Source: Qipengyuania gaetbuli
Lineage (GTDB): Bacteria > Pseudomonadota > Alphaproteobacteria > Sphingomonadales > Sphingomonadaceae
Assembly (NCBI RefSeq): GCF_009827315.1
Contig: NZ_WTYF01000004.1
Location: 868,001 to 932,000 of the forward strand
Direction: 5' to 3'
DNA: 64,000 nt
How positions within the stretch are numbered: the first letter of the stretch is position 1; the number at the start of each line of letters is the position of its first letter. The notes under the pieces are model-generated. The model was not told the origin of the DNA and ran no database searches. It saw only the letters and a program-made list of their open reading frames with translations. Shown in pieces: positions 1 to 64,000 of the stretch. The translations under genes were made by a program, and so were the position numbers.

Positions 1-69
1 CGACAGGAGCATGCCGACGATGGCAACGCCCCACAGGAACGCTTTCCTCCAGGTTGGAAATTCGAGCAT
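1..69 (-). CDS. secD: Protein translocase subunit SecD (N-terminus only)
   Basis: The first 23 codons of a minus-strand gene that runs off the left edge of the window. It starts MLEFPTWRKAF and goes straight into a hydrophobic stretch, as expected for the first transmembrane helix of SecD. SecD works with SecF and YajC to drive late steps of Sec-dependent export at the inner membrane. The call rests mainly on context: yajC lies 25 bases upstream on the same strand, and yajC-secD-secF is a conserved bacterial order. The fragment alone is too short for a domain match. Confidence 0.75.
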   Translation of the reverse strand, partial: MLEFPTWRKAFLWGVAIVGMLLS

Positions 70-94
70 GGCTTGGATTATGCCTTTTGCCGGG

Positions 95-421
95 TCAGTC
101 GTTGGCGGGCTTGGTCGCAGTGCCCGAGAGCACTTCGCCGATGGTGTTGCGGACCGCGCGGACCTTCATCCCCTTGGCGAGTTCGACTTCGACGAACTGG
201 TCTTCGACCTTGGTGATGCGGCCCACGAGACCGCCTGCGGTCACCACTTCGTCACCGCGCTTGAGCCCGGCGATCTTTTCCTGGTGCGCTTTCTGCTGGC
301 GCATCTGCGGGCGGATCATCAGGAACCAGAAGACGGCGAAGATCGCCACCCACGGAAGGATCTGGAGCCACACGGGCGGCTGGGCTGCGGCGGAGCCGGC
401 GGTGGCGAGAAGGTCGATCAT
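95..421 (-). CDS. yajC: Sec translocon accessory protein YajC
   Basis: A 108-residue protein with one N-terminal membrane helix (about residues 15-37, ending in FWFLMIRPQ) and a small cytoplasmic domain. The helix end and the following RPQMRQQK and RGDEVVTAGGL motifs are classic YajC signatures. YajC binds SecDF at the inner membrane and assists protein export. I chose the ATG at 421 rather than a frame extension to 484 because the family begins only a few residues before the helix. It is followed on the same strand by secD, so the two are probably co-transcribed. Confidence 0.95.
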   Translation of the reverse strand: MIDLLATAGSAAAQPPVWLQILPWVAIFAVFWFLMIRPQMRQQKAHQEKIAGLKRGDEVVTAGGLVGRITKVEDQFVEVELAKGMKVRAVRNTIGEVLSGTATKPAND

Positions 422-620
422 GCGGGAATTGCCTGTGTCCGTTCGTAAGTTGATCCGTGCGAGGTAGGTCCGCTTTCGCCGCAATCAAGCAGCGACAGGC
501 GCACCTCTCCCTCGATGTGGCGCGCAGCTAGCAGGATCGCGATTGCAGGGCAATGAATTGCCCGCGCTAGACGCTTGCCATGCACAGGAGCGGGGCCTAT
601 AGGGCCGCCTCCACTGGTAT

Positions 621-697
621 CGGGACGTGGCGCAGTCTGGTAGCGCACTATACTGGGGGTGTAGGGGTCGCTGGTTCGAATCCAGTCGTCCCGACCA
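621..697 (+). tRNA. tRNA-Pro (anticodon GGG)
   Basis: A 77-nt cloverleaf including the encoded CCA. The acceptor arms CGGGACG and CGTCCCG pair fully. The anticodon loop CTGGGGG gives anticodon GGG, and the T-loop is TTCGAAT. It sits at the left edge of the AT-richer accessory region, a typical integration site for tyrosine-recombinase elements. Confidence 0.95.
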
Positions 698-939
698 GTG
701 GTTTCAAGCCTTTAAGGAAGCCTCGCTCAACTCACTCGAAGGTGAGTGACGACCGAGTAAGCGCGCGCTTGAATTCCCACATTAAGAGACCGCAAGCTCG
801 TTCGCTCGCACTTGCAGATCTTACAGGCACCCCTGACCTCGAACGATGGCTGGACTTGGGCCGTGACCGTATGGTTTGGATTTATCATCCCGAACGTTAA
901 AAGGCGTCACCAAGATCTGATCGTTAGAAAATCGGGGTC
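698..939. other. Intergenic tract after tRNA-Pro, no convincing gene
   Basis: About 240 bases between the tRNA and the first accessory gene. A reading frame stays open to 900 but begins inside the tRNA, has no ribosome binding site, and its product resembles nothing I recognise. It may be a relic of an integrated element. No terminator or repeat of the tRNA 3' end was seen. Confidence 0.4.
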
Positions 940-1509
940 ATGTTGAGTTCGAGACATCTTCGCGCCACGCTGAGGGTGGCCGCCAATGGCAGCCTCATAG
1001 TAATCGCATTGATGCTCGCGGTGTCCTTTATACTGAAAGCCTATTCTGCAAATGAAAGCACCGATGTCAGGAAAACCGCCGCGCTGGGGATTTCCGATCG
1101 ACGGGATGTAGCGATCTGGCGGGATGCCGGCCTCTCATCAAACGATCGATGCAGTGATATGATGGACGCTCTTGCGGATAGTTTCATCTCGAAAAATACG
1201 AACGACCTCGAAGGCGAACCTTTGAAACGCCGAATGGAGATGACAGAACAGCTTTGCTGGAATGAATGGAGAGAATTCGGTGAACTTCACAAGCCAGTGT
1301 TCACCGACGTTGTGGCCCAGAGCCGAATTGATCGCGCTTTTCGCGACTGCAAACTCGCCCTTCACGTTCAGGCCAAATTGGCGGGAACCCTCGCGGCAAG
1401 CTCGGTGGCAGCTGAGGATGATGACAACTCCCTCAGGAGTGCCGCAAACAGGTTCCGACAGGCTTCAGAACAGGCTTCAGCATGCAGGAGTGCCATGCTG
1501 ACGCTTTAA
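940..1509 (+). CDS. Hypothetical membrane-anchored protein
   Basis: A 189-residue protein I do not recognise. Residues about 14-35 form a hydrophobic segment after a basic N-terminus, so it is probably a signal anchor with the rest in the periplasm. The remainder is polar and helical in character, with four cysteines (in DRCSD, QLCWN, RDCKL and SACRS) that could form disulfides. The start codon has only a weak purine-rich stretch (GGGG) before it. The next gene on the same strand is also exported, 83 bases downstream, so the two may be functionally linked. No function can be assigned. Confidence 0.6.
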   Translation: MLSSRHLRATLRVAANGSLIVIALMLAVSFILKAYSANESTDVRKTAALGISDRRDVAIWRDAGLSSNDRCSDMMDALADSFISKNTNDLEGEPLKRRMEMTEQLCWNEWREFGELHKPVFTDVVAQSRIDRAFRDCKLALHVQAKLAGTLAASSVAAEDDDNSLRSAANRFRQASEQASACRSAMLTL

Positions 1510-1592
1510 GCGCGCTCCGGCGAACAAACCCTTCCTGCCCGTGCAACTTTACCGCTGCTCCGGATTAAAGTATCGTCTTCCCTGGAGGTCCT

Positions 1593-2027
1593 ATGCCGAA
1601 ATTCAACGCTAAAATAATGGCTTTCGCTGCAGCGACCGTCGTCATTGGCGGCATAAGTTTCGCACAGGAAAGGCCCAGCGCTGGCAGCGTGTCTCCTGCA
1701 TCGATACCCTCCGATGCCGAGGGCGCCATGGCGCCTCCAAGCCAATGGAATTGCGATTTATACGTGCAGGAATACCGAGATTGGCTTGATGCAGGCAATC
1801 GATTTGCGGATTGGCAATACGCCGGAAAGTCCTATCGCGACGTCGACACTGGCGAGAAATATACGGCTGCTCAGTGGCGGCTTTGGTTATCAAAGGCCGA
1901 TTGTCCTGGCGTAGTGTTCGCAAAGGATGAACTCGTCGTGCCGGTTATGCAGCAACTCATTTACGGCGTAGCTGCAGCTGGTGCTCCGGTAGTTGCAAGC
2001 CAAGTTGGAACCGCAAGTCCCGGCTGA
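1593..2027 (+). CDS. Hypothetical exported protein
   Basis: A 144-residue protein with a clear N-terminal signal peptide (hydrophobic core about residues 8-22, probable cleavage after SFA). The ATG is preceded by a good Shine-Dalgarno, GGAGG, seven bases upstream. The mature part is rich in Trp and Tyr (motifs WNCDLY, YRDWLDAG, AAQWRLW) and has two cysteines. I do not recognise the family. It follows another putative exported protein on the same strand and ends two bases before the convergent protease gene. Confidence 0.6.
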   Translation: MPKFNAKIMAFAAATVVIGGISFAQERPSAGSVSPASIPSDAEGAMAPPSQWNCDLYVQEYRDWLDAGNRFADWQYAGKSYRDVDTGEKYTAAQWRLWLSKADCPGVVFAKDELVVPVMQQLIYGVAAAGAPVVASQVGTASPG

Positions 2028-2028
2028 C

Positions 2029-2781
2029 TCATGCCGCAGTCTTGGCGCGAGCTTCGATCGCCTTCCTTAGAGCACCTTCCAAAGCGATTGCCACTCCAGA
2101 AGATTTCGTGCGCTTAGCGTGGATCGCTATGAGCCCGTACCGATCACCCATCGGGACAAGAAGCGGGGCACCGCTCCATCCTGGTTTCGTAGTGCAATCG
2201 TGTAACAAGACAATCGATCCGTGTCGCTGGCGCTTCGGGCGGCAGCCCACGTCCATTTGGAAGGTGCTATTTCCTCTTACTACAGGTCGGTAAGAGGCGA
2301 GAGCGGCGTTATTCCAATTGTAGGCCTTATTCCCTGCAAGCTTTAGCGGCACGCCTGGCGCGGCTCGATCCAGCCGGAGGACAGCCCAATCGATTGCGAA
2401 GCTTTCGTTCAGCTCGCGGCCCCGACCTCCCCTCTCGATCACCGAAAATGAACTCGTGAAGATTACCCTTCCTTCATTATCGCGCGTTTGGAATTCACAG
2501 TTTTCGGCTGGCAATTCCCGCCCTGTCGCACGACGGTAATTGAAGTGCGAAACGGCGAGAACCAAATCGCTTTTTTCCACGAGGCTGGCATTCGTCACGA
2601 AGGGCCCGCCCCTGCCTTTACAGACGATAGTTCCGATGGAGCCTTGTGCTGCCAAAGGCGCAAACACACTCTCGGCTGGTACCGCAGCTGCCAACGAAAA
2701 GAAGCAGCCAAGGCTGAGCGCGGCAGTGCGGGCAAGGTGCCAAGGTGATTTTGGTTTGAAGGAAGGATTGTGCATGCGCAC
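2029..2781 (-). CDS. Trypsin-like serine protease, exported
   Basis: A 250-residue chymotrypsin-fold (S1-type) protease with an N-terminal signal segment (about residues 15-37). The catalytic triad is visible: His79 in AVSHF, Asp131 in IDWAVLRL and Ser203 in GWSGAPLL. Four cysteines (54, 95, 180, 196) could form two disulfides, fitting a periplasmic or secreted location. It resembles small bacterial trypsin-like proteins rather than DegP, as there is no PDZ domain. The ATG at 2775 two codons later is an equally possible start. Its substrate is unknown. It is convergent with the exported protein ending at 2027. Confidence 0.8.
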   Translation of the reverse strand: MRMHNPSFKPKSPWHLARTAALSLGCFFSLAAAVPAESVFAPLAAQGSIGTIVCKGRGGPFVTNASLVEKSDLVLAVSHFNYRRATGRELPAENCEFQTRDNEGRVIFTSSFSVIERGGRGRELNESFAIDWAVLRLDRAAPGVPLKLAGNKAYNWNNAALASYRPVVRGNSTFQMDVGCRPKRQRHGSIVLLHDCTTKPGWSGAPLLVPMGDRYGLIAIHAKRTKSSGVAIALEGALRKAIEARAKTAA

Positions 2782-2872
2782 ACCTTGCCAACGCCCGGTA
2801 GACTAGTTCTGTAATTTGGGGTCCGCACAATCACTTAGTTGGCGTAAGCTGGGTGACCACTGTCAATTGCGC

Positions 2873-3388
2873 TCAGTCGTAAGCAACCGAGATCAAGATT
2901 TCGGCAGAATACACATCTTCCGGCAGACTTCCCTCTATGTCGATAGTCCCACCCACATAGACGACATCCCTGCCGTGCGCGTCGAGCCTTCCCCTCTCCC
3001 CGGTCGCATTCAGAAATTTGCTGTATGCCTGGATGTCCCGAACCGGGATCTTGGCACCTGACGCAAGCCCTTCCGCATCCACCTGCGAGGGGATCATTAT
3101 ACCGTAATGCCGTAGCGCCGCACCAGTTACCCGAAATCTGGCAGCGGATGATCCGCCGGACTGGGTGCTTTCGTTCGGGATTACAGTTCTAGTCGCAGCC
3201 GATGGGTGCTGGATTTTGCCGAAGTTGAGGTCCCTCTCAGCGCGAACTGACAGCGGCTCGATTACTTCAGCAGATGCTTTCCCTGAAGAAAACGCAGAGT
3301 TACCGGGCTCTGCGAGAGCCGCACTAGCGGAGCTCCACAGGAGGACAGCCAAGACCTCTCGGCAAAGCTTGCCGTATCGAGCGGGCAT
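2873..3388 (-). CDS. DUF4402 family exported protein
   Basis: A 171-residue protein with a signal peptide (cleavage near ALAEP). The mature N-terminus has the DUF4402 opening pattern (IEPLSVRAERDLNFGKI), and the C-terminus has the typical YVGGTIDI-to-ILISVAYD beta-strand ending. DUF4402 proteins are predicted immunoglobulin-like, pilin-like surface or periplasmic proteins, sometimes near chaperone-usher genes. No usher or chaperone lies here. The gene starts 3 bases downstream of the tandem PilZ gene on the same strand, so a shared transcript is likely. That would link a c-di-GMP effector to a surface structure, which is an inference. Confidence 0.75.
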   Translation of the reverse strand: MPARYGKLCREVLAVLLWSSASAALAEPGNSAFSSGKASAEVIEPLSVRAERDLNFGKIQHPSAATRTVIPNESTQSGGSSAARFRVTGAALRHYGIMIPSQVDAEGLASGAKIPVRDIQAYSKFLNATGERGRLDAHGRDVVYVGGTIDIEGSLPEDVYSAEILISVAYD

Positions 3389-3391
3389 CGA

Positions 3392-4030
3392 TCAATCTCC
3401 GCTAGCAAGCTTCGACATCTCCTGAATCGGCAGCGAGGACGATAAGGCGAAGCCGACACGATCGCCTTCGACCCAGCGAGCCGTCACGTTCTCGAAGTAG
3501 CGCCGCCCCACCTTGACCGTGGCCAGGCTTCCTCGTTCGATCCTGCCGTTAATTCGAACGCACAGACCCTTTTGCGCGAAATTGATGACTTCACCTTCAT
3601 AGCGTTTTTCGCCCACGAACACGACTGCGGGCACGTTCAGATCGACCCGAACAGATCGGTAATTCTTGGGATTGAGCGCTACAGCGTCGGAGGGCTCCGT
3701 ATTTTCCACGCCGAAACGATTGCCATCGATCCAGATGACCTTCGCTTCGCGAAATGCTTCGTCACCCCAGCGATATCGAACGCGCTGACCAACCGAGAAG
3801 GACTGGTCACTCTCGAAACCGGCTCCGTGCCCGGAAAAATCCTTCAAGAGGGCGATGATGGTACCGCTGTCGGTCTCCACGCAGGCAGGCATGAAAGTCC
3901 GGATCTTGCGGGTTGCATGACGGCGCTCCGTCAGCCCCCAGGAATGCTGCGGATCGGGGCGGAGCGAGAGGTTGGGCATCCCGTATGAGGATGACCGGTC
4001 GAGATGGCTTCGAACCAAAGACTGCTGCAT
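3392..4030 (-). CDS. Tandem PilZ-domain protein (c-di-GMP effector)
   Basis: A 212-residue protein made of two PilZ-like domains. The first (about residues 34-108) has both c-di-GMP binding motifs: RxxxR at Arg37-Arg41 and DxSxxG at Asp64-Gly69 (DFSGHG). The second (about 122-200) is degenerate: RxxR at 125/128 and NFAQKG in place of DxSxxG. PilZ proteins bind c-di-GMP and change activity of a partner such as a motility or exopolysaccharide apparatus. Here the first domain probably binds ligand and the second is structural. It lies directly upstream of the DUF4402 gene and 1.7 kb from a large c-di-GMP signalling cluster. Confidence 0.85.
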   Translation of the reverse strand: MQQSLVRSHLDRSSSYGMPNLSLRPDPQHSWGLTERRHATRKIRTFMPACVETDSGTIIALLKDFSGHGAGFESDQSFSVGQRVRYRWGDEAFREAKVIWIDGNRFGVENTEPSDAVALNPKNYRSVRVDLNVPAVVFVGEKRYEGEVINFAQKGLCVRINGRIERGSLATVKVGRRYFENVTARWVEGDRVGFALSSSLPIQEMSKLASGD

Positions 4031-4233
4031 TTTTGCTCTCCATCAGCGGCCAGGATCTTGCGATCCGAATGGAGACTGGATGTATGCGTAGCATCTCACT
4101 CGAAGCAGAACGCGGATATGCACCCAACTACGGAGTTCGCGTTAACTCCTTGTTTGTCATGCCGTGTTGACTGCTTGACGCCTCTTGCAGCCGATACACC
4201 TCGTATGGCGCCAATAGGAGGACGAGCGGACCC

Positions 4234-5193
4234 CTAGTTCCTGGCCAAGTAGGTGGGTTTGGAGGGAGTGGGGGCACCTCCAATCCATCTACGCATGTCG
4301 CCCGCGCCAATCCACTTCGCCGAGCGATGCGGGACCGAGTTTGTAAAAGCATAGAATGCGCGCGCTTGGGCATCCGCCATGCCCATCTCACGATAATAGG
4401 TCAGGTACCGCCGATTCTCCGGCGCATCCGCGGCGTAGTCATTCGGCTCTCGCCCGGTTTCATCGAGCCAACTATGCACCGCAAACTCAGCTCCGTCGGC
4501 AATCTCTTTGACCACTCCCGAGAGAAACAGGTCAACCGCTCCGGAGCGAACCGACCCTCGCCGAGGGACAAATGTCATCAGACCATGGGCACGGATCAAG
4601 CGCCCCAGTTTGAGATTTGCCGTATCATCTCGCGTCCCAGGGCATTCAACCATATCTATCTGGGTTAATTGCGGATGCCGACGCATCATGACCTGAAACA
4701 GTGCAGGGGTTGTCGTGTCGGTTTCGCCGACCAAGGCGACACGGAATCGATCAATAACGCGGAAAGGGCCGTAGGTTGCGATAGCCTTCGAATAGTCGCG
4801 CTCGCTCCGGTCGATCGGATGGGCCTGGCGGAGAGGAAAATTGGATGGGCTTGCCGCCTCAAGGACGGGCGAGTTTCGGATGGGGCGCCACGATTGCGGA
4901 GCAGCAGCCTTCGACGTTCGTGCGGGAATGCCAGGGTTCAGCACCACTGACCAACGCAAGGTGGTTGTCGTTCGCGACTCGATCCAAGTGGATACCTCGG
5001 CAACTGGGGAAGTTGCTTTTTCGGCCCCCTTGCCAAGAAACACATTGGCGTTTTCGAAAGACACAAAAGCCAAGTGGTCGGCCACACGCCAGCCCGAAGA
5101 GGCATCAGCAACAGGCTCTGACGACTGTGCAGAAACGGACCCGCCCATGAGGCATCCAACGAGGACACAAAGTGGCGCAACGAGTCGAAGCAT
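4234..5193 (-). CDS. ClpP/crotonase-like periplasmic protein (COG3904-like)
   Basis: A 319-residue exported protein; a signal peptide ends near SVSAQ. The second half matches predicted periplasmic ClpP-fold proteins: a segment like LGRLIRAHGLMTFVP, a Ser in the position of the usual nucleophile (VRSGAVDLFLSG) and a following His (AEFAVHSW). These proteins are thought to be serine hydrolases or peptidase-like, but few have been tested. The N-terminal 130 residues are not recognised. The gene is monocistronic as far as I can see, with 203 bases separating it from the PilZ gene downstream. Confidence 0.6.
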   Translation of the reverse strand: MLRLVAPLCVLVGCLMGGSVSAQSSEPVADASSGWRVADHLAFVSFENANVFLGKGAEKATSPVAEVSTWIESRTTTTLRWSVVLNPGIPARTSKAAAPQSWRPIRNSPVLEAASPSNFPLRQAHPIDRSERDYSKAIATYGPFRVIDRFRVALVGETDTTTPALFQVMMRRHPQLTQIDMVECPGTRDDTANLKLGRLIRAHGLMTFVPRRGSVRSGAVDLFLSGVVKEIADGAEFAVHSWLDETGREPNDYAADAPENRRYLTYYREMGMADAQARAFYAFTNSVPHRSAKWIGAGDMRRWIGGAPTPSKPTYLARN

Positions 5194-5751
5194 GGGCCCC
5201 GTTTCGCCAGCCGCCCCTCTCTCACGCGTAAATCTTCATGGTTAAGGACCGTTAGGGGATCGCAAATTTGACGCGAACATGGGTGGTAAATATCTGCAAT
5301 ACCAACCGAATTTTCCATCTCCTAGTAGTGACTACCGATTTAATCGTTAACCTTTGCGAAATTCATGTCGGCTCTTCGGACGGGTGCTTACGTTGCATTT
5401 TCCGGCAAAGTGTCACCCTCGGTTTTAGGGCAGCGACTTCCTGCAATTACTCTTTCTACAAGCGGTGATCGAGGGCTCCACTCGTGGCTGAAGGGGGGCT
5501 TCGACACGCACTCCCTTCATTAGAAATTAATCATATTTCTTAATTGCGCGGAAGATCGAAGAGCGGTAAGAAAGTTTCAGAAAGCTGATTGCGTAATGGG
5601 CTTTATTAAGGTTGTCCTTGATCCGTCAGGGTCAGCGTAGCGACCCCTAGCGCAGCTTTTGAGCCTCGAAAATTTTGGTCTTATATTAATTACATGCTAT
5701 TAAACGTGCACTGCCGCCGGCCAAAGAATGCCGGGGCTGAAGGGGTCGGTC
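5194..5751. other. Long AT-rich intergenic region, divergent promoters
   Basis: About 560 bases between two divergently transcribed genes (4234-5193 minus, 5752-8451 plus). It is clearly AT-richer than its surroundings and contains no convincing coding frame. It should hold the promoters for both genes. One good sigma70-like site lies just upstream of the kinase. No operator or RNA element was recognised. Confidence 0.5.
5659..5687 (+). promoter_or_regulatory. Candidate sigma70-type promoter of hybrid kinase
   Basis: TTGAGC at 5659-5664 and TATATT at 5682-5687 are separated by a 17-base spacer, about 65 bases before the kinase start at 5752. Both boxes are close to consensus. This is sequence resemblance only. 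Confidence 0.4.
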
Positions 5752-8451
5752 ATGCGCGATGGAATCCTGAAGGATGTTCTCCGTTCGATTAGCCAGGGCG
5801 TGCTCATCGCAGACGTCGATCGGAAGATAACCGATGCGAATGATGCCTTCACAGCCATCACCGGATACAGCCTGCGGGAAATCATCGGCGGCAGATGCGA
5901 TTTTCTTCAGGGCCCGGAAACCAGCGAAGAAACAATTGCGGCAATTAAGGCGGCCCTGGCTGAACGCAAAGAATTTTCAGGAGAAATCCTGAACTACAAG
6001 AAATGTGGTACCCCATTTTGGAATGACCTCTCGATTTCTCCGACGTTCGACGAAGCAGGAGAACTGACAGGGTACATTGGCATAACCCGCGACCTGACGG
6101 CCTACAAAGACTTGGAAGGTACTTTGCAGGACTATGCAAAGACCAACGAATGGATCTTTGACCGTGCAGGCGCGGGCATGGTCATTCATGCGCCCGACGG
6201 AAAAATTCTCGCAATGAACCCGGCGGCAAAAGCTATCCTGCACATTTCGGATGACCCGACCGGTGAAGATACCACGTCGGAGCGATGGTATTTCGTCCGC
6301 GAGGACGGATCCCGCATGCCCGAAGCGGAGTTCCCATTCGTTGTCGTGATGCGAATGAAAACAGCGGTTCGCGATATGATTCTCGGCAGCAGGGTTGCGG
6401 AAACAGGAGCAACGGTGTGGCTGCGATGTGATGGTTATCCCGAGTTCGACCCGCAAGGAAAAGTGGATCGGGTACTCATCACATTTAGCGACATTTCGAA
6501 AATCCGCAGCCTGCAACTCAAGGCTGAGCGAGACCGCGAGCGTTTCGCTCTCGCTTCCGTGGCATCGAACACCATCGTCTTCGATTGGCAGATAAAGTCA
6601 GGCGACTTCTGGGCGAGCGACACATACTCCGTGATGTTCGGTATTGCACCTCCGTCCAAACGAACTCTTGATATAATCCCTGATTATGTTCTGGAGGAAG
6701 ACAGGCAGAAGTATCAGAACGAGCTTCTCGCTGCGATCGGCGAACACCAAGGTTTCCTGGTCAGGAACTTCCGGTATCGGCGACCGACAGGCGATGTGGG
6801 GTATGCCCGTTCCGAATATCTCCTGCACTACAACAAGTCAGGGGATCTTCACCGCATAGTAGGGTCGAAAAGCGACCTCACCGAAGATTATCAAAGAACA
6901 ATGCAGCTGCGGCGGTCCGAAGAGCGATTCCAGCGGCTTGCAAAGCTTTCCAATGACGTTGTCTGGGAGGTTGATCTCGAAACCGAGGAGCTATGGCTGG
7001 CGCCGGAGTGGCGCGAACGTCTCGGGCTTTCATCGGATCTGAAGATATCGAGTCTAAACGACTGGCTCGACATCATCGTTCCTGAAGACCAGCCACGCAT
7101 CCGCAAGCAGTGGTTCGAAGCGCTACATAGCACCGCACGTCGCAGGTACGCGGAGTATCGAGTCCGCGGCTCCTCCGGTTATGTGATCATTGAGGACCAT
7201 TCCGCCATCATGCGGGACGACGATCAGAACGCTGTGAAGGTCGTCGGGTATCTTCGCGACGTGACGGCTCTTCGCAGCCAGGAGGAGCGGGACAGGCAAA
7301 GCGAGCGGCTTGAAGCTCTTGGCAAATTGACCGGCGGTGTAGCGCACGACTTCAACAACATGCTCATGGTCATATTGGGCAATGCAGAGATGCTGGGCGA
7401 GGATCTGCAAGACCCGGAGCTGCATTCGATGGTCGAACTCATTCTGACCGCGGCTAGCAATGGCGCCGAACTTACAAGCCGGCTTCTGTCATTTTCCCGT
7501 AAGCAGCCCATGCTGCCGCAGCCGATCGTTCTGCGCGATCATCTGGATAAAACGCGGAAACTCATCCGCCATGGCCTTACAGAAAATATCGAACTGGAGG
7601 TCGAACTACCGAAAAATCCGGTCTCGGTCGAAGTCGATCCCAGCCAATTGGACAATGCCCTCATCAACTTGGCGATCAATGCGCGGGATGCGATGCCGAC
7701 GGGTGGCAAGGTCTCCTTGAGCGTCACTCGCAAGGTCGTATCGCGGAATGACACGGTCAATTCCATCGGGCTTGAGCCCGGTCGCTATGTCGTCATCAGT
7801 GTTAGCGATACGGGCCAAGGTATAGCCGACGACGATCTTTCGCACGTTCTCGAACCCTTTTTTACGACCAAGCCGGTCGGCGAAGGCAGCGGCCTTGGTC
7901 TGAGCATGGTTTACGGGTTCGCGAAGCAGTCGGGCGGCGACCTGTCCATTGAGAGCGAAGTCGGAAAAGGCACCAAGGTAAGCATAATTCTTCCCGAGCT
8001 ATTGGCCAAATCGAGCCCTACGGTAGTCGGGCAAGACGATCGAGCACCCGCGGACTTGACCACGGTTCTGGTCGTGGAAGATGAAGAGCCGGTGCGCGAG
8101 AGCGTGATAAGACGACTAGAAAAATTCGGGCTTCATGCAATTGGAGCTGAAAACGCGGACCATGCGCTCGAGCTGGCGAGCGAAGGTATCGATTTCGATG
8201 TCCTGCTGACAGATGTCGTGATGCCGGGCACAATGGATGGCTTCGATCTGGCCGAAGCACTCAGGATGTCGCTCAAAGAGCTGAAGATCATCTTCACGTC
8301 CGGTTATCCGCCGGGGCCTGTTTGGGCGCAGAAATTCAGGGTTGGCACGGACTGCTTTCTACAAAAGCCCTACACCAAGGACCAGCTGCTCAAGGCATTG
8401 ATGGAAGTACAGGCAGGCAATGCCAATGCAGCGAAACGAAGGGAAAACTGA
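5752..8451 (+). CDS. Hybrid histidine kinase: LOV-like PAS, three more PAS, HisKA, HATPase, REC
   Basis: About 899 residues, no membrane segment. The first domain (about 10-118) is LOV-like: GGRCDFLQG places Cys49 at the flavin-adduct position, and the FMN-contacting asparagines of NYKKCGTPFWN are kept (81, 91). However, the usual NCR is RCD, and the conserved Gln in the last strand is Thr112. Three further PAS-like domains follow to about residue 505. The kinase core has the H-box VAHDFNN (His532), the N-box NLAINARDAM, DTGQGIAD and GSGLGLSM. A C-terminal receiver has VEDEE, Asp821 in LLTDVVMPG and KPY. I chose 5752 over 5728 because AAGGGG precedes it. It converges with the REC-EAL-REC-HTH gene 17 bases away, a likely partner. 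Confidence 0.9.
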   Translation: MRDGILKDVLRSISQGVLIADVDRKITDANDAFTAITGYSLREIIGGRCDFLQGPETSEETIAAIKAALAERKEFSGEILNYKKCGTPFWNDLSISPTFDEAGELTGYIGITRDLTAYKDLEGTLQDYAKTNEWIFDRAGAGMVIHAPDGKILAMNPAAKAILHISDDPTGEDTTSERWYFVREDGSRMPEAEFPFVVVMRMKTAVRDMILGSRVAETGATVWLRCDGYPEFDPQGKVDRVLITFSDISKIRSLQLKAERDRERFALASVASNTIVFDWQIKSGDFWASDTYSVMFGIAPPSKRTLDIIPDYVLEEDRQKYQNELLAAIGEHQGFLVRNFRYRRPTGDVGYARSEYLLHYNKSGDLHRIVGSKSDLTEDYQRTMQLRRSEERFQRLAKLSNDVVWEVDLETEELWLAPEWRERLGLSSDLKISSLNDWLDIIVPEDQPRIRKQWFEALHSTARRRYAEYRVRGSSGYVIIEDHSAIMRDDDQNAVKVVGYLRDVTALRSQEERDRQSERLEALGKLTGGVAHDFNNMLMVILGNAEMLGEDLQDPELHSMVELILTAASNGAELTSRLLSFSRKQPMLPQPIVLRDHLDKTRKLIRHGLTENIELEVELPKNPVSVEVDPSQLDNALINLAINARDAMPTGGKVSLSVTRKVVSRNDTVNSIGLEPGRYVVISVSDTGQGIADDDLSHVLEPFFTTKPVGEGSGLGLSMVYGFAKQSGGDLSIESEVGKGTKVSIILPELLAKSSPTVVGQDDRAPADLTTVLVVEDEEPVRESVIRRLEKFGLHAIGAENADHALELASEGIDFDVLLTDVVMPGTMDGFDLAEALRMSLKELKIIFTSGYPPGPVWAQKFRVGTDCFLQKPYTKDQLLKALMEVQAGNANAAKRREN

Positions 8452-8467
8452 CGCCAATGACCACAGA

Positions 8468-10297
8468 CTAGTCGCTGAACGAAGCCTGCTCATACAACCT
8501 GGTCAGTTCGGTAGCATTCCGGGTGTTCGTTTTTTTCAGTATGTTGGCTCTGTGAACCTCCACGGTTCTGTGGCTAAGTCCTAGAACCAGTGCTACTTCC
8601 TTGCTGCTCTTTCCTTCGGCCGTGAGTGCCGCAACTTCCCGTTCGCGCGGCGTCAAATTCTCTAGCGATTTCTTGCTTTCCGTCGCCAGCCGCAGTTTGA
8701 ACCGCAGGCCGCGCGACGCAATAACTCTTTCATTTATCCGCTCGGCAATGGCTTTCATCGTGCTGGGTTTCTCGATCAGGTCGACGGCGCCCTCTGACAT
8801 AACATCGACTGCAAGCTTAAGATCGGCATGCGACGTGAAGATGAGAACCGGCATCCCTCGATGGTTGCTTGGAATGGCTTTCAATGTATCCAGCCCATCG
8901 ATCTGAGGCATCCTGAAATCCAAGAGGCAACAATCGAAATGTTCGCTTTCGAGGCTCTCTAGAAAATCCTTCCCACTGCAGAAGGGCCTGCAGGAAAAGC
9001 CAAGCCTCGATAGACCCCGAACCAGGGTCTGCCTCACAGCCGCTTCGTCATCGACTATTGCGACGTGATAGCCTCCGGCTGCCTTGTCGGGACCGCCGTC
9101 CCCTTGTTCAGCTTCGCAAACGTTAGCCGGAGGCTGATAGGACATCGCGAACGCAGATGCCTCTTCAGACATCAGCGGCTTGGAAACCCAGAAGCCTTGC
9201 AGGGCACTGCAACCCATGGCTTCCAGTGCAAGCGCAGTTTCCTCGTCCTCAACCCCCTCGGCCGTGCAACTCATGCCAGCGCTCGAGCCCATCTGGATTG
9301 CTGCGCGCACAACGCTGAGCGCGATTGGATCCTCGAGCATTCTCGATACAAACTCGCGATCAATCTTGATTTCCGAGAACGGGAAACTCGAAAGCTGCTG
9401 GAGGGAGGAAAAGCCCACTCCGAAATCATCGATCGCTACACCGAAGCCTTTGGTTCGAAGCTTCGTGATTTTCCGCAAGATATCCAATCGTCGCGGCAGG
9501 TTCTGATGCTCGGTAATTTCGAAGACGAACTGTTCGGGTTCGAGCCCGCTGTCCAAGGCGTAAGCACATACCTGGTCGACCAGGTCGATATTCGAAATCG
9601 TATCCGGCTCAAAATTGATCGCCAAGCTCTGGTCCGAGGCCAAGTTTTCGATCGACCAATCAATTGCCTTTCGGCTGAGTTGCCAAGTGGCATCGTCCGA
9701 CCTTCCGGCCATCTTGAGGCGCCCCAAGAGTTCCTCCGCTCCGAGCGCGCTTCCATCAGCCTTGTCCAATCTAGCTAGTACCTCGTAGCCGACAATACGC
9801 CGGCTGCCTGCAGCGATCTTGGGCTGGAACGCAGGACAAAGATTTTCGAACAAGGAATCAACGTCGAATTGGGGCTCAGGATCAGCCTTTGAAAAAACGG
9901 GCGTTTCCCATAGTGTGGGTCTGACCTTTCCTTCCCCTTCAAGAAGGCGCTTAAGGTCGTTTTGACCGAACGGCTTAGGCAATACGCCGGAAATCAGCCC
10001 TTCGCTGCCGCCCAGCACCCGCCGACCGGCCTCGAGCATGGAGCGACCGCCTCCACTCATCAGGAAAATTCGGCCGTCAAAATTCTTCTCAAACAATTGC
10101 TCGATAACATCGATGCCGTCCAATCTGGGCATTTGCATATCGACAATCACATCGACGTCCCGGCCTCCTGCAATGGCAGCAGCAACGAAAGCTGTTGGGT
10201 CGGAGAAATAGGCGGCGGATTTGCCGAGGCGAGCGGCAAACTTCGCGATCAAGGCGCCGCAGTCCGGATCGTCATCAAGAATTAATAGAGAAGTCAT
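8468..10297 (-). CDS. REC-EAL-REC-LuxR HTH response regulator/c-di-GMP phosphodiesterase
   Basis: A 609-residue four-domain fusion. REC1 (about 3-120) has acidic residues 8-10, Asp53 (IVDMQMP) and Lys108 (LPKPF). EAL (about 150-385) keeps c-di-GMP hydrolysis residues: ExLxR as EVLAR (Glu172), Asn228, Glu260, Asp290-Asp291 (IDDFG), Lys311 (KID), Glu347 and Glu350 (AEGVE), Gln367 (LQGF). REC2 (about 410-525) is FixJ-like with Asp416/417, Asp460, Thr488 and Lys510. The end (about 548-605) is a LuxR/FixJ helix-turn-helix with LTPREREV and SHRTVEVHR. It should therefore both degrade c-di-GMP and bind DNA under control of two phosphorylation sites. The likely donor is the adjacent convergent hybrid kinase. 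Confidence 0.93.
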   Translation of the reverse strand: MTSLLILDDDPDCGALIAKFAARLGKSAAYFSDPTAFVAAAIAGGRDVDVIVDMQMPRLDGIDVIEQLFEKNFDGRIFLMSGGGRSMLEAGRRVLGGSEGLISGVLPKPFGQNDLKRLLEGEGKVRPTLWETPVFSKADPEPQFDVDSLFENLCPAFQPKIAAGSRRIVGYEVLARLDKADGSALGAEELLGRLKMAGRSDDATWQLSRKAIDWSIENLASDQSLAINFEPDTISNIDLVDQVCAYALDSGLEPEQFVFEITEHQNLPRRLDILRKITKLRTKGFGVAIDDFGVGFSSLQQLSSFPFSEIKIDREFVSRMLEDPIALSVVRAAIQMGSSAGMSCTAEGVEDEETALALEAMGCSALQGFWVSKPLMSEEASAFAMSYQPPANVCEAEQGDGGPDKAAGGYHVAIVDDEAAVRQTLVRGLSRLGFSCRPFCSGKDFLESLESEHFDCCLLDFRMPQIDGLDTLKAIPSNHRGMPVLIFTSHADLKLAVDVMSEGAVDLIEKPSTMKAIAERINERVIASRGLRFKLRLATESKKSLENLTPREREVAALTAEGKSSKEVALVLGLSHRTVEVHRANILKKTNTRNATELTRLYEQASFSD

Positions 10298-10584
10298 TCG
10301 ACCACCCGAAACCGCCCTCGGTGGAAAGGTATGCTTTCGCGTTGGTCTGTTTGCAAGAGCCTAGAAGCACGTCTCGATCCGTTCGAGAAAATCTCAAAAG
10401 GGCCCAAGTGAGCAGCGGACTGCCGAGCCCAATCGATCACGAATTGCTTACTCGTGCTCGCCTCGTCCGTCTCACTCGCATGTGGGCCAAATGTTTGCAC
10501 CTGACAGCGGCCTCGCACCAGTTTTACCGAGATCGGGATGTACGACGCGCTGGCTTGCCGCTCACGACCTGATTGCGGATGCAA
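10294..10584 (-). CDS. Possible small gene overlapping the REC-EAL-REC-HTH start
   Basis: A 96-codon frame whose TGA overlaps the ATG of the downstream regulator in an ATGA arrangement, the usual geometry of translational coupling. The predicted product is Arg/Ser-rich, has no recognisable domain, and composition does not strongly support coding. It may be a leader peptide, a real small protein or chance. I list it only because of the overlap. Confidence 0.25.
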   Translation of the reverse strand: MHPQSGRERQASASYIPISVKLVRGRCQVQTFGPHASETDEASTSKQFVIDWARQSAAHLGPFEIFSNGSRRASRLLQTDQRESIPFHRGRFRVVE

Positions 10585-10824
10585 GCGAGGTTACTCATCG
10601 GCATAAGAAATTGAATGCAATTCAGCCCGTCCTACAGATAGAAATTTCCGCGAAACCCGGACCTTAGAGATGGCGCGGTAGACGGCACCTTGAGCCATCA
10701 GAGCTGGGTTTTTTGACGGTGAAATGCGGATATTCGGTGATGATAGGTGAAGCGGCGTAGAACCACGTTAACCAAAATTTCTCGGGCCTGGTTCAACAGG
10801 TGGAGGCTTATCGAGTACCAATAA
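10298..10824. other. Intergenic region between divergent signalling genes
   Basis: About 530 bases separating the minus-strand REC-EAL-REC-HTH gene from the plus-strand small ORF/GAF-GGDEF pair. Apart from the doubtful 96-codon frame at 10294-10584 no gene is convincing. It is the natural place for promoters of both transcripts and, if the LuxR-type regulator is autoregulatory, for its operator. No clear dyad was found by eye. Confidence 0.4.
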
Positions 10825-11046
10825 GTGACAACAGACGTCGGCGAAATGATTGTGGAAAGAGCTAGTGCGAACTGGCTCCATGCTGATGTCCCCCCGCGCA
10901 TCGCAGAAGTTGCCGACCGTCAGCGAGAGAATTTACTCACCCTGGCGACTTCCTTGCTCGCCTTGGGCAAGTCAGAGTCCGAGGTCGTAGAGCTGATCGA
11001 GCGCGCGGCGGAGAGCTTCAATAGCGAACTTCAAAATCTAATGTGA
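10825..11046 (+). CDS. Small helical protein coupled to GAF-GGDEF cyclase
   Basis: A 73-residue acidic protein, predicted largely helical (segments around residues 24-45 and 50-70, e.g. SEVVELIERAAESF). It has no membrane segment and no cysteine. I do not recognise a family. Its TGA (11044-11046) is one base from the ATG of the GAF-GGDEF gene at 11048, so the two are almost certainly co-translated. A regulator or partner of the cyclase is the obvious guess. The start could also lie at the internal ATG at 10846. Confidence 0.55.
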   Translation: MTTDVGEMIVERASANWLHADVPPRIAEVADRQRENLLTLATSLLALGKSESEVVELIERAAESFNSELQNLM

Positions 11047-11047
11047 G

Positions 11048-12085
11048 ATGGACATCAAAATGAGCAATTGTGGAGTTCTTTCAATTGCAAAGCCTTCCGA
11101 CGAATATGGTCGGCAAAAGGCGCTCGAACGCCTCCAGATCCTAGACTCTCCATCCGAGAAACCGTTCGAAGAGATAACAAAATTGGTCTCGATGACGTTG
11201 GGCGTACCAATCTGCGCCGTTTCTCTCCTGGATGAGGATCGCCAGTGGTTCAAGTCATCGCAAGGGCTGGGCATTCAGCAAACCTGCCGCTCTGCGGCAA
11301 TTTGCGATCATGCCATTAAAGCAGACGCGCCTTTTATTGTTGAGGATGCAACGCTCGATGCTCGCTTTGCAAAAAACCCTTTCGTCACCGGCGAGCCCTA
11401 CATAAGGGCTTATGCCGGTATCCCGCTACGCATGCCTGACGGTTACTTAATCGGGACCCTTTGCGCGATCGATAAAAAACCGCGCGCGTTTTCAAATGCT
11501 GAGATCGCTGTCCTGGCTAATTTTGCGCGATTGGTTGTCGGCGAAATTGAACTGCGCGAGGCCGCTTCTGTCGACGCGTTGACCAGAATTGCATCGCGCC
11601 AAGCTTGGCGCACAGCGACCGAGAAGGCTCTCGCACAGGGCAAGCGCGACGGAACCCCTACTGCACTATTGCTGTTCGATCTGGACCACTTCAAGACCAT
11701 CAATGATACGCATGGTCATCTGGTAGGCGACCTAGTGCTCAGAGCCGCAGCGGCCACCGTCCAAAAAACGATCCGACGGAGTGATATTTTCGGAAGAGTG
11801 GGCGGCGAGGAATTTGCAATCACCTTGCCGGATACGGACTTGTCGAAGGCTGGTCTGATCGCAGAGAAAGTACGTCATGCTGTTCAGCGGTTGCGATTTG
11901 AGGAGGTCTCGGGCCTCGAATGTACGATAAGTGTGGGAGGGGCAATCTACGATCCAGGCTCGGATATCTCGGAGTGGATAGCGGCAGCTGACAAACGTCT
12001 GTATCTTGCGAAGAACGGTGGCCGCAACCGCGTGGAGATGGCCGATCGCGCAGTAAAGCGCGTCCCGCAGGCAAACTTAGCATAG
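11048..12085 (+). CDS. GAF-GGDEF diguanylate cyclase
   Basis: A 345-residue soluble protein. The N-terminal GAF domain (about residues 25-165) has the pattern seen in many environmental GAF-GGDEF proteins (LLDEDRQWFKSSQGL, TCRSAAICDHAI, YAGIPLRMPDG). The GGDEF domain (about 180-335) has the active GGEEF signature, the DLDHFKTIND metal/substrate motif and an inhibitory I-site RRSD exactly five residues before GGEEF, so product feedback is expected. It should make c-di-GMP from two GTP. It is coupled to the small ORF upstream and lies in the same cluster as the EAL protein, giving opposing activities side by side. The alternative start ATG at 11060 is possible. Confidence 0.92.
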   Translation: MDIKMSNCGVLSIAKPSDEYGRQKALERLQILDSPSEKPFEEITKLVSMTLGVPICAVSLLDEDRQWFKSSQGLGIQQTCRSAAICDHAIKADAPFIVEDATLDARFAKNPFVTGEPYIRAYAGIPLRMPDGYLIGTLCAIDKKPRAFSNAEIAVLANFARLVVGEIELREAASVDALTRIASRQAWRTATEKALAQGKRDGTPTALLLFDLDHFKTINDTHGHLVGDLVLRAAAATVQKTIRRSDIFGRVGGEEFAITLPDTDLSKAGLIAEKVRHAVQRLRFEEVSGLECTISVGGAIYDPGSDISEWIAAADKRLYLAKNGGRNRVEMADRAVKRVPQANLA

Positions 12086-12142
12086 GTCTACGAGTGGCTA
12101 CTGTCCCCGCATCAGAAATTCATAACCACCTGGTCGACTCGA

Positions 12143-12182
12143 AATCGGCCCTTCCGCTTTAGAATCGGCCCTTCCGCTTTAG
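12143..12182. repeat. Perfect 20-bp tandem duplication
   Basis: The unit AATCGGCCCTTCCGCTTTAG occurs twice back to back (12143-12162 and 12163-12182). The second copy runs into a small hairpin, CCGCTT-TAGG-AAGCGG (12174-12189). It lies between the GAF-GGDEF stop and the integrase relic. Confidence 0.9.
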
Positions 12183-12200
12183 GAAGCGGCCGCCTCGATC

Positions 12201-12480
12201 TCAGATCTCTGTTCCCCCAGCGAGCACTAGGGTATCTTCGATATCGACACCGAGTTACCTGACACTGTTCTCGATCTTGGAATAACCAATCAACATCTTG
12301 ACTGCGCTCAGGTTGCCTGTTCCCTGATAGATAATCGAAGCCTTCGTTCGTCGCATCGAGTGCGTCCCGTATTCCTCTCGACGAAGTCCTATGGCTGTCT
12401 CCCACTCGCCGACGCGGACGCTTTCGGGCGCGTTATTCGCCTCAAGCTATGAGGAATTGTCCGGGCGGATACGGTCACAA
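12201..12480 (-). pseudogene. Decayed tyrosine recombinase (integrase), C-terminal remnant
   Basis: On the minus strand, ending at TGA 12201-12203, the frame reads through the C-terminal catalytic region of an integrase family common in alphaproteobacteria. Visible are EEYGTHSMRRTKAS (the HxxR box), then TGNLSAVKMLIGYSKIE (the usual LLGHTKIE, with His replaced by Tyr), then SVR-stop-LGVDIED. The stop is TAA at 12255-12257, exactly where the catalytic Tyr codon of RYLG is expected. A second in-frame stop (TAG, 12447-12449) lies upstream. The N-terminal half is not recognisable. The gene is therefore dead, but it marks a past integration event at the right edge of the accessory region. Confidence 0.85.
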
Positions 12481-12763
12481 ACACACTATAGGTGCGCTTC
12501 GATCGCGCATTGCGCTTGGAATGCGATCGGCCTGCTGGCACCGCGCCAGCGAGCTGCCACCGACCAGCACAGTAGATGCGGTAGGGACGGCAAGGGTTGG
12601 AAATGCGCGTTTCGTCCGGTGCTCCAGGCACCTTCACCTTGTCTCGCGAAACCGCCGAAATGCCTGTAATTCATCGAATGGGCTAGCAGCGATCACCGAC
12701 GAGCTTCGCTCCGATTTCCTATATGTGCCGATATGGTTATTTTTCTCACGAAGGAGAAACCAA

Positions 12764-13177
12764 ATGGCACTTATCGAATCGCTTATCGGCCCCATCGCCT
12801 CGATCATCGACAAGATCATCCCCGACAAGGAAGCCCGTGCGAAGGCGAAGCTCGAACTGCTCGCGCTGGAAGGCACGCATGAACTCAAGTCCATCGAAGC
12901 CCGCCTTTCCGCCATCGTCGCCGAAGCCAATTCGGCCGATCCGTGGACCAGCCGCGCGCGGCCCAGCTTCCTCTACGTGATGTATGCGATCATCCTGTTC
13001 GTCATCCCCATGGGGATGCTGGCCGCCTTCTCGCCGCAGGCGGCAGGCGACATCGGCGACGGCATCACGCGTTACCTGCGCGGCTTGCCGGACGAGCTCT
13101 ACGCGCTCTTCGGCACGGGCTATCTCGGTTATACCGCCGCGCGCCAGTGGGGGAAGGCCAAGGGGGTGGAACGGTAA
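12764..13177 (+). CDS. Three-TM holin-like protein (GTA holin family)
   Basis: A 137-residue protein starting MALIESLIGP, preceded by a strong AAGGAG seven bases upstream. The N-terminus is an amphipathic helical region; two clear membrane helices follow (around residues 65-88 and 108-128). The pattern SADPWTSRARPSFLYVMY and the ending YTAARQWGKAKG match the 3TM holin family linked to release of gene transfer agents in Rhodobacterales and relatives. No other GTA or phage gene is nearby, so this is an orphan copy. It may act in lysis or release together with GTA genes elsewhere, or have another role. Confidence 0.75.
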   Translation: MALIESLIGPIASIIDKIIPDKEARAKAKLELLALEGTHELKSIEARLSAIVAEANSADPWTSRARPSFLYVMYAIILFVIPMGMLAAFSPQAAGDIGDGITRYLRGLPDELYALFGTGYLGYTAARQWGKAKGVER

Positions 13178-13182
13178 TTCCG

Positions 13183-13214
13183 CCAGGAGTGTGTTCCATC
13201 CGTTCCATCCTGTA
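13183..13214 (+). repeat. Interspersed GTTCCAT element, copy 1
   Basis: A 32-base intergenic element of form CCAGGA-NN-GTGTTCCAT-NN-GTTCCATCCTGTA. A near-identical copy is at 45311-45342, also in an intergenic position. The core is a double GTTCCAT. It is followed here by a 10-bp inverted repeat. Confidence 0.7.
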
Positions 13215-13222
13215 GGGACCGG

Positions 13223-13255
13223 CGGGACGCAATCCGGCTTTTGCCTTGCGTCCCG
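13223..13255. terminator. Hairpin between holin gene and aroQ
   Basis: The arms CGGGACGCAA (13223-13232) and TTGCGTCCCG (13246-13255) are perfectly complementary over 10 bp with a 13-base loop. No T-run follows, so it is at best a weak terminator or a structured leader for aroQ, whose ATG is 20 bases downstream. Confidence 0.4.
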
Positions 13256-13275
13256 ACTGGGCTAGGACGGGCCTC

Positions 13276-13710
13276 ATGACCGACACCGTCTTCGTCCTCA
13301 ACGGCCCCAATCTCAACCTGCTCGGCACGCGCGAGCCGGAGATCTACGGCTCCGACACGCTGGCCGATATCGAGGCGAGCCTCGTCGAACAGGCGCGCGG
13401 CCTAGGGCTTGCAGTCGACTTCCGCCAGACCAACCACGAGGGCGTGCTGGTCGACTGGCTCCACGAAGCGCGGGCCAGCGGCGCGAAGGCGGTGCTTCTC
13501 AATGCCGGCGCCTACACCCACACCTCGATTGCGCTGCTCGATGCGATCCGCGCAATCGGAGTGCCGGTGATCGAGGTTCACCTGTCCGATCCTGCCCGGC
13601 GCGAGGCTTTCCGGCACGTTTCCTACGTGGGGATGGCCGCCGTCGACGAGGTGAAAGGGCTGGGTGCGCGCAGCTATGCCGTAGCGTTGGACAAGGCCGC
13701 CGCGCTGTAA
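13276..13710 (+). CDS. aroQ: 3-dehydroquinate dehydratase, type II
   Basis: A 144-residue enzyme of the shikimate pathway that converts 3-dehydroquinate to 3-dehydroshikimate in the cytosol. Hallmarks of the type II (dodecameric) family are all visible: NGPNLNLLGTREPEIYG at the start, with the catalytic Arg and Tyr, NHEGVLVDWLHEA, NAGAYTHTS with the substrate-binding Asn, and EVHLSDPARREAFRH. I start at ATG 13276, since this puts the NGPNLN motif at residue 9, as is usual. It is followed by accB and accC, a very common order in alphaproteobacteria (aroQ-accB-accC), so co-transcription is likely. The other shikimate gene here is the DAHP synthase at 57949. Confidence 0.97.
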   Translation: MTDTVFVLNGPNLNLLGTREPEIYGSDTLADIEASLVEQARGLGLAVDFRQTNHEGVLVDWLHEARASGAKAVLLNAGAYTHTSIALLDAIRAIGVPVIEVHLSDPARREAFRHVSYVGMAAVDEVKGLGARSYAVALDKAAAL

Positions 13711-13785
13711 ACAGCTTGCCCCCTCCCCCTTGTCAGTTTGATGACAGACGCGCATAGGCCCGTTCAAACAATCTCAGGGATACCC

Positions 13786-14274
13786 ATGTCCGACCACAAG
13801 TCCTCCGCCGGCAAATCCGGCATGAACGTCGATACCGCGCTGGTCCGCGAACTCGCGGAAATGCTCGGTGAAACGGGCCTCGTCGAAATCGAGGTCGAAG
13901 ACGGCGACCGCAAGATTCGCGTTTCGCGCGGCGGCGGCATTGCTATGGCGGCAGCCCCCGCCCCGATGATGGCCGCAGCGCCTTCCGCAGCACCCGCAGC
14001 AGCCGCACCTGCCCCCGAAGCGGCTCCCGCAGCCGCGGCCGAAGGCGCGATCAAGTCGCCCATGGTCGGCACGGTCTATCTCGCTCCCGAACCGGGTGCG
14101 AAGGACTTCGTATCGGTCGGCGACAGCGTGAAGGAAGGCCAGACCCTCGTCATCGTGGAGGCGATGAAGGTCATGAACCCGATCACCGCCGACAAGGCCG
14201 GGACGGTCAAGGCGATTCTCGTCGAGAACGCCCAGCCGGTCGAATTCGACCAGCCGCTGATCGTCATCGGCTGA
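13786..14274 (+). CDS. accB: Acetyl-CoA carboxylase biotin carboxyl carrier protein
   Basis: A 162-residue carrier subunit of acetyl-CoA carboxylase, which supplies malonyl-CoA for fatty acid synthesis. The C-terminal biotinyl domain has the canonical EAMKVMN motif, whose Lys is biotinylated, and the preceding [17 protein letters not shown] long Ala/Pro linker (about residues 50-88) joins it to an N-terminal helical part. The start at 13786 (MSDHKSS) is chosen over upstream ATGs because family members begin just before VRELAEML. accC begins eight bases after its stop. Confidence 0.97.
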
Positions 14275-14282
14275 GGCAGGCC

Positions 14283-15632
14283 ATGACGATTTCGCGTATC
14301 CTCATCGCCAATCGCGGCGAAATCGCGCTGCGCATCCACCGCGCAGCGCATGAAATGGGCATCGAGACGGTTGCGGTGCACTCCACCGCCGACGCCGATG
14401 CCATGCATGTGCGCCTTGCTGACCATGCCGTGTGCATCGGCCCGCCTGCAGCCACCGACAGCTATCTCAACATCGCCAACATCATCTCTGCCGCAGAGGT
14501 GAGCCACGCCGATGCGATCCACCCGGGCTATGGCTTCCTTTCGGAGAACGCCAAGTTCGCCGAGATCGTCGAAGCGCACGACATCAAGTGGATCGGCCCC
14601 AAGCCCGAACACATCCGCACGATGGGCGACAAGGTCGAGGCCAAGCGCACCGCCGGCAAGCTCGGCCTGCCGCTGGTGCCCGGTTCCGACGGTGCCGTTT
14701 CCGAAATCGAGGAAGCGCGCGCGATCGCGGCCGAGATCGGCTATCCGGTCATCATCAAGGCGGCGAGCGGCGGCGGCGGCCGCGGCATGAAGGTCTGTGA
14801 AAGCGAAGACCAGCTCGAGACGCTGATGCAGCAGGCCGGCAGTGAGGCGAAGGCCGCCTTCGGCGACGCCACGGTCTATATCGAGAAATATCTCGGCAAT
14901 CCGCGCCACATCGAATTCCAGGTCTTCGGCGACGGTGAAGGCAATGCCATCCACCTCGGCGAACGCGACTGCTCGCTCCAGCGCCGCCACCAGAAGGTGC
15001 TCGAAGAAGCGCCCTCGCCCGTGATCAGCCACGAAGAGCGCATGCGGATGGGCGAAATCTGCGCCTCGGCCATGCGCGACATGGGTTATCGCGGTGCTGG
15101 TACGATCGAGTTCCTGTGGGAAAACGGCGAGTTCTACTTCATCGAGATGAACACCCGCCTGCAGGTCGAGCACCCCGTCACCGAAGCGATCACCGGCGTC
15201 GATCTCGTGCGCGAACAGATACGCATCGCGGCGGGTCATCCGCTGTCGGTCTCGCAGGACGAGATCGAGTTCCACGGCCACGCCATCGAGTGCCGCATCA
15301 ATGCCGAGGATCCCTGGACCTTCGCGCCCAGCCCCGGCCAGGTGAGCTATTATCACGCGGCAGGCGGCATGCACGTTCGCGTCGATAGCGGCCTTTACGC
15401 CGGCTACCGAATCCCGCCCTATTACGACAGCATGATCGCCAAGCTGATCGTCTACGGCCGCACGCGCCAAGGCTGCATGATGCGCCTCAAGCGCGCGCTG
15501 GAAGAGATGGTCGTCGAAGGCGTGAAGACCAACATCCCGCTCCACCAGGAATTGCTGCTGCAGGACGACGTGAAGAGCGGCGACTACTCGATCAAGTGGC
15601 TCGAGGAATGGCTGAAGGAGCGCGAGGGCTGA
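14283..15632 (+). CDS. accC: Acetyl-CoA carboxylase, biotin carboxylase subunit
   Basis: A 449-residue ATP-grasp enzyme that carboxylates the biotin of AccB using bicarbonate and ATP. Full-length: the N-terminal domain starts [12 protein letters not shown], the glycine-rich ATP lid is [13 protein letters not shown], and the catalytic part has [13 protein letters not shown] and [14 protein letters not shown]. The C-terminal biotin carboxylase domain has ECRINAEDP and the substrate-contacting FAPSPGQ. Located directly after accB in the standard operon. The downstream small gene overlaps its last codons. Confidence 0.98.
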
Positions 15633-16024
15633 GCGATCCGCGCCGGTCCGGGCAAATCGAGCCGCGTCGCCTGACGGCCTGGACCGCGCTGGCCAATTTG
15701 TTTCTCGACACTGAGCACACCGAGGAAATCCGCCACTGCCTTGCGCGTGACTTGCGCGAGACGGGCTATTCGCTTGCCGAGCTGGAAGCGATCCTGCGCA
15801 ATGAAATCGCGCCGGTATTCGGCGGCAATCTCCTGTCGATGGCCGGCGAGTGGGCCTTGTGGGGCGAGGACGAGATCGAGCCGATCATGCGCCGCGATTT
15901 CCTAGGGCGCTCGCGGCTGACGTTCGGACAATGGCTCAAGGGGCGGCTGGCCTATCCGCTAGCAGCGACCGAATGGAACCGGATCGCGGGCATCATTGCT
16001 CATGATGAGCCTAGTCGAAATTGA
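15608..16024 (+). CDS. Small conserved protein (DUF7079-like)
   Basis: A protein of about 138 residues with the pattern [29 protein letters not shown] and [11 protein letters not shown], which I recall from the DUF7079 family of uncharacterised bacterial proteins. No catalytic motif or membrane segment is visible. There is no ATG, GTG or TTG in frame between the accC stop and well inside the conserved part, so the start must overlap accC. ATG 15608 has a good GAGG-like stretch upstream. This implies coupling to accBC. Its 3' end overlaps the convergent GFA gene by 14 bases. Function unknown. Confidence 0.65.
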
Positions 16025-16430
16025 ATCCGGCCGCCTTGGCTTCGGCGATGATCTCTTCGCCGGTCATGCGCGGATGCTCGCCTGACACGCAGGCCCAGCT
16101 TGCCGCCTCGTCGACGAATATCTCCTTTTCGATCTCCGCGCCGCTGGCATCGTCGAACAGTCCGGCAGAAAAACTGCGGTTCCCGGTCGGCAGGAACTTG
16201 AACCACAGGTTAGACCCGCAGGTCTTGCAGAACGCGCGTTCGGCCCAGGCGCTGGACTGGTAGACGGCGATCTGATCCTCGCCGTGGATCGTGAAACCGC
16301 TCCCCGACAGGGCGCTGTAGAACGCCCCGCCCCAGCGGCGGCACATGGAACACTGGCAGATTTCGACCTGCCCCGCAGGCTCGTCCAGTTCGATCCGGAC
16401 GGCCGAGCAGAGGCAGCGTCCCTCGATCAT
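16011..16430 (-). CDS. GFA family (Mss4-like) zinc protein
   Basis: A 139-residue protein of the glutathione-dependent formaldehyde-activating family. Zinc ligands are visible as GRCLCSAV, ICQCSMCRRWGG and FCKTCGSNLWF. The family name comes from Gfa of Paracoccus; most members, including probably this one, have no proven formaldehyde activity. The ATG overlaps the TGA of the upstream Lrp/AsnC gene (ATGA), so the two are translationally coupled. The substrate is unknown, and the Lrp partner is the main clue. Confidence 0.88.
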   Translation of the reverse strand: MIEGRCLCSAVRIELDEPAGQVEICQCSMCRRWGGAFYSALSGSGFTIHGEDQIAVYQSSAWAERAFCKTCGSNLWFKFLPTGNRSFSAGLFDDASGAEIEKEIFVDEAASWACVSGEHPRMTGEEIIAEAKAAGFNFD

Positions 16431-16891
16431 CCCAGCGGGACACCCGGCTCGTTCTTGCTGGTGCGGATCGTCAGAGAAGTCTTCACGCTTGCCACATTGG
16501 GTGCAGGCGTCAGCTTGCTGGTCAGGAATTCCTGGAAGCTCTGCAGGTCGCGGCTGACGATCTTGATGATGAAATCGATCTCGCCATTGAGCATGTGGAC
16601 CTCGCGCACTTCGGGTAGGTCCTTCATCGCGCTTTCGAATTCGCGCAGCGCGTCTTCCGCCTGGCTCTTCAGGCTGACCATGGCGAAGACCGTGATCGAG
16701 AAGCCCAGCTTCGAAGGATCAAGCTCCGCGTGGTAGCCGCGAATCACGCCTTCTTCCTCCAGCGCACGCACGCGGCGCAGGCACGGCGGGGCGGTCAGAC
16801 CGACGCGGTGCGCCAGTTCCACATTGGTGATTCTGCCCTCGTCCTGCAGTTCGGAAAGCAGACGACGATCGATTTCGTCGAGATTCGCCAT
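16427..16891 (-). CDS. Lrp/AsnC family transcriptional regulator
   Basis: A 154-residue regulator. The N-terminal winged HTH (about residues 3-60) has LDEIDRRLLSELQDEGR and the recognition helix region VGLTAPPCLRRVRALEEEGVI. The C-terminal RAM/effector-binding domain has EFESAMKDLPEVREVHMLNGEIDFIIKI. Proteins of this type respond to amino acids. The start MANLDEID at 16891 fits the family, although the frame stays open further upstream. It is coupled to the GFA gene and divergent from the histidine kinase gene at 17113. The 220-base gap between them should hold its operator. Confidence 0.93.
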   Translation of the reverse strand: MANLDEIDRRLLSELQDEGRITNVELAHRVGLTAPPCLRRVRALEEEGVIRGYHAELDPSKLGFSITVFAMVSLKSQAEDALREFESAMKDLPEVREVHMLNGEIDFIIKIVSRDLQSFQEFLTSKLTPAPNVASVKTSLTIRTSKNEPGVPLG

Positions 16892-17112
16892 GAAATATCC
16901 TCGATACAACGCCACGCCAGAAAGACGATGCGCACTTAAGAAATGTTGAAAAGGCGCAACCATCGGATTGGCTAACATTATTATCTTTGCCAGCAATCGT
17001 CCCGCTTTGCAACGTGGCGGAAACATCTCGTTCATCACGTTTGTTGGAGCGGTAGAAGGGGTAGGCGCGCCATGGTTACCGGCCCGCAAACCTTCCCTGT
17101 ACCGGAGCTGCA

Positions 17113-18885
17113 ATGCATTTTGACGACCGCCTTGCCACAGTCCTGCGCAATCGCGCGGCGGGCGAGCGTGCGGCGCGTACACAGTTCCGCCAGCTGCTGG
17201 ACCTGTTGGGAGAGCGTCCGCAGGCCGGCGACAAGGCGCTGAAGGCTGCCGCCTACCTGCGCCTGATCGCACTGGGCGAGATCATTCCGGTCAAGGACCG
17301 AGCCGCGATCGTGGGCGAAAGCGGCTGGCGTTTCCGCAATCCGGAACTGGTCAAGTGGTTCGGCGAGGCGCATCCCCATATCGCGGCTGCCGCGCTCTAT
17401 CGCGCCCGCCTGACGGGCGATGAGTGGGAGCAGCTCATCCCGCAGCTGCCCATCCGGGCCCGCGGTTTCCTGCGCCATCGCCGGGACCTGCCGGACGAGG
17501 CTGTCCGGGCACTCGACGCACTCGGCGTGTCCGACCGCGCGCTGCCGCTGCCCGAACCGTTCGACCTGGTCGAAGAATTCGCAACGCCGGATATCGAGGG
17601 GGTGCCGGAGCTAAGCGAACCCGAAATCCTGCCCGAAGAGCCGGAACCGCTTTCGCTTTCGCCCGAACGACTGGTGCCGGAACCAGAGCCGGAACCTGAA
17701 CCCGTCTCGCAACCAAAACCCCAACCGGCCATGGGCGGTTCGGAAGGTATTCGCGCACTCGTCGACCGGATCGAGGCATTCCAGCGCACCCGTTCGGAAC
17801 GCTCCGGCGACAGCGATGACCCGCGCCTACCGCTGGGCGAAGATGACGAACAAGTCGCGGCGAAGCCCGTCGACCAGTTCCTGTTCGGCTGCGACACGGA
17901 AGGCCGCATCGACTGGGCCGAACCCGCTATCGCTCCGATGGTGACCGGCATGGACATGGCTTCCATGGCGAAGGATAGCGAAGAGGCAGCGCGTACGATC
18001 CGCATGCGCCAGCCCATGGCGGCGCTGGCCGTCAACATTCGCGGCGCGGTCCGGCTGGAAGGCGATTGGGTGGTCGATGCGACGCCGCGCTTCACCCGCT
18101 CCGAAGGCCGCTTTTATGGCTACGTCGGACGTTTCCGTCGGGCGGTTTCCGGTATCGAGGACCGCCGCGAGGCCGAGGCGGACCGCCTGCGTCAGTTGCT
18201 CCACGAACTGCGCACGCCGGTGAACGCCATGCAGGGCTATGCCGAGATCATCCAGCAGCAGATGATCGGCCCAGTGCCCCACGAATATCGCGCCATTGCC
18301 GCGACCATCGCCGGAGATGCCGCGCATATCCTTGCCGGCTTCGACGAGCTCGACCGGCTGGCCAAGCTGGAAACCGGCGATCTCGACCTCGAAAAGGGCG
18401 ATGCCGATTTCGCCGCCATCGCCCGCAAGCAGGTGACACAGTTGCAGCCGGTGCTCAGCCCGCGCGTTGCGCGCTTCGATGCCGATCTTGGCGAAGGGCG
18501 CGCGCCCATCGGCCTGTCGCAGGGCGAGGCGGAACGGTTGGCGTGGCGCCTACTCGCCACGCTCGCTGGCACTTTGGCCGCTGGTGAGACGGTATCGCTC
18601 AAGATGCGGACAGGGCTCGAACAGGTGGAGTTCGCTCTCACCCTACCCGCTGCCCTGCGCAAGGCGGCGGACATCTTCTCGGTCGATACGCGCGCGCAGA
18701 CCGGCGCGCTGAGTGCGGGCATTTTCGGTGCCGGCTTCTCATTGAGGCTCGCGCGGGCAGAGGCGCGCGCGGCGGGCGGGGAACTGGCAAGGGTGGACGA
18801 TGCGCTGGTGCTGAGCCTGCCGCTCTTGACCGCCGCCAGCGGCCTGCCTAGCCCTGAAAACCAGCCGGACAGTGCAGCCGGCTGA
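17113..18885 (+). CDS. Histidine kinase-like protein with degenerate ATPase domain
   Basis: A 590-residue soluble protein. Residues 1-150 are helical and unrecognised. A Glu/Pro-rich linker (about 165-215, with a PEPEPEPEP run) follows, then a PAS-like part (about 255-345) and a HisKA helix with HELRTPVNAMQGYAEII, phospho-acceptor His364. The rest has the length of a HATPase domain but lacks the N-box Asn (RLLATLAGTLA instead) and the DxGxG motif. Only a GAGFSL segment recalls the G2 box. It may be a pseudokinase or phosphatase-type regulator, or have a divergent ATP site. It is followed 56 bases later by the deacetylase gene. Divergent from the Lrp gene. Confidence 0.8.
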   Translation: MHFDDRLATVLRNRAAGERAARTQFRQLLDLLGERPQAGDKALKAAAYLRLIALGEIIPVKDRAAIVGESGWRFRNPELVKWFGEAHPHIAAAALYRARLTGDEWEQLIPQLPIRARGFLRHRRDLPDEAVRALDALGVSDRALPLPEPFDLVEEFATPDIEGVPELSEPEILPEEPEPLSLSPERLVPEPEPEPEPVSQPKPQPAMGGSEGIRALVDRIEAFQRTRSERSGDSDDPRLPLGEDDEQVAAKPVDQFLFGCDTEGRIDWAEPAIAPMVTGMDMASMAKDSEEAARTIRMRQPMAALAVNIRGAVRLEGDWVVDATPRFTRSEGRFYGYVGRFRRAVSGIEDRREAEADRLRQLLHELRTPVNAMQGYAEIIQQQMIGPVPHEYRAIAATIAGDAAHILAGFDELDRLAKLETGDLDLEKGDADFAAIARKQVTQLQPVLSPRVARFDADLGEGRAPIGLSQGEAERLAWRLLATLAGTLAAGETVSLKMRTGLEQVEFALTLPAALRKAADIFSVDTRAQTGALSAGIFGAGFSLRLARAEARAAGGELARVDDALVLSLPLLTAASGLPSPENQPDSAAG

Positions 18886-18941
18886 AAAGGGGGGCAAAAC
18901 TCCCGGGGGCTCGCGATACAACGCTTGAGGGGAAGTTTCGC

Positions 18942-19943
18942 TTGGCCGACCGCAGCCTGCTCGATCCGCCGCCAGCCTCGCTCAAGGTGCGATTTGCGCC
19001 GGGTTTCGGCCAGCGCGTCCTGCTGACGGTCGATACCGAAGAGGAATTCGACTGGTCCAAGCCTTTCTCGTCCGAAGGCCACGGCATCGGCCACGTGCTG
19101 CGCATCGCCAAATTCCAGCAATTCTGTGAGGGCATGGGCGTGGTGCCGGTCTACCTCGTGGACTGGCCGGTCGCCACTTCGCAGCGGGCCCGCGATATCC
19201 TCGTCCCGCTGGTACAGCAGGGCAAGGCCGAGATCGGCGTGCAGCTGCACCCGTGGGTCAATCCGCCGCTCATCGAGGAAACCAGCGTGCACAACAGCTT
19301 CGCCGGCAACCTCCCGCCGGACCTGGAACGCGACAAGTTCAACCGGCTGGTCGACGCGATCGAGGACAGCTTCGGCATCTTGCCGCAAATCTACCGTGCG
19401 GGACGATACGGGGTCGGTCCTGCCACCGCGCGCATGCTGAAGGAGCGCGGCATCGCCATCGACAGTTCCGTCCGGCCGCATCACGATTATTCCGCACAAG
19501 GCGGGCCGGACTTCCGCCGTCATCCCGATCATCCTTACTGGTCCGACGAGGAGCGGCGGCTAGTCGAACTGCCGCTTACGACCAGCTTCTGGGGCATGCT
19601 TCGCCGGCAAGGCGCGCTCGTCCAGCCGCTGCTCCGCAGTTTCCCGAAGCTGGGCGGCGTGCTCAACCGGCTGGGCCTGTTCGAGCGCATACCGCTGACG
19701 CCGGAGGGCACCAGCAAGGAAGAGGCGCTGCGCTGCATCGACATGGCGCTGGACGACGGGACGGAATTGCTCGTCATCAGCTTCCACAGCCCCTCGCTCG
19801 TGCCCGGCCATACGCCCTATGTCCGCACCGAAGACGACCTCGACGATCTCTACGACTGGTTGCGCGGGGTCTATGCCTATTTCGCCATGCGCGGCGTGCG
19901 GCCCACTACGGTGCGGGAAATCGTCCAATCGGTGGAGGTCTGA
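18942..19943 (+). CDS. Polysaccharide deacetylase family protein (WalW-like)
   Basis: A 333-residue NodB-fold protein. Metal-site and active-site motifs are visible: TVDTEEEFDW (the catalytic Asp pair region), VQLHPWVNPP (metal His) and RAGRYGVGP. It lacks a signal peptide, so it is probably cytoplasmic. These proteins are often found in exopolysaccharide clusters and called WalW. The start is TTG 18942, preceded by GAGGGGAAG at ideal spacing. It follows the kinase-like gene on the same strand and may share its transcript. No substrate can be deduced. Confidence 0.85.
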   Translation: MADRSLLDPPPASLKVRFAPGFGQRVLLTVDTEEEFDWSKPFSSEGHGIGHVLRIAKFQQFCEGMGVVPVYLVDWPVATSQRARDILVPLVQQGKAEIGVQLHPWVNPPLIEETSVHNSFAGNLPPDLERDKFNRLVDAIEDSFGILPQIYRAGRYGVGPATARMLKERGIAIDSSVRPHHDYSAQGGPDFRRHPDHPYWSDEERRLVELPLTTSFWGMLRRQGALVQPLLRSFPKLGGVLNRLGLFERIPLTPEGTSKEEALRCIDMALDDGTELLVISFHSPSLVPGHTPYVRTEDDLDDLYDWLRGVYAYFAMRGVRPTTVREIVQSVEV

Positions 19944-20003
19944 CGCTTGCGCATATGCGAAGGCGCGGCTAGTCGCGGCATTCGCCAGATCGGCGGATGG
20001 CGT

Positions 20004-20080
20004 GGGCCTGTAGCTCAGTTGGTTAGAGCTGGCCGCTCATAACGGCTAGGTCGCGGGTTCGAGTCCTGCCGGGCCCACCA
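20004..20080 (+). tRNA. tRNA with CAT anticodon (Ile2 or elongator Met)
   Basis: A 77-nt cloverleaf with encoded CCA. Acceptor GGGCCTG pairs with CGGGCCC, and the anticodon loop is CTCATAA. The GGTCGC variable-arm region and acceptor resemble tRNA-Ile2, whose C34 is modified to lysidine to read AUA. An elongator Met identity cannot be excluded by eye. Confidence 0.92.
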
Positions 20081-20114
20081 GCCAGTCCGTCCATCCGGTC
20101 GTGTTTGCCCGTGT

Positions 20115-20191
<77 letters not shown>

Positions 20192-20219
20192 CACGGCAAG
20201 CAGAGGGAAGGAGGACAGA

Positions 20220-21566
20220 CTGACCGCCTCCGCCTCTCCCGCAATCCCCGACCGGCGCGCTATATGGGCGATCGCCCTGCCTGCCATGGTGACCAATGTC
20301 GCGACCGCCCTGATCGGCATCGGCGACATGTGGATCGTGGGCCAGCTGGGCGATGCTCCGACGCAGGGCGCGGTTGACGTGGGGGCACGTCTCTTCGCCG
20401 TGCTGTTCACGGTAATGAACTTCCTCAAGACCGGCACCACCGGACTCGTCGCACAGGCAGGCACGCGGTCCGGCATGGATGCACAGGTCTCGGTGCTTGT
20501 GCGCGGACTGGTCGTGGGCCTTGCCATTGCGGCCATGTTGCTGGTTGCACAGCCGCTGCTGCTGCCGCTCTCGCTGGAGGCGCTGGGCGCCGAGGGCGCG
20601 GTGCTCGACGCCGCACGGGTCTATGCAGAAATCCGCTACTGGTCCGCGCCGGCGGTGATGGCCAATCTCGCGCTTATCGGATTCATGGTCGGTCGGCGAC
20701 AGATGAAGGCCGTGCTGCTGTTCGAAGTGGCCTACAACCTTGCAAACATCCTGCTTGGCCTGTGGTTCGTCTTCGCGCTGGACTGGGGCATTGCGGGTAT
20801 CGGCTGGTCAAGCCTTATAGCCGAATACGGCAAGCTGGCCGCGCTTGCGCTGTTCCTCGCCCGCGGCGAATTGCTGCGTCAGGTGGCTGGCGCGCTCAGG
20901 GAACATTCGACGCTGGAGTGGCACTCGCTGCGTCCCTTCCTGTCGGTCAATCGCGACCTGTTCCTGCGCACGCTGGTGCTGACCGTATCGCTTGCCGCGC
21001 TGACGCGCCTTTCGGCAGAGCGCGGCGCAGTGCTGCTCGCGGCGAACGGCATCCTCTACCAGATGTTTATCTTCACCGCCCTGCTGCTCGACGGGTTCGA
21101 GAACGCGGCGCAGGTCCTCAATGGCGAGCGGGCGGGCGCAAGCGACCGGAGGGGCTTTGTCGCCTATGCACGCGCGATCCTGCTGCGCGGAACGGGCGCC
21201 GCGGCGGTTGTCGCGCTGGCCTTCGCCCTGTTCTCGGGTCCTGTGCTGGCGAGCTTTGCGGCGACGGCGGACGTGGAAGCCACAGCGCTGGCGCTTGCCC
21301 CGTGGCTGATCGTCATCCCTTTTGCTGGCGTCGCCAGCTTCGTCCTCGACGGTATATTTGTGGGTGCCAGCTGGACGCGGGCACTGCTCGTTTCGATGGC
21401 CTTGGCGTCTGCCGTCTACGCCGCAACGCTATGGCTCAGCTGGCCGCTCGGCGCGCATGGGTTGTGGCTGTCGTTCACCGTGTTCCTGGTGGCGCGAGCC
21501 GGTTTCCAGCTCTTGCTGATGCCGCGACTGCTGGACCGGGAGTTTGGCGCGAGGCCGTCCGCCTAG
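20220..21566 (+). CDS. MATE family efflux transporter (DinF-like)
   Basis: About 448 residues with 12 predicted membrane helices. The N-terminal [19 protein letters not shown] and the [20 protein letters not shown] segment are typical of DinF-type MATE exporters, which expel drugs or organic cations using Na+ or H+. No ATG, GTG or TTG in frame lies between the tRNA end (20191) and the first helix; the internal ATG at 20287 would cut into helix 1. A CTG at 20220, eight bases after GGAAGGAGG, gives a sensible 22-residue leader, so I use it. An ATG start at 20148 would lie inside tRNA-Pro. The 3' end overlaps the convergent GGDEF gene by four bases. Confidence 0.88.
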
Positions 21567-22771
21567 GCGCGCGCTGCGCGCAGTTCGTCCTCGCCGCGCC
21601 ATTCTGTGACGACGTTGTTCTTGTCCATCTTGCCGTCGTGGACGATGCGGTTCCGCCCGCCCTGCTTGGCGGCATAGAGCGCCGCGTCGCAGCGTGCGAA
21701 GAGCCTGCCGTAGCCTTCGCCCTCGTCACGCCCGGCAACGCCGAAGCTTGCCGTGAGACGGTGGTCTTCGGGCATGCCTTCGATGGCGCGGTCACCGAAG
21801 CGGCGGCGCACACGTTCGGCCATGGCCATGGCTGCCGCGCCGTCACAATTCCATGCGAGCACGCAGAATTCCTCGCCGCCGATGCGGCCGGCAATGTCGG
21901 TGTCGCGAATGGTGGAGCGGATGACTTCGCCGAATTCGGCAATCGCATTGTCACCAGTCTGGTGGCCGTAGACGTCGTTGACCGCCTTGAAGTGGTCGAT
22001 GTCGGCGACGACGAGCGATACGGGCACGGCTTCCTGCTTCGCCTTTTCGAGCCAGGCAATCACGTCCTGTTCGAAGGCGCGGCGCGTCCTGAGACCGGTC
22101 AGCATGTCGAGTTCGGCTTTCTCGCGCACGGCAACCATCTGGTCGTAGATGCAGGCCCCCAGCAGGACCAGCGCGCTGGAAAGCGAGATGATCGAGAGCG
22201 AGAGGTTCACGACCGAATAATAGATCGATTCGCGGTATTCGCTGGCGATGATGCTGCCCTCGAACATCAGCGTGACGACGGGGCGGATCAGGAATTGCGC
22301 GGCCAGCAGCACGTGCATGAAAATCACGAAGCGGTCGATCGCTTCGCGCCGGTGCGCATTGAGCAGCGACATCAGGCCGATCACATACATCACGCCGTAT
22401 CCGGTGTTCACGATGATCAGGCGCGACGAAATGTCCGCCGAGACCGCCACGGCCACGGCAAGCGTGGCTGCCGACAGTCCGTAAACCAGCAGCAGCGCGC
22501 CGAGATAGGGCGGCTGGCCGACGCGGCGCGTCAGGCCCCAGATCGCCGATGCGACGCTGAGCGAATAGAAGAATTGCGTGAGGTGGAACACGTAGCTCGA
22601 TGCGGTGTCGAGCAGGTGCGTCACCGTGAAGCCTACGGTGAAGAAGAAATAGGTCGCGGCAAAAGCGAGGACGTAATTGTCCATCTTCCCGCGCCTCCAG
22701 ATCACGAGGAACAGGACGCAGAAGATCACCGCCGAAAGCGGAGTAATCAGTCCGATTATCTGTTCGCGCAT
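21563..22771 (-). CDS. Membrane diguanylate cyclase (GGDEF)
   Basis: A 402-residue protein with about seven N-terminal membrane helices (residues 5-225), an unnamed membrane sensor to my eye, followed by a GGDEF domain (about 240-390). The active site GGEEF, the DIDHFKAVND motif and an I-site RDTD five residues before GGEEF are present, so it should make c-di-GMP with product inhibition. It is a single gene: convergent with the MATE gene, and on the same strand as the M28 peptidase that lies 105 bases upstream. No ligand can be inferred. Confidence 0.92.
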   Translation of the reverse strand: MREQIIGLITPLSAVIFCVLFLVIWRRGKMDNYVLAFAATYFFFTVGFTVTHLLDTASSYVFHLTQFFYSLSVASAIWGLTRRVGQPPYLGALLLVYGLSAATLAVAVAVSADISSRLIIVNTGYGVMYVIGLMSLLNAHRREAIDRFVIFMHVLLAAQFLIRPVVTLMFEGSIIASEYRESIYYSVVNLSLSIISLSSALVLLGACIYDQMVAVREKAELDMLTGLRTRRAFEQDVIAWLEKAKQEAVPVSLVVADIDHFKAVNDVYGHQTGDNAIAEFGEVIRSTIRDTDIAGRIGGEEFCVLAWNCDGAAAMAMAERVRRRFGDRAIEGMPEDHRLTASFGVAGRDEGEGYGRLFARCDAALYAAKQGGRNRIVHDGKMDKNNVVTEWRGEDELRAARA

Positions 22772-22876
22772 GCGTGGTTTCCCCCCGAAAGCCCCCAGCT
22801 AACCCGCGAAGGTTAATTTGTTGTTGAGGAAAAGCGCGATTATCGAGTGATTTTCGCCCTTTATCGGCTAGCGCCC

Positions 22877-24232
22877 TTAGTTACCGGGGGCGGCACTGCG
22901 CAATATCGGCCCCTCCCGATTGGCGAGGATTCCCACAACCTCGGTCCAGACGGCGACATTCTGGCGCAGCTGCACGGGGTCGATCTTGTCGAGCGTATCG
23001 TCGGCCGTGTGGTGCAGGTCGAAATAGCGGGTGCCGTCCTGCCGCAGGTCGATCAGCGCCCCGCCCTGCTCGCGAACCAGGTTGAGGTCCGCCCCGCCGC
23101 TGGCCACGCCGCGCGACGGCGCAACGCCGAAGCGCGCGACGGCGCGCGCGATCTGGCCGAACAGCGCCGGATCGCTGGCGGTGAAGTTCGTATCGAATTT
23201 CCAGATGCGGTCGGCGCCGAAATCGCTTTCGAGACCGACATAGACCGGCTCGTCCGCATGGGCCTTGGCATAGGCAGCGCTGCCCCACAGGCCCGTTTCC
23301 TCGGCCCCTGCGAACAGCAGGCGGATGGTGCGCAGGGGCCTGCCCTGTGCCGCGACATGCTTTGCCGCCGCCGCGATGATGCCGCAGCCCGCCCCGTCGT
23401 CGATTGCGCCCGTGCCGAGGTCCCAGCTGTCGAGATGGCAGGCAAGCAGCACCGGCGGGAGCGAGGGGTCACGCCCGGTGATCTCGCCCACGACGTTGCC
23501 GCTGGTGGTCGTGCCGAGATCGCGCGGCGTCAGCAGCAGCTTCATGCGCACCGTCTGGCCGCGCGCGAACATGCGCTCCAGATTGTCGGCATCGGGATTG
23601 GACAGCGCGCCTGCCGGGATGGGCTCCACCCCTTCGGCAAAAGTGGTCGTCCCCGTATGCGGCACACGGTGATTGTCGGTTCCGACCGATCGGATGACGG
23701 TTGCAACCGCCCCCTTGCTCGCCGCCAGCGAAGGCGCGGTCCATCGCGCCGGTCCGGCAAAGCCGTAGCCCGAGCCGTCCTGTGCGGGACGCATGTCGTG
23801 GCTCACGAAGGCGATCTTGCCTGCAAGGCTGCCTGCTTCCGCGTCACGCAGATCGGCGAAGCTGGGGAAATAGACCACCTCCGCTTCGATCCCCTCTGGG
23901 CCGGTCGAGCTGGTAGTCGAGAGGGCCGTGATCGCCATCGGCTGGGCGAAGGGCGCGGTGACCCAGGCAAGTTCCTGTCCGCGCACCCAGGTTTCCATTT
24001 CGAACGGTTCGTCCGCCACATTGGCAAAGCCGTTGCGCTTCAGCCAGGCCATCGCCCAGGTGCGGCCACGCGCCTCTTGCTCGGTGCCCGGCATGCGCGG
24101 GCCGACTTCGGTGGTAATGCTCTCCACGAAATCCCACGCGATGATATCGCCGGTCAGGGCCTCGTCGGCGGTGTTTGCAAGGGCCGGAACGGCGAAGGCG
24201 AGCGCGGCGAGCGCAACGATCTGTTTTTTCAT
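22877..24232 (-). CDS. M28 family zinc metallopeptidase, exported
   Basis: A 451-residue protein with a signal peptide (MKKQIVALAALAF to ALA). The catalytic domain shows the M28 metal ligands in order: LACHLDSWDLGTGAIDDGAG (His, bridging Asp), FAGAEETG (catalytic and metal Glu), ESDFGAD (Asp) and LHHTADDT (His). A PA-like insert lies before it. It is most like carboxypeptidase Q/aminopeptidase-type enzymes acting on peptides in the periplasm. I start at MKKQ (24232) because the 14 residues upstream are not signal-like. It begins 38 bases downstream of the UDP-xylose synthase stop. Confidence 0.93.
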   Translation of the reverse strand: MKKQIVALAALAFAVPALANTADEALTGDIIAWDFVESITTEVGPRMPGTEQEARGRTWAMAWLKRNGFANVADEPFEMETWVRGQELAWVTAPFAQPMAITALSTTSSTGPEGIEAEVVYFPSFADLRDAEAGSLAGKIAFVSHDMRPAQDGSGYGFAGPARWTAPSLAASKGAVATVIRSVGTDNHRVPHTGTTTFAEGVEPIPAGALSNPDADNLERMFARGQTVRMKLLLTPRDLGTTTSGNVVGEITGRDPSLPPVLLACHLDSWDLGTGAIDDGAGCGIIAAAAKHVAAQGRPLRTIRLLFAGAEETGLWGSAAYAKAHADEPVYVGLESDFGADRIWKFDTNFTASDPALFGQIARAVARFGVAPSRGVASGGADLNLVREQGGALIDLRQDGTRYFDLHHTADDTLDKIDPVQLRQNVAVWTEVVGILANREGPILRSAAPGN

Positions 24233-24270
24233 GGCGCGCTTGCTAGCAGCCGCAGCCGCCGTGCCAAGCG

Positions 24271-25269
24271 TCAATCGGGCGCGCGCGTAGCGAAACCGCT
24301 CTGGTCGAAATAGCGCACGGTCTTTTCGAGCCCTTCGCGCAACCGCGTGGTTGCCTCCCAGCCGAGCATTTCCCGGGCCAGCGTCGTGTCCGGACGGCGG
24401 CGGCGCGGATCGTCCTGCGGCAGCTGCTTGTGGACCAGCTTCGAGCTGCCGCCGACGATGTCGAGCACGGTCTGCGCCAGTTCCAGCATCGAGAACTCGG
24501 CCTCGTTGCCAAGGTTCACCGGGCCGGTCGTATCGGCATCCGTCGCCATCATCCGCACGCAGCCGTTGACCAGGTCGTCGACATAGCAGAAGCTGCGCGT
24601 CTGTTCTCCGTCGCCGAAGATGGTGATGTCCTCGCCCCGCAGCGCCTGCAGGATGAAGTTCGACACCACGCGCCCATCATTGGGATGCATGCGCGGGCCA
24701 TAGGTATTGAAGATGCGCACAACCTTGATCGGCAGGTCGTGCTGGCGGCGATAGTCGAAGAACAGCGTTTCCGCGCAGCGCTTGCCCTCGTCATAGCAGG
24801 ACCGCGGGCCGATCGGGTTGACGTTGCCCCAATAGGTCTCCGGCTGGGGGTGCACGTCGGGATCGCCGTACACCTCGCTGGTCGATGCCTGCAGGATTGG
24901 CACGCGCAGCCGCTTGGCAAGGCCGAGCATGTTGATCGCGCCGATGACGCTGGTCTTGGTCGTCTGGACGGGGTCGAACTGGTAGTGGATCGGCGATGCG
25001 GGGCAGGCAAAATTGTAGATCTCGTCCACCTCCACCGACAGCGACATGGTGATGTCGTGGCGCAGCAGCTCGAAACGCGGATGGTCGAACAGGTGCGCGA
25101 CATTGGCGCGCGCGCCGGTGAAGAAATTGTCGACGCACAGCACCTCGTGGCCGTCGGCGAGCAGCCGGTCGACGAGGTGCGAACCGAGGAAGCCCGCCCC
25201 GCCCGTCACCATGACGCGCTTGGTCAGCGAATAGCGCGACAGGGCGCTCGGTTTGTCGGAGCCGCTCAT
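24271..25269 (-). CDS. UDP-glucuronate decarboxylase (UDP-xylose synthase)
   Basis: A 332-residue extended short-chain dehydrogenase. NAD-binding GGAGFLGSH, the [11 protein letters not shown] and [10 protein letters not shown] segments, and the catalytic Ser-Tyr-Lys with YDEGKRCAE are characteristic of UXS enzymes, which convert UDP-glucuronate to UDP-xylose for surface glycans. Length is normal. The ATG overlaps the stop of the glycosyltransferase gene upstream (ATGA), so both are made together, suggesting the transferase uses or belongs to the same glycan pathway. Confidence 0.93.
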
Positions 25270-26450
25270 GTGCCGGCCATGTCCTCCCAGAATTGAACTG
25301 CCCGCTCAGCGCCCTTGCTGTCGGGGTCGAACAGCGCCTCAACCGCATCGGCGAAGCGCTCGGTATCACCCATGTGGGCCCGTGCGGTAGTCGCCTGCGA
25401 GTATCTCTGCCAGTCCGCTTTGTCCTTCGACAGCGCCAGCATGGCATGGGCGATGCCTTCTGCCGATTGCGGTTCGACCACGTGACCCGTGACGCCGCTG
25501 CGCACGAGCGCATCGCGCGAACCCACGGCAGTGGAAACGATCGCGGGCACGCCGAAGGCCGCGGCCTCGTTGACCACCAGCCCCCATTGTTCCTCGGTGC
25601 TGACGAGGCACAGGGCCAGCGCGCGGGCGAGCCGCCGCGACACCTCTTCGGCCCGCAGGAAACCGGTGAATACGACGCCCTCGCCCGCCTGTTCCTTCAG
25701 CGCGCCGGCCAACTCGCCGTCGCCGGCAAGGACGAGGCGGCGCGCAGCGGAACCGGCAAGTTCGCGATAGCGTGCGTATCCCGCGAGCAGGACCGACAGG
25801 TTCTTCTTCTCCACGAAGCGCCCGACGAACAGGAAGTCCCTATCTTCCCAGCGCACCGCTTCGCCCGCGCCTTGCGCGCTGATGCGATCAAGGCCCACGC
25901 TGTCGTATCCCGGCAGGACCGGCTTGTCGCCGAAGCCGAGGAAGCGCAGGTATTCGCGCTGCCTGAGGCCGCCCACGATGGCTGCGCGATAGGATGACAG
26001 CAGCCGTGCCTTGGCCTGTTCGCGCGGCAGGCTGCGGGGAAAGTCGTCGAACTTGCTTTCGGTCATCATGACCACGCGCTTGCCCGCAGCTGCCAGCCGC
26101 CACGAAAGGGCGATGATGTCGCGTTCCGAATAGGGCACGCCGATGCAGACCATCTCGGCATCGCGCACTGCCTTCATCGCCGCGCGGTAGCGCGCAAGGT
26201 GGCCGACCTCGTCATAGGACTTGCCGGGAAACAGCGTGACGTGGCGGGCATGTTCGATGCCCTCGGCCGGCTCCCACGCATAGGTCGCGCTGGTGGTGGC
26301 ATATTCGACCGCCAGCACCTCGGCCCGCCCGGCCAGCCGGCGCGCGGCCGCCTCGACCCGGTCGACGTGATAGGCGGCGAACTGCGAAAACAGGATCGCG
26401 ACCTGCGGCAGCTTGCCCGTGTTGGCTGACCCTTCGTCCATTGCCGCCAA
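25266..26450 (-). CDS. Glycosyltransferase, GT4-type
   Basis: A 394-residue GT-B fold glycosyltransferase. The C-terminal half has the donor-binding pattern of family 4: [42 protein letters not shown] and the E-x7-E element in [21 protein letters not shown]. Donor and acceptor sugars are unknown. It is translationally coupled to UDP-xylose synthase, so UDP-xylose (or a UDP-pentose) is a reasonable donor guess. ATG 26441 is an alternative start. Confidence 0.88.
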
Positions 26451-26566
26451 GCGCTAGGCCAAGGCAGGCCGTAATGCCACCCTCCGGCTTGCCCCCAGCC
26501 ACAGCTACGACTATCTGGCGCGCAACCTTTCCATTCCCGAACAGAATCGCTCGAAGGACACGCCCG

Positions 26567-28240
<1,674 letters not shown>

Positions 28241-28289
28241 GGCTGGCGTCACAGTCGACCGGCCAGGAGGACTTTCAAGGGGGATAATC

Positions 28290-30098
28290 TTGAGCCGGGG
28301 GACTGCAATCCATAGCGAGAGATATGTCTGGCCGCTGGTCTACAGCCTGGCTTGGCTTGTCTGCGCCTATATCGCGCTGGAACTGACGCAAGGCGAGGAC
28401 GGGATCGCGGCCGTCTGGCCGTCGAGCGGCATTTTCGTCGCCTCGCTTCTCCACCTAGGACGGTCCGGACGCCTCGCGACGACCGTGGGCGTCGGTATCG
28501 CGAGCCTGCTGGCGAACTATGTCGGCGGCCTCTCGCTCCTTGCCTGCTTCGGCTACACGGTCGCAAACCTCGCCGAAGGCTGGCTGGTCTTCTACCTGAT
28601 GGGCGGCGAAAAGAGCCGCGGCAAGCTGCTGGCGCGGCCGATGAACCTCATCCGCTTTGCCGCCTCAGCCATCTTCGTCGCCATGCTCAGCGCAGGCGTC
28701 GCCGGCGTGCTGTCGGCCAAGTTCGATCTCGACTTCCTGACCTCGTGGGCGACGACTGTCGGCCTCGGCATGCTGATCGTGGCGCCGTTCATCCTCTTCC
28801 TCGTCCAGAGCGACGAGGGGCGCAAGCGGCTGGTCAGCGTGCGGACGGTCTGGGCGCTGATGCTGGTGGCGGTCGCATCGCTCGCCGCCTTCGGGCAGGC
28901 CCAGGTCCCGCTCCTTTTCCTGCCGGTGCTGGCAATCTCCATCGCCACGGCTGCGCTGGGCCTCAGCGGCGCGGCGCTTGCCCTGCTGGTGGTGGCGGTC
29001 ATCGGATCGGTGCTGACGGTCTACGATACCGGACCGGTCAGCGGCTATTTCCCGCTGCAGGGCCAGCAGGTCCTGTTCCTGCAGGTCTATTTCCTCGGCC
29101 TGCTCGTCAGCGCCATGCCGGTCGCCCTGATGCTGGCGCAGCGCCAGCGCGACCTGGTCAAGCTGTCGACCAGCAACCGCTTCCTTACTTCCGCCGAAAA
29201 GGCTGCCAAGGTCGGGCACTGGCGTTACGCTCCGTCGGACGGCGCGGTCTATCTCTCGTCGGAAGCGCGCCGGATGCTGGGTGAGGATGCGCGCCCGCAT
29301 ACCGTCGCCGACATCGCCGATCTCTTCCATGACGACGATCGCAAGCGCGTGGCGCACGTTCTGCTGCAATCGCTTGCCACGGGCGTGCCCTTCGTGTTTG
29401 AGGCGCGCATACCGGGCCCGCAGGGCGAGATGTTCGATACCGAATGCCGCGGCGAAGTCGAATGGGCCGACGACCCCCAGAAGATCGCCATCTTCGGCAC
29501 GATGATGGACATCACCGACCGCGCAAACACCATGCGCGAACTGGCCAACGCCCGCGCCCATGCCGAGCGCGAGGCCGAGGAAACCCGCCTGCTGGCCGAA
29601 ACCGACCACCTCACGGGCATCGCAAACCGCCGCAAGATCCTGTCCGATCTCGAACGCACCGTGCTCGACGGGCGCGCGCGCTCTGAAAAGGTGGCCATCG
29701 CCATGGTCGACGTCGATCACTTCAAGTCGATCAACGATCGTTTCGGTCATGAAGCGGGCGACCGCACACTGCAGCAGCTTAGCTCGATCCTGTCGGACCG
29801 GTTCGCCGATGCAGGAATGGTCGGGCGTTTCGGGGGCGAGGAATTCCTTATCGTGACCCGCGGTCTCGGCGCCAGCGAACTGGATACGCGCTGCACCGCG
29901 CTGCGCGATTTCCTGTGCACCTATGCCTGGCCGGTCGAGGGGCTGAGCGAACTGACCCTCAGCATAGGGATCGCCGAACTGGGCGAAGGGGCGAGCGAGA
30001 CCGACCTCCTCAACGCTGCCGACAAGGCGCTTTATTTCGCCAAGCGCGGCGGGCGGAACCGCTCGGTCGTGTTCGAAGGCAATCTCATCAGGGTGTAA
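28290..30098 (+). CDS. MASE1-PAS-GGDEF diguanylate cyclase
   Basis: A 602-residue membrane protein. The N-terminal about 290 residues form a MASE1 sensor (eight or so helices; AVWPSSGIFVASLLHLG is characteristic). A PAS domain (about 295-410) and a GGDEF domain (about 430-595) with GGEEF and VDVDHFKSIND follow. Unlike the three other GGDEF proteins in this window it has no RxxD I-site at the required spacing (FADAGMVGRF precedes GGEEF), so feedback inhibition is not expected through that site. TTG 28290 with AAGGGGG before it is the start. It lies 49 bases after ettA and converges with the flavin-binding gene (11-base overlap). Confidence 0.93.
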   Translation: MSRGTAIHSERYVWPLVYSLAWLVCAYIALELTQGEDGIAAVWPSSGIFVASLLHLGRSGRLATTVGVGIASLLANYVGGLSLLACFGYTVANLAEGWLVFYLMGGEKSRGKLLARPMNLIRFAASAIFVAMLSAGVAGVLSAKFDLDFLTSWATTVGLGMLIVAPFILFLVQSDEGRKRLVSVRTVWALMLVAVASLAAFGQAQVPLLFLPVLAISIATAALGLSGAALALLVVAVIGSVLTVYDTGPVSGYFPLQGQQVLFLQVYFLGLLVSAMPVALMLAQRQRDLVKLSTSNRFLTSAEKAAKVGHWRYAPSDGAVYLSSEARRMLGEDARPHTVADIADLFHDDDRKRVAHVLLQSLATGVPFVFEARIPGPQGEMFDTECRGEVEWADDPQKIAIFGTMMDITDRANTMRELANARAHAEREAEETRLLAETDHLTGIANRRKILSDLERTVLDGRARSEKVAIAMVDVDHFKSINDRFGHEAGDRTLQQLSSILSDRFADAGMVGRFGGEEFLIVTRGLGASELDTRCTALRDFLCTYAWPVEGLSELTLSIGIAELGEGASETDLLNAADKALYFAKRGGRNRSVVFEGNLIRV

Positions 30099-30657
30099 GC
30101 CAGCGGTCGCCTGTGTCGCCGATCAGCGCGCGGCGATGGCCTTCGTGGGACAACCAGTACCAGTCCACTTCCGACAGCGTCACCAGCAAGACGGCGAAAT
30201 TGGCCCGCGCGGGCACCAGCTGTTCATCGGTCGGCTGTTCGCCCTGCGCCCAGTCGGGAAGCCCGCTGGACGGGCCATCGCTTTCCTCGCCCGGCGCTGC
30301 GCCGAGGTAGCACCTGCGCGCGAATTTCGTGCTCGAGGCCCAGGCTGCATCGGCCAGCGGCGTATCGGTCTCGATCCGGCCCCGCCCCCGGCAGCGCAGT
30401 TGCACCTTCGCATCGGGATCGTAGAACAGCACCGCCATGTCGGCTCCCTCGCCGATCACCTGCACCTTGGGCGAGCGGATATCGGTGTGGAACCGCAAGG
30501 TGGAACTGTCGATGTCGAATTCGCGCAGCACCATGATCCGTGCGTCTGCATCGGGGGTTATCACGACCGGCGTGTGCATCGCCGACTTGCGGCCCGATGC
30601 GGCCATGGTGAGGCGATCGGCGATATCGGCGCGGACCTTGTCGAGCGTGTCGTACAT
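30088..30657 (-). CDS. Pyridoxamine 5'-phosphate oxidase-like FMN-binding protein
   Basis: About 189 residues with the split-barrel flavin fold: ARIMVLREFDIDSSTLRFHTDIRSPKVQVI followed by AVLFYDPDAKVQLRCRGRGRIE and a C-terminal VDWYWLSHEGHRRAL. This is the Alr4036-like branch of the family, not true PdxH, because the C-terminal PdxH substrate residues are not evident. It probably binds FMN; substrate unknown. I use the ATG at 30657; a longer form to 30726 adds an unlikely Cys/Trp-rich leader. No good ribosome binding site precedes either. Confidence 0.8.
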   Translation of the reverse strand: MYDTLDKVRADIADRLTMAASGRKSAMHTPVVITPDADARIMVLREFDIDSSTLRFHTDIRSPKVQVIGEGADMAVLFYDPDAKVQLRCRGRGRIETDTPLADAAWASSTKFARRCYLGAAPGEESDGPSSGLPDWAQGEQPTDEQLVPARANFAVLLVTLSEVDWYWLSHEGHRRALIGDTGDRWLTP

Positions 30658-30844
30658 GGCGTTGCAAACGCACCAGAGGCGGCTTGGTGTCAAGACGTCG
30701 ATGTTCAGGTTGGACCGCTTGAACATGAACGGGAGGCAGGCAGGCCGGTTCAGTTACAAGACAGGACGTTCTGCTACATCGTGTTACATCGAAGTAGGAG
30801 CCGCGGGTGGTGGAGCGGTCTCACGAGCGAAAAAGGATAGCTCA

Positions 30845-31822
30845 ATGACTGTGACCAAGCTGATGAAAGGCAGTGCCCTGGGTGCTCTCGCGATTGCGAT
30901 GGCGACCACCGTCCTGCCCGCCCAGGCGTCGGCTGCCGAAGCCACCGCGCAGGAACGCCCCGACCGCGAACGCGGCGAACGCCGCCAGGAACGCCGCAGC
31001 GAACGCCGTGAAGTTCGCCAGGAGCGCCGCGAGGTGCGCCAGGAACGCCGCGCAGAACCCGGCCCGCGTATCGAGCGCACCGCCCCTGTCGAAAGCATGC
31101 GCGAGCGCCAGATCGACCGTCGCCAGACCGTCGCCACCGCGCAGTCGCGTGGCGAGGAGCGTCGCGGCCGTGACTGGAACCAGTCGCAGCGTCGCGCGGA
31201 GGTGGCCCAGGAACGCCAAGGTCGCAACTGGAACCGCTCGGAAAGCCGCGACGATCGTCGTGACGACCGCCGCGCCGAGCGCCGCGACGGCAATCGCGAT
31301 GCCGCGCGCATCATCCGCCGTGAACGCGTCGAGGATGCGCGTCGCGAAGCCTATCGCGACGGCCGCCGTGACGAGCGCCGGGGCGATTACCGCGAGAACC
31401 GCGAGATCCGCCGCGATGCCTATCGTGACGGCTACCGCGACGCTCGCCGGAGCGACCGGAACGATCGCCGCGCCCGCTATTACGACGGACGCCGCTGGCA
31501 CGATTACGACCGGTGGGACCACCGTCACTGGCGCTCGAACACGCGCTACGACTGGTACCGCTATCGCAATCACAACCACAGCATCTTCCGTCTCGGCCGC
31601 TATTATGCGCCCTATCGCGGATACAGCTATCGCCGCCTGAACATCGGTTTCTATCTCGGGGACCTGTTCTTCGGCAGCCGCTACTGGATCAACGATCCCT
31701 GGCGTTATCGCCTGCCGGAAGTCTACGGCCCCTATCGCTGGGTCCGGTATTACGACGACGTGCTGCTGGTCGATATCTACAGCGGCGAAGTGGTCGACGT
31801 GATTTACGACTTCTTCTGGTAA
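30845..31822 (+). CDS. Arg-rich exported RcnB-like protein
   Basis: A 325-residue protein with a signal peptide (cleavage near ASAAE). The middle 200 residues are an extremely Arg/Glu/Asp-rich, low-complexity stretch full of RRxERR and YRDGRRDER repeats. The C-terminal about 100 residues are Tyr/Arg/Trp-rich and end in LLVDIYSGEVVDVIYDFFW, the signature ending of RcnB-like proteins in sphingomonads. RcnB in E. coli helps nickel/cobalt homeostasis; that role is not shown here. A strong terminator follows the gene, so it is monocistronic. Confidence 0.82.
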   Translation: MTVTKLMKGSALGALAIAMATTVLPAQASAAEATAQERPDRERGERRQERRSERREVRQERREVRQERRAEPGPRIERTAPVESMRERQIDRRQTVATAQSRGEERRGRDWNQSQRRAEVAQERQGRNWNRSESRDDRRDDRRAERRDGNRDAARIIRRERVEDARREAYRDGRRDERRGDYRENREIRRDAYRDGYRDARRSDRNDRRARYYDGRRWHDYDRWDHRHWRSNTRYDWYRYRNHNHSIFRLGRYYAPYRGYSYRRLNIGFYLGDLFFGSRYWINDPWRYRLPEVYGPYRWVRYYDDVLLVDIYSGEVVDVIYDFFW

Positions 31823-31837
31823 GCCCTTCGAAGCTCC

Positions 31838-31869
31838 TGCCCGAAGGGAGAAGAGTGGCCCTTCGGGCA
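31838..31869 (+). terminator. First hairpin after RcnB-like gene
   Basis: Perfect 11-bp arms TGCCCGAAGGG (31838-31848) and CCCTTCGGGCA (31859-31869) with a 10-base loop, just downstream of the stop. There is no T-run, so it may protect the mRNA 3' end or help the stronger terminator that follows. Confidence 0.5.
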
Positions 31870-31874
31870 AGATA

Positions 31875-31905
31875 CCCCCGCCGAGCGATCGGCGGGGGTT
31901 TTTCT
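31875..31905 (+). terminator. Rho-independent terminator
   Basis: Arms CCCCCGCCGA (31875-31884) and TCGGCGGGGG (31889-31898) around a four-base loop, followed by TTTTTCTTT. This is a textbook intrinsic terminator for the RcnB-like gene, just before the convergent cytochrome b561 gene. Confidence 0.9.
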
Positions 31906-31910
31906 TTGCC

Positions 31911-32468
31911 TCAGCCCGGCACCTTGCCGAAGGGCAGCATACGGAAGACGCCGCCGTTCTTGTCGAAGAAGGTGTGCTTCAGGGCCCCAAGGATATGCAG
32001 CGCGATGAGGTAGATGAAGACCTCGCCGCCGGTCTTGTGGAAGCCGATGATGGCCTTGCCGGCATCGGGGTTTTCGCCCACCGGCAGCGCCGGCAGCGAG
32101 AAGATACCGAAGACATCGACGCCCATCCCGAAGAAGGAGCCGGCCAGCCAGCCGCCGATCGGCAGGCCGATGAGCAGGACGTAGAAGATCACGTGGACCG
32201 TGCGCGCCAGCACCCGCTCCCAGTTCGCGAGATTGCTCGGCAGCGGCGGGACCGGATGGGTCCAGCGCCACAGCAGGCGGCCGATCGTCAGCAGCAGGAT
32301 GGTGATGCCCAGCGCCTTGTGATTGGCCATCAGCGGCGCCTTTTCTGCATCGCCCAGGTGCTCTGCCGCCTCGACGATGCGCCAGTTCACGATCACCGCG
32401 ACCGCGATAACCCAGTGAAATATCATCGCGCCGACCGAATAGCGGCGGCCGCTGGTGGTGGTATCCAT
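31911..32468 (-). CDS. Cytochrome b561 family protein
   Basis: A 185-residue four-helix membrane cytochrome. The pattern RYSVGAMIFHWVIAVAVI (first haem His), ANHKALGITILLL, RTVHVIFYVLLIGLPIGGWL and FHKTGGEVFIYLIALHILGALKHTF supplies the four His ligands for two b-type haems. Members move electrons between quinol and acceptors such as superoxide in the inner membrane. The start MDTTTSG at 32468 puts the first helix at the normal place. It is divergent from the oxygenase gene. Confidence 0.92.
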   Translation of the reverse strand: MDTTTSGRRYSVGAMIFHWVIAVAVIVNWRIVEAAEHLGDAEKAPLMANHKALGITILLLTIGRLLWRWTHPVPPLPSNLANWERVLARTVHVIFYVLLIGLPIGGWLAGSFFGMGVDVFGIFSLPALPVGENPDAGKAIIGFHKTGGEVFIYLIALHILGALKHTFFDKNGGVFRMLPFGKVPG

Positions 32469-32566
32469 AGTTTGTCTCCCCGAAGTTTGCGGAGAAACTA
32501 GACGTTTGCGTGTGCGGCACAAGATGCCGCCTTGCGGGGCGCGCCCCGATTGGTAACAGTCGGGCC

Positions 32567-33235
32567 ATGACCAAGACCGCAATCATTCCCGACCAGGACG
32601 CGCTGAAGCGCATCGGCAAGCAGGTGCGTGCGCGCCTCGAGGCCGATCCGGACATCTACAAGGTGCCGACCGAAAAGGCGGAAATCTTCGCCGTGCCGAA
32701 CTTCCTCTCTCGCGAGGAATGCCGCCGCTTCATCACCATGATCGATGTCGTCGCGCGACCCAGCGAACTGCACGAGACCGCCTATATCGAGAAGTTCCGC
32801 ACCTCCTATTCGGGCAATTTTGATCCGCGCGATCCCTTCGTGAAGGGCATCTCGCGCCGGATCGACGATTTGCTCGGCATGAACCCGATGTGCGGCGAAT
32901 CCATCCAGGGCCAGCGCTACCTGCCGGGGCAGGAATTCAAGCCGCACAACGACTGGTTCTATACAGACCAGGAATACTGGCAGCTTGAACGCAAGCGCGG
33001 CGGCCAGCGGTGCTGGACGGCCATGGCCTTCCTCAACGTGGTGGAAGAAGGCGGGCACACGCATTTCACCGAGGTCGGCGCGTCGATCGAACCCAAGCCC
33101 GGCGTCCTCTTAGTGTGGAACAATGCCACGCCTGACGGGGTGCCCAACGAAGGCACGATGCACGCGGGCACACCGGTCATAAAGGGTGCGAAATACGTCC
33201 TGACCAAGTGGTACCGGACGCGCAAGCACGTCTGA
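32567..33235 (+). CDS. 2-oxoglutarate/Fe(II) dioxygenase (prolyl 4-hydroxylase-like)
   Basis: A 222-residue dioxygenase. Iron ligands are the HxD in KPHNDWF and the distal His in GTMHAGTPV. The 2OG-binding Lys is in KYVLTKWYRTR. It belongs to the P4Hc group, which hydroxylates prolyl residues, though bacterial targets are largely unknown. The ATG at 32567 follows a gap of 98 bases from the divergent cytochrome b561 gene. The gene ends four bases before the convergent lysS. Confidence 0.88.
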   Translation: MTKTAIIPDQDALKRIGKQVRARLEADPDIYKVPTEKAEIFAVPNFLSREECRRFITMIDVVARPSELHETAYIEKFRTSYSGNFDPRDPFVKGISRRIDDLLGMNPMCGESIQGQRYLPGQEFKPHNDWFYTDQEYWQLERKRGGQRCWTAMAFLNVVEEGGHTHFTEVGASIEPKPGVLLVWNNATPDGVPNEGTMHAGTPVIKGAKYVLTKWYRTRKHV

Positions 33236-33239
33236 CGGG

Positions 33240-34868
33240 TCAGCCGCGCGCGAGCGCCTCGGCGATGAGCTTGCGGCTGTTTTCGATCCCGTAGAGGGCG
33301 ATGAAGCTGCCCATGCGCGGCCCCTGGTCGCTGCCGAGCAGCGTCTGGTAGAGCGCCTTGAACCAGTCGCGCAGGTTCTCGAACCCGAATTCCTCGCGCT
33401 TGCCGATCTCGTAGACTTCGGTCTGCAGATCTTCCGCGCTGGTATCGGCATCGGCCGTGGCGAGATAGGCGTCGAGCGTCTTCAGCGCCGCAGCCTCGTT
33501 CGCTGCCGGAGCGCGCTTTTCCAGCGTCGGCGCGATGTAGTCTCGCGTGTAGTTCACCGCCGTCTCGATCAGCACTTCCAGTTCGGACGTCACCTTGCCC
33601 TCACCGATATAGCTTTCGAGATATTCGCGCAGGTTCGGGACAGTCGCTTCCGCGCCCAGCACGCTGGCGAGGTTCAGCAGCAGGCCATAGGTCACCGGCA
33701 GGCTGTCGCCGCCGCCGGGAGCCTCTTCCGCGTCGAACCCGCCATTGGCGCGCAGCAGGTGCCACACCGGATTGCCGAGCTGCTTGTCGAGGTCCTGTTC
33801 GCTCAATCGCTCGCGGAACTGCCAGTAATCGTCGACCGCGCGCGGGATCACGCCCACGTGCAGCTGCTTGGCGCTCTTGGGATTGGGGAAGATGTAGAAG
33901 CCGAGGCTCTCCTCGCTGCCGTATTGCAGCCATTCCTCGATCGACAGGCCGTTGCCCTTGGACTTGGAAATCTTCTCGCCGTTCTGGTCGAGGAACATCT
34001 CGTAGATCAGGCCTTCCGGCTTGCGACCGCCGAGCACCTGCACGATCTTGCCCGACTGCACGCCGCTGTCGGTCAGGTCCTTGCCGTACATCTCGTAATC
34101 GACGCCCAGGGCGTACCAGCGCATCGCCCAGTCGACCTTCCACTGCAGCTTGGACATGCCGCCAAGCGCAGACTGTTCGACCGTGCTGCCGTCTTCGTCG
34201 GTGAAGCGGATGGTGCCGGCTTCGGCATCGACCACCTCTACCGGGACTTGCAGCACGCGGCCCGTCAACGGGCTGATCGGCAGGACCGGCGAATAGGTCT
34301 GCCGCCGCTCTTCGCGCAGCGTAGGCAGCATGATGTCGAGGATCGCCTGGTTCTTGCGCAAGACCTGCCGCAACGCATCGTCGAAGCGCCCGGAATTGTA
34401 CATGTCGTTCGCGGCGATGAATTCGTACTGGAAGCCGAAGCGGTCGAGGAACTCGCGCAGCTTGGCGTTGTTGTGCGCAGCGAAGCTTTCGTGGCCCTTT
34501 TCGAACGGGTCGGGCACGCGGGACAGCGGCAGGTGCAAATTCGCCTCGAGCAGCGCCTGGTTGGGGACGTTGTCGGGCACCTTGCGCAGGCCGTCCATGT
34601 CGTCGGAAAAGGCGACGAGGCGCGTCTTGCCGTCTTCCGGCTTCGCACCGATCATCGCCTCGAAAGCGCGGCGCACCAGCGTGGTGCGCAGCACTTCCTG
34701 GAACGTGCCGATATGCGGCAGGCCGCTGGGGCCGTAGCCGGTTTCGAACAGCACGGGGCTGCCGTCGGGCTTGGTGCCGTCGGGATAGCGTTTGAGCAGG
34801 CGCTGCGCCTCCTGGAACGGCCAGGCCTTGGACACGCGCGCGGCGGCGATCAGATCGTTCATGCTCAT
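33240..34868 (-). CDS. lysS: Lysyl-tRNA synthetase, class I
   Basis: A 542-residue class I (archaeal-type) LysRS, the form found in most alphaproteobacteria. The nucleotide-binding motifs are GLPHIGTF (HIGH) and GEKISKSKGNGLS (KMSKS). Length is normal. The start at 34868 is preceded by AGAGGG at good spacing; ATG 34862 would lose that. It charges tRNA-Lys with lysine in the cytosol. It is separated by 87 bases from the end of the upstream surface lipoprotein gene on the same strand. Confidence 0.97.
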   Translation of the reverse strand: MSMNDLIAAARVSKAWPFQEAQRLLKRYPDGTKPDGSPVLFETGYGPSGLPHIGTFQEVLRTTLVRRAFEAMIGAKPEDGKTRLVAFSDDMDGLRKVPDNVPNQALLEANLHLPLSRVPDPFEKGHESFAAHNNAKLREFLDRFGFQYEFIAANDMYNSGRFDDALRQVLRKNQAILDIMLPTLREERRQTYSPVLPISPLTGRVLQVPVEVVDAEAGTIRFTDEDGSTVEQSALGGMSKLQWKVDWAMRWYALGVDYEMYGKDLTDSGVQSGKIVQVLGGRKPEGLIYEMFLDQNGEKISKSKGNGLSIEEWLQYGSEESLGFYIFPNPKSAKQLHVGVIPRAVDDYWQFRERLSEQDLDKQLGNPVWHLLRANGGFDAEEAPGGGDSLPVTYGLLLNLASVLGAEATVPNLREYLESYIGEGKVTSELEVLIETAVNYTRDYIAPTLEKRAPAANEAAALKTLDAYLATADADTSAEDLQTEVYEIGKREEFGFENLRDWFKALYQTLLGSDQGPRMGSFIALYGIENSRKLIAEALARG

Positions 34869-34955
34869 GGCGCACCCTCTTGCCGCTGGCGCGCGCTTTC
34901 GCAAGTGCGAAGTGTTGTGGGCTGCCCGGAGGCAGGAAGGATGGGCGTAGTGCCC

Positions 34956-37673
34956 CTAGTCCTTCCCTGCCCCGAAGCTGCCGTCGATGCGGATGACTTC
35001 ACCGGTACCCGACGGGTTGCCGCGTTCGGCGCGGAACGTCCCGCCTGCCTCGGCAGCGCCGGGTCCGTAGAAGGCACCGTTCATCCGCCGCAGCCAGTCG
35101 CCCTGCTGTTCCTGCCCGGCGAAGGTCGAGCCGGTGATGAGGCCGCCAAGGGTGAAGCCTTCGAAGATCCGGTTCATCGGCGCACCGCTGCCGTTCTCCT
35201 GCAGGGAGAGGTTGCCGTTGAAATCGGCGAAATTGGCGGTGATCGATCCTCGTCCGAAGTCGGCGTTCAACCCGACGGTGCCGTAGTAAAGGTATATCAG
35301 GTTGCCGCCGGTCGTCGTATCGCGATCGACCTGGATGTAACCCATCGTCGCGCCGGTATAGGACGCCGTGCCGGTGGTCGGCATGTCCCTCGTCGGCAGG
35401 CCGGTAGAGAATACGTTGTAGTCCCACCCTGCGCTGCCGGAGACCGCACGCGAGGTGAAGAACACCCGGCCGAAATTCGAATAGGTCAGTGCCACCAGCG
35501 GGTTGGTGCCCTGTGCGTTGTTCACCTGGCTCACCCAATCGCGGAAGGTGCCGGTGGAATCCTGCAAGGTCTGCGAATAGTTGAAGAATCTGTCGGCTTC
35601 GTTGTTGCGCGAATCCGCGGTCGTATCGTCCAGCGTTACGTCCGGGAAGTTTGCGAAGCTGAGGATATAACCCTTGGTCGCGGGATCGTAGACGATGCCT
35701 GTGATCGCCCCGACATCCGATGTCTTGGAATCGTCCACCGCGGTAAGCGATGTGCGCGTCGTCAGGCTGGCGATGGAGCCTGCCGGCGGCGGGATCTTGG
35801 CCGGGTCGAGCACGCCCTTGAACGTGCCGATCGCCATGCCGTCGGCATCGCGGGTCGCAGTGAAGCTGCCGCCCAGCTCGCGTGCGCCGGGGCCGAAGAA
35901 CTGGCCCTTGCCGCTGCCGGTATAGTCGCCGATCCCGGTCATCGTGACCGTCCCGTTGAACTCGTTGCGGCCGGCAGCGATCTGGCCGTCCCAGATCCAG
36001 TTGCCCGTCGCGGTTTCGGAGAAGATGCCCGAGGCGGTCGCCCATTCGGCGTAATTGATGGGAACGTTGGCCGTCAGCTTGCCGGTGCCGAATTCCACCA
36101 GCAGTTCGCCGGTGCCGGAAATCACCATCGGGTTGCGATAGGCATTGTCGGCCGCCTGCCCGTCCACGCGCACGAGGTAGCTCGCGGTGCCGGTGGTCGG
36201 GATGTCGTTGAAGACGGTCGGGAAACCGAAGATGAAGGCGTTCAGGCGGAAATTGTCACCTTCGCGTACCAGCAGGTAATTCGACGCGACATAGTTGAAC
36301 GCATTGCCCAGGATCTGGTTTTCCGTGGCCGACCGGCTGAATTCGACCTGCTTGGTCGCTCCGAGGTTGATGAACTGCGCGATGTTCGCATCATAGGTCT
36401 CGGCCAGACCGTCGCCCCGGTAGATGTAGCGGTTCGTGTCGGCATCGTAGCGGATCGTGAACGGACCGTTCGTGACCGCGATGTCGCGGAAGTCACCCCT
36501 CTCGAAATTCGAGCCGAGCTGGTTGTCGAACTTGAACGTCATGACCGCTTCGGTGGTCGAGAACGTCTCGCTCTTGGTCAGCGGCGTGGCGAAGGTGCCG
36601 TTGCTGGTGTCGGCTGCGCCGCGGCGGCCCATGATGGTGCCCGTCGCTACACGTCCGGTCGAATCGCTGGCGGACCAGGACGCGCCGATTTCCTCGCCTG
36701 CCGGACCAAACAGCTTGCCCTGCAATGTTCCGTTGAAATGCTGGAACTGGGTGAAGACGAAATCGCCCGAGAAGCTGTTGGCGGAAGAGGACAGGGTGGC
36801 ATTGCTGGAGAAGTCGATCGTCTCGATCGACCTGCCATCAGCGATCAGGTCCATCTTGCCGATGATGATGATGTTGCCGGACCCGAAATCGACCGAGGCC
36901 GTGCCCCCGCCGGCAAGGCCGCGGATGGCGCTGAAATCGGTCATCGCCCCGATCAGGTCGATGTCGTAATTGGCCGAGCCGGTGCGCGGCACGTCCGCGT
37001 CCTTGGTCGGGATGCCGTATACGAAGGCATCGATCGAGCCCGAAGCGGTGGTGGTGCCGATATCGGTGCGCTGCCAGAAGGCGCTGCCGACATAGCGGTA
37101 AGTGAGCGGGCCCGAAGTGCCCGGCCGCGTCAGCGTGAGCGAGTCGGTCCGGTCGCCTGACCGCTTGATGTAGACCACCGCTCCGGCGCTTGACTGCGCG
37201 GTGTCGATATCGCTCGGCGAGAAGGTGATCGTGCCGGTCGGCGTGACGAGCGAATAGCTGCTCGTCGTCTCGTTGAAGGCGATGGTGGCCGTGGTCCCGG
37301 TCGTCGCCGTGCCGGTGGTGCCGCTCGCGTTGAAATTGGCAGCGATACGCGACGAAACGCCCTGGAACGTCTCCGACTTCAGCGGCCCGAGAAGGTCCGC
37401 ATTCGCAGTGGTGGGCGGCGGAGTGGGCGTCGGCGTGGGCGTGGGCGTGGGAGTAGGTGTCGGCGTAGGCGTCGGAGTGGGGGTCGGCGACGGTGTAGGC
37501 GTCGGCGACGGTGTAGGCGTAGGTGTCGGGGTGGGTGTCGGCGAAGGCGACGGCGTCCCGGTCGGCGGAGGCGTGCTACGCGGCGGGCTCGACCCTCCAC
37601 CGCAAGCTGCAAGAGACATGGCAAGCGCAAGGGCGGAGGCCGAAGAGGCCTTCGCAACAACAGTCGACTTCAT
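34956..37673 (-). CDS. Surface lipoprotein with Pro/Thr stalk and three TbpB-like barrel modules
   Basis: A 905-residue lipoprotein. The signal ends in a lipobox (LAAC, Cys24). Residues about 35-90 are an almost pure Pro-Thr repeat, a likely stalk. Three modules follow (about 92-355, 360-620, 625-905). Each has a handle-like part, a (V/I/M)PxTG(S/T)AxY motif near its middle and a barrel-like end with FGPAGEEIGASW, FGPGARELGGSF or YGPGAAEAGGTF. That ending resembles the transferrin-binding-protein B/Slam-substrate barrel, in which (Y/F)GPxAxExGGxF is conserved. The gene starts 36 bases downstream of a Slam homologue, so it is very probably displayed on the cell surface by it. Ligand unknown. 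Confidence 0.85.
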   Translation of the reverse strand: MKSTVVAKASSASALALAMSLAACGGGSSPPRSTPPPTGTPSPSPTPTPTPTPTPSPTPTPSPTPTPTPTPTPTPTPTPTPTPTPPPTTANADLLGPLKSETFQGVSSRIAANFNASGTTGTATTGTTATIAFNETTSSYSLVTPTGTITFSPSDIDTAQSSAGAVVYIKRSGDRTDSLTLTRPGTSGPLTYRYVGSAFWQRTDIGTTTASGSIDAFVYGIPTKDADVPRTGSANYDIDLIGAMTDFSAIRGLAGGGTASVDFGSGNIIIIGKMDLIADGRSIETIDFSSNATLSSSANSFSGDFVFTQFQHFNGTLQGKLFGPAGEEIGASWSASDSTGRVATGTIMGRRGAADTSNGTFATPLTKSETFSTTEAVMTFKFDNQLGSNFERGDFRDIAVTNGPFTIRYDADTNRYIYRGDGLAETYDANIAQFINLGATKQVEFSRSATENQILGNAFNYVASNYLLVREGDNFRLNAFIFGFPTVFNDIPTTGTASYLVRVDGQAADNAYRNPMVISGTGELLVEFGTGKLTANVPINYAEWATASGIFSETATGNWIWDGQIAAGRNEFNGTVTMTGIGDYTGSGKGQFFGPGARELGGSFTATRDADGMAIGTFKGVLDPAKIPPPAGSIASLTTRTSLTAVDDSKTSDVGAITGIVYDPATKGYILSFANFPDVTLDDTTADSRNNEADRFFNYSQTLQDSTGTFRDWVSQVNNAQGTNPLVALTYSNFGRVFFTSRAVSGSAGWDYNVFSTGLPTRDMPTTGTASYTGATMGYIQVDRDTTTGGNLIYLYYGTVGLNADFGRGSITANFADFNGNLSLQENGSGAPMNRIFEGFTLGGLITGSTFAGQEQQGDWLRRMNGAFYGPGAAEAGGTFRAERGNPSGTGEVIRIDGSFGAGKD
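37413..37565. repeat. Hexanucleotide-type repeat tract coding for Pro-Thr stalk
   Basis: About 150 bases of imperfect GGCGTG/GGTGTC/GGAGTG-type hexamers on the plus strand, encoding the Pro-Thr run of the surface lipoprotein on the minus strand. Such tracts change length easily by slippage in multiples of six bases, which keeps the frame. Confidence 0.85.
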
Positions 37674-37709
37674 GATTTGGTTATGCCCCCAAGACGCCGA
37701 AGCGTGACC

Positions 37710-39047
37710 CTAAAACGCCGCAGCGACTCCGATCTCTCCGGCAAGACGATTGTATTTATATATACCGACGGTTGAAAGATTTTTTTCGTATTCGACCTTA
37801 ACGACCGGCGCGAAGTTCCCGAGGCGCAAAGTCCTCAGCGTTCCGGACAAAGCAACCGAGAAGCGGTCGTCTACGCGCCGCTCGGGAAACAGCAGTAGTC
37901 GCCGGTCCGCCTCGAGGTGCGAATAGCCCAGATCGAGCACGGCGGTGACCGAGCCGAATTCGCGGTAGAGGTATCCGTCGATACCGCCCGTGACATTGGC
38001 ATATCCCGGATCGCGCGCGCCGGTACGCACCGCCATCAGGTTCGCGCCCAGCCCGCTGCGCGCATCGAGCGCGAGGTCCACACCGCTCCGCAGCGCCAGC
38101 CGCGTGCCGTCCTGCAGATCGTTGCGGCGGTTGTCATTGTCCGTGACCGTGGCGGAAACGCGCAGCTGCGCGGTGTCTGAAACCGGCAGACGGTAATCGG
38201 CGGTCGCCCCGACAGTCAGCGAATAGCTTTCCTGCCCGAACCAGCGGTGCGACGCGGTGGCGGCCACATCCAGCGTTCCGCCCCACAGCCGGTATTGCGG
38301 TCCTGCCTGCAGGGCGACGATGTAATCGTCGAACTGGCTTTCCCTGTAGACATCGCCGCTCGCCGACAGGCGCAGCAGCAGGTCGGACCGCCTGTCGATC
38401 CCGACCTTGCCGAACAGCTGCCCCTGCAGCGACAGGCCGACGCCGGAGGTTTCCTGCGCATCCTCGTCGAGAGTGAAATCGCCCAGGATCGTATCGAGCG
38501 TGTCGGAACGCGTGGCGCGGTTGATATTGCTGTCGGGCGCCAGCGCGACACGGAAGCTGGCGCCGAACGGTCGCTGCGCGGTGAGCGCCTGCGCATAGAA
38601 GCGCACCATCTGCTCTACCTCGGGCGGCAGGCCGGCTGCCTGCGCCGCACGCAATTCGCGGCTCGCTTCGCCAAGGTTGCCCATCATGGCCTGCATCCGC
38701 GCCAGTTCGATGCGGACGCGTGCATTGCCGGGTTCTTCGTCGAGGATCTGGCGGAACAGGACGGCGGCATCCGCATAGCGCTGCTGCAGGTCCGCGCGCA
38801 GCATGGCGAGGCGGAACAGCGCTTCGCGTTTCAGCGGGCCTTCCTCATTCTCCGCCAGTGCCTCGTAGGCCTGCGCGGCAAGGTCCAGTTCGCCGCGATC
38901 GCGCGCGGCGTCGGCCACGGCGAAGAGTTCGGCATTGGTCAGCTCGACGCTTTGCGCACCGGCGACGGCGTCTTGTGCGTGCAAGGGCGCACCGACAAGG
39001 CAGGACAGGACCGGACCAAGAAGAAAGACGCGACGCACGCGCTGCAA
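37710..39047 (-). CDS. Surface lipoprotein assembly modifier (Slam)
   Basis: A 445-residue outer-membrane protein with a signal peptide (cleavage near LHAQD). The N-terminal part (about 35-155) is made of TPR-like helices (AAQAYEALAENEEG, FRLAMLRADLQQRYADAAVLFRQIL). The remainder is a beta-barrel starting SFRVALAPDSNINRAT, the signature opening of the Slam/DUF560 barrel, and ending in an aromatic residue (GVAAAF). Slam proteins of Neisseria move TbpB-type lipoproteins across the outer membrane. Its partner is the lipoprotein gene immediately downstream, co-directional with a 36-base gap. Confidence 0.9.
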   Translation of the reverse strand: MQRVRRVFLLGPVLSCLVGAPLHAQDAVAGAQSVELTNAELFAVADAARDRGELDLAAQAYEALAENEEGPLKREALFRLAMLRADLQQRYADAAVLFRQILDEEPGNARVRIELARMQAMMGNLGEASRELRAAQAAGLPPEVEQMVRFYAQALTAQRPFGASFRVALAPDSNINRATRSDTLDTILGDFTLDEDAQETSGVGLSLQGQLFGKVGIDRRSDLLLRLSASGDVYRESQFDDYIVALQAGPQYRLWGGTLDVAATASHRWFGQESYSLTVGATADYRLPVSDTAQLRVSATVTDNDNRRNDLQDGTRLALRSGVDLALDARSGLGANLMAVRTGARDPGYANVTGGIDGYLYREFGSVTAVLDLGYSHLEADRRLLLFPERRVDDRFSVALSGTLRTLRLGNFAPVVKVEYEKNLSTVGIYKYNRLAGEIGVAAAF

Positions 39048-39430
39048 TTAGCGGGGCGCGTGGCTATCACCGAACATATTCGTTTATCCTGCACATAATC
39101 GGCGGGATTGATGCAGTTTTACATCAACCAGACCCGCCTTTGAGAAAGGCTTCGCGTGGTAATATTTGATGCAGGCATCTCACCGACCGAAGTACCGGGC
39201 TCTCGCAGGATGGGAAAAATCGCACAGGGTCTTGCTGCTAAAACGGCCAAAGGCGTGCAACGCACTGCCGCGCGGAGGAATTCGGTCAAAGTCCGTGCAC
39301 TGGCCATCTGGTGAGAGAAAGCCCACGGCTCGGTGTAGGACAGGGTCTGCTATCGCATGAGCGGAGCGAATTGCGGACATTCCGCTAGCGACCCGATTGC
39401 AGACGTTCGTGGAACCGTTAGTCTAACGCG
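39048..39430. other. Intergenic region, AT-richer, no gene seen
   Basis: About 380 bases upstream of the divergent Slam gene and the hypothetical lipoprotein gene. It contains a 6-bp dyad TTGATG-N8-CATCAA (39108-39127), about 60 bases upstream of the Slam start, that could be an operator, and a small palindrome GCGGACATTCCGC (39373-39385). No convincing coding frame was found. Confidence 0.45.
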
Positions 39431-39988
39431 ATGTCGCGCCAATTTTTTCTCACGATTGCATTGATATTTGTGAGTGCCTGTTCCGACGCTGGAGCAGAGC
39501 AAGGCGTTTCGCGAGATCACGAGAAAATAGTCCGCGCCGTTCTGATCGCACAGCCCGATGTAGCGACGCAGCACCGCGAGTTCGTTGCTGAATATCCCGA
39601 CGAAGCCAGCTGGCTGGATAGGTTTCTCGATTATCGGCTTTGCGTTGCTCGTGAGACCGCAGGCACCGACGATGATTTTGAACGCACCGAATGGAAAGCG
39701 GGCGAGCCGCCACCTGATTTCGCGATCTACAGCGATCGTTGGGAGGAGTCGCACTCGCGCCAAAACATCCCTGGCGACGTGCTACCCGAACATCTTCGTT
39801 GGGACGCAACTCTATCCTTTTGCCCAAGTGGCGTGCTGCGCATTGGCAATCCCATCATTCAGGGCGACAGATCCGTCGTCTACGTTGAAAACTCATCCAG
39901 CGTCCATGGCTGGGCGGGGGAAATCGAGTTGATCAGAGATGGTGACGAATGGATCGTCCAAGAAGAACGGAATTGGTGGCAGACATAG
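39431..39988 (+). CDS. Hypothetical lipoprotein
   Basis: A 185-residue protein with a lipoprotein signal ending VSAC (Cys17). The mature part is acidic with several Trp and two further Cys. The ending DGDEWIVQEERNWW looks like a compact beta domain. I do not recognise a family. Base composition is visibly more AT-rich than the flanking genes, suggesting later acquisition. It stands alone between the Slam cassette (divergent) and the nspC gene (convergent). Confidence 0.6.
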   Translation: MSRQFFLTIALIFVSACSDAGAEQGVSRDHEKIVRAVLIAQPDVATQHREFVAEYPDEASWLDRFLDYRLCVARETAGTDDDFERTEWKAGEPPPDFAIYSDRWEESHSRQNIPGDVLPEHLRWDATLSFCPSGVLRIGNPIIQGDRSVVYVENSSSVHGWAGEIELIRDGDEWIVQEERNWWQT

Positions 39989-40075
39989 TCACATCATATG
40001 TCCGCTAACCACCCAAAACCAGATATTCGTGCGCCGATGTGTTTCCACTGAATCCTGCCGTCCGGCGGCAGTCCC

Positions 40076-41254
40076 TCAGCTCAGCCGGTCGCGGAAGGTC
40101 TCGTAGCCGAACTCCTTCACCAGCTCGAGCTGGTCGGTGTCGCTGTCCCACAGCCAGATACTGGGCAGCTGCACGCCATTGAAGGTGTTGGTCTTGACCA
40201 TCGAATAATGCGCCTGGTCGAGGAAGGCGAAGCGCTTGCCGATCTCCGCGCCGCCCGGGATGCGGTAGTCGCCGATCACGTCGCCTGCGAGGCACGAAGG
40301 GCCGCCGATGCGCACTTCGGGCGTCTCTTGGTCGGTCGCCTCGCCAAGCATGGCCGGGCGATAGGGCGCCTCGATCACGTCGGGCATGTGGCAGGTGGCG
40401 GAAATGTCCGCCACCGCGACCGGCAGGCCGTTGTATCCGGTGTCGAGGATCGTGCCGACGAGGATGCCGGCATCCAGCGCCACCGCCTCGCCCGGTTCTA
40501 AATAGATTTCCGCGCCCGTGTCTTCCTTGGCGTCACGCAGGAACTCGACGAGTTCCTCGCGCTGGTAGTCGGCGCGTGTGATGTGGTGGCCGCCGCCCAT
40601 GTTGATCCACTTGAGCTGCCCGAACCACGGCTCGATCGCGTCGAACACCTTGTCCCAGGTCTCATGCAGCGGCTCGAAATCCTGTTCGCACAGATTGTGA
40701 AAGTGGATGCCGTCGACATGCTCCATGATCTCGGGCGTCAGCTGGTCGATCGGAAAGCCGAGCCGGCTGCCGGGGCTGGAGGGATCGTAGCGCGGCACTT
40801 CGCCGGTGGGATGCTGCGGATTGATGCGCAAGCCCACGTCGAAGCTCTGCCCCGCCGCGCGCGCCGCTTCGAGGATCAGCGAGGCGCGTTCGAGCTGGCC
40901 GGGGGAATTGAAGATGACGTGGTCGGACAGGCGGCAGACCTCTTCCAGTTCCTCCGGCTTGTAGGCGGCGGAATAGGTGGCGATCTCGCCGTCGTAGAAT
41001 TCGCTAGCTAGCCGCGCTTCCCACAGGCCCGAGGTGCACACGCCGTCGAGATACTCGCCGATGATGGGCGCGGTGGCCCACATGGAGAATGCCTTCAGCG
41101 CGGCGAGCACCTTGATGTCGGCGGCATCGCGGATGTCGGCGAGCACCTGGCAATTGGCGCGCAGCTTGGCCGCATCCACCACGAATGCGGGGCTGTCCAC
41201 GCGGGAGAGGTCGAAATGGGCAAGGGCCCCCGGATCGCCGGCTTTGGTTTCCAT
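40076..41254 (-). CDS. nspC: Carboxynorspermidine/carboxyspermidine decarboxylase
   Basis: A 392-residue PLP enzyme of the alanine racemase-fold decarboxylases. The PLP lysine is in VLAALKAFS, and GIHFHNLCEQ, WINMGGGHHITR, YLEPGEA and FLDQAHYSMVKTNTFNG are typical of NspC. It removes CO2 from carboxy(nor)spermidine to give spermidine or norspermidine in the aspartate semialdehyde-dependent polyamine route. The dehydrogenase for the previous step is at 43910-45121 on the same strand. The start METKAGD at 41254 fits the family. Confidence 0.95.
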   Translation of the reverse strand: METKAGDPGALAHFDLSRVDSPAFVVDAAKLRANCQVLADIRDAADIKVLAALKAFSMWATAPIIGEYLDGVCTSGLWEARLASEFYDGEIATYSAAYKPEELEEVCRLSDHVIFNSPGQLERASLILEAARAAGQSFDVGLRINPQHPTGEVPRYDPSSPGSRLGFPIDQLTPEIMEHVDGIHFHNLCEQDFEPLHETWDKVFDAIEPWFGQLKWINMGGGHHITRADYQREELVEFLRDAKEDTGAEIYLEPGEAVALDAGILVGTILDTGYNGLPVAVADISATCHMPDVIEAPYRPAMLGEATDQETPEVRIGGPSCLAGDVIGDYRIPGGAEIGKRFAFLDQAHYSMVKTNTFNGVQLPSIWLWDSDTDQLELVKEFGYETFRDRLS

Positions 41255-41294
41255 GGGGCGCGACTTAGGGTGCGCAGGGGCCGAGGGGAAGAGG

Positions 41295-42275
41295 CTAGTC
41301 GCTCGCTCCGCCCGCAGGCGCATCCACACCGAAACGGATCACGCGGTTGCCGTAAACGTCGATCATGTAGGCGCGCCCCGCACTGTCGAGCGCGATGTCG
41401 TGGCCGAGGCTCGCACCCTCGCCCTCCAGCGCGAGGTCGAAGCTGCGCTCCACCGTGCCGTCGGGCCGGTAGACGCGGACCATGGCGCCGGTGCGGTCGA
41501 GCATGTCGCGCCCTTCCACCGCCAGCACCCAGCCCCCGCCGAGCGGTTTGACGCTGTAGGTATGGCCGCGCTCCAGCCCGCGCCACTGGCCGAGCGGTTC
41601 GCCTTCGGTCGAGAAGACGGAAATCCGCGCATTCTCGCGATCCGCGACATAGACCAGCTCGCCATCGGTGGAGACCGCGTGGGGCAGGTCGAGTTCGCCC
41701 GCATCCTCTCCCGGACCGCCCCATTCGCCGAGGTACTTGCCCTCGCGGTCGAACAGCGCGAGGCGGGTGTTCACATAACCGTCTGCGACAAGCACCCTGT
41801 CACCGAGGAAAGCGATGTCGGCGGGCCGTCCGAAGTGATTGCCATCCTCCCCGCTTTCGCCGCGCACGCCCATGACCAGCTCTTCCTCGCCGTCGTGCGA
41901 GAAGCGCAGCACCTGCTCGCGCGCGACATCGGTGATCCAGATGTCATCCTCTGCATCCACCGACAGGCCGTGCGGCATGATGAACTGCCCCGCGCCCCAG
42001 CGCGCCAGCAACTGCCCGTCCTGCGAGAACATGAAGACCGCGTCCTCGGCGATCGGCTCGGTGGTGAAAGGTTCTTCCCATTCGCGGCCCGCGCGGTGGA
42101 GGACGAAGACATGGCCGTGGCTGTCGATATCGACCGCGCTCGGCTGGCCGAACACCACATCGGCCGGAACCACCGGCCAGTCGGCATCCACCTCGGCCCG
42201 CGGCGCTTCCTCGCGCGGGGCGCTGCTGCAGGACGCCAGCAACGCGGCGCCGATGATAACGTGAAATCCCCTCAT
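41295..42275 (-). CDS. NHL-repeat lipoprotein (beta-propeller)
   Basis: A 326-residue lipoprotein (lipobox near LLASC, Cys16) built from about six NHL-type blades, e.g. QPSAVDIDSHGHVFVLHR, MPHGLSVDAEDDIWITD, RPADIAFLGDRVLVADGYVNTRLALFD and LGHDIALDSAGRAYMIDVYGNRV. It resembles peptidyl-alpha-hydroxyglycine alpha-amidating lyase-like propellers, but amidating activity is not implied. It lies 40 bases upstream of nspC on the same strand, so it may be co-transcribed. Probable location: periplasmic face of a membrane. Confidence 0.85.
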   Translation of the reverse strand: MRGFHVIIGAALLASCSSAPREEAPRAEVDADWPVVPADVVFGQPSAVDIDSHGHVFVLHRAGREWEEPFTTEPIAEDAVFMFSQDGQLLARWGAGQFIMPHGLSVDAEDDIWITDVAREQVLRFSHDGEEELVMGVRGESGEDGNHFGRPADIAFLGDRVLVADGYVNTRLALFDREGKYLGEWGGPGEDAGELDLPHAVSTDGELVYVADRENARISVFSTEGEPLGQWRGLERGHTYSVKPLGGGWVLAVEGRDMLDRTGAMVRVYRPDGTVERSFDLALEGEGASLGHDIALDSAGRAYMIDVYGNRVIRFGVDAPAGGASD

Positions 42276-42379
42276 GGGAGGGGAGGATTACGCGCCTGCC
42301 GCCCTGCCGCAAGCCCGAACACGAAGAAGGGCGGGAACGGCCTTCGCCGCCCCGCCCCCTTTTGCCCTGGCGAAAAGGA

Positions 42380-43012
42380 TTACTTCTCTTCGTCCGCCCG
42401 GTAGACCAGCGCCCGCACGGCTCCCTCGTAGGAGAAACCGCGCGACATCATCGCCTCGTGCCCGCTGCGCCAGTTGGACGCACCGAAACCGGTGTAGATG
42501 GTGGTGACCGACGTACCGGCCACGATGGTGTCGTGGCTCTGCCCGATGGGTTCGGGATCGACCGTCACTAGCGCGTAACGCTCGTTCTCCTGCGGCACGA
42601 ACTGTACCGACAGGAGGCCCGGACGGAACATGTACTGGTCGCGCGTGAAGGCACGGGTTTCCGCGCCTTCGGCATCGAGCAGCACCACCCGCGGCGAGAG
42701 CACGCGGGCCAGTTCCAGCCCCGCACCCAGTTCCACCATCTTGGTCCTGCCGTCATCCGGCAGGGCAAAGACCATATAGGGCGCGGAAACGCCGTTGCGT
42801 TCGAGGCACGGACCCGACGCGGAGAGCTGGCTGTCAAGCACCCAGATCTTCTTGTCCTTGTCCGGCGTCAGGCTGACTGCCGTCACCGTTTCCGGCGTAG
42901 TCACGCAGTCCGCCCGGTCGAACGACAGCGTTGCCGGATAGCTCGGCACCGTGGTCGCACAGCCGGCCAGCATGGCCGAAGCTGCTGCAAGAAGAAGCAG
43001 TTTGGTCCGCAT
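42380..43012 (-). CDS. Hypothetical lipoprotein
   Basis: A 210-residue protein with signal MRTKLLLLAAASAML and lipobox AGC (Cys18). The mature part is beta-rich with two further Cys (in RADCVT and GPCLERN). The family is not recognised. It begins 11 bases downstream of another lipoprotein gene, so the two form an operon and perhaps a complex at the envelope. The ATG at 43012 is required to start with the signal peptide; the open frame upstream is antisense overlap. Confidence 0.72.
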   Translation of the reverse strand: MRTKLLLLAAASAMLAGCATTVPSYPATLSFDRADCVTTPETVTAVSLTPDKDKKIWVLDSQLSASGPCLERNGVSAPYMVFALPDDGRTKMVELGAGLELARVLSPRVVLLDAEGAETRAFTRDQYMFRPGLLSVQFVPQENERYALVTVDPEPIGQSHDTIVAGTSVTTIYTGFGASNWRSGHEAMMSRGFSYEGAVRALVYRADEEK

Positions 43013-43023
43013 CGCGGCCTCCC

Positions 43024-43719
43024 TTACTTCATTAGGCGGACAGCGGCGTCTGCAACCTGCTTGAGCGCATCGTCGATACCTTCGGCGAGACGTTCGGGCT
43101 GCGAGATCATGTCCTCGCGGTTCTGGAACACGAATTCCGGGTTCGGCGCGAGCGTGACGATGCCTGCCTGCGCGTCGACCGGATTGTAGACGATGCGGTT
43201 TTCCATCAGCGTCTTGCCGGTCGCTGCATCGATCATCTTCACGTCGGCCGCGACGGTCGGACGCCACAGCTGGTTACCGGCGTTGACATAGCCGTAGCCG
43301 GTCACGTTGAAGTCGATCAGAGCCTGCGTACCGGCGGGTGCCGCCGGATATTTTTCAAGGAAAGCGCGCTTTTCGCGGTCCGGACCCTGGAGCATCGCGC
43401 CCTTGATGCCGGCATCGGCAAGCGCGCCGATCAGGTGGGCTTCGAAAGTGGCTTCGGGCGTGTGGTTCACGCTGGCGAGCGCTTCGTTCACGCGGTCCTT
43501 GCGCGAATCCTGCACACCGGCGTCAATCAGCGCACCGAGCAGGCCGAAGTTGCCCATGGTGGAGGCCGCTTCGTAAGCGATCGCTTCATCGGGAAGCGTG
43601 TCGTCGACGATACCGACCGAAGTCACCGGAACGGCGGGCGCAGTGTAGGGCGTGCCGACATAGGGCGACGCGCAGGCGCCAAGGCTCAGCAGCCCGAGGG
43701 CTGCAATCGATTCTTTCAT
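43024..43719 (-). CDS. Hypothetical lipoprotein
   Basis: A 231-residue protein with lipobox LGAC (Cys16). The mature domain carries VPVTSVGIVDD, ALIDFNVTGYGYVNAGNQLWRPTVAADVKMID, LMENRIVYNP and a helical end (AEGIDDALKQVADAAVRLM). This layout, an alpha/beta domain resembling TolB-N/GNA1162-like secreted lipoproteins, suggests an envelope assembly or maintenance role, but I cannot name the family. It is first in a two-gene unit with the lipoprotein gene at 42380. Confidence 0.72.
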   Translation of the reverse strand: MKESIAALGLLSLGACASPYVGTPYTAPAVPVTSVGIVDDTLPDEAIAYEAASTMGNFGLLGALIDAGVQDSRKDRVNEALASVNHTPEATFEAHLIGALADAGIKGAMLQGPDREKRAFLEKYPAAPAGTQALIDFNVTGYGYVNAGNQLWRPTVAADVKMIDAATGKTLMENRIVYNPVDAQAGIVTLAPNPEFVFQNREDMISQPERLAEGIDDALKQVADAAVRLMK

Positions 43720-43842
43720 GGAAATACGTACCCCTCTAGACCGGGCGAATTATTCCGTCCCGGTGTCCCTGTTAGACGCGCGCAGGTATATATATTCGCC
43801 AAATCCGGTCAATCGTATTCACGCGAGTATTCGGGGCAGAAA

Positions 43843-43876
43843 AAAGCCGGCGTGACCGCAAGGATACGCCGGCTTT
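43843..43876 (-). terminator. Intrinsic terminator after carboxynorspermidine synthase gene
   Basis: Arms AAAGCCGGCGT and ACGCCGGCTTT (11 bp) with a 12-base loop. Read on the minus strand the stem runs into further Ts, so it ends the gene at 43910-45121 and isolates it from the lipoprotein genes. Confidence 0.85.
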
Positions 43877-43909
43877 AACTTGGGTTAAGTTCCGGAAATA
43901 CGGATAGGG

Positions 43910-45121
43910 CTAGAAATCGACCGGTCCGTCCAGTTCCTTTACCTGCCACGGCAGACCATGGGCGTTGAGCATGTCCATGAACGGATCGGGGTCCATTTCT
44001 TCCATGTTGAACACGCCGTCGCCGGCCCACTTGCCGGTGACCATCATGGCCGAACCGATCATGGCGGGTACACCGGTTGTATAGGACACCGCCTGGTTGC
44101 CGGTTTCCTCGTAAGCCGCTTCGTGGCTGCAGATATTGTTGATGTAGAAGGTCTTCTCGCCCGATCCGTCGAGCGCCTCGCCGGTGGCGATGACACCGAT
44201 ATTGGTGTTGCCCTTGGTCGTTTCGCCCAGCGTTTCGGGCTTGGGCAGGACGGCGGCAAGGAACTGCAGCGGGATGATTTCCTTGCCCTTGTACTTGATC
44301 GGATCGATCCGAGTCATGCCGACGTTCTGCAGCACGGTCAGGTGCTTGATGTATTCATCGCCGAAGGTCATCCAGAAGCGCGCGCGCTCCATCTCCGGAT
44401 TGAACTTGGCGAGGCTTTCCAGCTCCTCGTGATACATCATGTACATGTTCTTCGGCCCGACGCCTTCGAAGTCGAATTCGACCTTCTTCGCCATCGCCGG
44501 GGTTTCGACGAAATCACCGTTTTCCCAGTGACGCGCGGGCGCGGTCACTTCGCGGATGTTGATTTCGGGATTGAAGTTGGTGGCAAAGGCCTGGCCGTGG
44601 TCGCCGCCGTTGCAGTCAAGGATGTCGAGCTGGCGGATGGTCTTCAGCTTGTGCTTCTTCAGCCACATGGTGAAAACGGATGTGACACCCGGATCGAAGC
44701 CCGAACCCAGCAACGCCATCAGTCCAGCTTCCTTGAAGCGGTCGTGATAGGCCCACTGCCAGTGGTATTCGAACTTGGCCTCGTCCTTGGGCTCGTAGTT
44801 CGCCGTGTCGAGATAGGACACACCCGCCTCGAGACAGGCGTCCATGATCGGCAGGTCCTGGTACGGCAGCGCGAGGTTCACGACGAGGCTGGGCTGCACC
44901 TTGCGGATCAGGTTCACCATTGCCGGCACTTCCTCGGCATCGATCTCGTAGGTCGCCACGTCGACGCCCGTGCGGTCCTTCACCGAGGCGGCGATCGCAT
45001 CGCACTTGCTCTTGGTGCGGCTGGCCAGGTGGATATCGGTGAAGATATCCTTGTTCATCGCCATCTTGTGAACGCAGACCGAGCTTACGCCGCCTGCCCC
45101 GATGACCAGTACTGTCGACAT
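43910..45121 (-). CDS. Carboxynorspermidine/carboxyspermidine synthase (saccharopine dehydrogenase family)
   Basis: A 403-residue enzyme with an N-terminal Rossmann fold (VLVIGAGGVSSVCVHKMA). The family pattern continues with LASRTKSKCDAIA, LALPYQDLPIMDACLEAGVSYLDTANYEP and LLGSGFDPGVTSVF. It condenses a diamine with aspartate beta-semialdehyde using NADPH, giving carboxy(nor)spermidine for NspC. The close match to CANSDH patterns rather than lysine enzymes supports this. Start MSTVLVIG at 45121. A terminator follows, so it is transcribed separately from nspC although on the same strand. Confidence 0.93.
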   Translation of the reverse strand: MSTVLVIGAGGVSSVCVHKMAMNKDIFTDIHLASRTKSKCDAIAASVKDRTGVDVATYEIDAEEVPAMVNLIRKVQPSLVVNLALPYQDLPIMDACLEAGVSYLDTANYEPKDEAKFEYHWQWAYHDRFKEAGLMALLGSGFDPGVTSVFTMWLKKHKLKTIRQLDILDCNGGDHGQAFATNFNPEINIREVTAPARHWENGDFVETPAMAKKVEFDFEGVGPKNMYMMYHEELESLAKFNPEMERARFWMTFGDEYIKHLTVLQNVGMTRIDPIKYKGKEIIPLQFLAAVLPKPETLGETTKGNTNIGVIATGEALDGSGEKTFYINNICSHEAAYEETGNQAVSYTTGVPAMIGSAMMVTGKWAGDGVFNMEEMDPDPFMDMLNAHGLPWQVKELDGPVDF

Positions 45122-45310
45122 GATGGAAACCTCTTGGATGAATTCGATTCTCGCGCGCCCTCTAACGCAATGCCCGTGATGCGCCAAACGATCCGCGAAA
45201 CCTGTTTCCTACCGCGTGCGGCGCAGCGATAGTCGCGCCATGGTGAAACCGCGAAATCCTGCCCCGCCCGCGATGATGCACCGCTTTGCGCAGGCACCCG
45301 CTTTTCTTCT

Positions 45311-45342
45311 CCAGGACCGTGTTCCATGTGTTCCATCCTGTA
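45311..45342 (+). repeat. Interspersed GTTCCAT element, copy 2
   Basis: Same 32-base form as at 13183-13214 (CCAGGA-NN-GTGTTCCAT-NN-GTTCCATCCTGTA), differing only at the four N positions. It lies between the carboxynorspermidine synthase and threonine dehydratase genes and would fall partly inside the latter if ATG 45326 were used as start. Confidence 0.7.
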
Positions 45343-45367
45343 TGCCACGCCGAGGGAGTATCCGACT

Positions 45368-46321
45368 TTGACCGAGCAGCGCGAACCGACCCGTGAAGGC
45401 GTGCTGGCAGCCGCCCAATCCATCGCCGCGATCCTGCCGCCGGCGCCGCTGCTGCCGGTCGAGATCGGGGGCGTCATGGCCCATGTGAAAGCAGAGAGCC
45501 TGCAACCCGTCGGCGCCTTCAAGATCAGGGGCGGCTGGTGGCGCCTGTCCAACCTTACCGAGGAAGAGCGGGAGCGCGGCGTGGTCGCCGTGTCGTCCGG
45601 CAACCATGCGCAGGGCGTTGCCTGGGCGGCGCGTCGGCTGGGGATTTCCGCGACCATCGTGATGCCGCGCAATGCGCCCAAGGTGAAACTGGAAGCGACC
45701 CGCGCGCTGGGGGCCGAAGTTGTGCTCTACGAACGCCCCGGCGAAGACCGCGATGAAGTAGCCGCCAAGCTCGTGGCGGAACGCGGCAGCGTGCTGGTGC
45801 ACGCTTTTGGCGATCCGTGGGTGATCGAGGGACAGGGCAGCGCAGGCGTGGAAATCGAGACGCAGCTCGGCCATGCGCCTTCGCGTTTGGTCGTGTGCTG
45901 CGGCGGCGGGGGGCTTGCAGCGGGGCTCGCCCTCGCCTGCCCGGACAGCGCGATCCACGTGGTCGAGCCGGAAGGCTGGGACATGGTCGGCCGCTCGCTG
46001 GCAGCAGGAGAGATCGTGCGGGCGGGGCCGAACCCGCCCTCCACCATCTGCGATGCGCTGCAGCCCGATGCGACGAAGACGATCAACCTAGCCGTGCTGC
46101 AAGGACGCGCAGAGCCCGGCGTTGCCGTCACCGACAAGGAAGTGCGCGCAGCCCAGCGCTTCGCCTTTGCAAAGCTCAACCTCGTGGTCGAACCGGGCGG
46201 CGCGGCAGCGCTGGCAGCAGCGCTGTCGGGCAAAGTGCCGGTGGATGAGGACACGGTCATCATGGTGACGGGCGGCAATACCGATGCCGCCAGCTTTGCC
46301 GCCACTATAGGTGGCGATTGA
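45368..46321 (+). CDS. Threonine/serine dehydratase family (PLP, fold type II)
   Basis: About 317 residues. The PLP lysine is in VGAFKIRGG, the phosphate-binding loop is CGGGGLAAG, and SSGNHAQGVAWAARRLGI is a family hallmark. It likely deaminates threonine or serine to the 2-oxo acid. It lacks the ACT domain of biosynthetic IlvA, so it is closer to catabolic TdcB/serine racemase-type enzymes. An ATG at 45326 is in frame but overlaps the repeated GTTCCAT element. TTG 45368, with GAGGGAG upstream and the sequence MTEQREPTREGVLAAAQ, fits homologues better. Confidence 0.9.
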   Translation: MTEQREPTREGVLAAAQSIAAILPPAPLLPVEIGGVMAHVKAESLQPVGAFKIRGGWWRLSNLTEEERERGVVAVSSGNHAQGVAWAARRLGISATIVMPRNAPKVKLEATRALGAEVVLYERPGEDRDEVAAKLVAERGSVLVHAFGDPWVIEGQGSAGVEIETQLGHAPSRLVVCCGGGGLAAGLALACPDSAIHVVEPEGWDMVGRSLAAGEIVRAGPNPPSTICDALQPDATKTINLAVLQGRAEPGVAVTDKEVRAAQRFAFAKLNLVVEPGGAAALAAALSGKVPVDEDTVIMVTGGNTDAASFAATIGGD

Positions 46322-46376
46322 CAACCGGCAGCAGGCAAAGCACCTCTGGCGGCCTTACAGGGAGGGAGTTTCACTG

Positions 46377-46808
46377 ATGCAGGCTCAAATGCTCGCACCG
46401 GCTGCGGTGCTCGTCGTATGGTCGCTGGCAATGCTGTTCTGGACGGCGTTTACGCGCTTTCCCGCCATGAAGAAGAGCGGGATGGACCTCGCCAACGCCA
46501 AGCCGGGCGGTCGCGGACAGGACCTCGAAGGCGTCGTTCCGGACAAGGTCCAGTGGAAATCGCACAACTACGCCCACCTGATGGAACAGCCGACACTGTT
46601 CTACGCGGTGACCATGATCATCGCGCTGATGGGAGCCGCCGCCGGTGACGTGACTGCGGCATGGATCTACGTGGGCCTCAGGGTCATCCACTCGATCTGG
46701 CAGGCAACCGTCAACGTGGTGTCGGTGCGCTTCATGCTGTTCATCGCATCGACGCTGGCGCTGCTCTACCTCGCCTATCGCGCGCTCGTGCTCACCCTCT
46801 TCGCCTGA
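46377..46808 (+). CDS. MAPEG family membrane protein
   Basis: A 143-residue protein with four predicted membrane helices. The pattern NYAHLMEQPTLFYAVTMIIAL followed by AWIYVGLRVIHSIWQATVNVV is the signature of bacterial MAPEG (glutathione transferase-like membrane) proteins. GGAGGGAG precedes the ATG at good spacing. A second MAPEG gene follows after 11 bases, clearly a tandem duplication with divergence. Function may involve glutathione-linked detoxification, unproven for this group. Confidence 0.88.
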   Translation: MQAQMLAPAAVLVVWSLAMLFWTAFTRFPAMKKSGMDLANAKPGGRGQDLEGVVPDKVQWKSHNYAHLMEQPTLFYAVTMIIALMGAAAGDVTAAWIYVGLRVIHSIWQATVNVVSVRFMLFIASTLALLYLAYRALVLTLFA

Positions 46809-46819
46809 TCGGGAGAAGC

Positions 46820-47272
46820 ATGATGGATATCGCCCATTCGCCCATCCTCCAGCCCGTCGTGATCCTGCTTGCCTGGACCATGGTGATGTGGATCTGGATG
46901 TACGCCACCCGCATTCCGGCGATGAGCCGCAATCCCAAGCTCGACCCGGCGAACATGGTTGGCTCCACCGGTGCAGGATTGCGCGCCGAACTGCCGGACA
47001 AGGTCAATTGGAAGGCCGACAACTACAACCACCTGCACGAGGCGCCCACCGTGTTCTACGCGGTCGCGCTGGTGCTGGCGATTACCGGCTGGGGCGACGG
47101 GATGAACGCACTGCTGGCGTGGATTTACGTCGGGCTGCGCATCATCCACTCGCTCGTCCAGGCGACGAGCAACAGGGTGCTGGTGCGCTTCGTGCTGTTC
47201 GCCCTGTCGAGCGTGGTGCTGATGGCGCTGATCTTCCACGCCGCCATCGTCACCTTCGACATCCACTTCTGA
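46820..47272 (+). CDS. MAPEG family membrane protein (second copy)
   Basis: A 150-residue paralogue of the preceding gene, with the same four-helix layout and the matching motifs NYNHLHEAPTVFYAVALVLAI and AWIYVGLRIIHSLVQATSNRV. It starts with two adjacent ATGs (46820, 46823) after GGGAGAAG. The two proteins may form a mixed trimer, since MAPEG enzymes are trimeric; that is an inference from the gene pair. It is convergent with trxB. Confidence 0.88.
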   Translation: MMDIAHSPILQPVVILLAWTMVMWIWMYATRIPAMSRNPKLDPANMVGSTGAGLRAELPDKVNWKADNYNHLHEAPTVFYAVALVLAITGWGDGMNALLAWIYVGLRIIHSLVQATSNRVLVRFVLFALSSVVLMALIFHAAIVTFDIHF

Positions 47273-47296
47273 CGCCGGAAAGCGGGGCGGCGGGGC

Positions 47297-48262
47297 TTAC
47301 TCCGCCGCTTCGCGCTCCGCGACTTCCAGCGTGGCGAGGAAGCGTTCCGCATCGAGCGCCGCCATGCAGCCCGTTCCGGCTGCAGTTACTGCCTGGCGAT
47401 AGGTGTGATCCATTACGTCGCCAGCTGCGAAGACGCCGGGGATCGAGGTCTTGGGCGTGCCCGGCTCGACGACAAGGTAGCCACTATCGTCCATCGGCAG
47501 CTTGCCCTTGAACAGTTCGGTCGCCGGCGCATGGCCGATGGCGACAAAGGCCCCGTCACAGGAGAAGTTGCTGTCCTCGCCCGTCACCGTATCGCGGAGC
47601 CGCAGGTACGACAGAGCGCCGTTCTCGCCTGCTTCGAAGCTCTCGACCGTCTTGTTCCACAGGACCGAGATTTTGGGGTGGTTGAGCAAGCGGTCCTGCA
47701 GGATCTTCTCCGCCCGCAGCTCGTCGCGGCGGTGGATCAGCGTAACGTCGTCGGAATGGTTCGTAAGGTAGAGCGCTTCCTCGACCGCGGTGTTGCCGCC
47801 GCCAATCACCGCAACCTTCTTGCCGCGGTAGAAGAACCCGTCGCAAGTCGCACAGGCCGATACGCCCTTGCCGCCCAGTTCCATCTCGCCCGGCACGCCG
47901 AGCCACTTGGCCTGGGCCCCCGTGGCGATGACGAGCACGTCGCCGATGTATTCGTCGCCGCTGTCACCGATCGCGCGGAAGGGCGAACCGTTGGCAAGGT
48001 CCACTTCGACGATCGTATCCCACATCATGCGCGTGCCGACATGCTCGGCCTGCGCCTTCATCTCTTCCATGAGCCAGGGGCCCTGGATGACGTCGCGGAA
48101 GCCGGGGTAGTTCTCGACATCGGTGGTGATCGTCAGCTGGCCGCCGGGCTGGAGACCCTGCACCACGATCGGCTCCATCATCGCGCGCGCGCCGTAGATG
48201 GCGGCAGAATAGCCGGCAGGGCCGGAGCCGATGATGAGCATCTTGGTGCGGTGGGTAGCCAT
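47297..48262 (-). CDS. trxB: Thioredoxin reductase
   Basis: A 321-residue flavoprotein that reduces thioredoxin with NADPH. The FAD-binding GSGPAGYSAAIYGARA, the redox-active CATC in SACATCDGFF, the NADPH motif VIGGGNTAVEEAL and the C-terminal FAAGDVMDHTYRQAVTAAGTG are all present at the usual spacing. Full-length, single gene. Cytosolic redox control. Confidence 0.97.
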   Translation of the reverse strand: MATHRTKMLIIGSGPAGYSAAIYGARAMMEPIVVQGLQPGGQLTITTDVENYPGFRDVIQGPWLMEEMKAQAEHVGTRMMWDTIVEVDLANGSPFRAIGDSGDEYIGDVLVIATGAQAKWLGVPGEMELGGKGVSACATCDGFFYRGKKVAVIGGGNTAVEEALYLTNHSDDVTLIHRRDELRAEKILQDRLLNHPKISVLWNKTVESFEAGENGALSYLRLRDTVTGEDSNFSCDGAFVAIGHAPATELFKGKLPMDDSGYLVVEPGTPKTSIPGVFAAGDVMDHTYRQAVTAAGTGCMAALDAERFLATLEVAEREAAE

Positions 48263-48327
48263 GGTTCAGTCTCTGGTTGGTCTGGGTAGAAATCGAAGGC
48301 GCTATATGGGGAGTGATGGCCCCGGAG

Positions 48328-49107
48328 TCACGCCAGGTACGCGATGCGGAGGCGTTCACGCACAGGCTCATCCACACCTAAGACGCCGGTGATGAAGGCA
48401 TCGAGCGAGCCGTGATCCGCTTCGACCTCTCGCCAGAAGGTGTGAAGGTAGTCCTCATGCACCCCGAGCAGCGCCCTGACCGCGGCATCGTCGAGCTTAC
48501 GGCCGAGCCTTTCCTCGATGCCTGGCACGGATTGGGCGGCAAGCACCTCCATGCTGGGTGCCTCGTTAGTGCGCAGGAATTCGGCCATCTGCCGGTCCCT
48601 GTCGACACCCAGGATATGCAGGAGAAGCATGGCGGCGACGCCCGTACGATCCTTGCCCGCGAAGCAATGCACAAGGCTTGCCCCTTCCCGTTCTGCAAGG
48701 ACGCGCAAATAGCGGCCGAACATGTCGATCATGGCCGGGTTGCGCGGCATGCGCGTGTAGACTGCCATCATCCGCTGGCGGGCGAATTCGGCCGTGGTCG
48801 TGTGTTCGTCGACATCCATGTGCGGCGGGCTCGAGCTGGTTTCGCCCTCGTAAAACACGACCTCGCCGTCAAAGCCTTCCACCCGGCGGCAGGGATGGCG
48901 GTCACGCTCGCTCTCGCCGCGAAGGTCGATGACGGTGCGGATATGGAGTTCTGCGATCGCCCGCAGGTCGCCATCGCTCGCATCCACGTGCTGGCCCGAA
49001 CGCCACAGCAGGCCGGTCTTCACCCGCGCACCCTCGCCGGTCACCCACCCGCCGTAGTCGCGGAAGTTGTGAATGCCGTCGGTGCTGATGAAAGGATCGC
49101 GAATCAT
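48328..49107 (-). CDS. Tyrosine-protein phosphatase (DSP/PTP family)
   Basis: A 259-residue phosphatase. The P-loop HCFAGKDRTGVAA gives CX5R with the catalytic Cys and Arg. NFRDYGG near the N-terminus and LLWRSGQ are typical of bacterial tyrosine phosphatases of the Y_phosphatase3 type. The start MIRDPFIS at 49107 is chosen over 49143, which adds only a proline-rich leader. Possible substrates are phosphotyrosine proteins or phosphoinositide-like compounds. Confidence 0.9.
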   Translation of the reverse strand: MIRDPFISTDGIHNFRDYGGWVTGEGARVKTGLLWRSGQHVDASDGDLRAIAELHIRTVIDLRGESERDRHPCRRVEGFDGEVVFYEGETSSSPPHMDVDEHTTTAEFARQRMMAVYTRMPRNPAMIDMFGRYLRVLAEREGASLVHCFAGKDRTGVAAMLLLHILGVDRDRQMAEFLRTNEAPSMEVLAAQSVPGIEERLGRKLDDAAVRALLGVHEDYLHTFWREVEADHGSLDAFITGVLGVDEPVRERLRIAYLA

Positions 49108-49245
49108 GCCGGCGGGTGTGGCAGGCGCAGGCCCGCCTCGCAATGCGGGCTAGTGGCAAACGCGTAAGCGCGCGGAAGGGATGATTTGGGGCTTGCAGGG
49201 TTATCGCGGCGGCGGACCGGGAACAGGGAAGCTGGAGAATTTTGA

Positions 49246-49704
49246 ATGGCGCGCATCCTGATAGTAGACGACGATGAAATCGTGGCCGACATGGCGAGCA
49301 AGCTCTTGTTCGATGCAGGCCATGTCTGCGGCTGGGTTGCCGATGGTGAACGCGCGCTCGAAATCCTCAGGTGGCGCAGGCCCGACCTGCTGCTGCACGA
49401 CCATGACATGCCGGGCCTTACCGGGGCACAGGTTCTGCGCTCGCTGCGCAGTTCGGTGGAGACCTACGACCTGCCCGTGATCATGTTTACCGGCCTGACC
49501 GGGGCGGAGGACGAACAGCACGCCTATTACAACGGTGCACAGGCCTTCATCCGCAAGCCCTTCAACGCGAAGATGCTGCTGCACGAGGTCAATCTCGTCC
49601 TCAAGGCGCGGGCCGAGCGGCCGCAACATCGCTCGCTCAGCGAACATCTCGAACAGGCAGCAGGTCGCTGGCGGGACTCGCCCGAAAAGCGGATAATGCT
49701 CTAG
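49246..49704 (+). CDS. Single-domain response regulator
   Basis: A 152-residue receiver domain with a short tail. Acidic pocket ILIVDDDE, phospho-acceptor Asp in LLLHDHDMPG, Thr in IMFTGLTG and Lys in RKPFN are all present. There is no output domain; the C-terminal 30 residues are polar. GGAG lies upstream of ATG 49246. It could act as a phosphate sink or CheY-like regulator. Convergent with otsA, whose stop overlaps by four bases. Confidence 0.92.
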   Translation: MARILIVDDDEIVADMASKLLFDAGHVCGWVADGERALEILRWRRPDLLLHDHDMPGLTGAQVLRSLRSSVETYDLPVIMFTGLTGAEDEQHAYYNGAQAFIRKPFNAKMLLHEVNLVLKARAERPQHRSLSEHLEQAAGRWRDSPEKRIML

Positions 49705-51098
49705 CGCGCGCCTGCTGCGTCGAGATCGCGCAGGAAGTCCTCCGTCCAGGACTGAACGTTGTCGTCGCGCACCGTGCCGATCAATTTCTCGTACCGCTCC
49801 CGGCGCTCCGCCAAGGGCATGTCCAGCGCGATGCGGATCGCGTGTGACAAATCATCCGGACTGTGCGGATTGACGAGGACGGCATCACCCAACTGCGCGG
49901 CCGCCCCGGCAAAACGCGACAGGATCAGGACGCCCGGATCTTTGGGATCCTGAGCGGCGAGATATTCCTTGGCCACCAAGTTCATCCCGTCACGTAGCGG
50001 GGTGACGAGTCCGATCTTCGATGCCCGAAAGAATCCGAACAGTTGCGCATGGCTGTAGCCGCGGTTCACGTAGCGCACCGGGACGAGGTCGACTTCGCTG
50101 CGAGCGCCGTTGATCTGGCCGGCCTTGCGTTCGAGCAGGGCGCGTATTTCCTTGTAGCTCTCGACGTCCTCGCGGCTGGGTGGCGCCACCTGTACGAAAA
50201 CAAGATCGCGCACCCGGTCGGGATGGCGGTCGAAGAAGCGCGAGATTCCGTCGAGCCTTTCCGGTAGCCCCTTGGAATAATCCAGCCGGTCGACGCCGAT
50301 CATGGCAGTGCGGTGGCGTGTCGAACTCATCAGGCGCTGCTGCGCCTGGCGCGCCTCACCCGTTTCACCAAGAGCGCTGAAGTGATCCCAGTCGATACCG
50401 ATGGGATAGGCCCGCGCCACAGTCGTGCGGCCCTCGAGGGTCACCGCGCCGCTGTCGTCGTCGACCTCTGCCCCGAGCTCGGTGCGACAATAATGCAGGA
50501 AGCTTTCGAGCCATTCCTTGGTCTGGAAACCGAGCAGGTCGTAGTGCAGCATCGTGCGCACCAGCCGCTCGTGAAAGGGCAGAGACACGAACAGCCGGGT
50601 CGGCGGCCACGGAATATGAAGGAAGAAGCCGATCCGGTTCTTTAGGCCCCGCGCGCGCAGGCGCTCTCCGAGCGGGATGAGGTGGTAGTCGTGGATCCAG
50701 ACCACATCCTCCGGCTCCACCAGCGGTTCCAGCATCTGCGCGAAGCGTTCGTTGACACGCTCGTATCCCTTGCCCGTCTCGCGTTCGTATTCGGCAAGGT
50801 CGAGGCGATAATGGAACAGCGGCCAGAGCGTCGAATTCGCATAGCCATTGTAGTATTCGTCGACATCGCGTTTCGACAGGTCGATCGTGGCGGTGGTGAC
50901 CCCGTCAGTGGTCTGGGTGGAAATTTCGCCCGTCTGCTGTTCGACTTCCTGTCCGCTCCAGCCGAACCATACGCCGCTGCGCTTTTTCAGGGCAGCATTC
51001 AGAGCCCCAGCCAGACCACCTTGCGCCCCTGCCGCCCCGCGAGCCTTGGGGACAGCCACGCGGTTCGATACCACCACCAGGCGCGAAGTCTCCCTCAA
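49701..51098 (-). CDS. otsA: Trehalose-6-phosphate synthase
   Basis: A 465-residue GT20 enzyme making trehalose 6-phosphate from UDP-glucose and glucose 6-phosphate. Motifs: SRLVVVSNRVA at the start, VWIHDYHLIPLG, VDRLDYSKGLPERL and LVTPLRDGMNLVAKEY. The start is a TTG at 51098, one base after the GH15 stop, so translation is coupled. Last gene of the otsB-GH15-otsA operon. Trehalose serves as osmotic and desiccation protectant. Confidence 0.96.
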   Translation of the reverse strand: MRETSRLVVVSNRVAVPKARGAAGAQGGLAGALNAALKKRSGVWFGWSGQEVEQQTGEISTQTTDGVTTATIDLSKRDVDEYYNGYANSTLWPLFHYRLDLAEYERETGKGYERVNERFAQMLEPLVEPEDVVWIHDYHLIPLGERLRARGLKNRIGFFLHIPWPPTRLFVSLPFHERLVRTMLHYDLLGFQTKEWLESFLHYCRTELGAEVDDDSGAVTLEGRTTVARAYPIGIDWDHFSALGETGEARQAQQRLMSSTRHRTAMIGVDRLDYSKGLPERLDGISRFFDRHPDRVRDLVFVQVAPPSREDVESYKEIRALLERKAGQINGARSEVDLVPVRYVNRGYSHAQLFGFFRASKIGLVTPLRDGMNLVAKEYLAAQDPKDPGVLILSRFAGAAAQLGDAVLVNPHSPDDLSHAIRIALDMPLAERRERYEKLIGTVRDDNVQSWTEDFLRDLDAAGAR

Positions 51099-51099
51099 G

Positions 51100-52890
51100 T
51101 CATCTCACCTCGCTCCAGGATTTGGACAGCAGGCCTGCCGAATTGATAATACCGACCAGCGAGTAGGTCTGGGGAAAGTTGCCCCAGAGTTCGCCCGTCT
51201 CGTAGTCGAGATCCTCGCTCAGCAGGCCCGAGCGGGTCGTGTGGCTCAGCATGGCGCAGAACAATTGTCGTGCTTCCTGGCTGCGGCCGGTCAGGTAGAG
51301 AGCCTCGATCAGCCAGAAAGTGCACACATTGAACGCCGTTTCCGGCGCCCCGAAATCGTCTTCCGCAGCATAGCGCAGCATGTGGTCGCCACGCCGCAAG
51401 TCCCGTTCGACCGCGGCAAAGGTCTTCAGGAACCGCTCGTCGTCGGGCTTCAGAAATCGCAACTCGACCATCTGGAGCAGGCTTGCATCGAGATAGTCGC
51501 TTTCGAAGCTCGCGCCGTAGTGCTGGCCTTCCTCGCTCCATGCGTTGGCTTCGATCTTGGTGCGAATGGCCTCCGCGCGCTCTTTCCACAAGGCGGCGCG
51601 GTCGTTCTTGCCCAGCTGCAAGGCCACGTTGGCAAGCCGGTCGCAGGCAGCCCAGCACATGACCGCAGAATAGGTGTGCACCTCTTGCCGGGTCCGGAAT
51701 TCCCACAGGCCGGCATCCGGTTTGTCATGCTTGGCCCAGGCTGCCTCGCCCACCTCTTCGAGGTGCTCGAAGTCGGTCTCGTCCGCCATTCGCAGCAATC
51801 GCGTATCGAAGAATGCCTGCGCGGTTGGCATGACGATCTGGCCATAGCAGTCGTACTGGACCTGCTTGTAGGCCGCATTGCCCACTCGCACGGGCCCCAT
51901 GCCGCGGTACCCCTGGAGATGCGGCGCGAAGCTTTCGTGCAGTTCCGCCTCGCCCATGACCGAGTAGAGCGGCTGGATCTGTCCGCCGCGGGCCTGGTCG
52001 ATGATGTTGCGCAGGTAGGAGAGATACTTCTCCAGCACATCGAGCGCGCCCAGGCGGTTCAATGCCTGCACGGTGTAATAGCTGTCGCGGATCCAGCAGT
52101 ACCGGTAGTCCCAGTTGCGCTCGCTGCCGGGCGCTTCGGGCACCGAGGTGGTCAGCGCGGCCACGATCGCGCCGGTTTCCTCGTGCTGGCACAGCTTGAG
52201 CGTGATGGCAGAGCGGATGACCTCTTCCTGCCATTCGAGCGGTATGTGCAGGCCGCGGACCCAATGTTGCCAGTACTTGCGGGTATTGGCCTCCATTCGC
52301 CGCAATTCGCTTCGGAGGTTGCCCACGAACGGCTCGTCCGGGCCAAGGAAGAAATGCTGGTCACTTTCCACGCGATAGCTTCGCCCCTCAAGCACGTAGC
52401 CGACCGGTGCATCGGTCGAGAGGCGCAGCGTTTCGTCGCCGATGCGATAGCGCACGTGATTGGTGCCGTTGGTCGTCGTCGCCTCGCCAGCCCCGTAGCC
52501 GTGCATGGGGGCCAGCCTGACACGGACCCGCGGTGCGCCGGCGACGGGCCGGATGATGCGAATGAACGCCACGGGGCGGTACATCCGGCCCGAACCTTCG
52601 AAACGCGGGGCAAAATCGGTGATTTCCAGGGCGCTGCCGTCCTCGGCCTCCAGCCGGGTCACGAGGACCGGCGTGTTGCGCACGTAATGCTGGGCGGCGG
52701 AAACCTGCCCTTCCAGTTCGAACCGCCAGACGCCCTGATCCTGCCGGTCGCCGTTGAGGAGTGCGCAAAAGGCCGGATCGCCATCGACCCGCGGGATGCA
52801 TCCCCAGACGAAACCACCCGTCTCGTCGACGAGGGCGCTGACCTGGCAATTGCCGATGGGTGACAGTTCGAGCGAGCTTCCTATTTCCAC
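51100..52890 (-). CDS. Glycoside hydrolase family 15 (trehalase/glucoamylase-like)
   Basis: A 596-residue (alpha/alpha)6-barrel hydrolase. The catalytic regions RNWDYRYCWIRDSYYTVQAL and DYETGELWGNFPQTYSLVGI are clear; the N-terminal part is the beta-sandwich of the GH15 group. Its place between otsB and otsA suggests a GH15 trehalase rather than a glucoamylase. The start is probably GTG 52890, with GGAG six bases before it. This overlaps the otsB stop by ten bases, which fits coupled translation. Confidence 0.92.
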   Translation of the reverse strand: MEIGSSLELSPIGNCQVSALVDETGGFVWGCIPRVDGDPAFCALLNGDRQDQGVWRFELEGQVSAAQHYVRNTPVLVTRLEAEDGSALEITDFAPRFEGSGRMYRPVAFIRIIRPVAGAPRVRVRLAPMHGYGAGEATTTNGTNHVRYRIGDETLRLSTDAPVGYVLEGRSYRVESDQHFFLGPDEPFVGNLRSELRRMEANTRKYWQHWVRGLHIPLEWQEEVIRSAITLKLCQHEETGAIVAALTTSVPEAPGSERNWDYRYCWIRDSYYTVQALNRLGALDVLEKYLSYLRNIIDQARGGQIQPLYSVMGEAELHESFAPHLQGYRGMGPVRVGNAAYKQVQYDCYGQIVMPTAQAFFDTRLLRMADETDFEHLEEVGEAAWAKHDKPDAGLWEFRTRQEVHTYSAVMCWAACDRLANVALQLGKNDRAALWKERAEAIRTKIEANAWSEEGQHYGASFESDYLDASLLQMVELRFLKPDDERFLKTFAAVERDLRRGDHMLRYAAEDDFGAPETAFNVCTFWLIEALYLTGRSQEARQLFCAMLSHTTRSGLLSEDLDYETGELWGNFPQTYSLVGIINSAGLLSKSWSEVR

Positions 52891-53630
52891 AACTCCAGCC
52901 ACTGGTGGACAGCAGTCACGCTGCCCAGGTGATAGCGTGCATTCTTGCTGGCCCGTTCGCCTACCGCAATGCCGAAACCTCCGCATTCGATTGCGGCGGC
53001 CATCCCGTCCTCGTCGGTCACATCATCTCCAATGAAGATGGGGCGTGCTCCTGCAAAAGTCGCTTCGGAAAGGAAGGCGCGCACAGCCCCTGCCTTGTTT
53101 GCCCCGGGCCTGACCAGTTCGGCTATGGCCTTGCCGGTCGTGACTTCGAGATCGAACTGCGCGGCGACTTGCCGTGCGAAATCCAGAACCGCCTCACCCA
53201 TCTCGGGGTTCCGCCGGAAATGGAGTGCGCCGCCATGGGTCTTCTCTTCGTAGAGAAGGTCGTGCGTCGAAGCGAAGGCGCGGAGCTGCGCCACCGCGCC
53301 CGGCGGAAGCCCTTCCGGCTCGGGTCCGACAAGCGAACCGTCCGCCCGCCGCCGTGCCACTCCGTGTGACCCCGCGCGATACAGGCGCACATCGCCCAGA
53401 TGGCGCTCGAGATCGTCCAGCGCACGCCCGGAAACCAGCGCCAGCCTCCCCTCCAGCCGGTCGCGCAGGTCGTGGAGCGAGCCAACCAGCGTTTCCGGAA
53501 TGTGGATCAGGCCCGGCTCGGGGGCCAGTTCTACCAGCGTACCATCGAAATCTAGAAAGAGTGCCGCAGGGGCCTGCACCAGCAGGTCCGCAAGGGGCGG
53601 CGGGGATGGAAGCGAGGATTGGCTGGCCAT
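52881..53630 (-). CDS. otsB: Trehalose-6-phosphate phosphatase
   Basis: A 249-residue HAD-superfamily phosphatase. Motif I LFLDFDGTLVELAPEP, motif II region VSGRALDDLERHL, motif III Lys (ANKAGAVRAFL) and motif IV FIGDDVTDEDGM are present. It removes phosphate from trehalose 6-phosphate. I start at MASQSSLP (53630); the frame is open further up to 53717 but there is no conserved sequence there. First gene of the operon with GH15 and otsA. Confidence 0.94.
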   Translation of the reverse strand: MASQSSLPSPPPLADLLVQAPAALFLDFDGTLVELAPEPGLIHIPETLVGSLHDLRDRLEGRLALVSGRALDDLERHLGDVRLYRAGSHGVARRRADGSLVGPEPEGLPPGAVAQLRAFASTHDLLYEEKTHGGALHFRRNPEMGEAVLDFARQVAAQFDLEVTTGKAIAELVRPGANKAGAVRAFLSEATFAGARPIFIGDDVTDEDGMAAAIECGGFGIAVGERASKNARYHLGSVTAVHQWLELWK

Positions 53631-53670
53631 CGCCACCCGACTTAGCGGTTGGCGCGCCCGGGTCAAATGC

Positions 53671-54330
53671 TCACTGCTGCGTATCTGCCGTATCGGGAGA
53701 AAGGATGAGGTTGCCATCCTCCACCCGCCAGCCCTTCAAGCGCGAGAGGAAGTTCATACCGAGCACGTTGGTGCGCCCGAGATTGGGTGCGATGACCGCG
53801 TCGAGCCCTTCGGCGCGGATATTCCCGAATGAGAGGCTGGGGACAGTGGTCAGTTCTGCGGTCACTGTGCCGTTGGCGGTGCCGAGCATGACGGGCAGTC
53901 CGCCCGGCCGAGGCTGGAGGCCCGCCGCTTCGGCAGACTCGGTCGAGAACGCCGTCAGCGTTGCTCCGGTGTCGACCATCAGCCGGGTCGGCACCCCGTT
54001 CACTTCGGCGCTGAGCCAGAAATGGCCGTCCGGCGCCATGGGTATGACCGTTTCCGCCCCGACGATGCTCTGCTCGGGCAAGCCGATTTCGGTCATCGTG
54101 TCGAGACGGGGATCGAAGCGGGCGATTTGCAGAAATACGGTTACAAGTATGCCGACAAGCGCCAGCGTGCTGAGCGTGCGCACGGCGCGACCGCCGGCGA
54201 CTTCCCGCCTGAGCATGGCCGAACCGATCCAGCCCAGCAGCAGCGCGGCGATGGTCGCAACGAGCAGGCCGGAGCGCGGAATGGCTCTGATGAGTTCCGC
54301 ACCTGCGTCGATTATTGCCTGTGGCTCCAT
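53671..54330 (-). CDS. Clan AA retropepsin-like aspartic protease, membrane-anchored
   Basis: A 219-residue protein with two N-terminal membrane helices (about 21-40 and 50-67) and a periplasmic protease domain of the TIGR02281 type. The catalytic Asp is in LMVDTGATLTAFS; the flap region and the C-terminal NVLGMNFLSRLKGW pattern fit. These single-domain proteases dimerise to form the active site. Substrate unknown. The stop lies 40 bases upstream of the otsB start, on the same strand. Confidence 0.9.
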   Translation of the reverse strand: MEPQAIIDAGAELIRAIPRSGLLVATIAALLLGWIGSAMLRREVAGGRAVRTLSTLALVGILVTVFLQIARFDPRLDTMTEIGLPEQSIVGAETVIPMAPDGHFWLSAEVNGVPTRLMVDTGATLTAFSTESAEAAGLQPRPGGLPVMLGTANGTVTAELTTVPSLSFGNIRAEGLDAVIAPNLGRTNVLGMNFLSRLKGWRVEDGNLILSPDTADTQQ

Positions 54331-54371
54331 GGCTCTACCCTAGCGCAGAATTGCTTGCGCCGCGATCACTG

Positions 54372-55370
54372 TTACGGTGCTTCGCGCTGCTCGCTCGCCT
54401 CGGCCAGGGTCACCGAAAAACGGCCTTCTTCGTCGGTCCATTGCTGGAGCGGGGTCCATCCGCCTGCGAGCAGCATGAGGTTGGCACTGCGCCGCGTGAA
54501 CTTGTGGCTGTTCTCCGTATGGATCGTTTCGCCCTTATCCATCATGAACTTTTCGCCGGACACGGAAAACACAATGTCTTTCATAGCCTCGAGATGCATC
54601 TCGATGCGGGCAAAATCATTGTTCCAGATGGCGCGGTGGGCTAGGTCTCCAGTTGGAATAGTCCCGTCGAGTTCGCGATTGATACGCTCGGCAAGATTGA
54701 GGTTGAAGCGGGCTGTCACGCCCTTCGCGTCGTCATAGGCCGCCTCGAGCACCGCCTGGTCCTTTACCAGGTCCATCCCGATCAGCAGCATCGGTCTTTC
54801 GCCCCGGCTGCCGCGAAGGGTCGCACGCATCGAACGCAGGAGGTCGACCGCCGTTCGCGGCACCATGTTTCCGATCGTGGAACCCGGAAAGAAACCGAGC
54901 TTCTTCAGCGGCACGATGGCATCGGGCAATTCCACCTCGCGCATGAAATCCGCTTCGACGGGGTGTACCGGCAAGCCCGTAAACTTGCGCGCGAGGGCAG
55001 CGGAAGAAGCGCGCAGGAAATCGCCGGATATGTCGAGCGGGACGTAGGCGCCCGGCTCGATAGCCGACAGCAGCAGCGGCGTTTTCACCGAACTTCCCGA
55101 CCCGAATTCGACCACCGCCCTTCCCGGCCCGATCAGGCGATGGAAGTCCGCGCTATGGTTGCGCAGGATCTCCGTTTCGGCGCGGGTGGGGTAATATTCC
55201 TCCAGCCGTGTGATTTCCTCGAACAGGGCAGAGCCCGCATCGTCATAGAACCAGCGTGCGGGAACCGCTTTCTGGCGCTGGCGAAGGCCGTTCAGAACGT
55301 CGGCGCGAAACGCGCGGTCGACGCCATCCTCGTCCAGGTCGACGAGCGCAATTCCCTGTGTCGGCGTCAT
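54372..55370 (-). CDS. egtD: L-histidine N-alpha-methyltransferase (ergothioneine)
   Basis: A 332-residue SAM methyltransferase that trimethylates histidine to hercynine, the first step of ergothioneine synthesis. Family landmarks: YFYDDAGS-like RWFYDDAGSALFEEITRLEEYY, RTETEIL-like RAETEILRNH, VVEFGSGSSVKT (SAM site) and LIGMDLVKD. Its ATG overlaps the EgtB stop by four bases, so the two are coupled. Normal length. Confidence 0.95.
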   Translation of the reverse strand: MTPTQGIALVDLDEDGVDRAFRADVLNGLRQRQKAVPARWFYDDAGSALFEEITRLEEYYPTRAETEILRNHSADFHRLIGPGRAVVEFGSGSSVKTPLLLSAIEPGAYVPLDISGDFLRASSAALARKFTGLPVHPVEADFMREVELPDAIVPLKKLGFFPGSTIGNMVPRTAVDLLRSMRATLRGSRGERPMLLIGMDLVKDQAVLEAAYDDAKGVTARFNLNLAERINRELDGTIPTGDLAHRAIWNNDFARIEMHLEAMKDIVFSVSGEKFMMDKGETIHTENSHKFTRRSANLMLLAGGWTPLQQWTDEEGRFSVTLAEASEQREAP

Positions 55371-56491
55371 ATGTCCCTCGCGAGCCTGAGGCCGGTGAAC
55401 TGCCAGCGCTGGTGCGGATAGAAGAAGTTACGATAACTCGCCCGCGAATGGCCGCGCACGGTCGCACAACTCGCGCCCTTGAGGACGAACTGCCCGCTCA
55501 TGAACTTGCCATTGTATTCACCCACCGCCCCCGACGCCGGCCGGAAGCGCGGATAGGGAAGATAGGCCGAGCGGGTGAATTGCCAGCAATCACCGAAGAG
55601 ACCGCGCTCTCCGCGAGGTAGCGGGGGGACAGCGGCATCGAGCTGGTTTCCACCTTCCGGATCATGTGCGGGCTCCTCCCCTTCCTGGCCTCGGGCGATG
55701 GCTTCCCATTCGAATTCGGTCGGCAAACGGTTACCGGACCAGGTCGCAAAGGCGTCGGCCTCGAAATAGGAGATATGGGTGACAGGCGCGGCAGGATTGC
55801 GATCCTGCCAGCCGCAATGCGTGAAATGCCGGTCGTCAGACCAGTACAGCGGCGCAGCGATGCCGTTCTCGCGCACCCAGGCCCAACCGTCCGACAGCCA
55901 CAGGCTTGCCGTGCGGTAGCCGCCGTCTTCCATGAACTCGGCCCATTCGCGGTTCGTCACCAGGTGCGCCGACAATTCGAACGGTTGGAGCAGTACGCGG
56001 TGCGCGGGCCCCTCGTTGTCGAATGCGAAGCTATCTGCCTGGAAGCCGATCCGCGCGACACCGCCCGGATAGGAATGCCATCCATCCTCGACTTTTGTCG
56101 CCCCCTGAACTGGTTCGGACCACATCGCCGGGCCCAGCGGGTTCTGGAAGAAAGCGTGCTTGATGTCGGTCAGCAGCAATTCCTGGTGCTGCTGCTCATG
56201 CGCGATGCCCAGTTCGATGAGCGGGACCAGCTCTTCGCGGCCGAAAAGCGGCTCCATCGCCTCGTCTACAATGGCCCGCCACTCGATAACCTGTGCCAGC
56301 GTTGGCCGAGACAGCATGCCTCGCGAGAAGCGGTTTATCCGCTCTCCCTCGGCCTCGTAATAGGAGTTGAAGATGAAGGGCCAACTCTCGTCGAACAGGC
56401 GGTAGCTGTCCAGGTGATCGCGCAGGAGAAAGGTTTCCCAGAACCATGTTGTATGCGCCAAATGCCACTTTGCCGGCGAGGCATCCTCCAT
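55367..56491 (-). CDS. egtB: Ergothioneine biosynthesis protein EgtB (start uncertain)
   Basis: A non-haem iron sulfoxide synthase joining hercynine to a thiol donor. Visible are the DinB-like domain with iron ligands (WHLAHTTWF and HEQQHQELLLTD) and the C-terminal formylglycine-generating-enzyme-like domain (SYFEADAFATWSGNRLPTEFEWE, RGHSRASYRNFFYPHQRWQFTGLRLARD). The ATG at 56491 gives 374 residues, but typical EgtB N-terminal sequence continues in frame upstream (AETRRLSEALVAPLSEADV) with no ATG, GTG or TTG. An ATT at 56617 has GGAGGGAGGGG upstream. Either a rare ATT start is used or an indel has shifted the true start. Coupled to egtD. Confidence 0.92.
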   Translation of the reverse strand: MEDASPAKWHLAHTTWFWETFLLRDHLDSYRLFDESWPFIFNSYYEAEGERINRFSRGMLSRPTLAQVIEWRAIVDEAMEPLFGREELVPLIELGIAHEQQHQELLLTDIKHAFFQNPLGPAMWSEPVQGATKVEDGWHSYPGGVARIGFQADSFAFDNEGPAHRVLLQPFELSAHLVTNREWAEFMEDGGYRTASLWLSDGWAWVRENGIAAPLYWSDDRHFTHCGWQDRNPAAPVTHISYFEADAFATWSGNRLPTEFEWEAIARGQEGEEPAHDPEGGNQLDAAVPPLPRGERGLFGDCWQFTRSAYLPYPRFRPASGAVGEYNGKFMSGQFVLKGASCATVRGHSRASYRNFFYPHQRWQFTGLRLARDI

Positions 56492-56749
56492 CGACTGCAG
56501 CGTGACGTCGGCTTCGGACAGGGGCGCAACCAGCGCTTCGCTCAGCCTGCGGGTTTCTGCAAAGTGGGCGGCGAGCGCGAACGGGTCGCGCGCAATACTG
56601 GCAGCATGGGACGGAATCTGGCCCCTCCCTCCATCAGATTGGATGCCGGAAATCGGCAGATATAGGTACCATGACGCATTTCGATGACAGTTTAAAGGGT
56701 TAGTCCCGATAAACGCTCTCGCAGCTAACCTATGATAACTTATGAGCTT

Positions 56750-57874
56750 TCAAGCTGCACGGGCGACCAGGTTGCGGCCTGCGCGTTTCGCCCCGTAGAG
56801 GGCTGCGTCGGCCCGGGCGAAAAGAGAAAGAGCGCCCTCGCCCACTTCGTGGGTGGCGTGGCCTGCACTGATGGTTACGTCGGGAATGGGCTGCGAATGG
56901 GTGCCCGCCTCGACGGCCCAGCGCAGGCGTTCGGCAGCATCGAGCGCTTCCCTGTCATCGCAATCGGAAAGCAGCCACAGGAACTCCTCGCCACCGATCC
57001 GGCCGACAAGATCCCCGTCCCGCGCATGGCGCAGCGCGATCTGGGCTACCCTGACAAGCACCTTGTCGCCACTTGCATGGCCATTCTGGTCATTCACCTC
57101 CTTGAAGTGGTCGATATCGAACATGACCATTGAGAGCGGCTTGCCAGATCTCGCGGCATCGAGAAGGGCGCGGTCGAGCGCTGCCATGATCGCCCTCCTG
57201 CTCGCAAGCCCGGTGAGGGCATCGGTATTTGCTTCGCGCCGGGCCTCTTCCGCAAGCCGCAATGCGCGCGCCTTTTCCTCCTCGACCTGTTGGACCATCG
57301 CGTAATCCTCGGTGACATCGCGAACGACCATCAGGACGCGTTCAAGCTCTCCTTCCGGAGAAAACACATTGCGTGCGCGGGCCCTCAAAATGCGGGCCTC
57401 ACCGTCCGGGAGCAGCAGTTCGAACTCGGCAGCATAGGGCTCCCGATCGGGAGCGTGCGCGGCCAGCGTCACCTCCAGCTGGACCATTCCGTCAGGCATC
57501 AGGTGCGCGAGTAACTCATCGTTCGGTGCTACATCCGTGGGCACCCCCGCGATCTGGCACATTTCCTGCGACCAGAGATGCCTTCGGTCAGGCCATTCGA
57601 TACACCAGCGCCCGATTCCGGCGAGGCCCTCGACAGCCTCCAGATGCCGGACGTCGCGTTCGAGTGCACGGTTGCGGCGGTCGAGGCGGCAAGTGCGGCG
57701 CAAGTGCCTCGTAACCAGCAATCACATGCCGCAGCATGCCAGGATGAGCCCTGCAGGCGCGGATCGCAGATACAATGCCAGAGCCAGAATTCCTGTGGTC
57801 CAGCCGACCACGAGCAGCGCCATGGCGGAGCGAGAGGCAATTGGTGTTTTGTATGATCCGTTGGTCCGTGCCAT
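56750..57874 (-). pseudogene. Membrane PAS-GGDEF diguanylate cyclase with in-frame stop
   Basis: From ATG 57874 the frame codes 50 residues with two likely membrane helices (ALLVVGWTTGILALALYL and the start of AGLILACCGM), then TGA at 57722-57724. The same frame goes on, without another stop, through LLVTRHL, a PAS domain (about residues 40-140 of the downstream part) and a GGDEF domain with GGEEF and I-site RDGD. The stop thus falls within the second helix. Either this is a nonsense-mutated gene or translation restarts at the TTG (57721) to give a soluble 323-residue cyclase. It is divergent from nothing close; DAHP synthase lies upstream on the same strand. Confidence 0.75.
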
Positions 57875-57893
57875 GGCATGATGCATGGCACGG
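57866..57893. promoter_or_regulatory. Inverted repeat over the GGDEF gene start
   Basis: Perfect 10-bp arms CCGTGCCATG (57866-57875) and CATGGCACGG (57884-57893) with an 8-base loop. The ATG of the broken GGDEF gene lies in one arm, so the mRNA hairpin could hide it. Confidence 0.5.
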
Positions 57894-57920
57894 GCCCCGA
57901 TAATGGTGGGCGAAGAGTCG

Positions 57921-57938
57921 CTAGGTAGGACTACCTAG
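57921..57938. promoter_or_regulatory. Short palindrome CTAGGTAG-GA-CTACCTAG
   Basis: A perfect 8-bp dyad with two-base spacer, just after the DAHP synthase stop (57949) and before the GGDEF gene. It could be a dimeric regulator site or a weak terminator hairpin. No regulator is known for it. Confidence 0.4.
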
Positions 57939-57948
57939 TCCCAAACCC

Positions 57949-59322
57949 TCAAGCAGCGTCGGCCTTCAGTTGGTCCTGTTCCGCGTTGAGAGTTTCGGCG
58001 ATCAGGAACGCCAGCTCCAGCGACTGGGCAGCGTTGAGCCGCGGATCGCAATGCGTGTGATAACGGTCCTTCAGCGCCTCGTCCGTGATGGCGATGGCCC
58101 CGCCCACGCACTCGGTCACGTCCTGGCCGGTCATCTCGACATGGATGCCGCCGGGATGCGTCCCTTCGGCGCGGTGCACTGCGAAGAAGCCTTTCACTTC
58201 GGTGAGGATGCGATCGAAGGGCCGCGTCTTGTAGCCGCTGTCCGACTTCACGACGTTGCCGTGCATCGGGTCGCAGCTCCACACGACCGGATGGCCTTCC
58301 GCCTTCACCGCGCGGACGAGGCGCGGCAGGCCGTCTTCCACCTTGTCGTGGCCGAAGCGGCTGATCAGCGTGATCCGCCCAGGCTCGCGCGCCGGGTTGA
58401 GCGTGTCGAGCAGGCGCAGCATCGCATCGGTTTCGAGGCTGGGTCCACACTTCATGCCGAGCGGATTGCCGATGCCGCGCGCGAATTCGACGTGGGCGCT
58501 GCCTTCGAAACGTGTGCGATCGCCGATCCAGACCATGTGCGCGCTGGTGTCGTACCAATCGCCCGTCAGGCTGTCGCGGCGGGTCAGTGCCTGCTCGTAG
58601 GGGAGCAGCAGCGCCTCGTGACTGGTGTAGAAGCTGGTGCCCTGCAACTGCGGGACGGTTGCGGGATCGATCCCGCAGGCCTCCATGAAGTCGAGCGCTT
58701 CGCCGATCCGGTCGGCAAGGTCGGCGAATTTGTCGGCCCAGGGGCTACGGCCCATGAAATCGAGCGTCCACTGGTGGACCTGCCGCAGGTTCGCATAGCC
58801 ACCGCCGGCGAAAGCGCGCAGCAGGTTGAGCGTGGACGAGGCCTGGAAATAAGCGCGGACCATGCGCTGCGGGTCGTTCGTCCGGCTGGCAGGATCGAAA
58901 TCGATACCGTTGATATTGTCGCCGAAGTAGCTCGGCAGGGTCATATCGCCCTGCGTCTCCGTGTCGGAGCTACGCGGCTTGGCGAACTGGCCTGCCATGC
59001 GACCGACCTTCACGACCGGCTTCTTGCTGGCGAAAGTCATGACGACCGCCATCTGCAGCAGCACGCGGAAGGTGTCGCGGATGTTGTTCGGGTGGAATTC
59101 CGCAAAGCTTTCGGCACAGTCGCCGCCTTGCAGCAGGAAGGCCTTGCCTTCGGCCACTTCGGCGAGATCTGCCTTCAGTGCACGCGCCTCGCCGGCGAAG
59201 ACCAGCGGCGGGTGGCTCGACAGAGCAGTCGTCGCTTCCTCCAGCGCGGCGGGGTCTTCGTAGCGCGGCAGGTGCCGTGCTTCGAACGCCTGCCAGCTAT
59301 CGGGTGCCCATTCGCGTGCCAT
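57949..59322 (-). CDS. 3-deoxy-7-phosphoheptulonate synthase, class II
   Basis: A 457-residue plant/actinobacterial-type DAHP synthase, the first step of aromatic amino acid synthesis (PEP plus erythrose 4-phosphate). Motifs: [11 protein letters not shown] (metal Cys), [62 protein letters not shown] and [13 protein letters not shown]. Normal length. Single gene. With aroQ at 13276 it is the second shikimate gene in the window. Confidence 0.97.
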
Positions 59323-59432
59323 TACTCATCCATTCTTCGTTACTTGCGGCCGGTGACAGAGCCGCATCGGCCCTTTTCGCGCAAGCAGCATAAACTTGGC
59401 CAGCGCAAAAGCGCGATTGCCGTGATCGGTCC

Positions 59433-62372
59433 CTAGCGGCCGGTGACAGTCGTCATGGCGGTGGCGGTCGCCAGTTCCTGGCCCTGCGGAATGACGGCCA
59501 TGCGCCAGCCGGAAGTGCCACCAAAATATTCCTGCGCCAGCGCCAGCATGATGTCCGGGCTGGTCTGCGAATAGTCGTTCAGGAACCCGCGCAGTGCCTG
59601 CATTCGCCGGGGATCGACCGTGGAATTCTCCAGCTCCAGCAGGAAGAAGTAGTTCCCGCTCGAAATCCGCTCGTAATAGTTGCGCAGCGGTTCGGCCGCT
59701 TCGGCCAGTTCGGCCGCCGTCGGCGGGGTCTGGGTGAGCTCGCGCGCGATGCGGTCGGTTTCCGCGAAGAAGGCCGGCACGTCGCCCGGACGCAGTTGGG
59801 CCAGCGCGGTAATCGTCCCGCCGCTCTCTACATCGGTCGGCCAGTCGAGCCGCACGACCGGTGCATAGCTGGCACCAGCCCGCTCGCGCATGGCATCGCG
59901 CAAACGGTTGTTGAACACCTCGGTCAGGATCGCAAGCTGCCGGGACTTGCGGATTTCACCCGGCCCGGCACCTGCCGGCCACGCCATCACAGCCGCAGCC
60001 TGGTCGGCTTCGCCCTGGTGGTAGCGCACCTGCGTCGCACCCGGCTGGGCAAAACCGATTTCGCGGGCCAGTGCGGTCGCGGGGATCGCTTCGCGAGGCG
60101 GCAGCGCGCCGAAAGTCCGGCGCAGCGTCTCGACCGCATCTTCCTTGTCGTAATCGCCGAAGATCAGCACCTCGACGGGCCCTTGCCCCAAGGCCTTCGT
60201 CCAGCCCTCGCGGAACTGGTCGAGCGTCACGCCTTCCAGCATGTCCGGCGTCGGCGTCAGGAAGCGACGGTCCTGCCCGTAGAGGTAATATTCGAGGTCG
60301 CGGTTGATGACGCCTGCAGGGTTCGATTCGTAGCTCTGGTAAGCGAGCCTTCCGGCGGCCTTGGCCCGTGCCAGCGGTGCCGCATCCCAGCGCGGCATGC
60401 CGAGCTTGGCAGCAAACAGGTAAAGCTGGTCGGCAAGGTCCTGCTTGCGGGTCTGGGCCGCGAAAGTGAACGCACCTTCACCGATGCCGAATTCGAACCC
60501 TAGCTTGCGGCCCGTCGCGAGCCGGTCGAGATCTTCCTGGTCCAGTTCACCGAGGCCGGACTGGATGAGAGCGCCTTCGCCCAGCTGGATCAGGGCTGCA
60601 TCCTCCGGACCGAAAGCGCGTAGCCCCGCGCCGAAGCGGACCTTCACCGCGATGCGTCCGGGCTCGTTCTCATTGGCCAGCAGGAGCGCATTCACGCCAT
60701 TGGCAAATTCGATCCGCTCGACATCGCCCAGCGTGTGCGGTGCCCGTGCGACGATAGTCCCCGGTTCGCCCACGGGCGGCAGGTCGTCGAAGGAAATGGA
60801 CTGCGCAGCAAGCCGCGCATCGCCTGCGCTTTCGACGGGCTTGGACAGTGCCGCCACGACGCCCGCCTTGCTGGCTTCGTTCGCATCCGGCGTGATGTAG
60901 GTGGCGCGGATGACATCGCCATCGAAGAGCTTGCGGGTCGCCTCCAGCACGTTTGCAGGATCCGACTTCCGGCGCATCGACTTGAAGACCATCAGGAAGG
61001 TTTCGGGCGCCGCGATCGCTTCGCGAATATCGACCGCGTTCACGAGGTCGTCGGCATAGCCCGATCCCGCGAGAACCGAGCGCTGTTCGACGAGGTTGGC
61101 ATAGCCGACCTCCATCTCGTCGAGTTCGCGCTCCATCTCCTCGCGCGTGGGCGGGTTGGCGAGCGCGTCCGCGATGACCGAGCGCACATCCGCAAGGGCA
61201 GCCTCCCAGTCCTCCGTCAGCGGCGCGAACTGGACCAGCGTGGCATGGGTCGACCGGCTGATCTTCGCCTCGCTGGCCTGCGCGTAGAGGAAGCTGCCAC
61301 CCGCACGCGCGCGCGCCTCAAGACGGCGATTGATGAGCTGGAGAGCAAGCTGCTCGCGCAGGCGCCCCTCGTTGTAAACGATGGTGTCCTGCACCTGCCG
61401 CCACGGACGGAAATAGCCGTAGGTGAAGGCGCGCGGCAGGGTCGGCTCTACGATGACCGCCACTTCGCCGACCGGATTTTCCGCGTCCGCGCCAGCAGGC
61501 GCGACCGGATCGCCGAAATCGGGGGCAGGTGCCGCCTTGCCGGTCGCTTTCCATTCCCCGAAGTACTTCTCGATCAGCGAAGCGAACAGGACAGGGTCGA
61601 GATCGCCGACGACCGAGATCACGGTGTTTTCCGGTCGATACCAGCGGTCGTAGAATGCCTTGACCGATTTGCCGTTTGCGTTGCGCAGGCTTTCCTCGGT
61701 CCCGATCGTCAGGCGTTCCGCCAGTCGCTGGCCGGCGAACAACGTCTTCATCGAGGCCTCGGAGACACGCTCGCCCACGCCGCCGCGCTCGCGCTTCTCG
61801 GCAAGGACGATCGGCACTTCTGTACGGACATTCCCGTCTGACAGGACCGGTGCTCGCACCATGCCTGACAGCAGTTTCATGCTCTCGTCGAGCTTGGCCG
61901 GATCGATGTTGGGGAGGTCCAGCTTGTAGACCGTGTGCGTCGAGCTGGTCTCGGCATTGGTGTCGCTGCCGAAGGTCGCGCCGAGCCGCTGCCACGTGGG
62001 AATAGCCTCGGAAATGCCGAGATACTTGCTCTCGCGGAACAGGAGGTGTTCGAGCAGGTGGGCATAGCCGAGCTCGCTGTCCTCCTCGTGGAGGGAACCC
62101 GCATCGATGCGGACGCGGATGGACACCTGGCCCGGCGGAACACCGTTCTCGCGCACGCCATACCGAAGTCCGTTATCAAGCTCGCCGAACAGCCATTCCT
62201 TGTCGCGAGGGACGTCGCTGCCCTCGTAAATCCACGGGACCTCCCCTTCGGCCTGCAGCGAGGCGGGCCTTGGCGCATCCTGCGCCACCAACGGTTGGGC
62301 GGCGAGAAACGCGAGGGGAAGGACGAGCGCGAAACGCCCGGCGGCGCGCGGGAAATCGGTCATGCCGGGCAT
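59433..62372 (-). CDS. M16 family zinc peptidase (insulinase-like), exported
   Basis: A 979-residue two-half M16 protease with a signal peptide (about 25-30 residues, ending near VAQDAP). The inverted zinc motif HLLEH (in YAHLLEHLLF) and downstream Glu are in the first half; the second half is the usual inactive repeat. PqqL and similar periplasmic enzymes share the layout. It may degrade peptides in the periplasm. ATG 62363 is an alternative start. Divergent from the NifU-like gene. Confidence 0.93.
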   Translation of the reverse strand: MPGMTDFPRAAGRFALVLPLAFLAAQPLVAQDAPRPASLQAEGEVPWIYEGSDVPRDKEWLFGELDNGLRYGVRENGVPPGQVSIRVRIDAGSLHEEDSELGYAHLLEHLLFRESKYLGISEAIPTWQRLGATFGSDTNAETSSTHTVYKLDLPNIDPAKLDESMKLLSGMVRAPVLSDGNVRTEVPIVLAEKRERGGVGERVSEASMKTLFAGQRLAERLTIGTEESLRNANGKSVKAFYDRWYRPENTVISVVGDLDPVLFASLIEKYFGEWKATGKAAPAPDFGDPVAPAGADAENPVGEVAVIVEPTLPRAFTYGYFRPWRQVQDTIVYNEGRLREQLALQLINRRLEARARAGGSFLYAQASEAKISRSTHATLVQFAPLTEDWEAALADVRSVIADALANPPTREEMERELDEMEVGYANLVEQRSVLAGSGYADDLVNAVDIREAIAAPETFLMVFKSMRRKSDPANVLEATRKLFDGDVIRATYITPDANEASKAGVVAALSKPVESAGDARLAAQSISFDDLPPVGEPGTIVARAPHTLGDVERIEFANGVNALLLANENEPGRIAVKVRFGAGLRAFGPEDAALIQLGEGALIQSGLGELDQEDLDRLATGRKLGFEFGIGEGAFTFAAQTRKQDLADQLYLFAAKLGMPRWDAAPLARAKAAGRLAYQSYESNPAGVINRDLEYYLYGQDRRFLTPTPDMLEGVTLDQFREGWTKALGQGPVEVLIFGDYDKEDAVETLRRTFGALPPREAIPATALAREIGFAQPGATQVRYHQGEADQAAAVMAWPAGAGPGEIRKSRQLAILTEVFNNRLRDAMRERAGASYAPVVRLDWPTDVESGGTITALAQLRPGDVPAFFAETDRIARELTQTPPTAAELAEAAEPLRNYYERISSGNYFFLLELENSTVDPRRMQALRGFLNDYSQTSPDIMLALAQEYFGGTSGWRMAVIPQGQELATATAMTTVTGR

Positions 62373-62461
62373 ATAGGGGGCGGGGAAGTGAAGGACCAGT
62401 GAACACCGGCATTTTCGCAGCTTCGCTTGCCGTTGGCCCCTCGGCCTCCTACATCGCGGCC

Positions 62462-63043
62462 ATGTTCATAGAGACCGAAACGACTCCCAATCCGTCTAGC
62501 CTGAAGTTCCTTCCGGGCGAGGCTGTCATGGGACAAGGCACCCGCGAATTCGCCACCCCCGAAGCAGCCGAGGCAAGCCCGCTCGCCCAGGCCATTTTCG
62601 ACACCGGCGAGGTCACCAACGTCTTCTTCGGAAGCGATTTCGTGACTGTGACCGCTGCACCGGGTTCGAGCTGGACCGATCTCAAGCCGCAGGTGCTTTC
62701 CATCCTGCTCGACCATTTCGTCTCGCAGGCCCCGCTTTTTGCGCCGGGCAGCGCGGGCGGGATCAGCGTTCCTGCCGAGGACGCGGACCTGATGGTCGAG
62801 GAACGGGCCGAAGATGCCGACATCGTCGCGCAGATCAACGAACTGCTCGAAACCCGCGTGCGCCCGGCGGTTGCCGGTGACGGCGGCGACATCCAGTATC
62901 GCGGCTATCGCGACGGCGTCGTCTATCTTCAGATGCAGGGAGCCTGTTCGGGATGCCCGTCTTCTTCGGCGACGCTCAAGCACGGCATCGAAGGCCTGCT
63001 GAAACATTACGTGCCCGAAGTGGTTGAAGTCCGCGCCGCCTGA
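62462..63043 (+). CDS. NifU-like Fe-S scaffold protein (Nfu)
   Basis: A 193-residue protein with an N-terminal Nfu_N domain ([19 protein letters not shown]) and a C-terminal NifU domain with the Fe-S cluster motif CxxC in [10 protein letters not shown]. It carries or delivers iron-sulfur clusters in the cytosol. The start at ATG 62462 is that of the family. It precedes the reductase gene by 32 bases and may be in one transcript with it. Confidence 0.95.
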
Positions 63044-63075
63044 CCTGTTCCTGTTTCCTGACGCGAGTTCACTTC

Positions 63076-63684
63076 ATGACCAAACAGTTCCACGACACCG
63101 TCCTTGGCGCCGAAGCGCTCGACCAGCTTTTCCGCAAAGCCCGCAGCTACAATGGCTGGCTGCCCAAAGACGTGTCGGACGACCAGATCCGCTCTATCTA
63201 CGAACTGCTGAAGATGGCGCCGACCTCTGCAAACATGCAGCCGGGCCGTTTCGTCTGGGTGAAGTCGGACGAGGCCAAGCAGAAGCTCGCGGCCTGCGTT
63301 TCGGAAGGCAATGAAGCCAAGGTGCTGGCCGCCCCCGTCACCGTGATCATCGGCTACGACATCGACTTCCACGAAGAACTGCCTTGGCTGTTCCCGCATA
63401 CAGACGCGAAGAGCTGGTTCGAAGGCGACGAAAAGGGCCGCGAACAGGGTGCATTCCGCAATTCCTCGCTGCAGGGCGCGTACCTCATGCTGGCCGCACG
63501 CGCCGTCGGCCTTGACTGCGGTCCCATGTCGGGTTTCGACAATGCGGCGGTGGACAAGGCGTTCTTCGGCGACAACCCGCGCCACAAGAGCAACTTCATC
63601 TGCAGCATCGGCTATGGCGACCGCACGACGATCTTCGATCGCAGCCCGCGCCCCGATTTCGGCAAGTTCAATACCATCGCCTGA
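63076..63684 (+). CDS. Nitroreductase-family malonic semialdehyde reductase (RutE/HadB-like)
   Basis: A 202-residue FMN-dependent reductase. Patterns such as [61 protein letters not shown] and [20 protein letters not shown] match the RutE/HadB subfamily, assigned to 3-hydroxypropanoate/malonic semialdehyde reduction. There is no rut operon here, so the true substrate is unclear. Co-directional with the Nfu gene upstream and tsaB downstream. Confidence 0.92.
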
Positions 63685-63721
63685 CTTGAAGCGAACCGCA
63701 GGCTGAGGCAGGGCGCACGGC

Positions 63722-64000
63722 ATGCGAATGCTGGCAATCGAGACTGCGACCGAAGCCTGTTCGGTAGCCCTGTTCGAGGACGGGGACGTCATCGGCTCGT
63801 TCCACGAGACGATCGGGCGGGGCCATGCCGAACGTCTGGTCCCGATGATTGCAGAGCTTCCCGGCAAGGGCCGCGCAGACGAAATCCGCGTCTCGCTGGG
63901 TCCTGGCAGCTTCACGGGCGTTCGCATCGGGCTTGCCACAGCGCGCGCACTTGGCGTTGCATGGGGGACGCCCGTTCGCGGGTATCCGACGCTGGCTCTG
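63722..64000 (+). CDS. tsaB: tRNA threonylcarbamoyladenosine biosynthesis protein TsaB (N-terminus)
   Basis: The first 93 codons of TsaB, cut by the window end. MRMLAIETATEACSVALF at the start and SLGPGSFTGVRIGLATARALG are the family's best-known motifs. TsaB helps TsaD, TsaE and TsaC make the t6A modification at position 37 of ANN-decoding tRNAs. It lies 37 bases after the reductase gene, on the same strand. Confidence 0.96.
   Translation, partial: MRMLAIETATEACSVALFEDGDVIGSFHETIGRGHAERLVPMIAELPGKGRADEIRVSLGPGSFTGVRIGLATARALGVAWGTPVRGYPTLAL

Follow-up and report, generated by a model that had tools for sequence, protein, structure and literature searches.

The 64,000-nucleotide stretch of Qipengyuania gaetbuli DNA analysed here (the window) contains one frame of 609 residues with an ATG start on its minus strand, which encodes a response regulator with the domain order REC-EAL-REC-LuxR. 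The preliminary description of the sequence had proposed this four-domain reading, and it is borne out by the uninterrupted frame and by the Pfam matches to REC, EAL, REC and GerE. The regulator and its domains are as follows:

8468–10297, minus strand: REC-EAL-REC-LuxR response regulator, 609 aa (ORF list, Pfam and residue check)
9923–10297, minus strand: REC1, residues 1–125, with D8, D9, D53, S81 and K108 (Pfam and alignment)
9176–9844, minus strand: EAL domain, residues 152–374, with the full catalytic set and the motif EVL (Pfam and alignment)
8735–9064, minus strand: REC2, FixJ-like, residues 412–521, with D416, D417, D460, T488 and K510 (Pfam and alignment)
8495–8659, minus strand: LuxR/GerE helix-turn-helix (HTH), residues 547–601 (Pfam)

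The Pfam EAL family (PF00563) matches residues 152–374 with 172.9 bits against a cut-off of 31.3, GerE matches residues 547–601 with 62.1 bits against a cut-off of 23.5, and Response_reg matches two stretches with 129.4 bits, the best being residues 412–521. Every residue singled out in the preliminary description is found at its position, namely D53 and D460 of the receivers, and E172, N228, E260, D290, D291, K311, E347, E350 and Q367, which we take to be the metal-binding and catalytic residues of EAL. The further receiver residues listed above are present as well, and one correction concerns the catalytic signature, which reads EVL rather than EAL, the same as in RocR. Across five full-length protein clusters, including the window's own, all of these catalytic and receiver residues are invariant except at position 488, which is T in four clusters and S in one. 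The EAL residue set is complete in the window protein, in the four other clusters of this alignment (P0002–P0005), in Qipengyuania sp. ABI-127-1 (G021), in Erythrobacter sp. AP23 (G458), and in the N-terminal frame of a further relative, G005. The EAL domain of the window protein is thus a predicted c-di-GMP phosphodiesterase, expected from its residues to hydrolyse the second messenger. The one 609-residue frame, together with the full-length homologues, rules out that the ORF arose by chance or that two genes were misread as one.

Among solved structures, RocR is the best match by sequence (residues 4–378, 123.6 bits), followed by FixJ (5xso; residues 410–605, 109.9 bits). The C-terminal half, in which REC precedes a GerE HTH, has the FixJ/NarL-type arrangement. 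Judged by sequence, the regulator is a RocR/PvrR-like REC-EAL protein joined to a FixJ-like REC-LuxR protein; it differs from RocR and PvrR, which have no second REC and no HTH, and from FixJ, which has no REC-EAL ahead of its REC-LuxR. It scores below the curated cut-offs of both equivalog models, with 164.5 against 255 for FixJ (NF006900) and 186.8 against 580 for PvrR (NF052596). An AlphaFold model built on a 56-row alignment has a mean pLDDT of 87.3 and a pTM of 0.65, with pLDDT below 50 at residues 128–143 and 394–405 and with a helix (residues 514–546) connecting REC2 to the HTH. In a fold search with this model, four RocR chains rank first with an rmsd of 17.5–21.8 and a TMq of 0.37–0.38, indicating that the domains match and that their relative placement differs. 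Because the linkers are modelled with low confidence, tight coupling between the two halves is not evident. The interesting question is whether the halves communicate, in which case one chain would tie together kinase signalling, second-messenger breakdown and transcription. Three inverted repeats, short and imperfect, lie in the region 10290–11050, for which we claim no operator, and none was found in 5190–5735.

The preliminary description had suspected that the architecture was unfamiliar, and it is indeed rare: in 5.8 billion proteins, searched in three ways, at least six full-length clusters were identified, including the window's own. In the first search, 7995 candidates sharing most words were scored, 1874 passed E 1e-10, and the best 120 of these were examined; among them are five full-length clusters, scoring 1351 to 485 bits, followed by a REC-EAL protein with 224 bits. 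The four clusters besides the window's are 88, 44, 43 and 41% identical to the window protein. Residues 400–609 as query gave 12 matches; one of these, P0121, adds a sixth cluster of full length, and another, P0122, is a 342-residue fragment in which Pfam recognises part of EAL, REC and GerE. A profile search with seven sequences, in which 7997 candidates were scored and 496 passed E 1e-40, placed P0001–P0005 first at 989–1013 bits, followed by a match at 329 bits, among the best 120 examined. These cluster counts are lower bounds, because the profile search missed P0121 and the search with residues 400–609 missed P0004, and the same architecture assembled from unrelated halves would escape homology searches of this kind.

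The genome searches, together with the protein homologues, rule out that the architecture is confined to this genome. In a scan of 84,980 GTDB species, four domains lie in one frame in two of the 80 loci examined out of 329 confirmed, those of Qipengyuania sp. ABI-127-1 and Erythrobacter sp. AP23. Within the genus Qipengyuania/Erythrobacter, eight of 60 genomes, including the window's own, have a match at E 1e-50. Domain calls on the relatives' loci, made by single-sequence phmmer with window-derived domains so that divergent domains can be missed, assign the full chain to four of the 60 (the window's genome, G021, G458 and G015), a chain split over two overlapping frames to one (G005), and REC2-LuxR alone to three (G018, G205 and G454). 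In a family sample, 11 of 397 genomes matched at E 1e-60, namely the window's, G205 and nine from other genera, and no four-domain frame was seen in these nine. Plasmids gave no match at E 1e-30 (tblastn, 72,556 records). The split gene of G005 lies at 9308–11166 of its locus (L102) and has a near-identical unbroken copy in P0003; the split may be a sequencing error or a real break. No title or abstract opening among the papers listed in a literature search, which left subscription journals largely outside, names a REC-EAL-REC-LuxR chain, and we do not claim its absence from print. REC-EAL-REC-LuxR is a real, lineage-restricted architecture, and its principle is already set by VieA, PdeL and the BsmR/BsmT operon.

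The regulator gene converges with the gene of a hybrid histidine kinase, the end of which is 16 bases from the regulator's stop codon:

5728–8451, plus strand: hybrid histidine kinase, 907 aa, with LOV-type PAS, further PAS, HisKA, HATPase and REC (Pfam)
5767–6105, plus strand: LOV-type domain of the kinase, with the adduct Cys kept in the motif GGRCDFLQG (structure match and alignment)

A similar kinase adjoins the regulator or its relative in seven of the eight genomes, including the window's. Specifically, the two genes are convergent in the window's genome, G021, G005, G458, G018 and G205, while in G015 the kinase gene lies 10 bp upstream of the regulator on the same strand. The neighbouring kinases of the six other genomes have 891–900 residues, and the five that were compared are 39–43% identical to that of the window. 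The exception is G454, where no such kinase was found in the 18-kb stretch around the REC-LuxR gene. The conserved adjacency makes the 5728–8451 kinase the probable cognate kinase of the regulator. Moreover, G018 and G205 keep the kinase and REC2-LuxR without REC1-EAL, which points to REC2 as the likely target of the kinase. The core of the system thus looks like a kinase acting on REC2-LuxR, with the phosphodiesterase as an optional second output. The preliminary description had proposed two independent phosphorylation inputs, which the regulator may have; one kinase is adjacent, and the stand-alone REC2-LuxR proteins suggest REC2 as its target.

A dedicated Hpt for the hybrid kinase was not found among Pfam PF01627 matches in the genome, of which there are two, in frames of 806 and 982 residues far from the window; this family may miss some kinds of Hpt. 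G021 (L101, 4592–7015) and G005 (L102, 14082–16499) encode, next to the first kinase, another PAS hybrid kinase with about 806 residues, which is a candidate second input for REC1 there; no such second kinase is present in the first 16 kb of the window.

The first domain of the kinase is matched best by LOV structures (6rhg, E 7.7e-27). We assume the roles of adduct Cys, FMN-phosphate Arg and active-site Gln for the aligned positions of the kinases. The adduct Cys is present in the kinases of the window, G458, G018 and G015 and is replaced by Trp in those of G021 and G005, indicating that light is not a conserved signal. The window domain has Thr at the active-site Gln position, where none of the six aligned kinases (that of G205 was not among them) has Gln, and Asp at the canonical FMN-phosphate Arg position. 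In what is described by Dietler et al. (2022, PMC9098866), the active-site Gln of LOV domains is generally dispensable. From these residues, blue light is a possible signal for the window kinase; in G021 and G005 it is excluded as the signal if the usual thioadduct chemistry applies.

The preliminary description was sound on the domains of the regulator and left unmentioned the kinase, the neighbouring genes for a PilZ and a GGDEF protein, and the block of low GC content that carries them all:

3392–4030, minus strand: PilZ-domain protein, 212 aa (ORF list and Pfam)
11048–12085, plus strand: GAF-GGDEF protein, 345 aa (ORF list and Pfam)
10846–11046, plus strand: small ORF, 66 aa, separated by one base from the ATG of the GGDEF gene (ORF list)
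706–12421, no strand: 11.7-kb low-GC block carrying the regulator, kinase, PilZ and GGDEF genes (DNA alignment and GC content)

Read by eye, the PilZ protein carries what we take to be the RxxxR and DxSxxG motifs, and the GAF-GGDEF protein what we take to be GGEEF and an RxxD I-site. In five of the eight genomes, the regulator or its relative has a PilZ gene nearby: in G021, G005, G458 and G205 this gene is immediately upstream of the regulator gene, and in the window it is on the far side of the kinase gene. The stretches surrounding G015, G018 and G454 yielded no PilZ gene. The homologue beside the regulator of Erythrobacter sp. AP23 is 38% identical to the window's over 199 residues. The GGDEF gene was seen in the window only, and none in the 18–20-kb stretches around seven relatives. 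The 66-residue ORF preceding it matches no Pfam family above cut-off and may be a coupled small protein.

The GC content, in 2-kb steps, is 54–57% in the first 12 kb of the window versus 61–67% in the rest. The block starts 8 bases past the end of a tRNA-Pro gene (621–697), and DNA alignment finds 272 and 274 bp at its site in the near relatives G453 and G011, whose YajC and AccC proteins are the two closest to those of the window. The spacing of yajC and accC is 13.8 kb in the window versus 2.36 kb in both relatives. Given its low GC content, the block is more simply read as gained by the window's lineage; alternatively, it may have been deleted in both relatives. A Pfam scan of 11 ORFs of the block revealed no integrase, and 601–760 and 12201–12600 have no sequence of 9 or more identical bases in common, in direct or inverted orientation. 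The cluster is about 1 kb from a tRNA-Ser gene in G021 and G005. Around G015 the only tRNA gene detected is about 8 kb away, and none turned up in the stretches surrounding G018, G205 and G458.

The relatives differ in their phosphodiesterase half. In P0121, positions 172, 228, 260, 290, 291, 311, 347 and 350 read A, D, M, K, M, V, D and A, so its EAL domain is very probably dead; both of its receivers keep their key residues, and its HTH is recognised by Pfam. In G015 the chain is full-length, with Gly at position 290 (D290G), and the EAL residue set is thus incomplete in both. P0121 and G015 indicate that phosphodiesterase activity is not needed in every member, and, taken with the REC2-LuxR proteins of G018, G205 and G454, they suggest that some lineages can do without the phosphodiesterase half. 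The same decay and absence would fit an EAL domain that is inactive in the window protein as well, leaving a FixJ-type transcription factor whose N-terminal half would be vestigial; however, the window copy and P0002–P0005, which are 41–88% identical to it, retain every catalytic residue listed, and we regard this explanation as highly improbable.

The tree of 21 REC-LuxR rows, from which P0122 and G454 were left out, has one open fork, nine of its 18 inner branches lack full support, and the program warns of long branches. In this tree, G018 and G205 form a pair (99/97) within forks (82/81, 91/95, 91/91 and 80/87) containing fused members. For both, it is therefore likelier, with moderate support, that the REC-EAL half was lost than that they represent the ancestral unfused state. 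No remnant of REC1-EAL was detected in the G018 and G205 stretches, where the tblastn matches at E < 0.01 fall on REC2 itself. G015 is not grouped with the other fused members and sits at the open fork on a long branch; a single origin of the fusion is nevertheless likely, given the shared kinase and the end-to-end alignment.

The same kinds of parts also occur together unfused. In three genomes from another genus of the family (G066, G270 and G393), genes for a kinase, a REC-EAL protein and a 202-residue REC-LuxR protein lie in a row on one strand. Their REC-LuxR proteins form a separate lineage in the tree, indicating a parallel association; subject to the long-branch warning, this rules the trio out as the direct ancestor of the fusion. 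Such separate genes, found also as BsmR/BsmT, would be consistent with two independent response regulators tethered by chance, for which the fusion would provide equal dosage only, and so would the low-confidence linker at 394–405, the patchy distribution, and the fact that the EAL half has decayed or been lost in relatives. Homologues only 31–44% identical to the window protein retain the fusion, which is unexpected for a neutral accident, and we consider chance tethering improbable.

Retention of the fusion over this range of identity argues for communication within the chain. One form that it could take is that of a trigger phosphodiesterase, in which EAL would serve mainly as a c-di-GMP sensor gating the LuxR output and not for bulk hydrolysis, as proposed for PdeL of E. 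coli, a protein with its HTH at the N terminus, joined straight to EAL, and without REC domains. The PilZ and GGDEF genes nearby fit such a role. However, P0121 retains its two receivers and its HTH despite the loss of most catalytic and metal-binding residues, EAL is missing altogether in G018 and G205, and the linkers are of low confidence in the AlphaFold model. We therefore hold a trigger mechanism to be possible, though rather unlikely. The natural series of intact EAL, D290G, dead EAL and absent EAL, with separate genes elsewhere, can be used to test what the fused phosphodiesterase contributes.

Our preferred reading is that the protein is probably a two-output regulator, a fusion of a REC1-EAL phosphodiesterase and a FixJ-type factor fed by the LOV/PAS hybrid kinase. 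The convergent kinase would most likely phosphorylate REC2, phosphorylated REC2 would dimerise, and the LuxR domain would then bind DNA, while REC1, with input from this or a different kinase, would modulate c-di-GMP hydrolysis by EAL. In this way, one chain could both change transcription and lower c-di-GMP, probably opposing or tuning its PilZ and GGDEF neighbours. Such a double role had been put forward in the preliminary description; the domains and residues fit it, while catalysis and DNA binding are predicted from sequence. Counting against the two-output reading, the kinase carries a REC of its own, which bears on the route of the phosphate, G015 falls outside the other fused members in the tree, the domains are placed differently from those of RocR, and G454 has no such kinase in its 18-kb stretch.

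A bolder version, which we think unlikely, is a single-molecule coincidence switch, in which a flavin (possibly blue-light) kinase would act on REC2, a second kinase would act on REC1, and c-di-GMP-bound EAL would gate the binding of LuxR to DNA. If true, the result would be a two-component response regulator that incorporates a trigger phosphodiesterase and is carried in a variable block with its own writer (GGDEF), eraser (EAL) and reader (PilZ).

Several known systems resemble the two-output regulator in part. VieA of Vibrio cholerae, as described in PMC4352251, is likewise a response regulator in which a c-di-GMP phosphodiesterase domain follows REC and precedes an HTH at the C terminus, and its kinase VieS is also a hybrid; it differs in having one REC, whereas the window protein has a second, FixJ-type REC at residues 412–521 before the HTH, and in the presence of an Hpt in VieS and of VieB in the operon. 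Direct DNA binding by VieA is said there not to have been demonstrated (PMC4352251). BsmR and BsmT of Stenotrophomonas maltophilia, which have been studied by experiment, pair a REC-EAL phosphodiesterase with a DNA-binding response regulator in one operon, as two proteins rather than one chain, and the effect of BsmR is described as independent of its phosphorylation (PMC5498567). PdeL shares with the window protein a LuxR HTH and an EAL domain in one chain, and is described as a phosphodiesterase that controls gene expression (PMC5052742). Within the genus itself, the LOV kinase of Q. flava (LOV-1477) is described as driving a REC-GGDEF protein (DGC-2902) and a PilZ reader (mPilZ-1753), a likewise LOV-to-c-di-GMP-to-PilZ pathway (PMC10267684; PMC12172448). 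It differs in that the response regulator is a cyclase, the kinase has no REC, and c-di-GMP is raised (PMC10267684; PMC12172448). Since the Q. flava pathway has been studied experimentally, a genetic setting exists in the genus.

Within the low-GC block, a Trypsin_2-like protein (29.3 bits, cut-off 27.6) and a DUF4402 protein are encoded at 2029–3388, adjoining the PilZ gene, and a protein of the GTA_holin_3TM family (97.5 bits) is encoded at 12722–13177, just outside the block.
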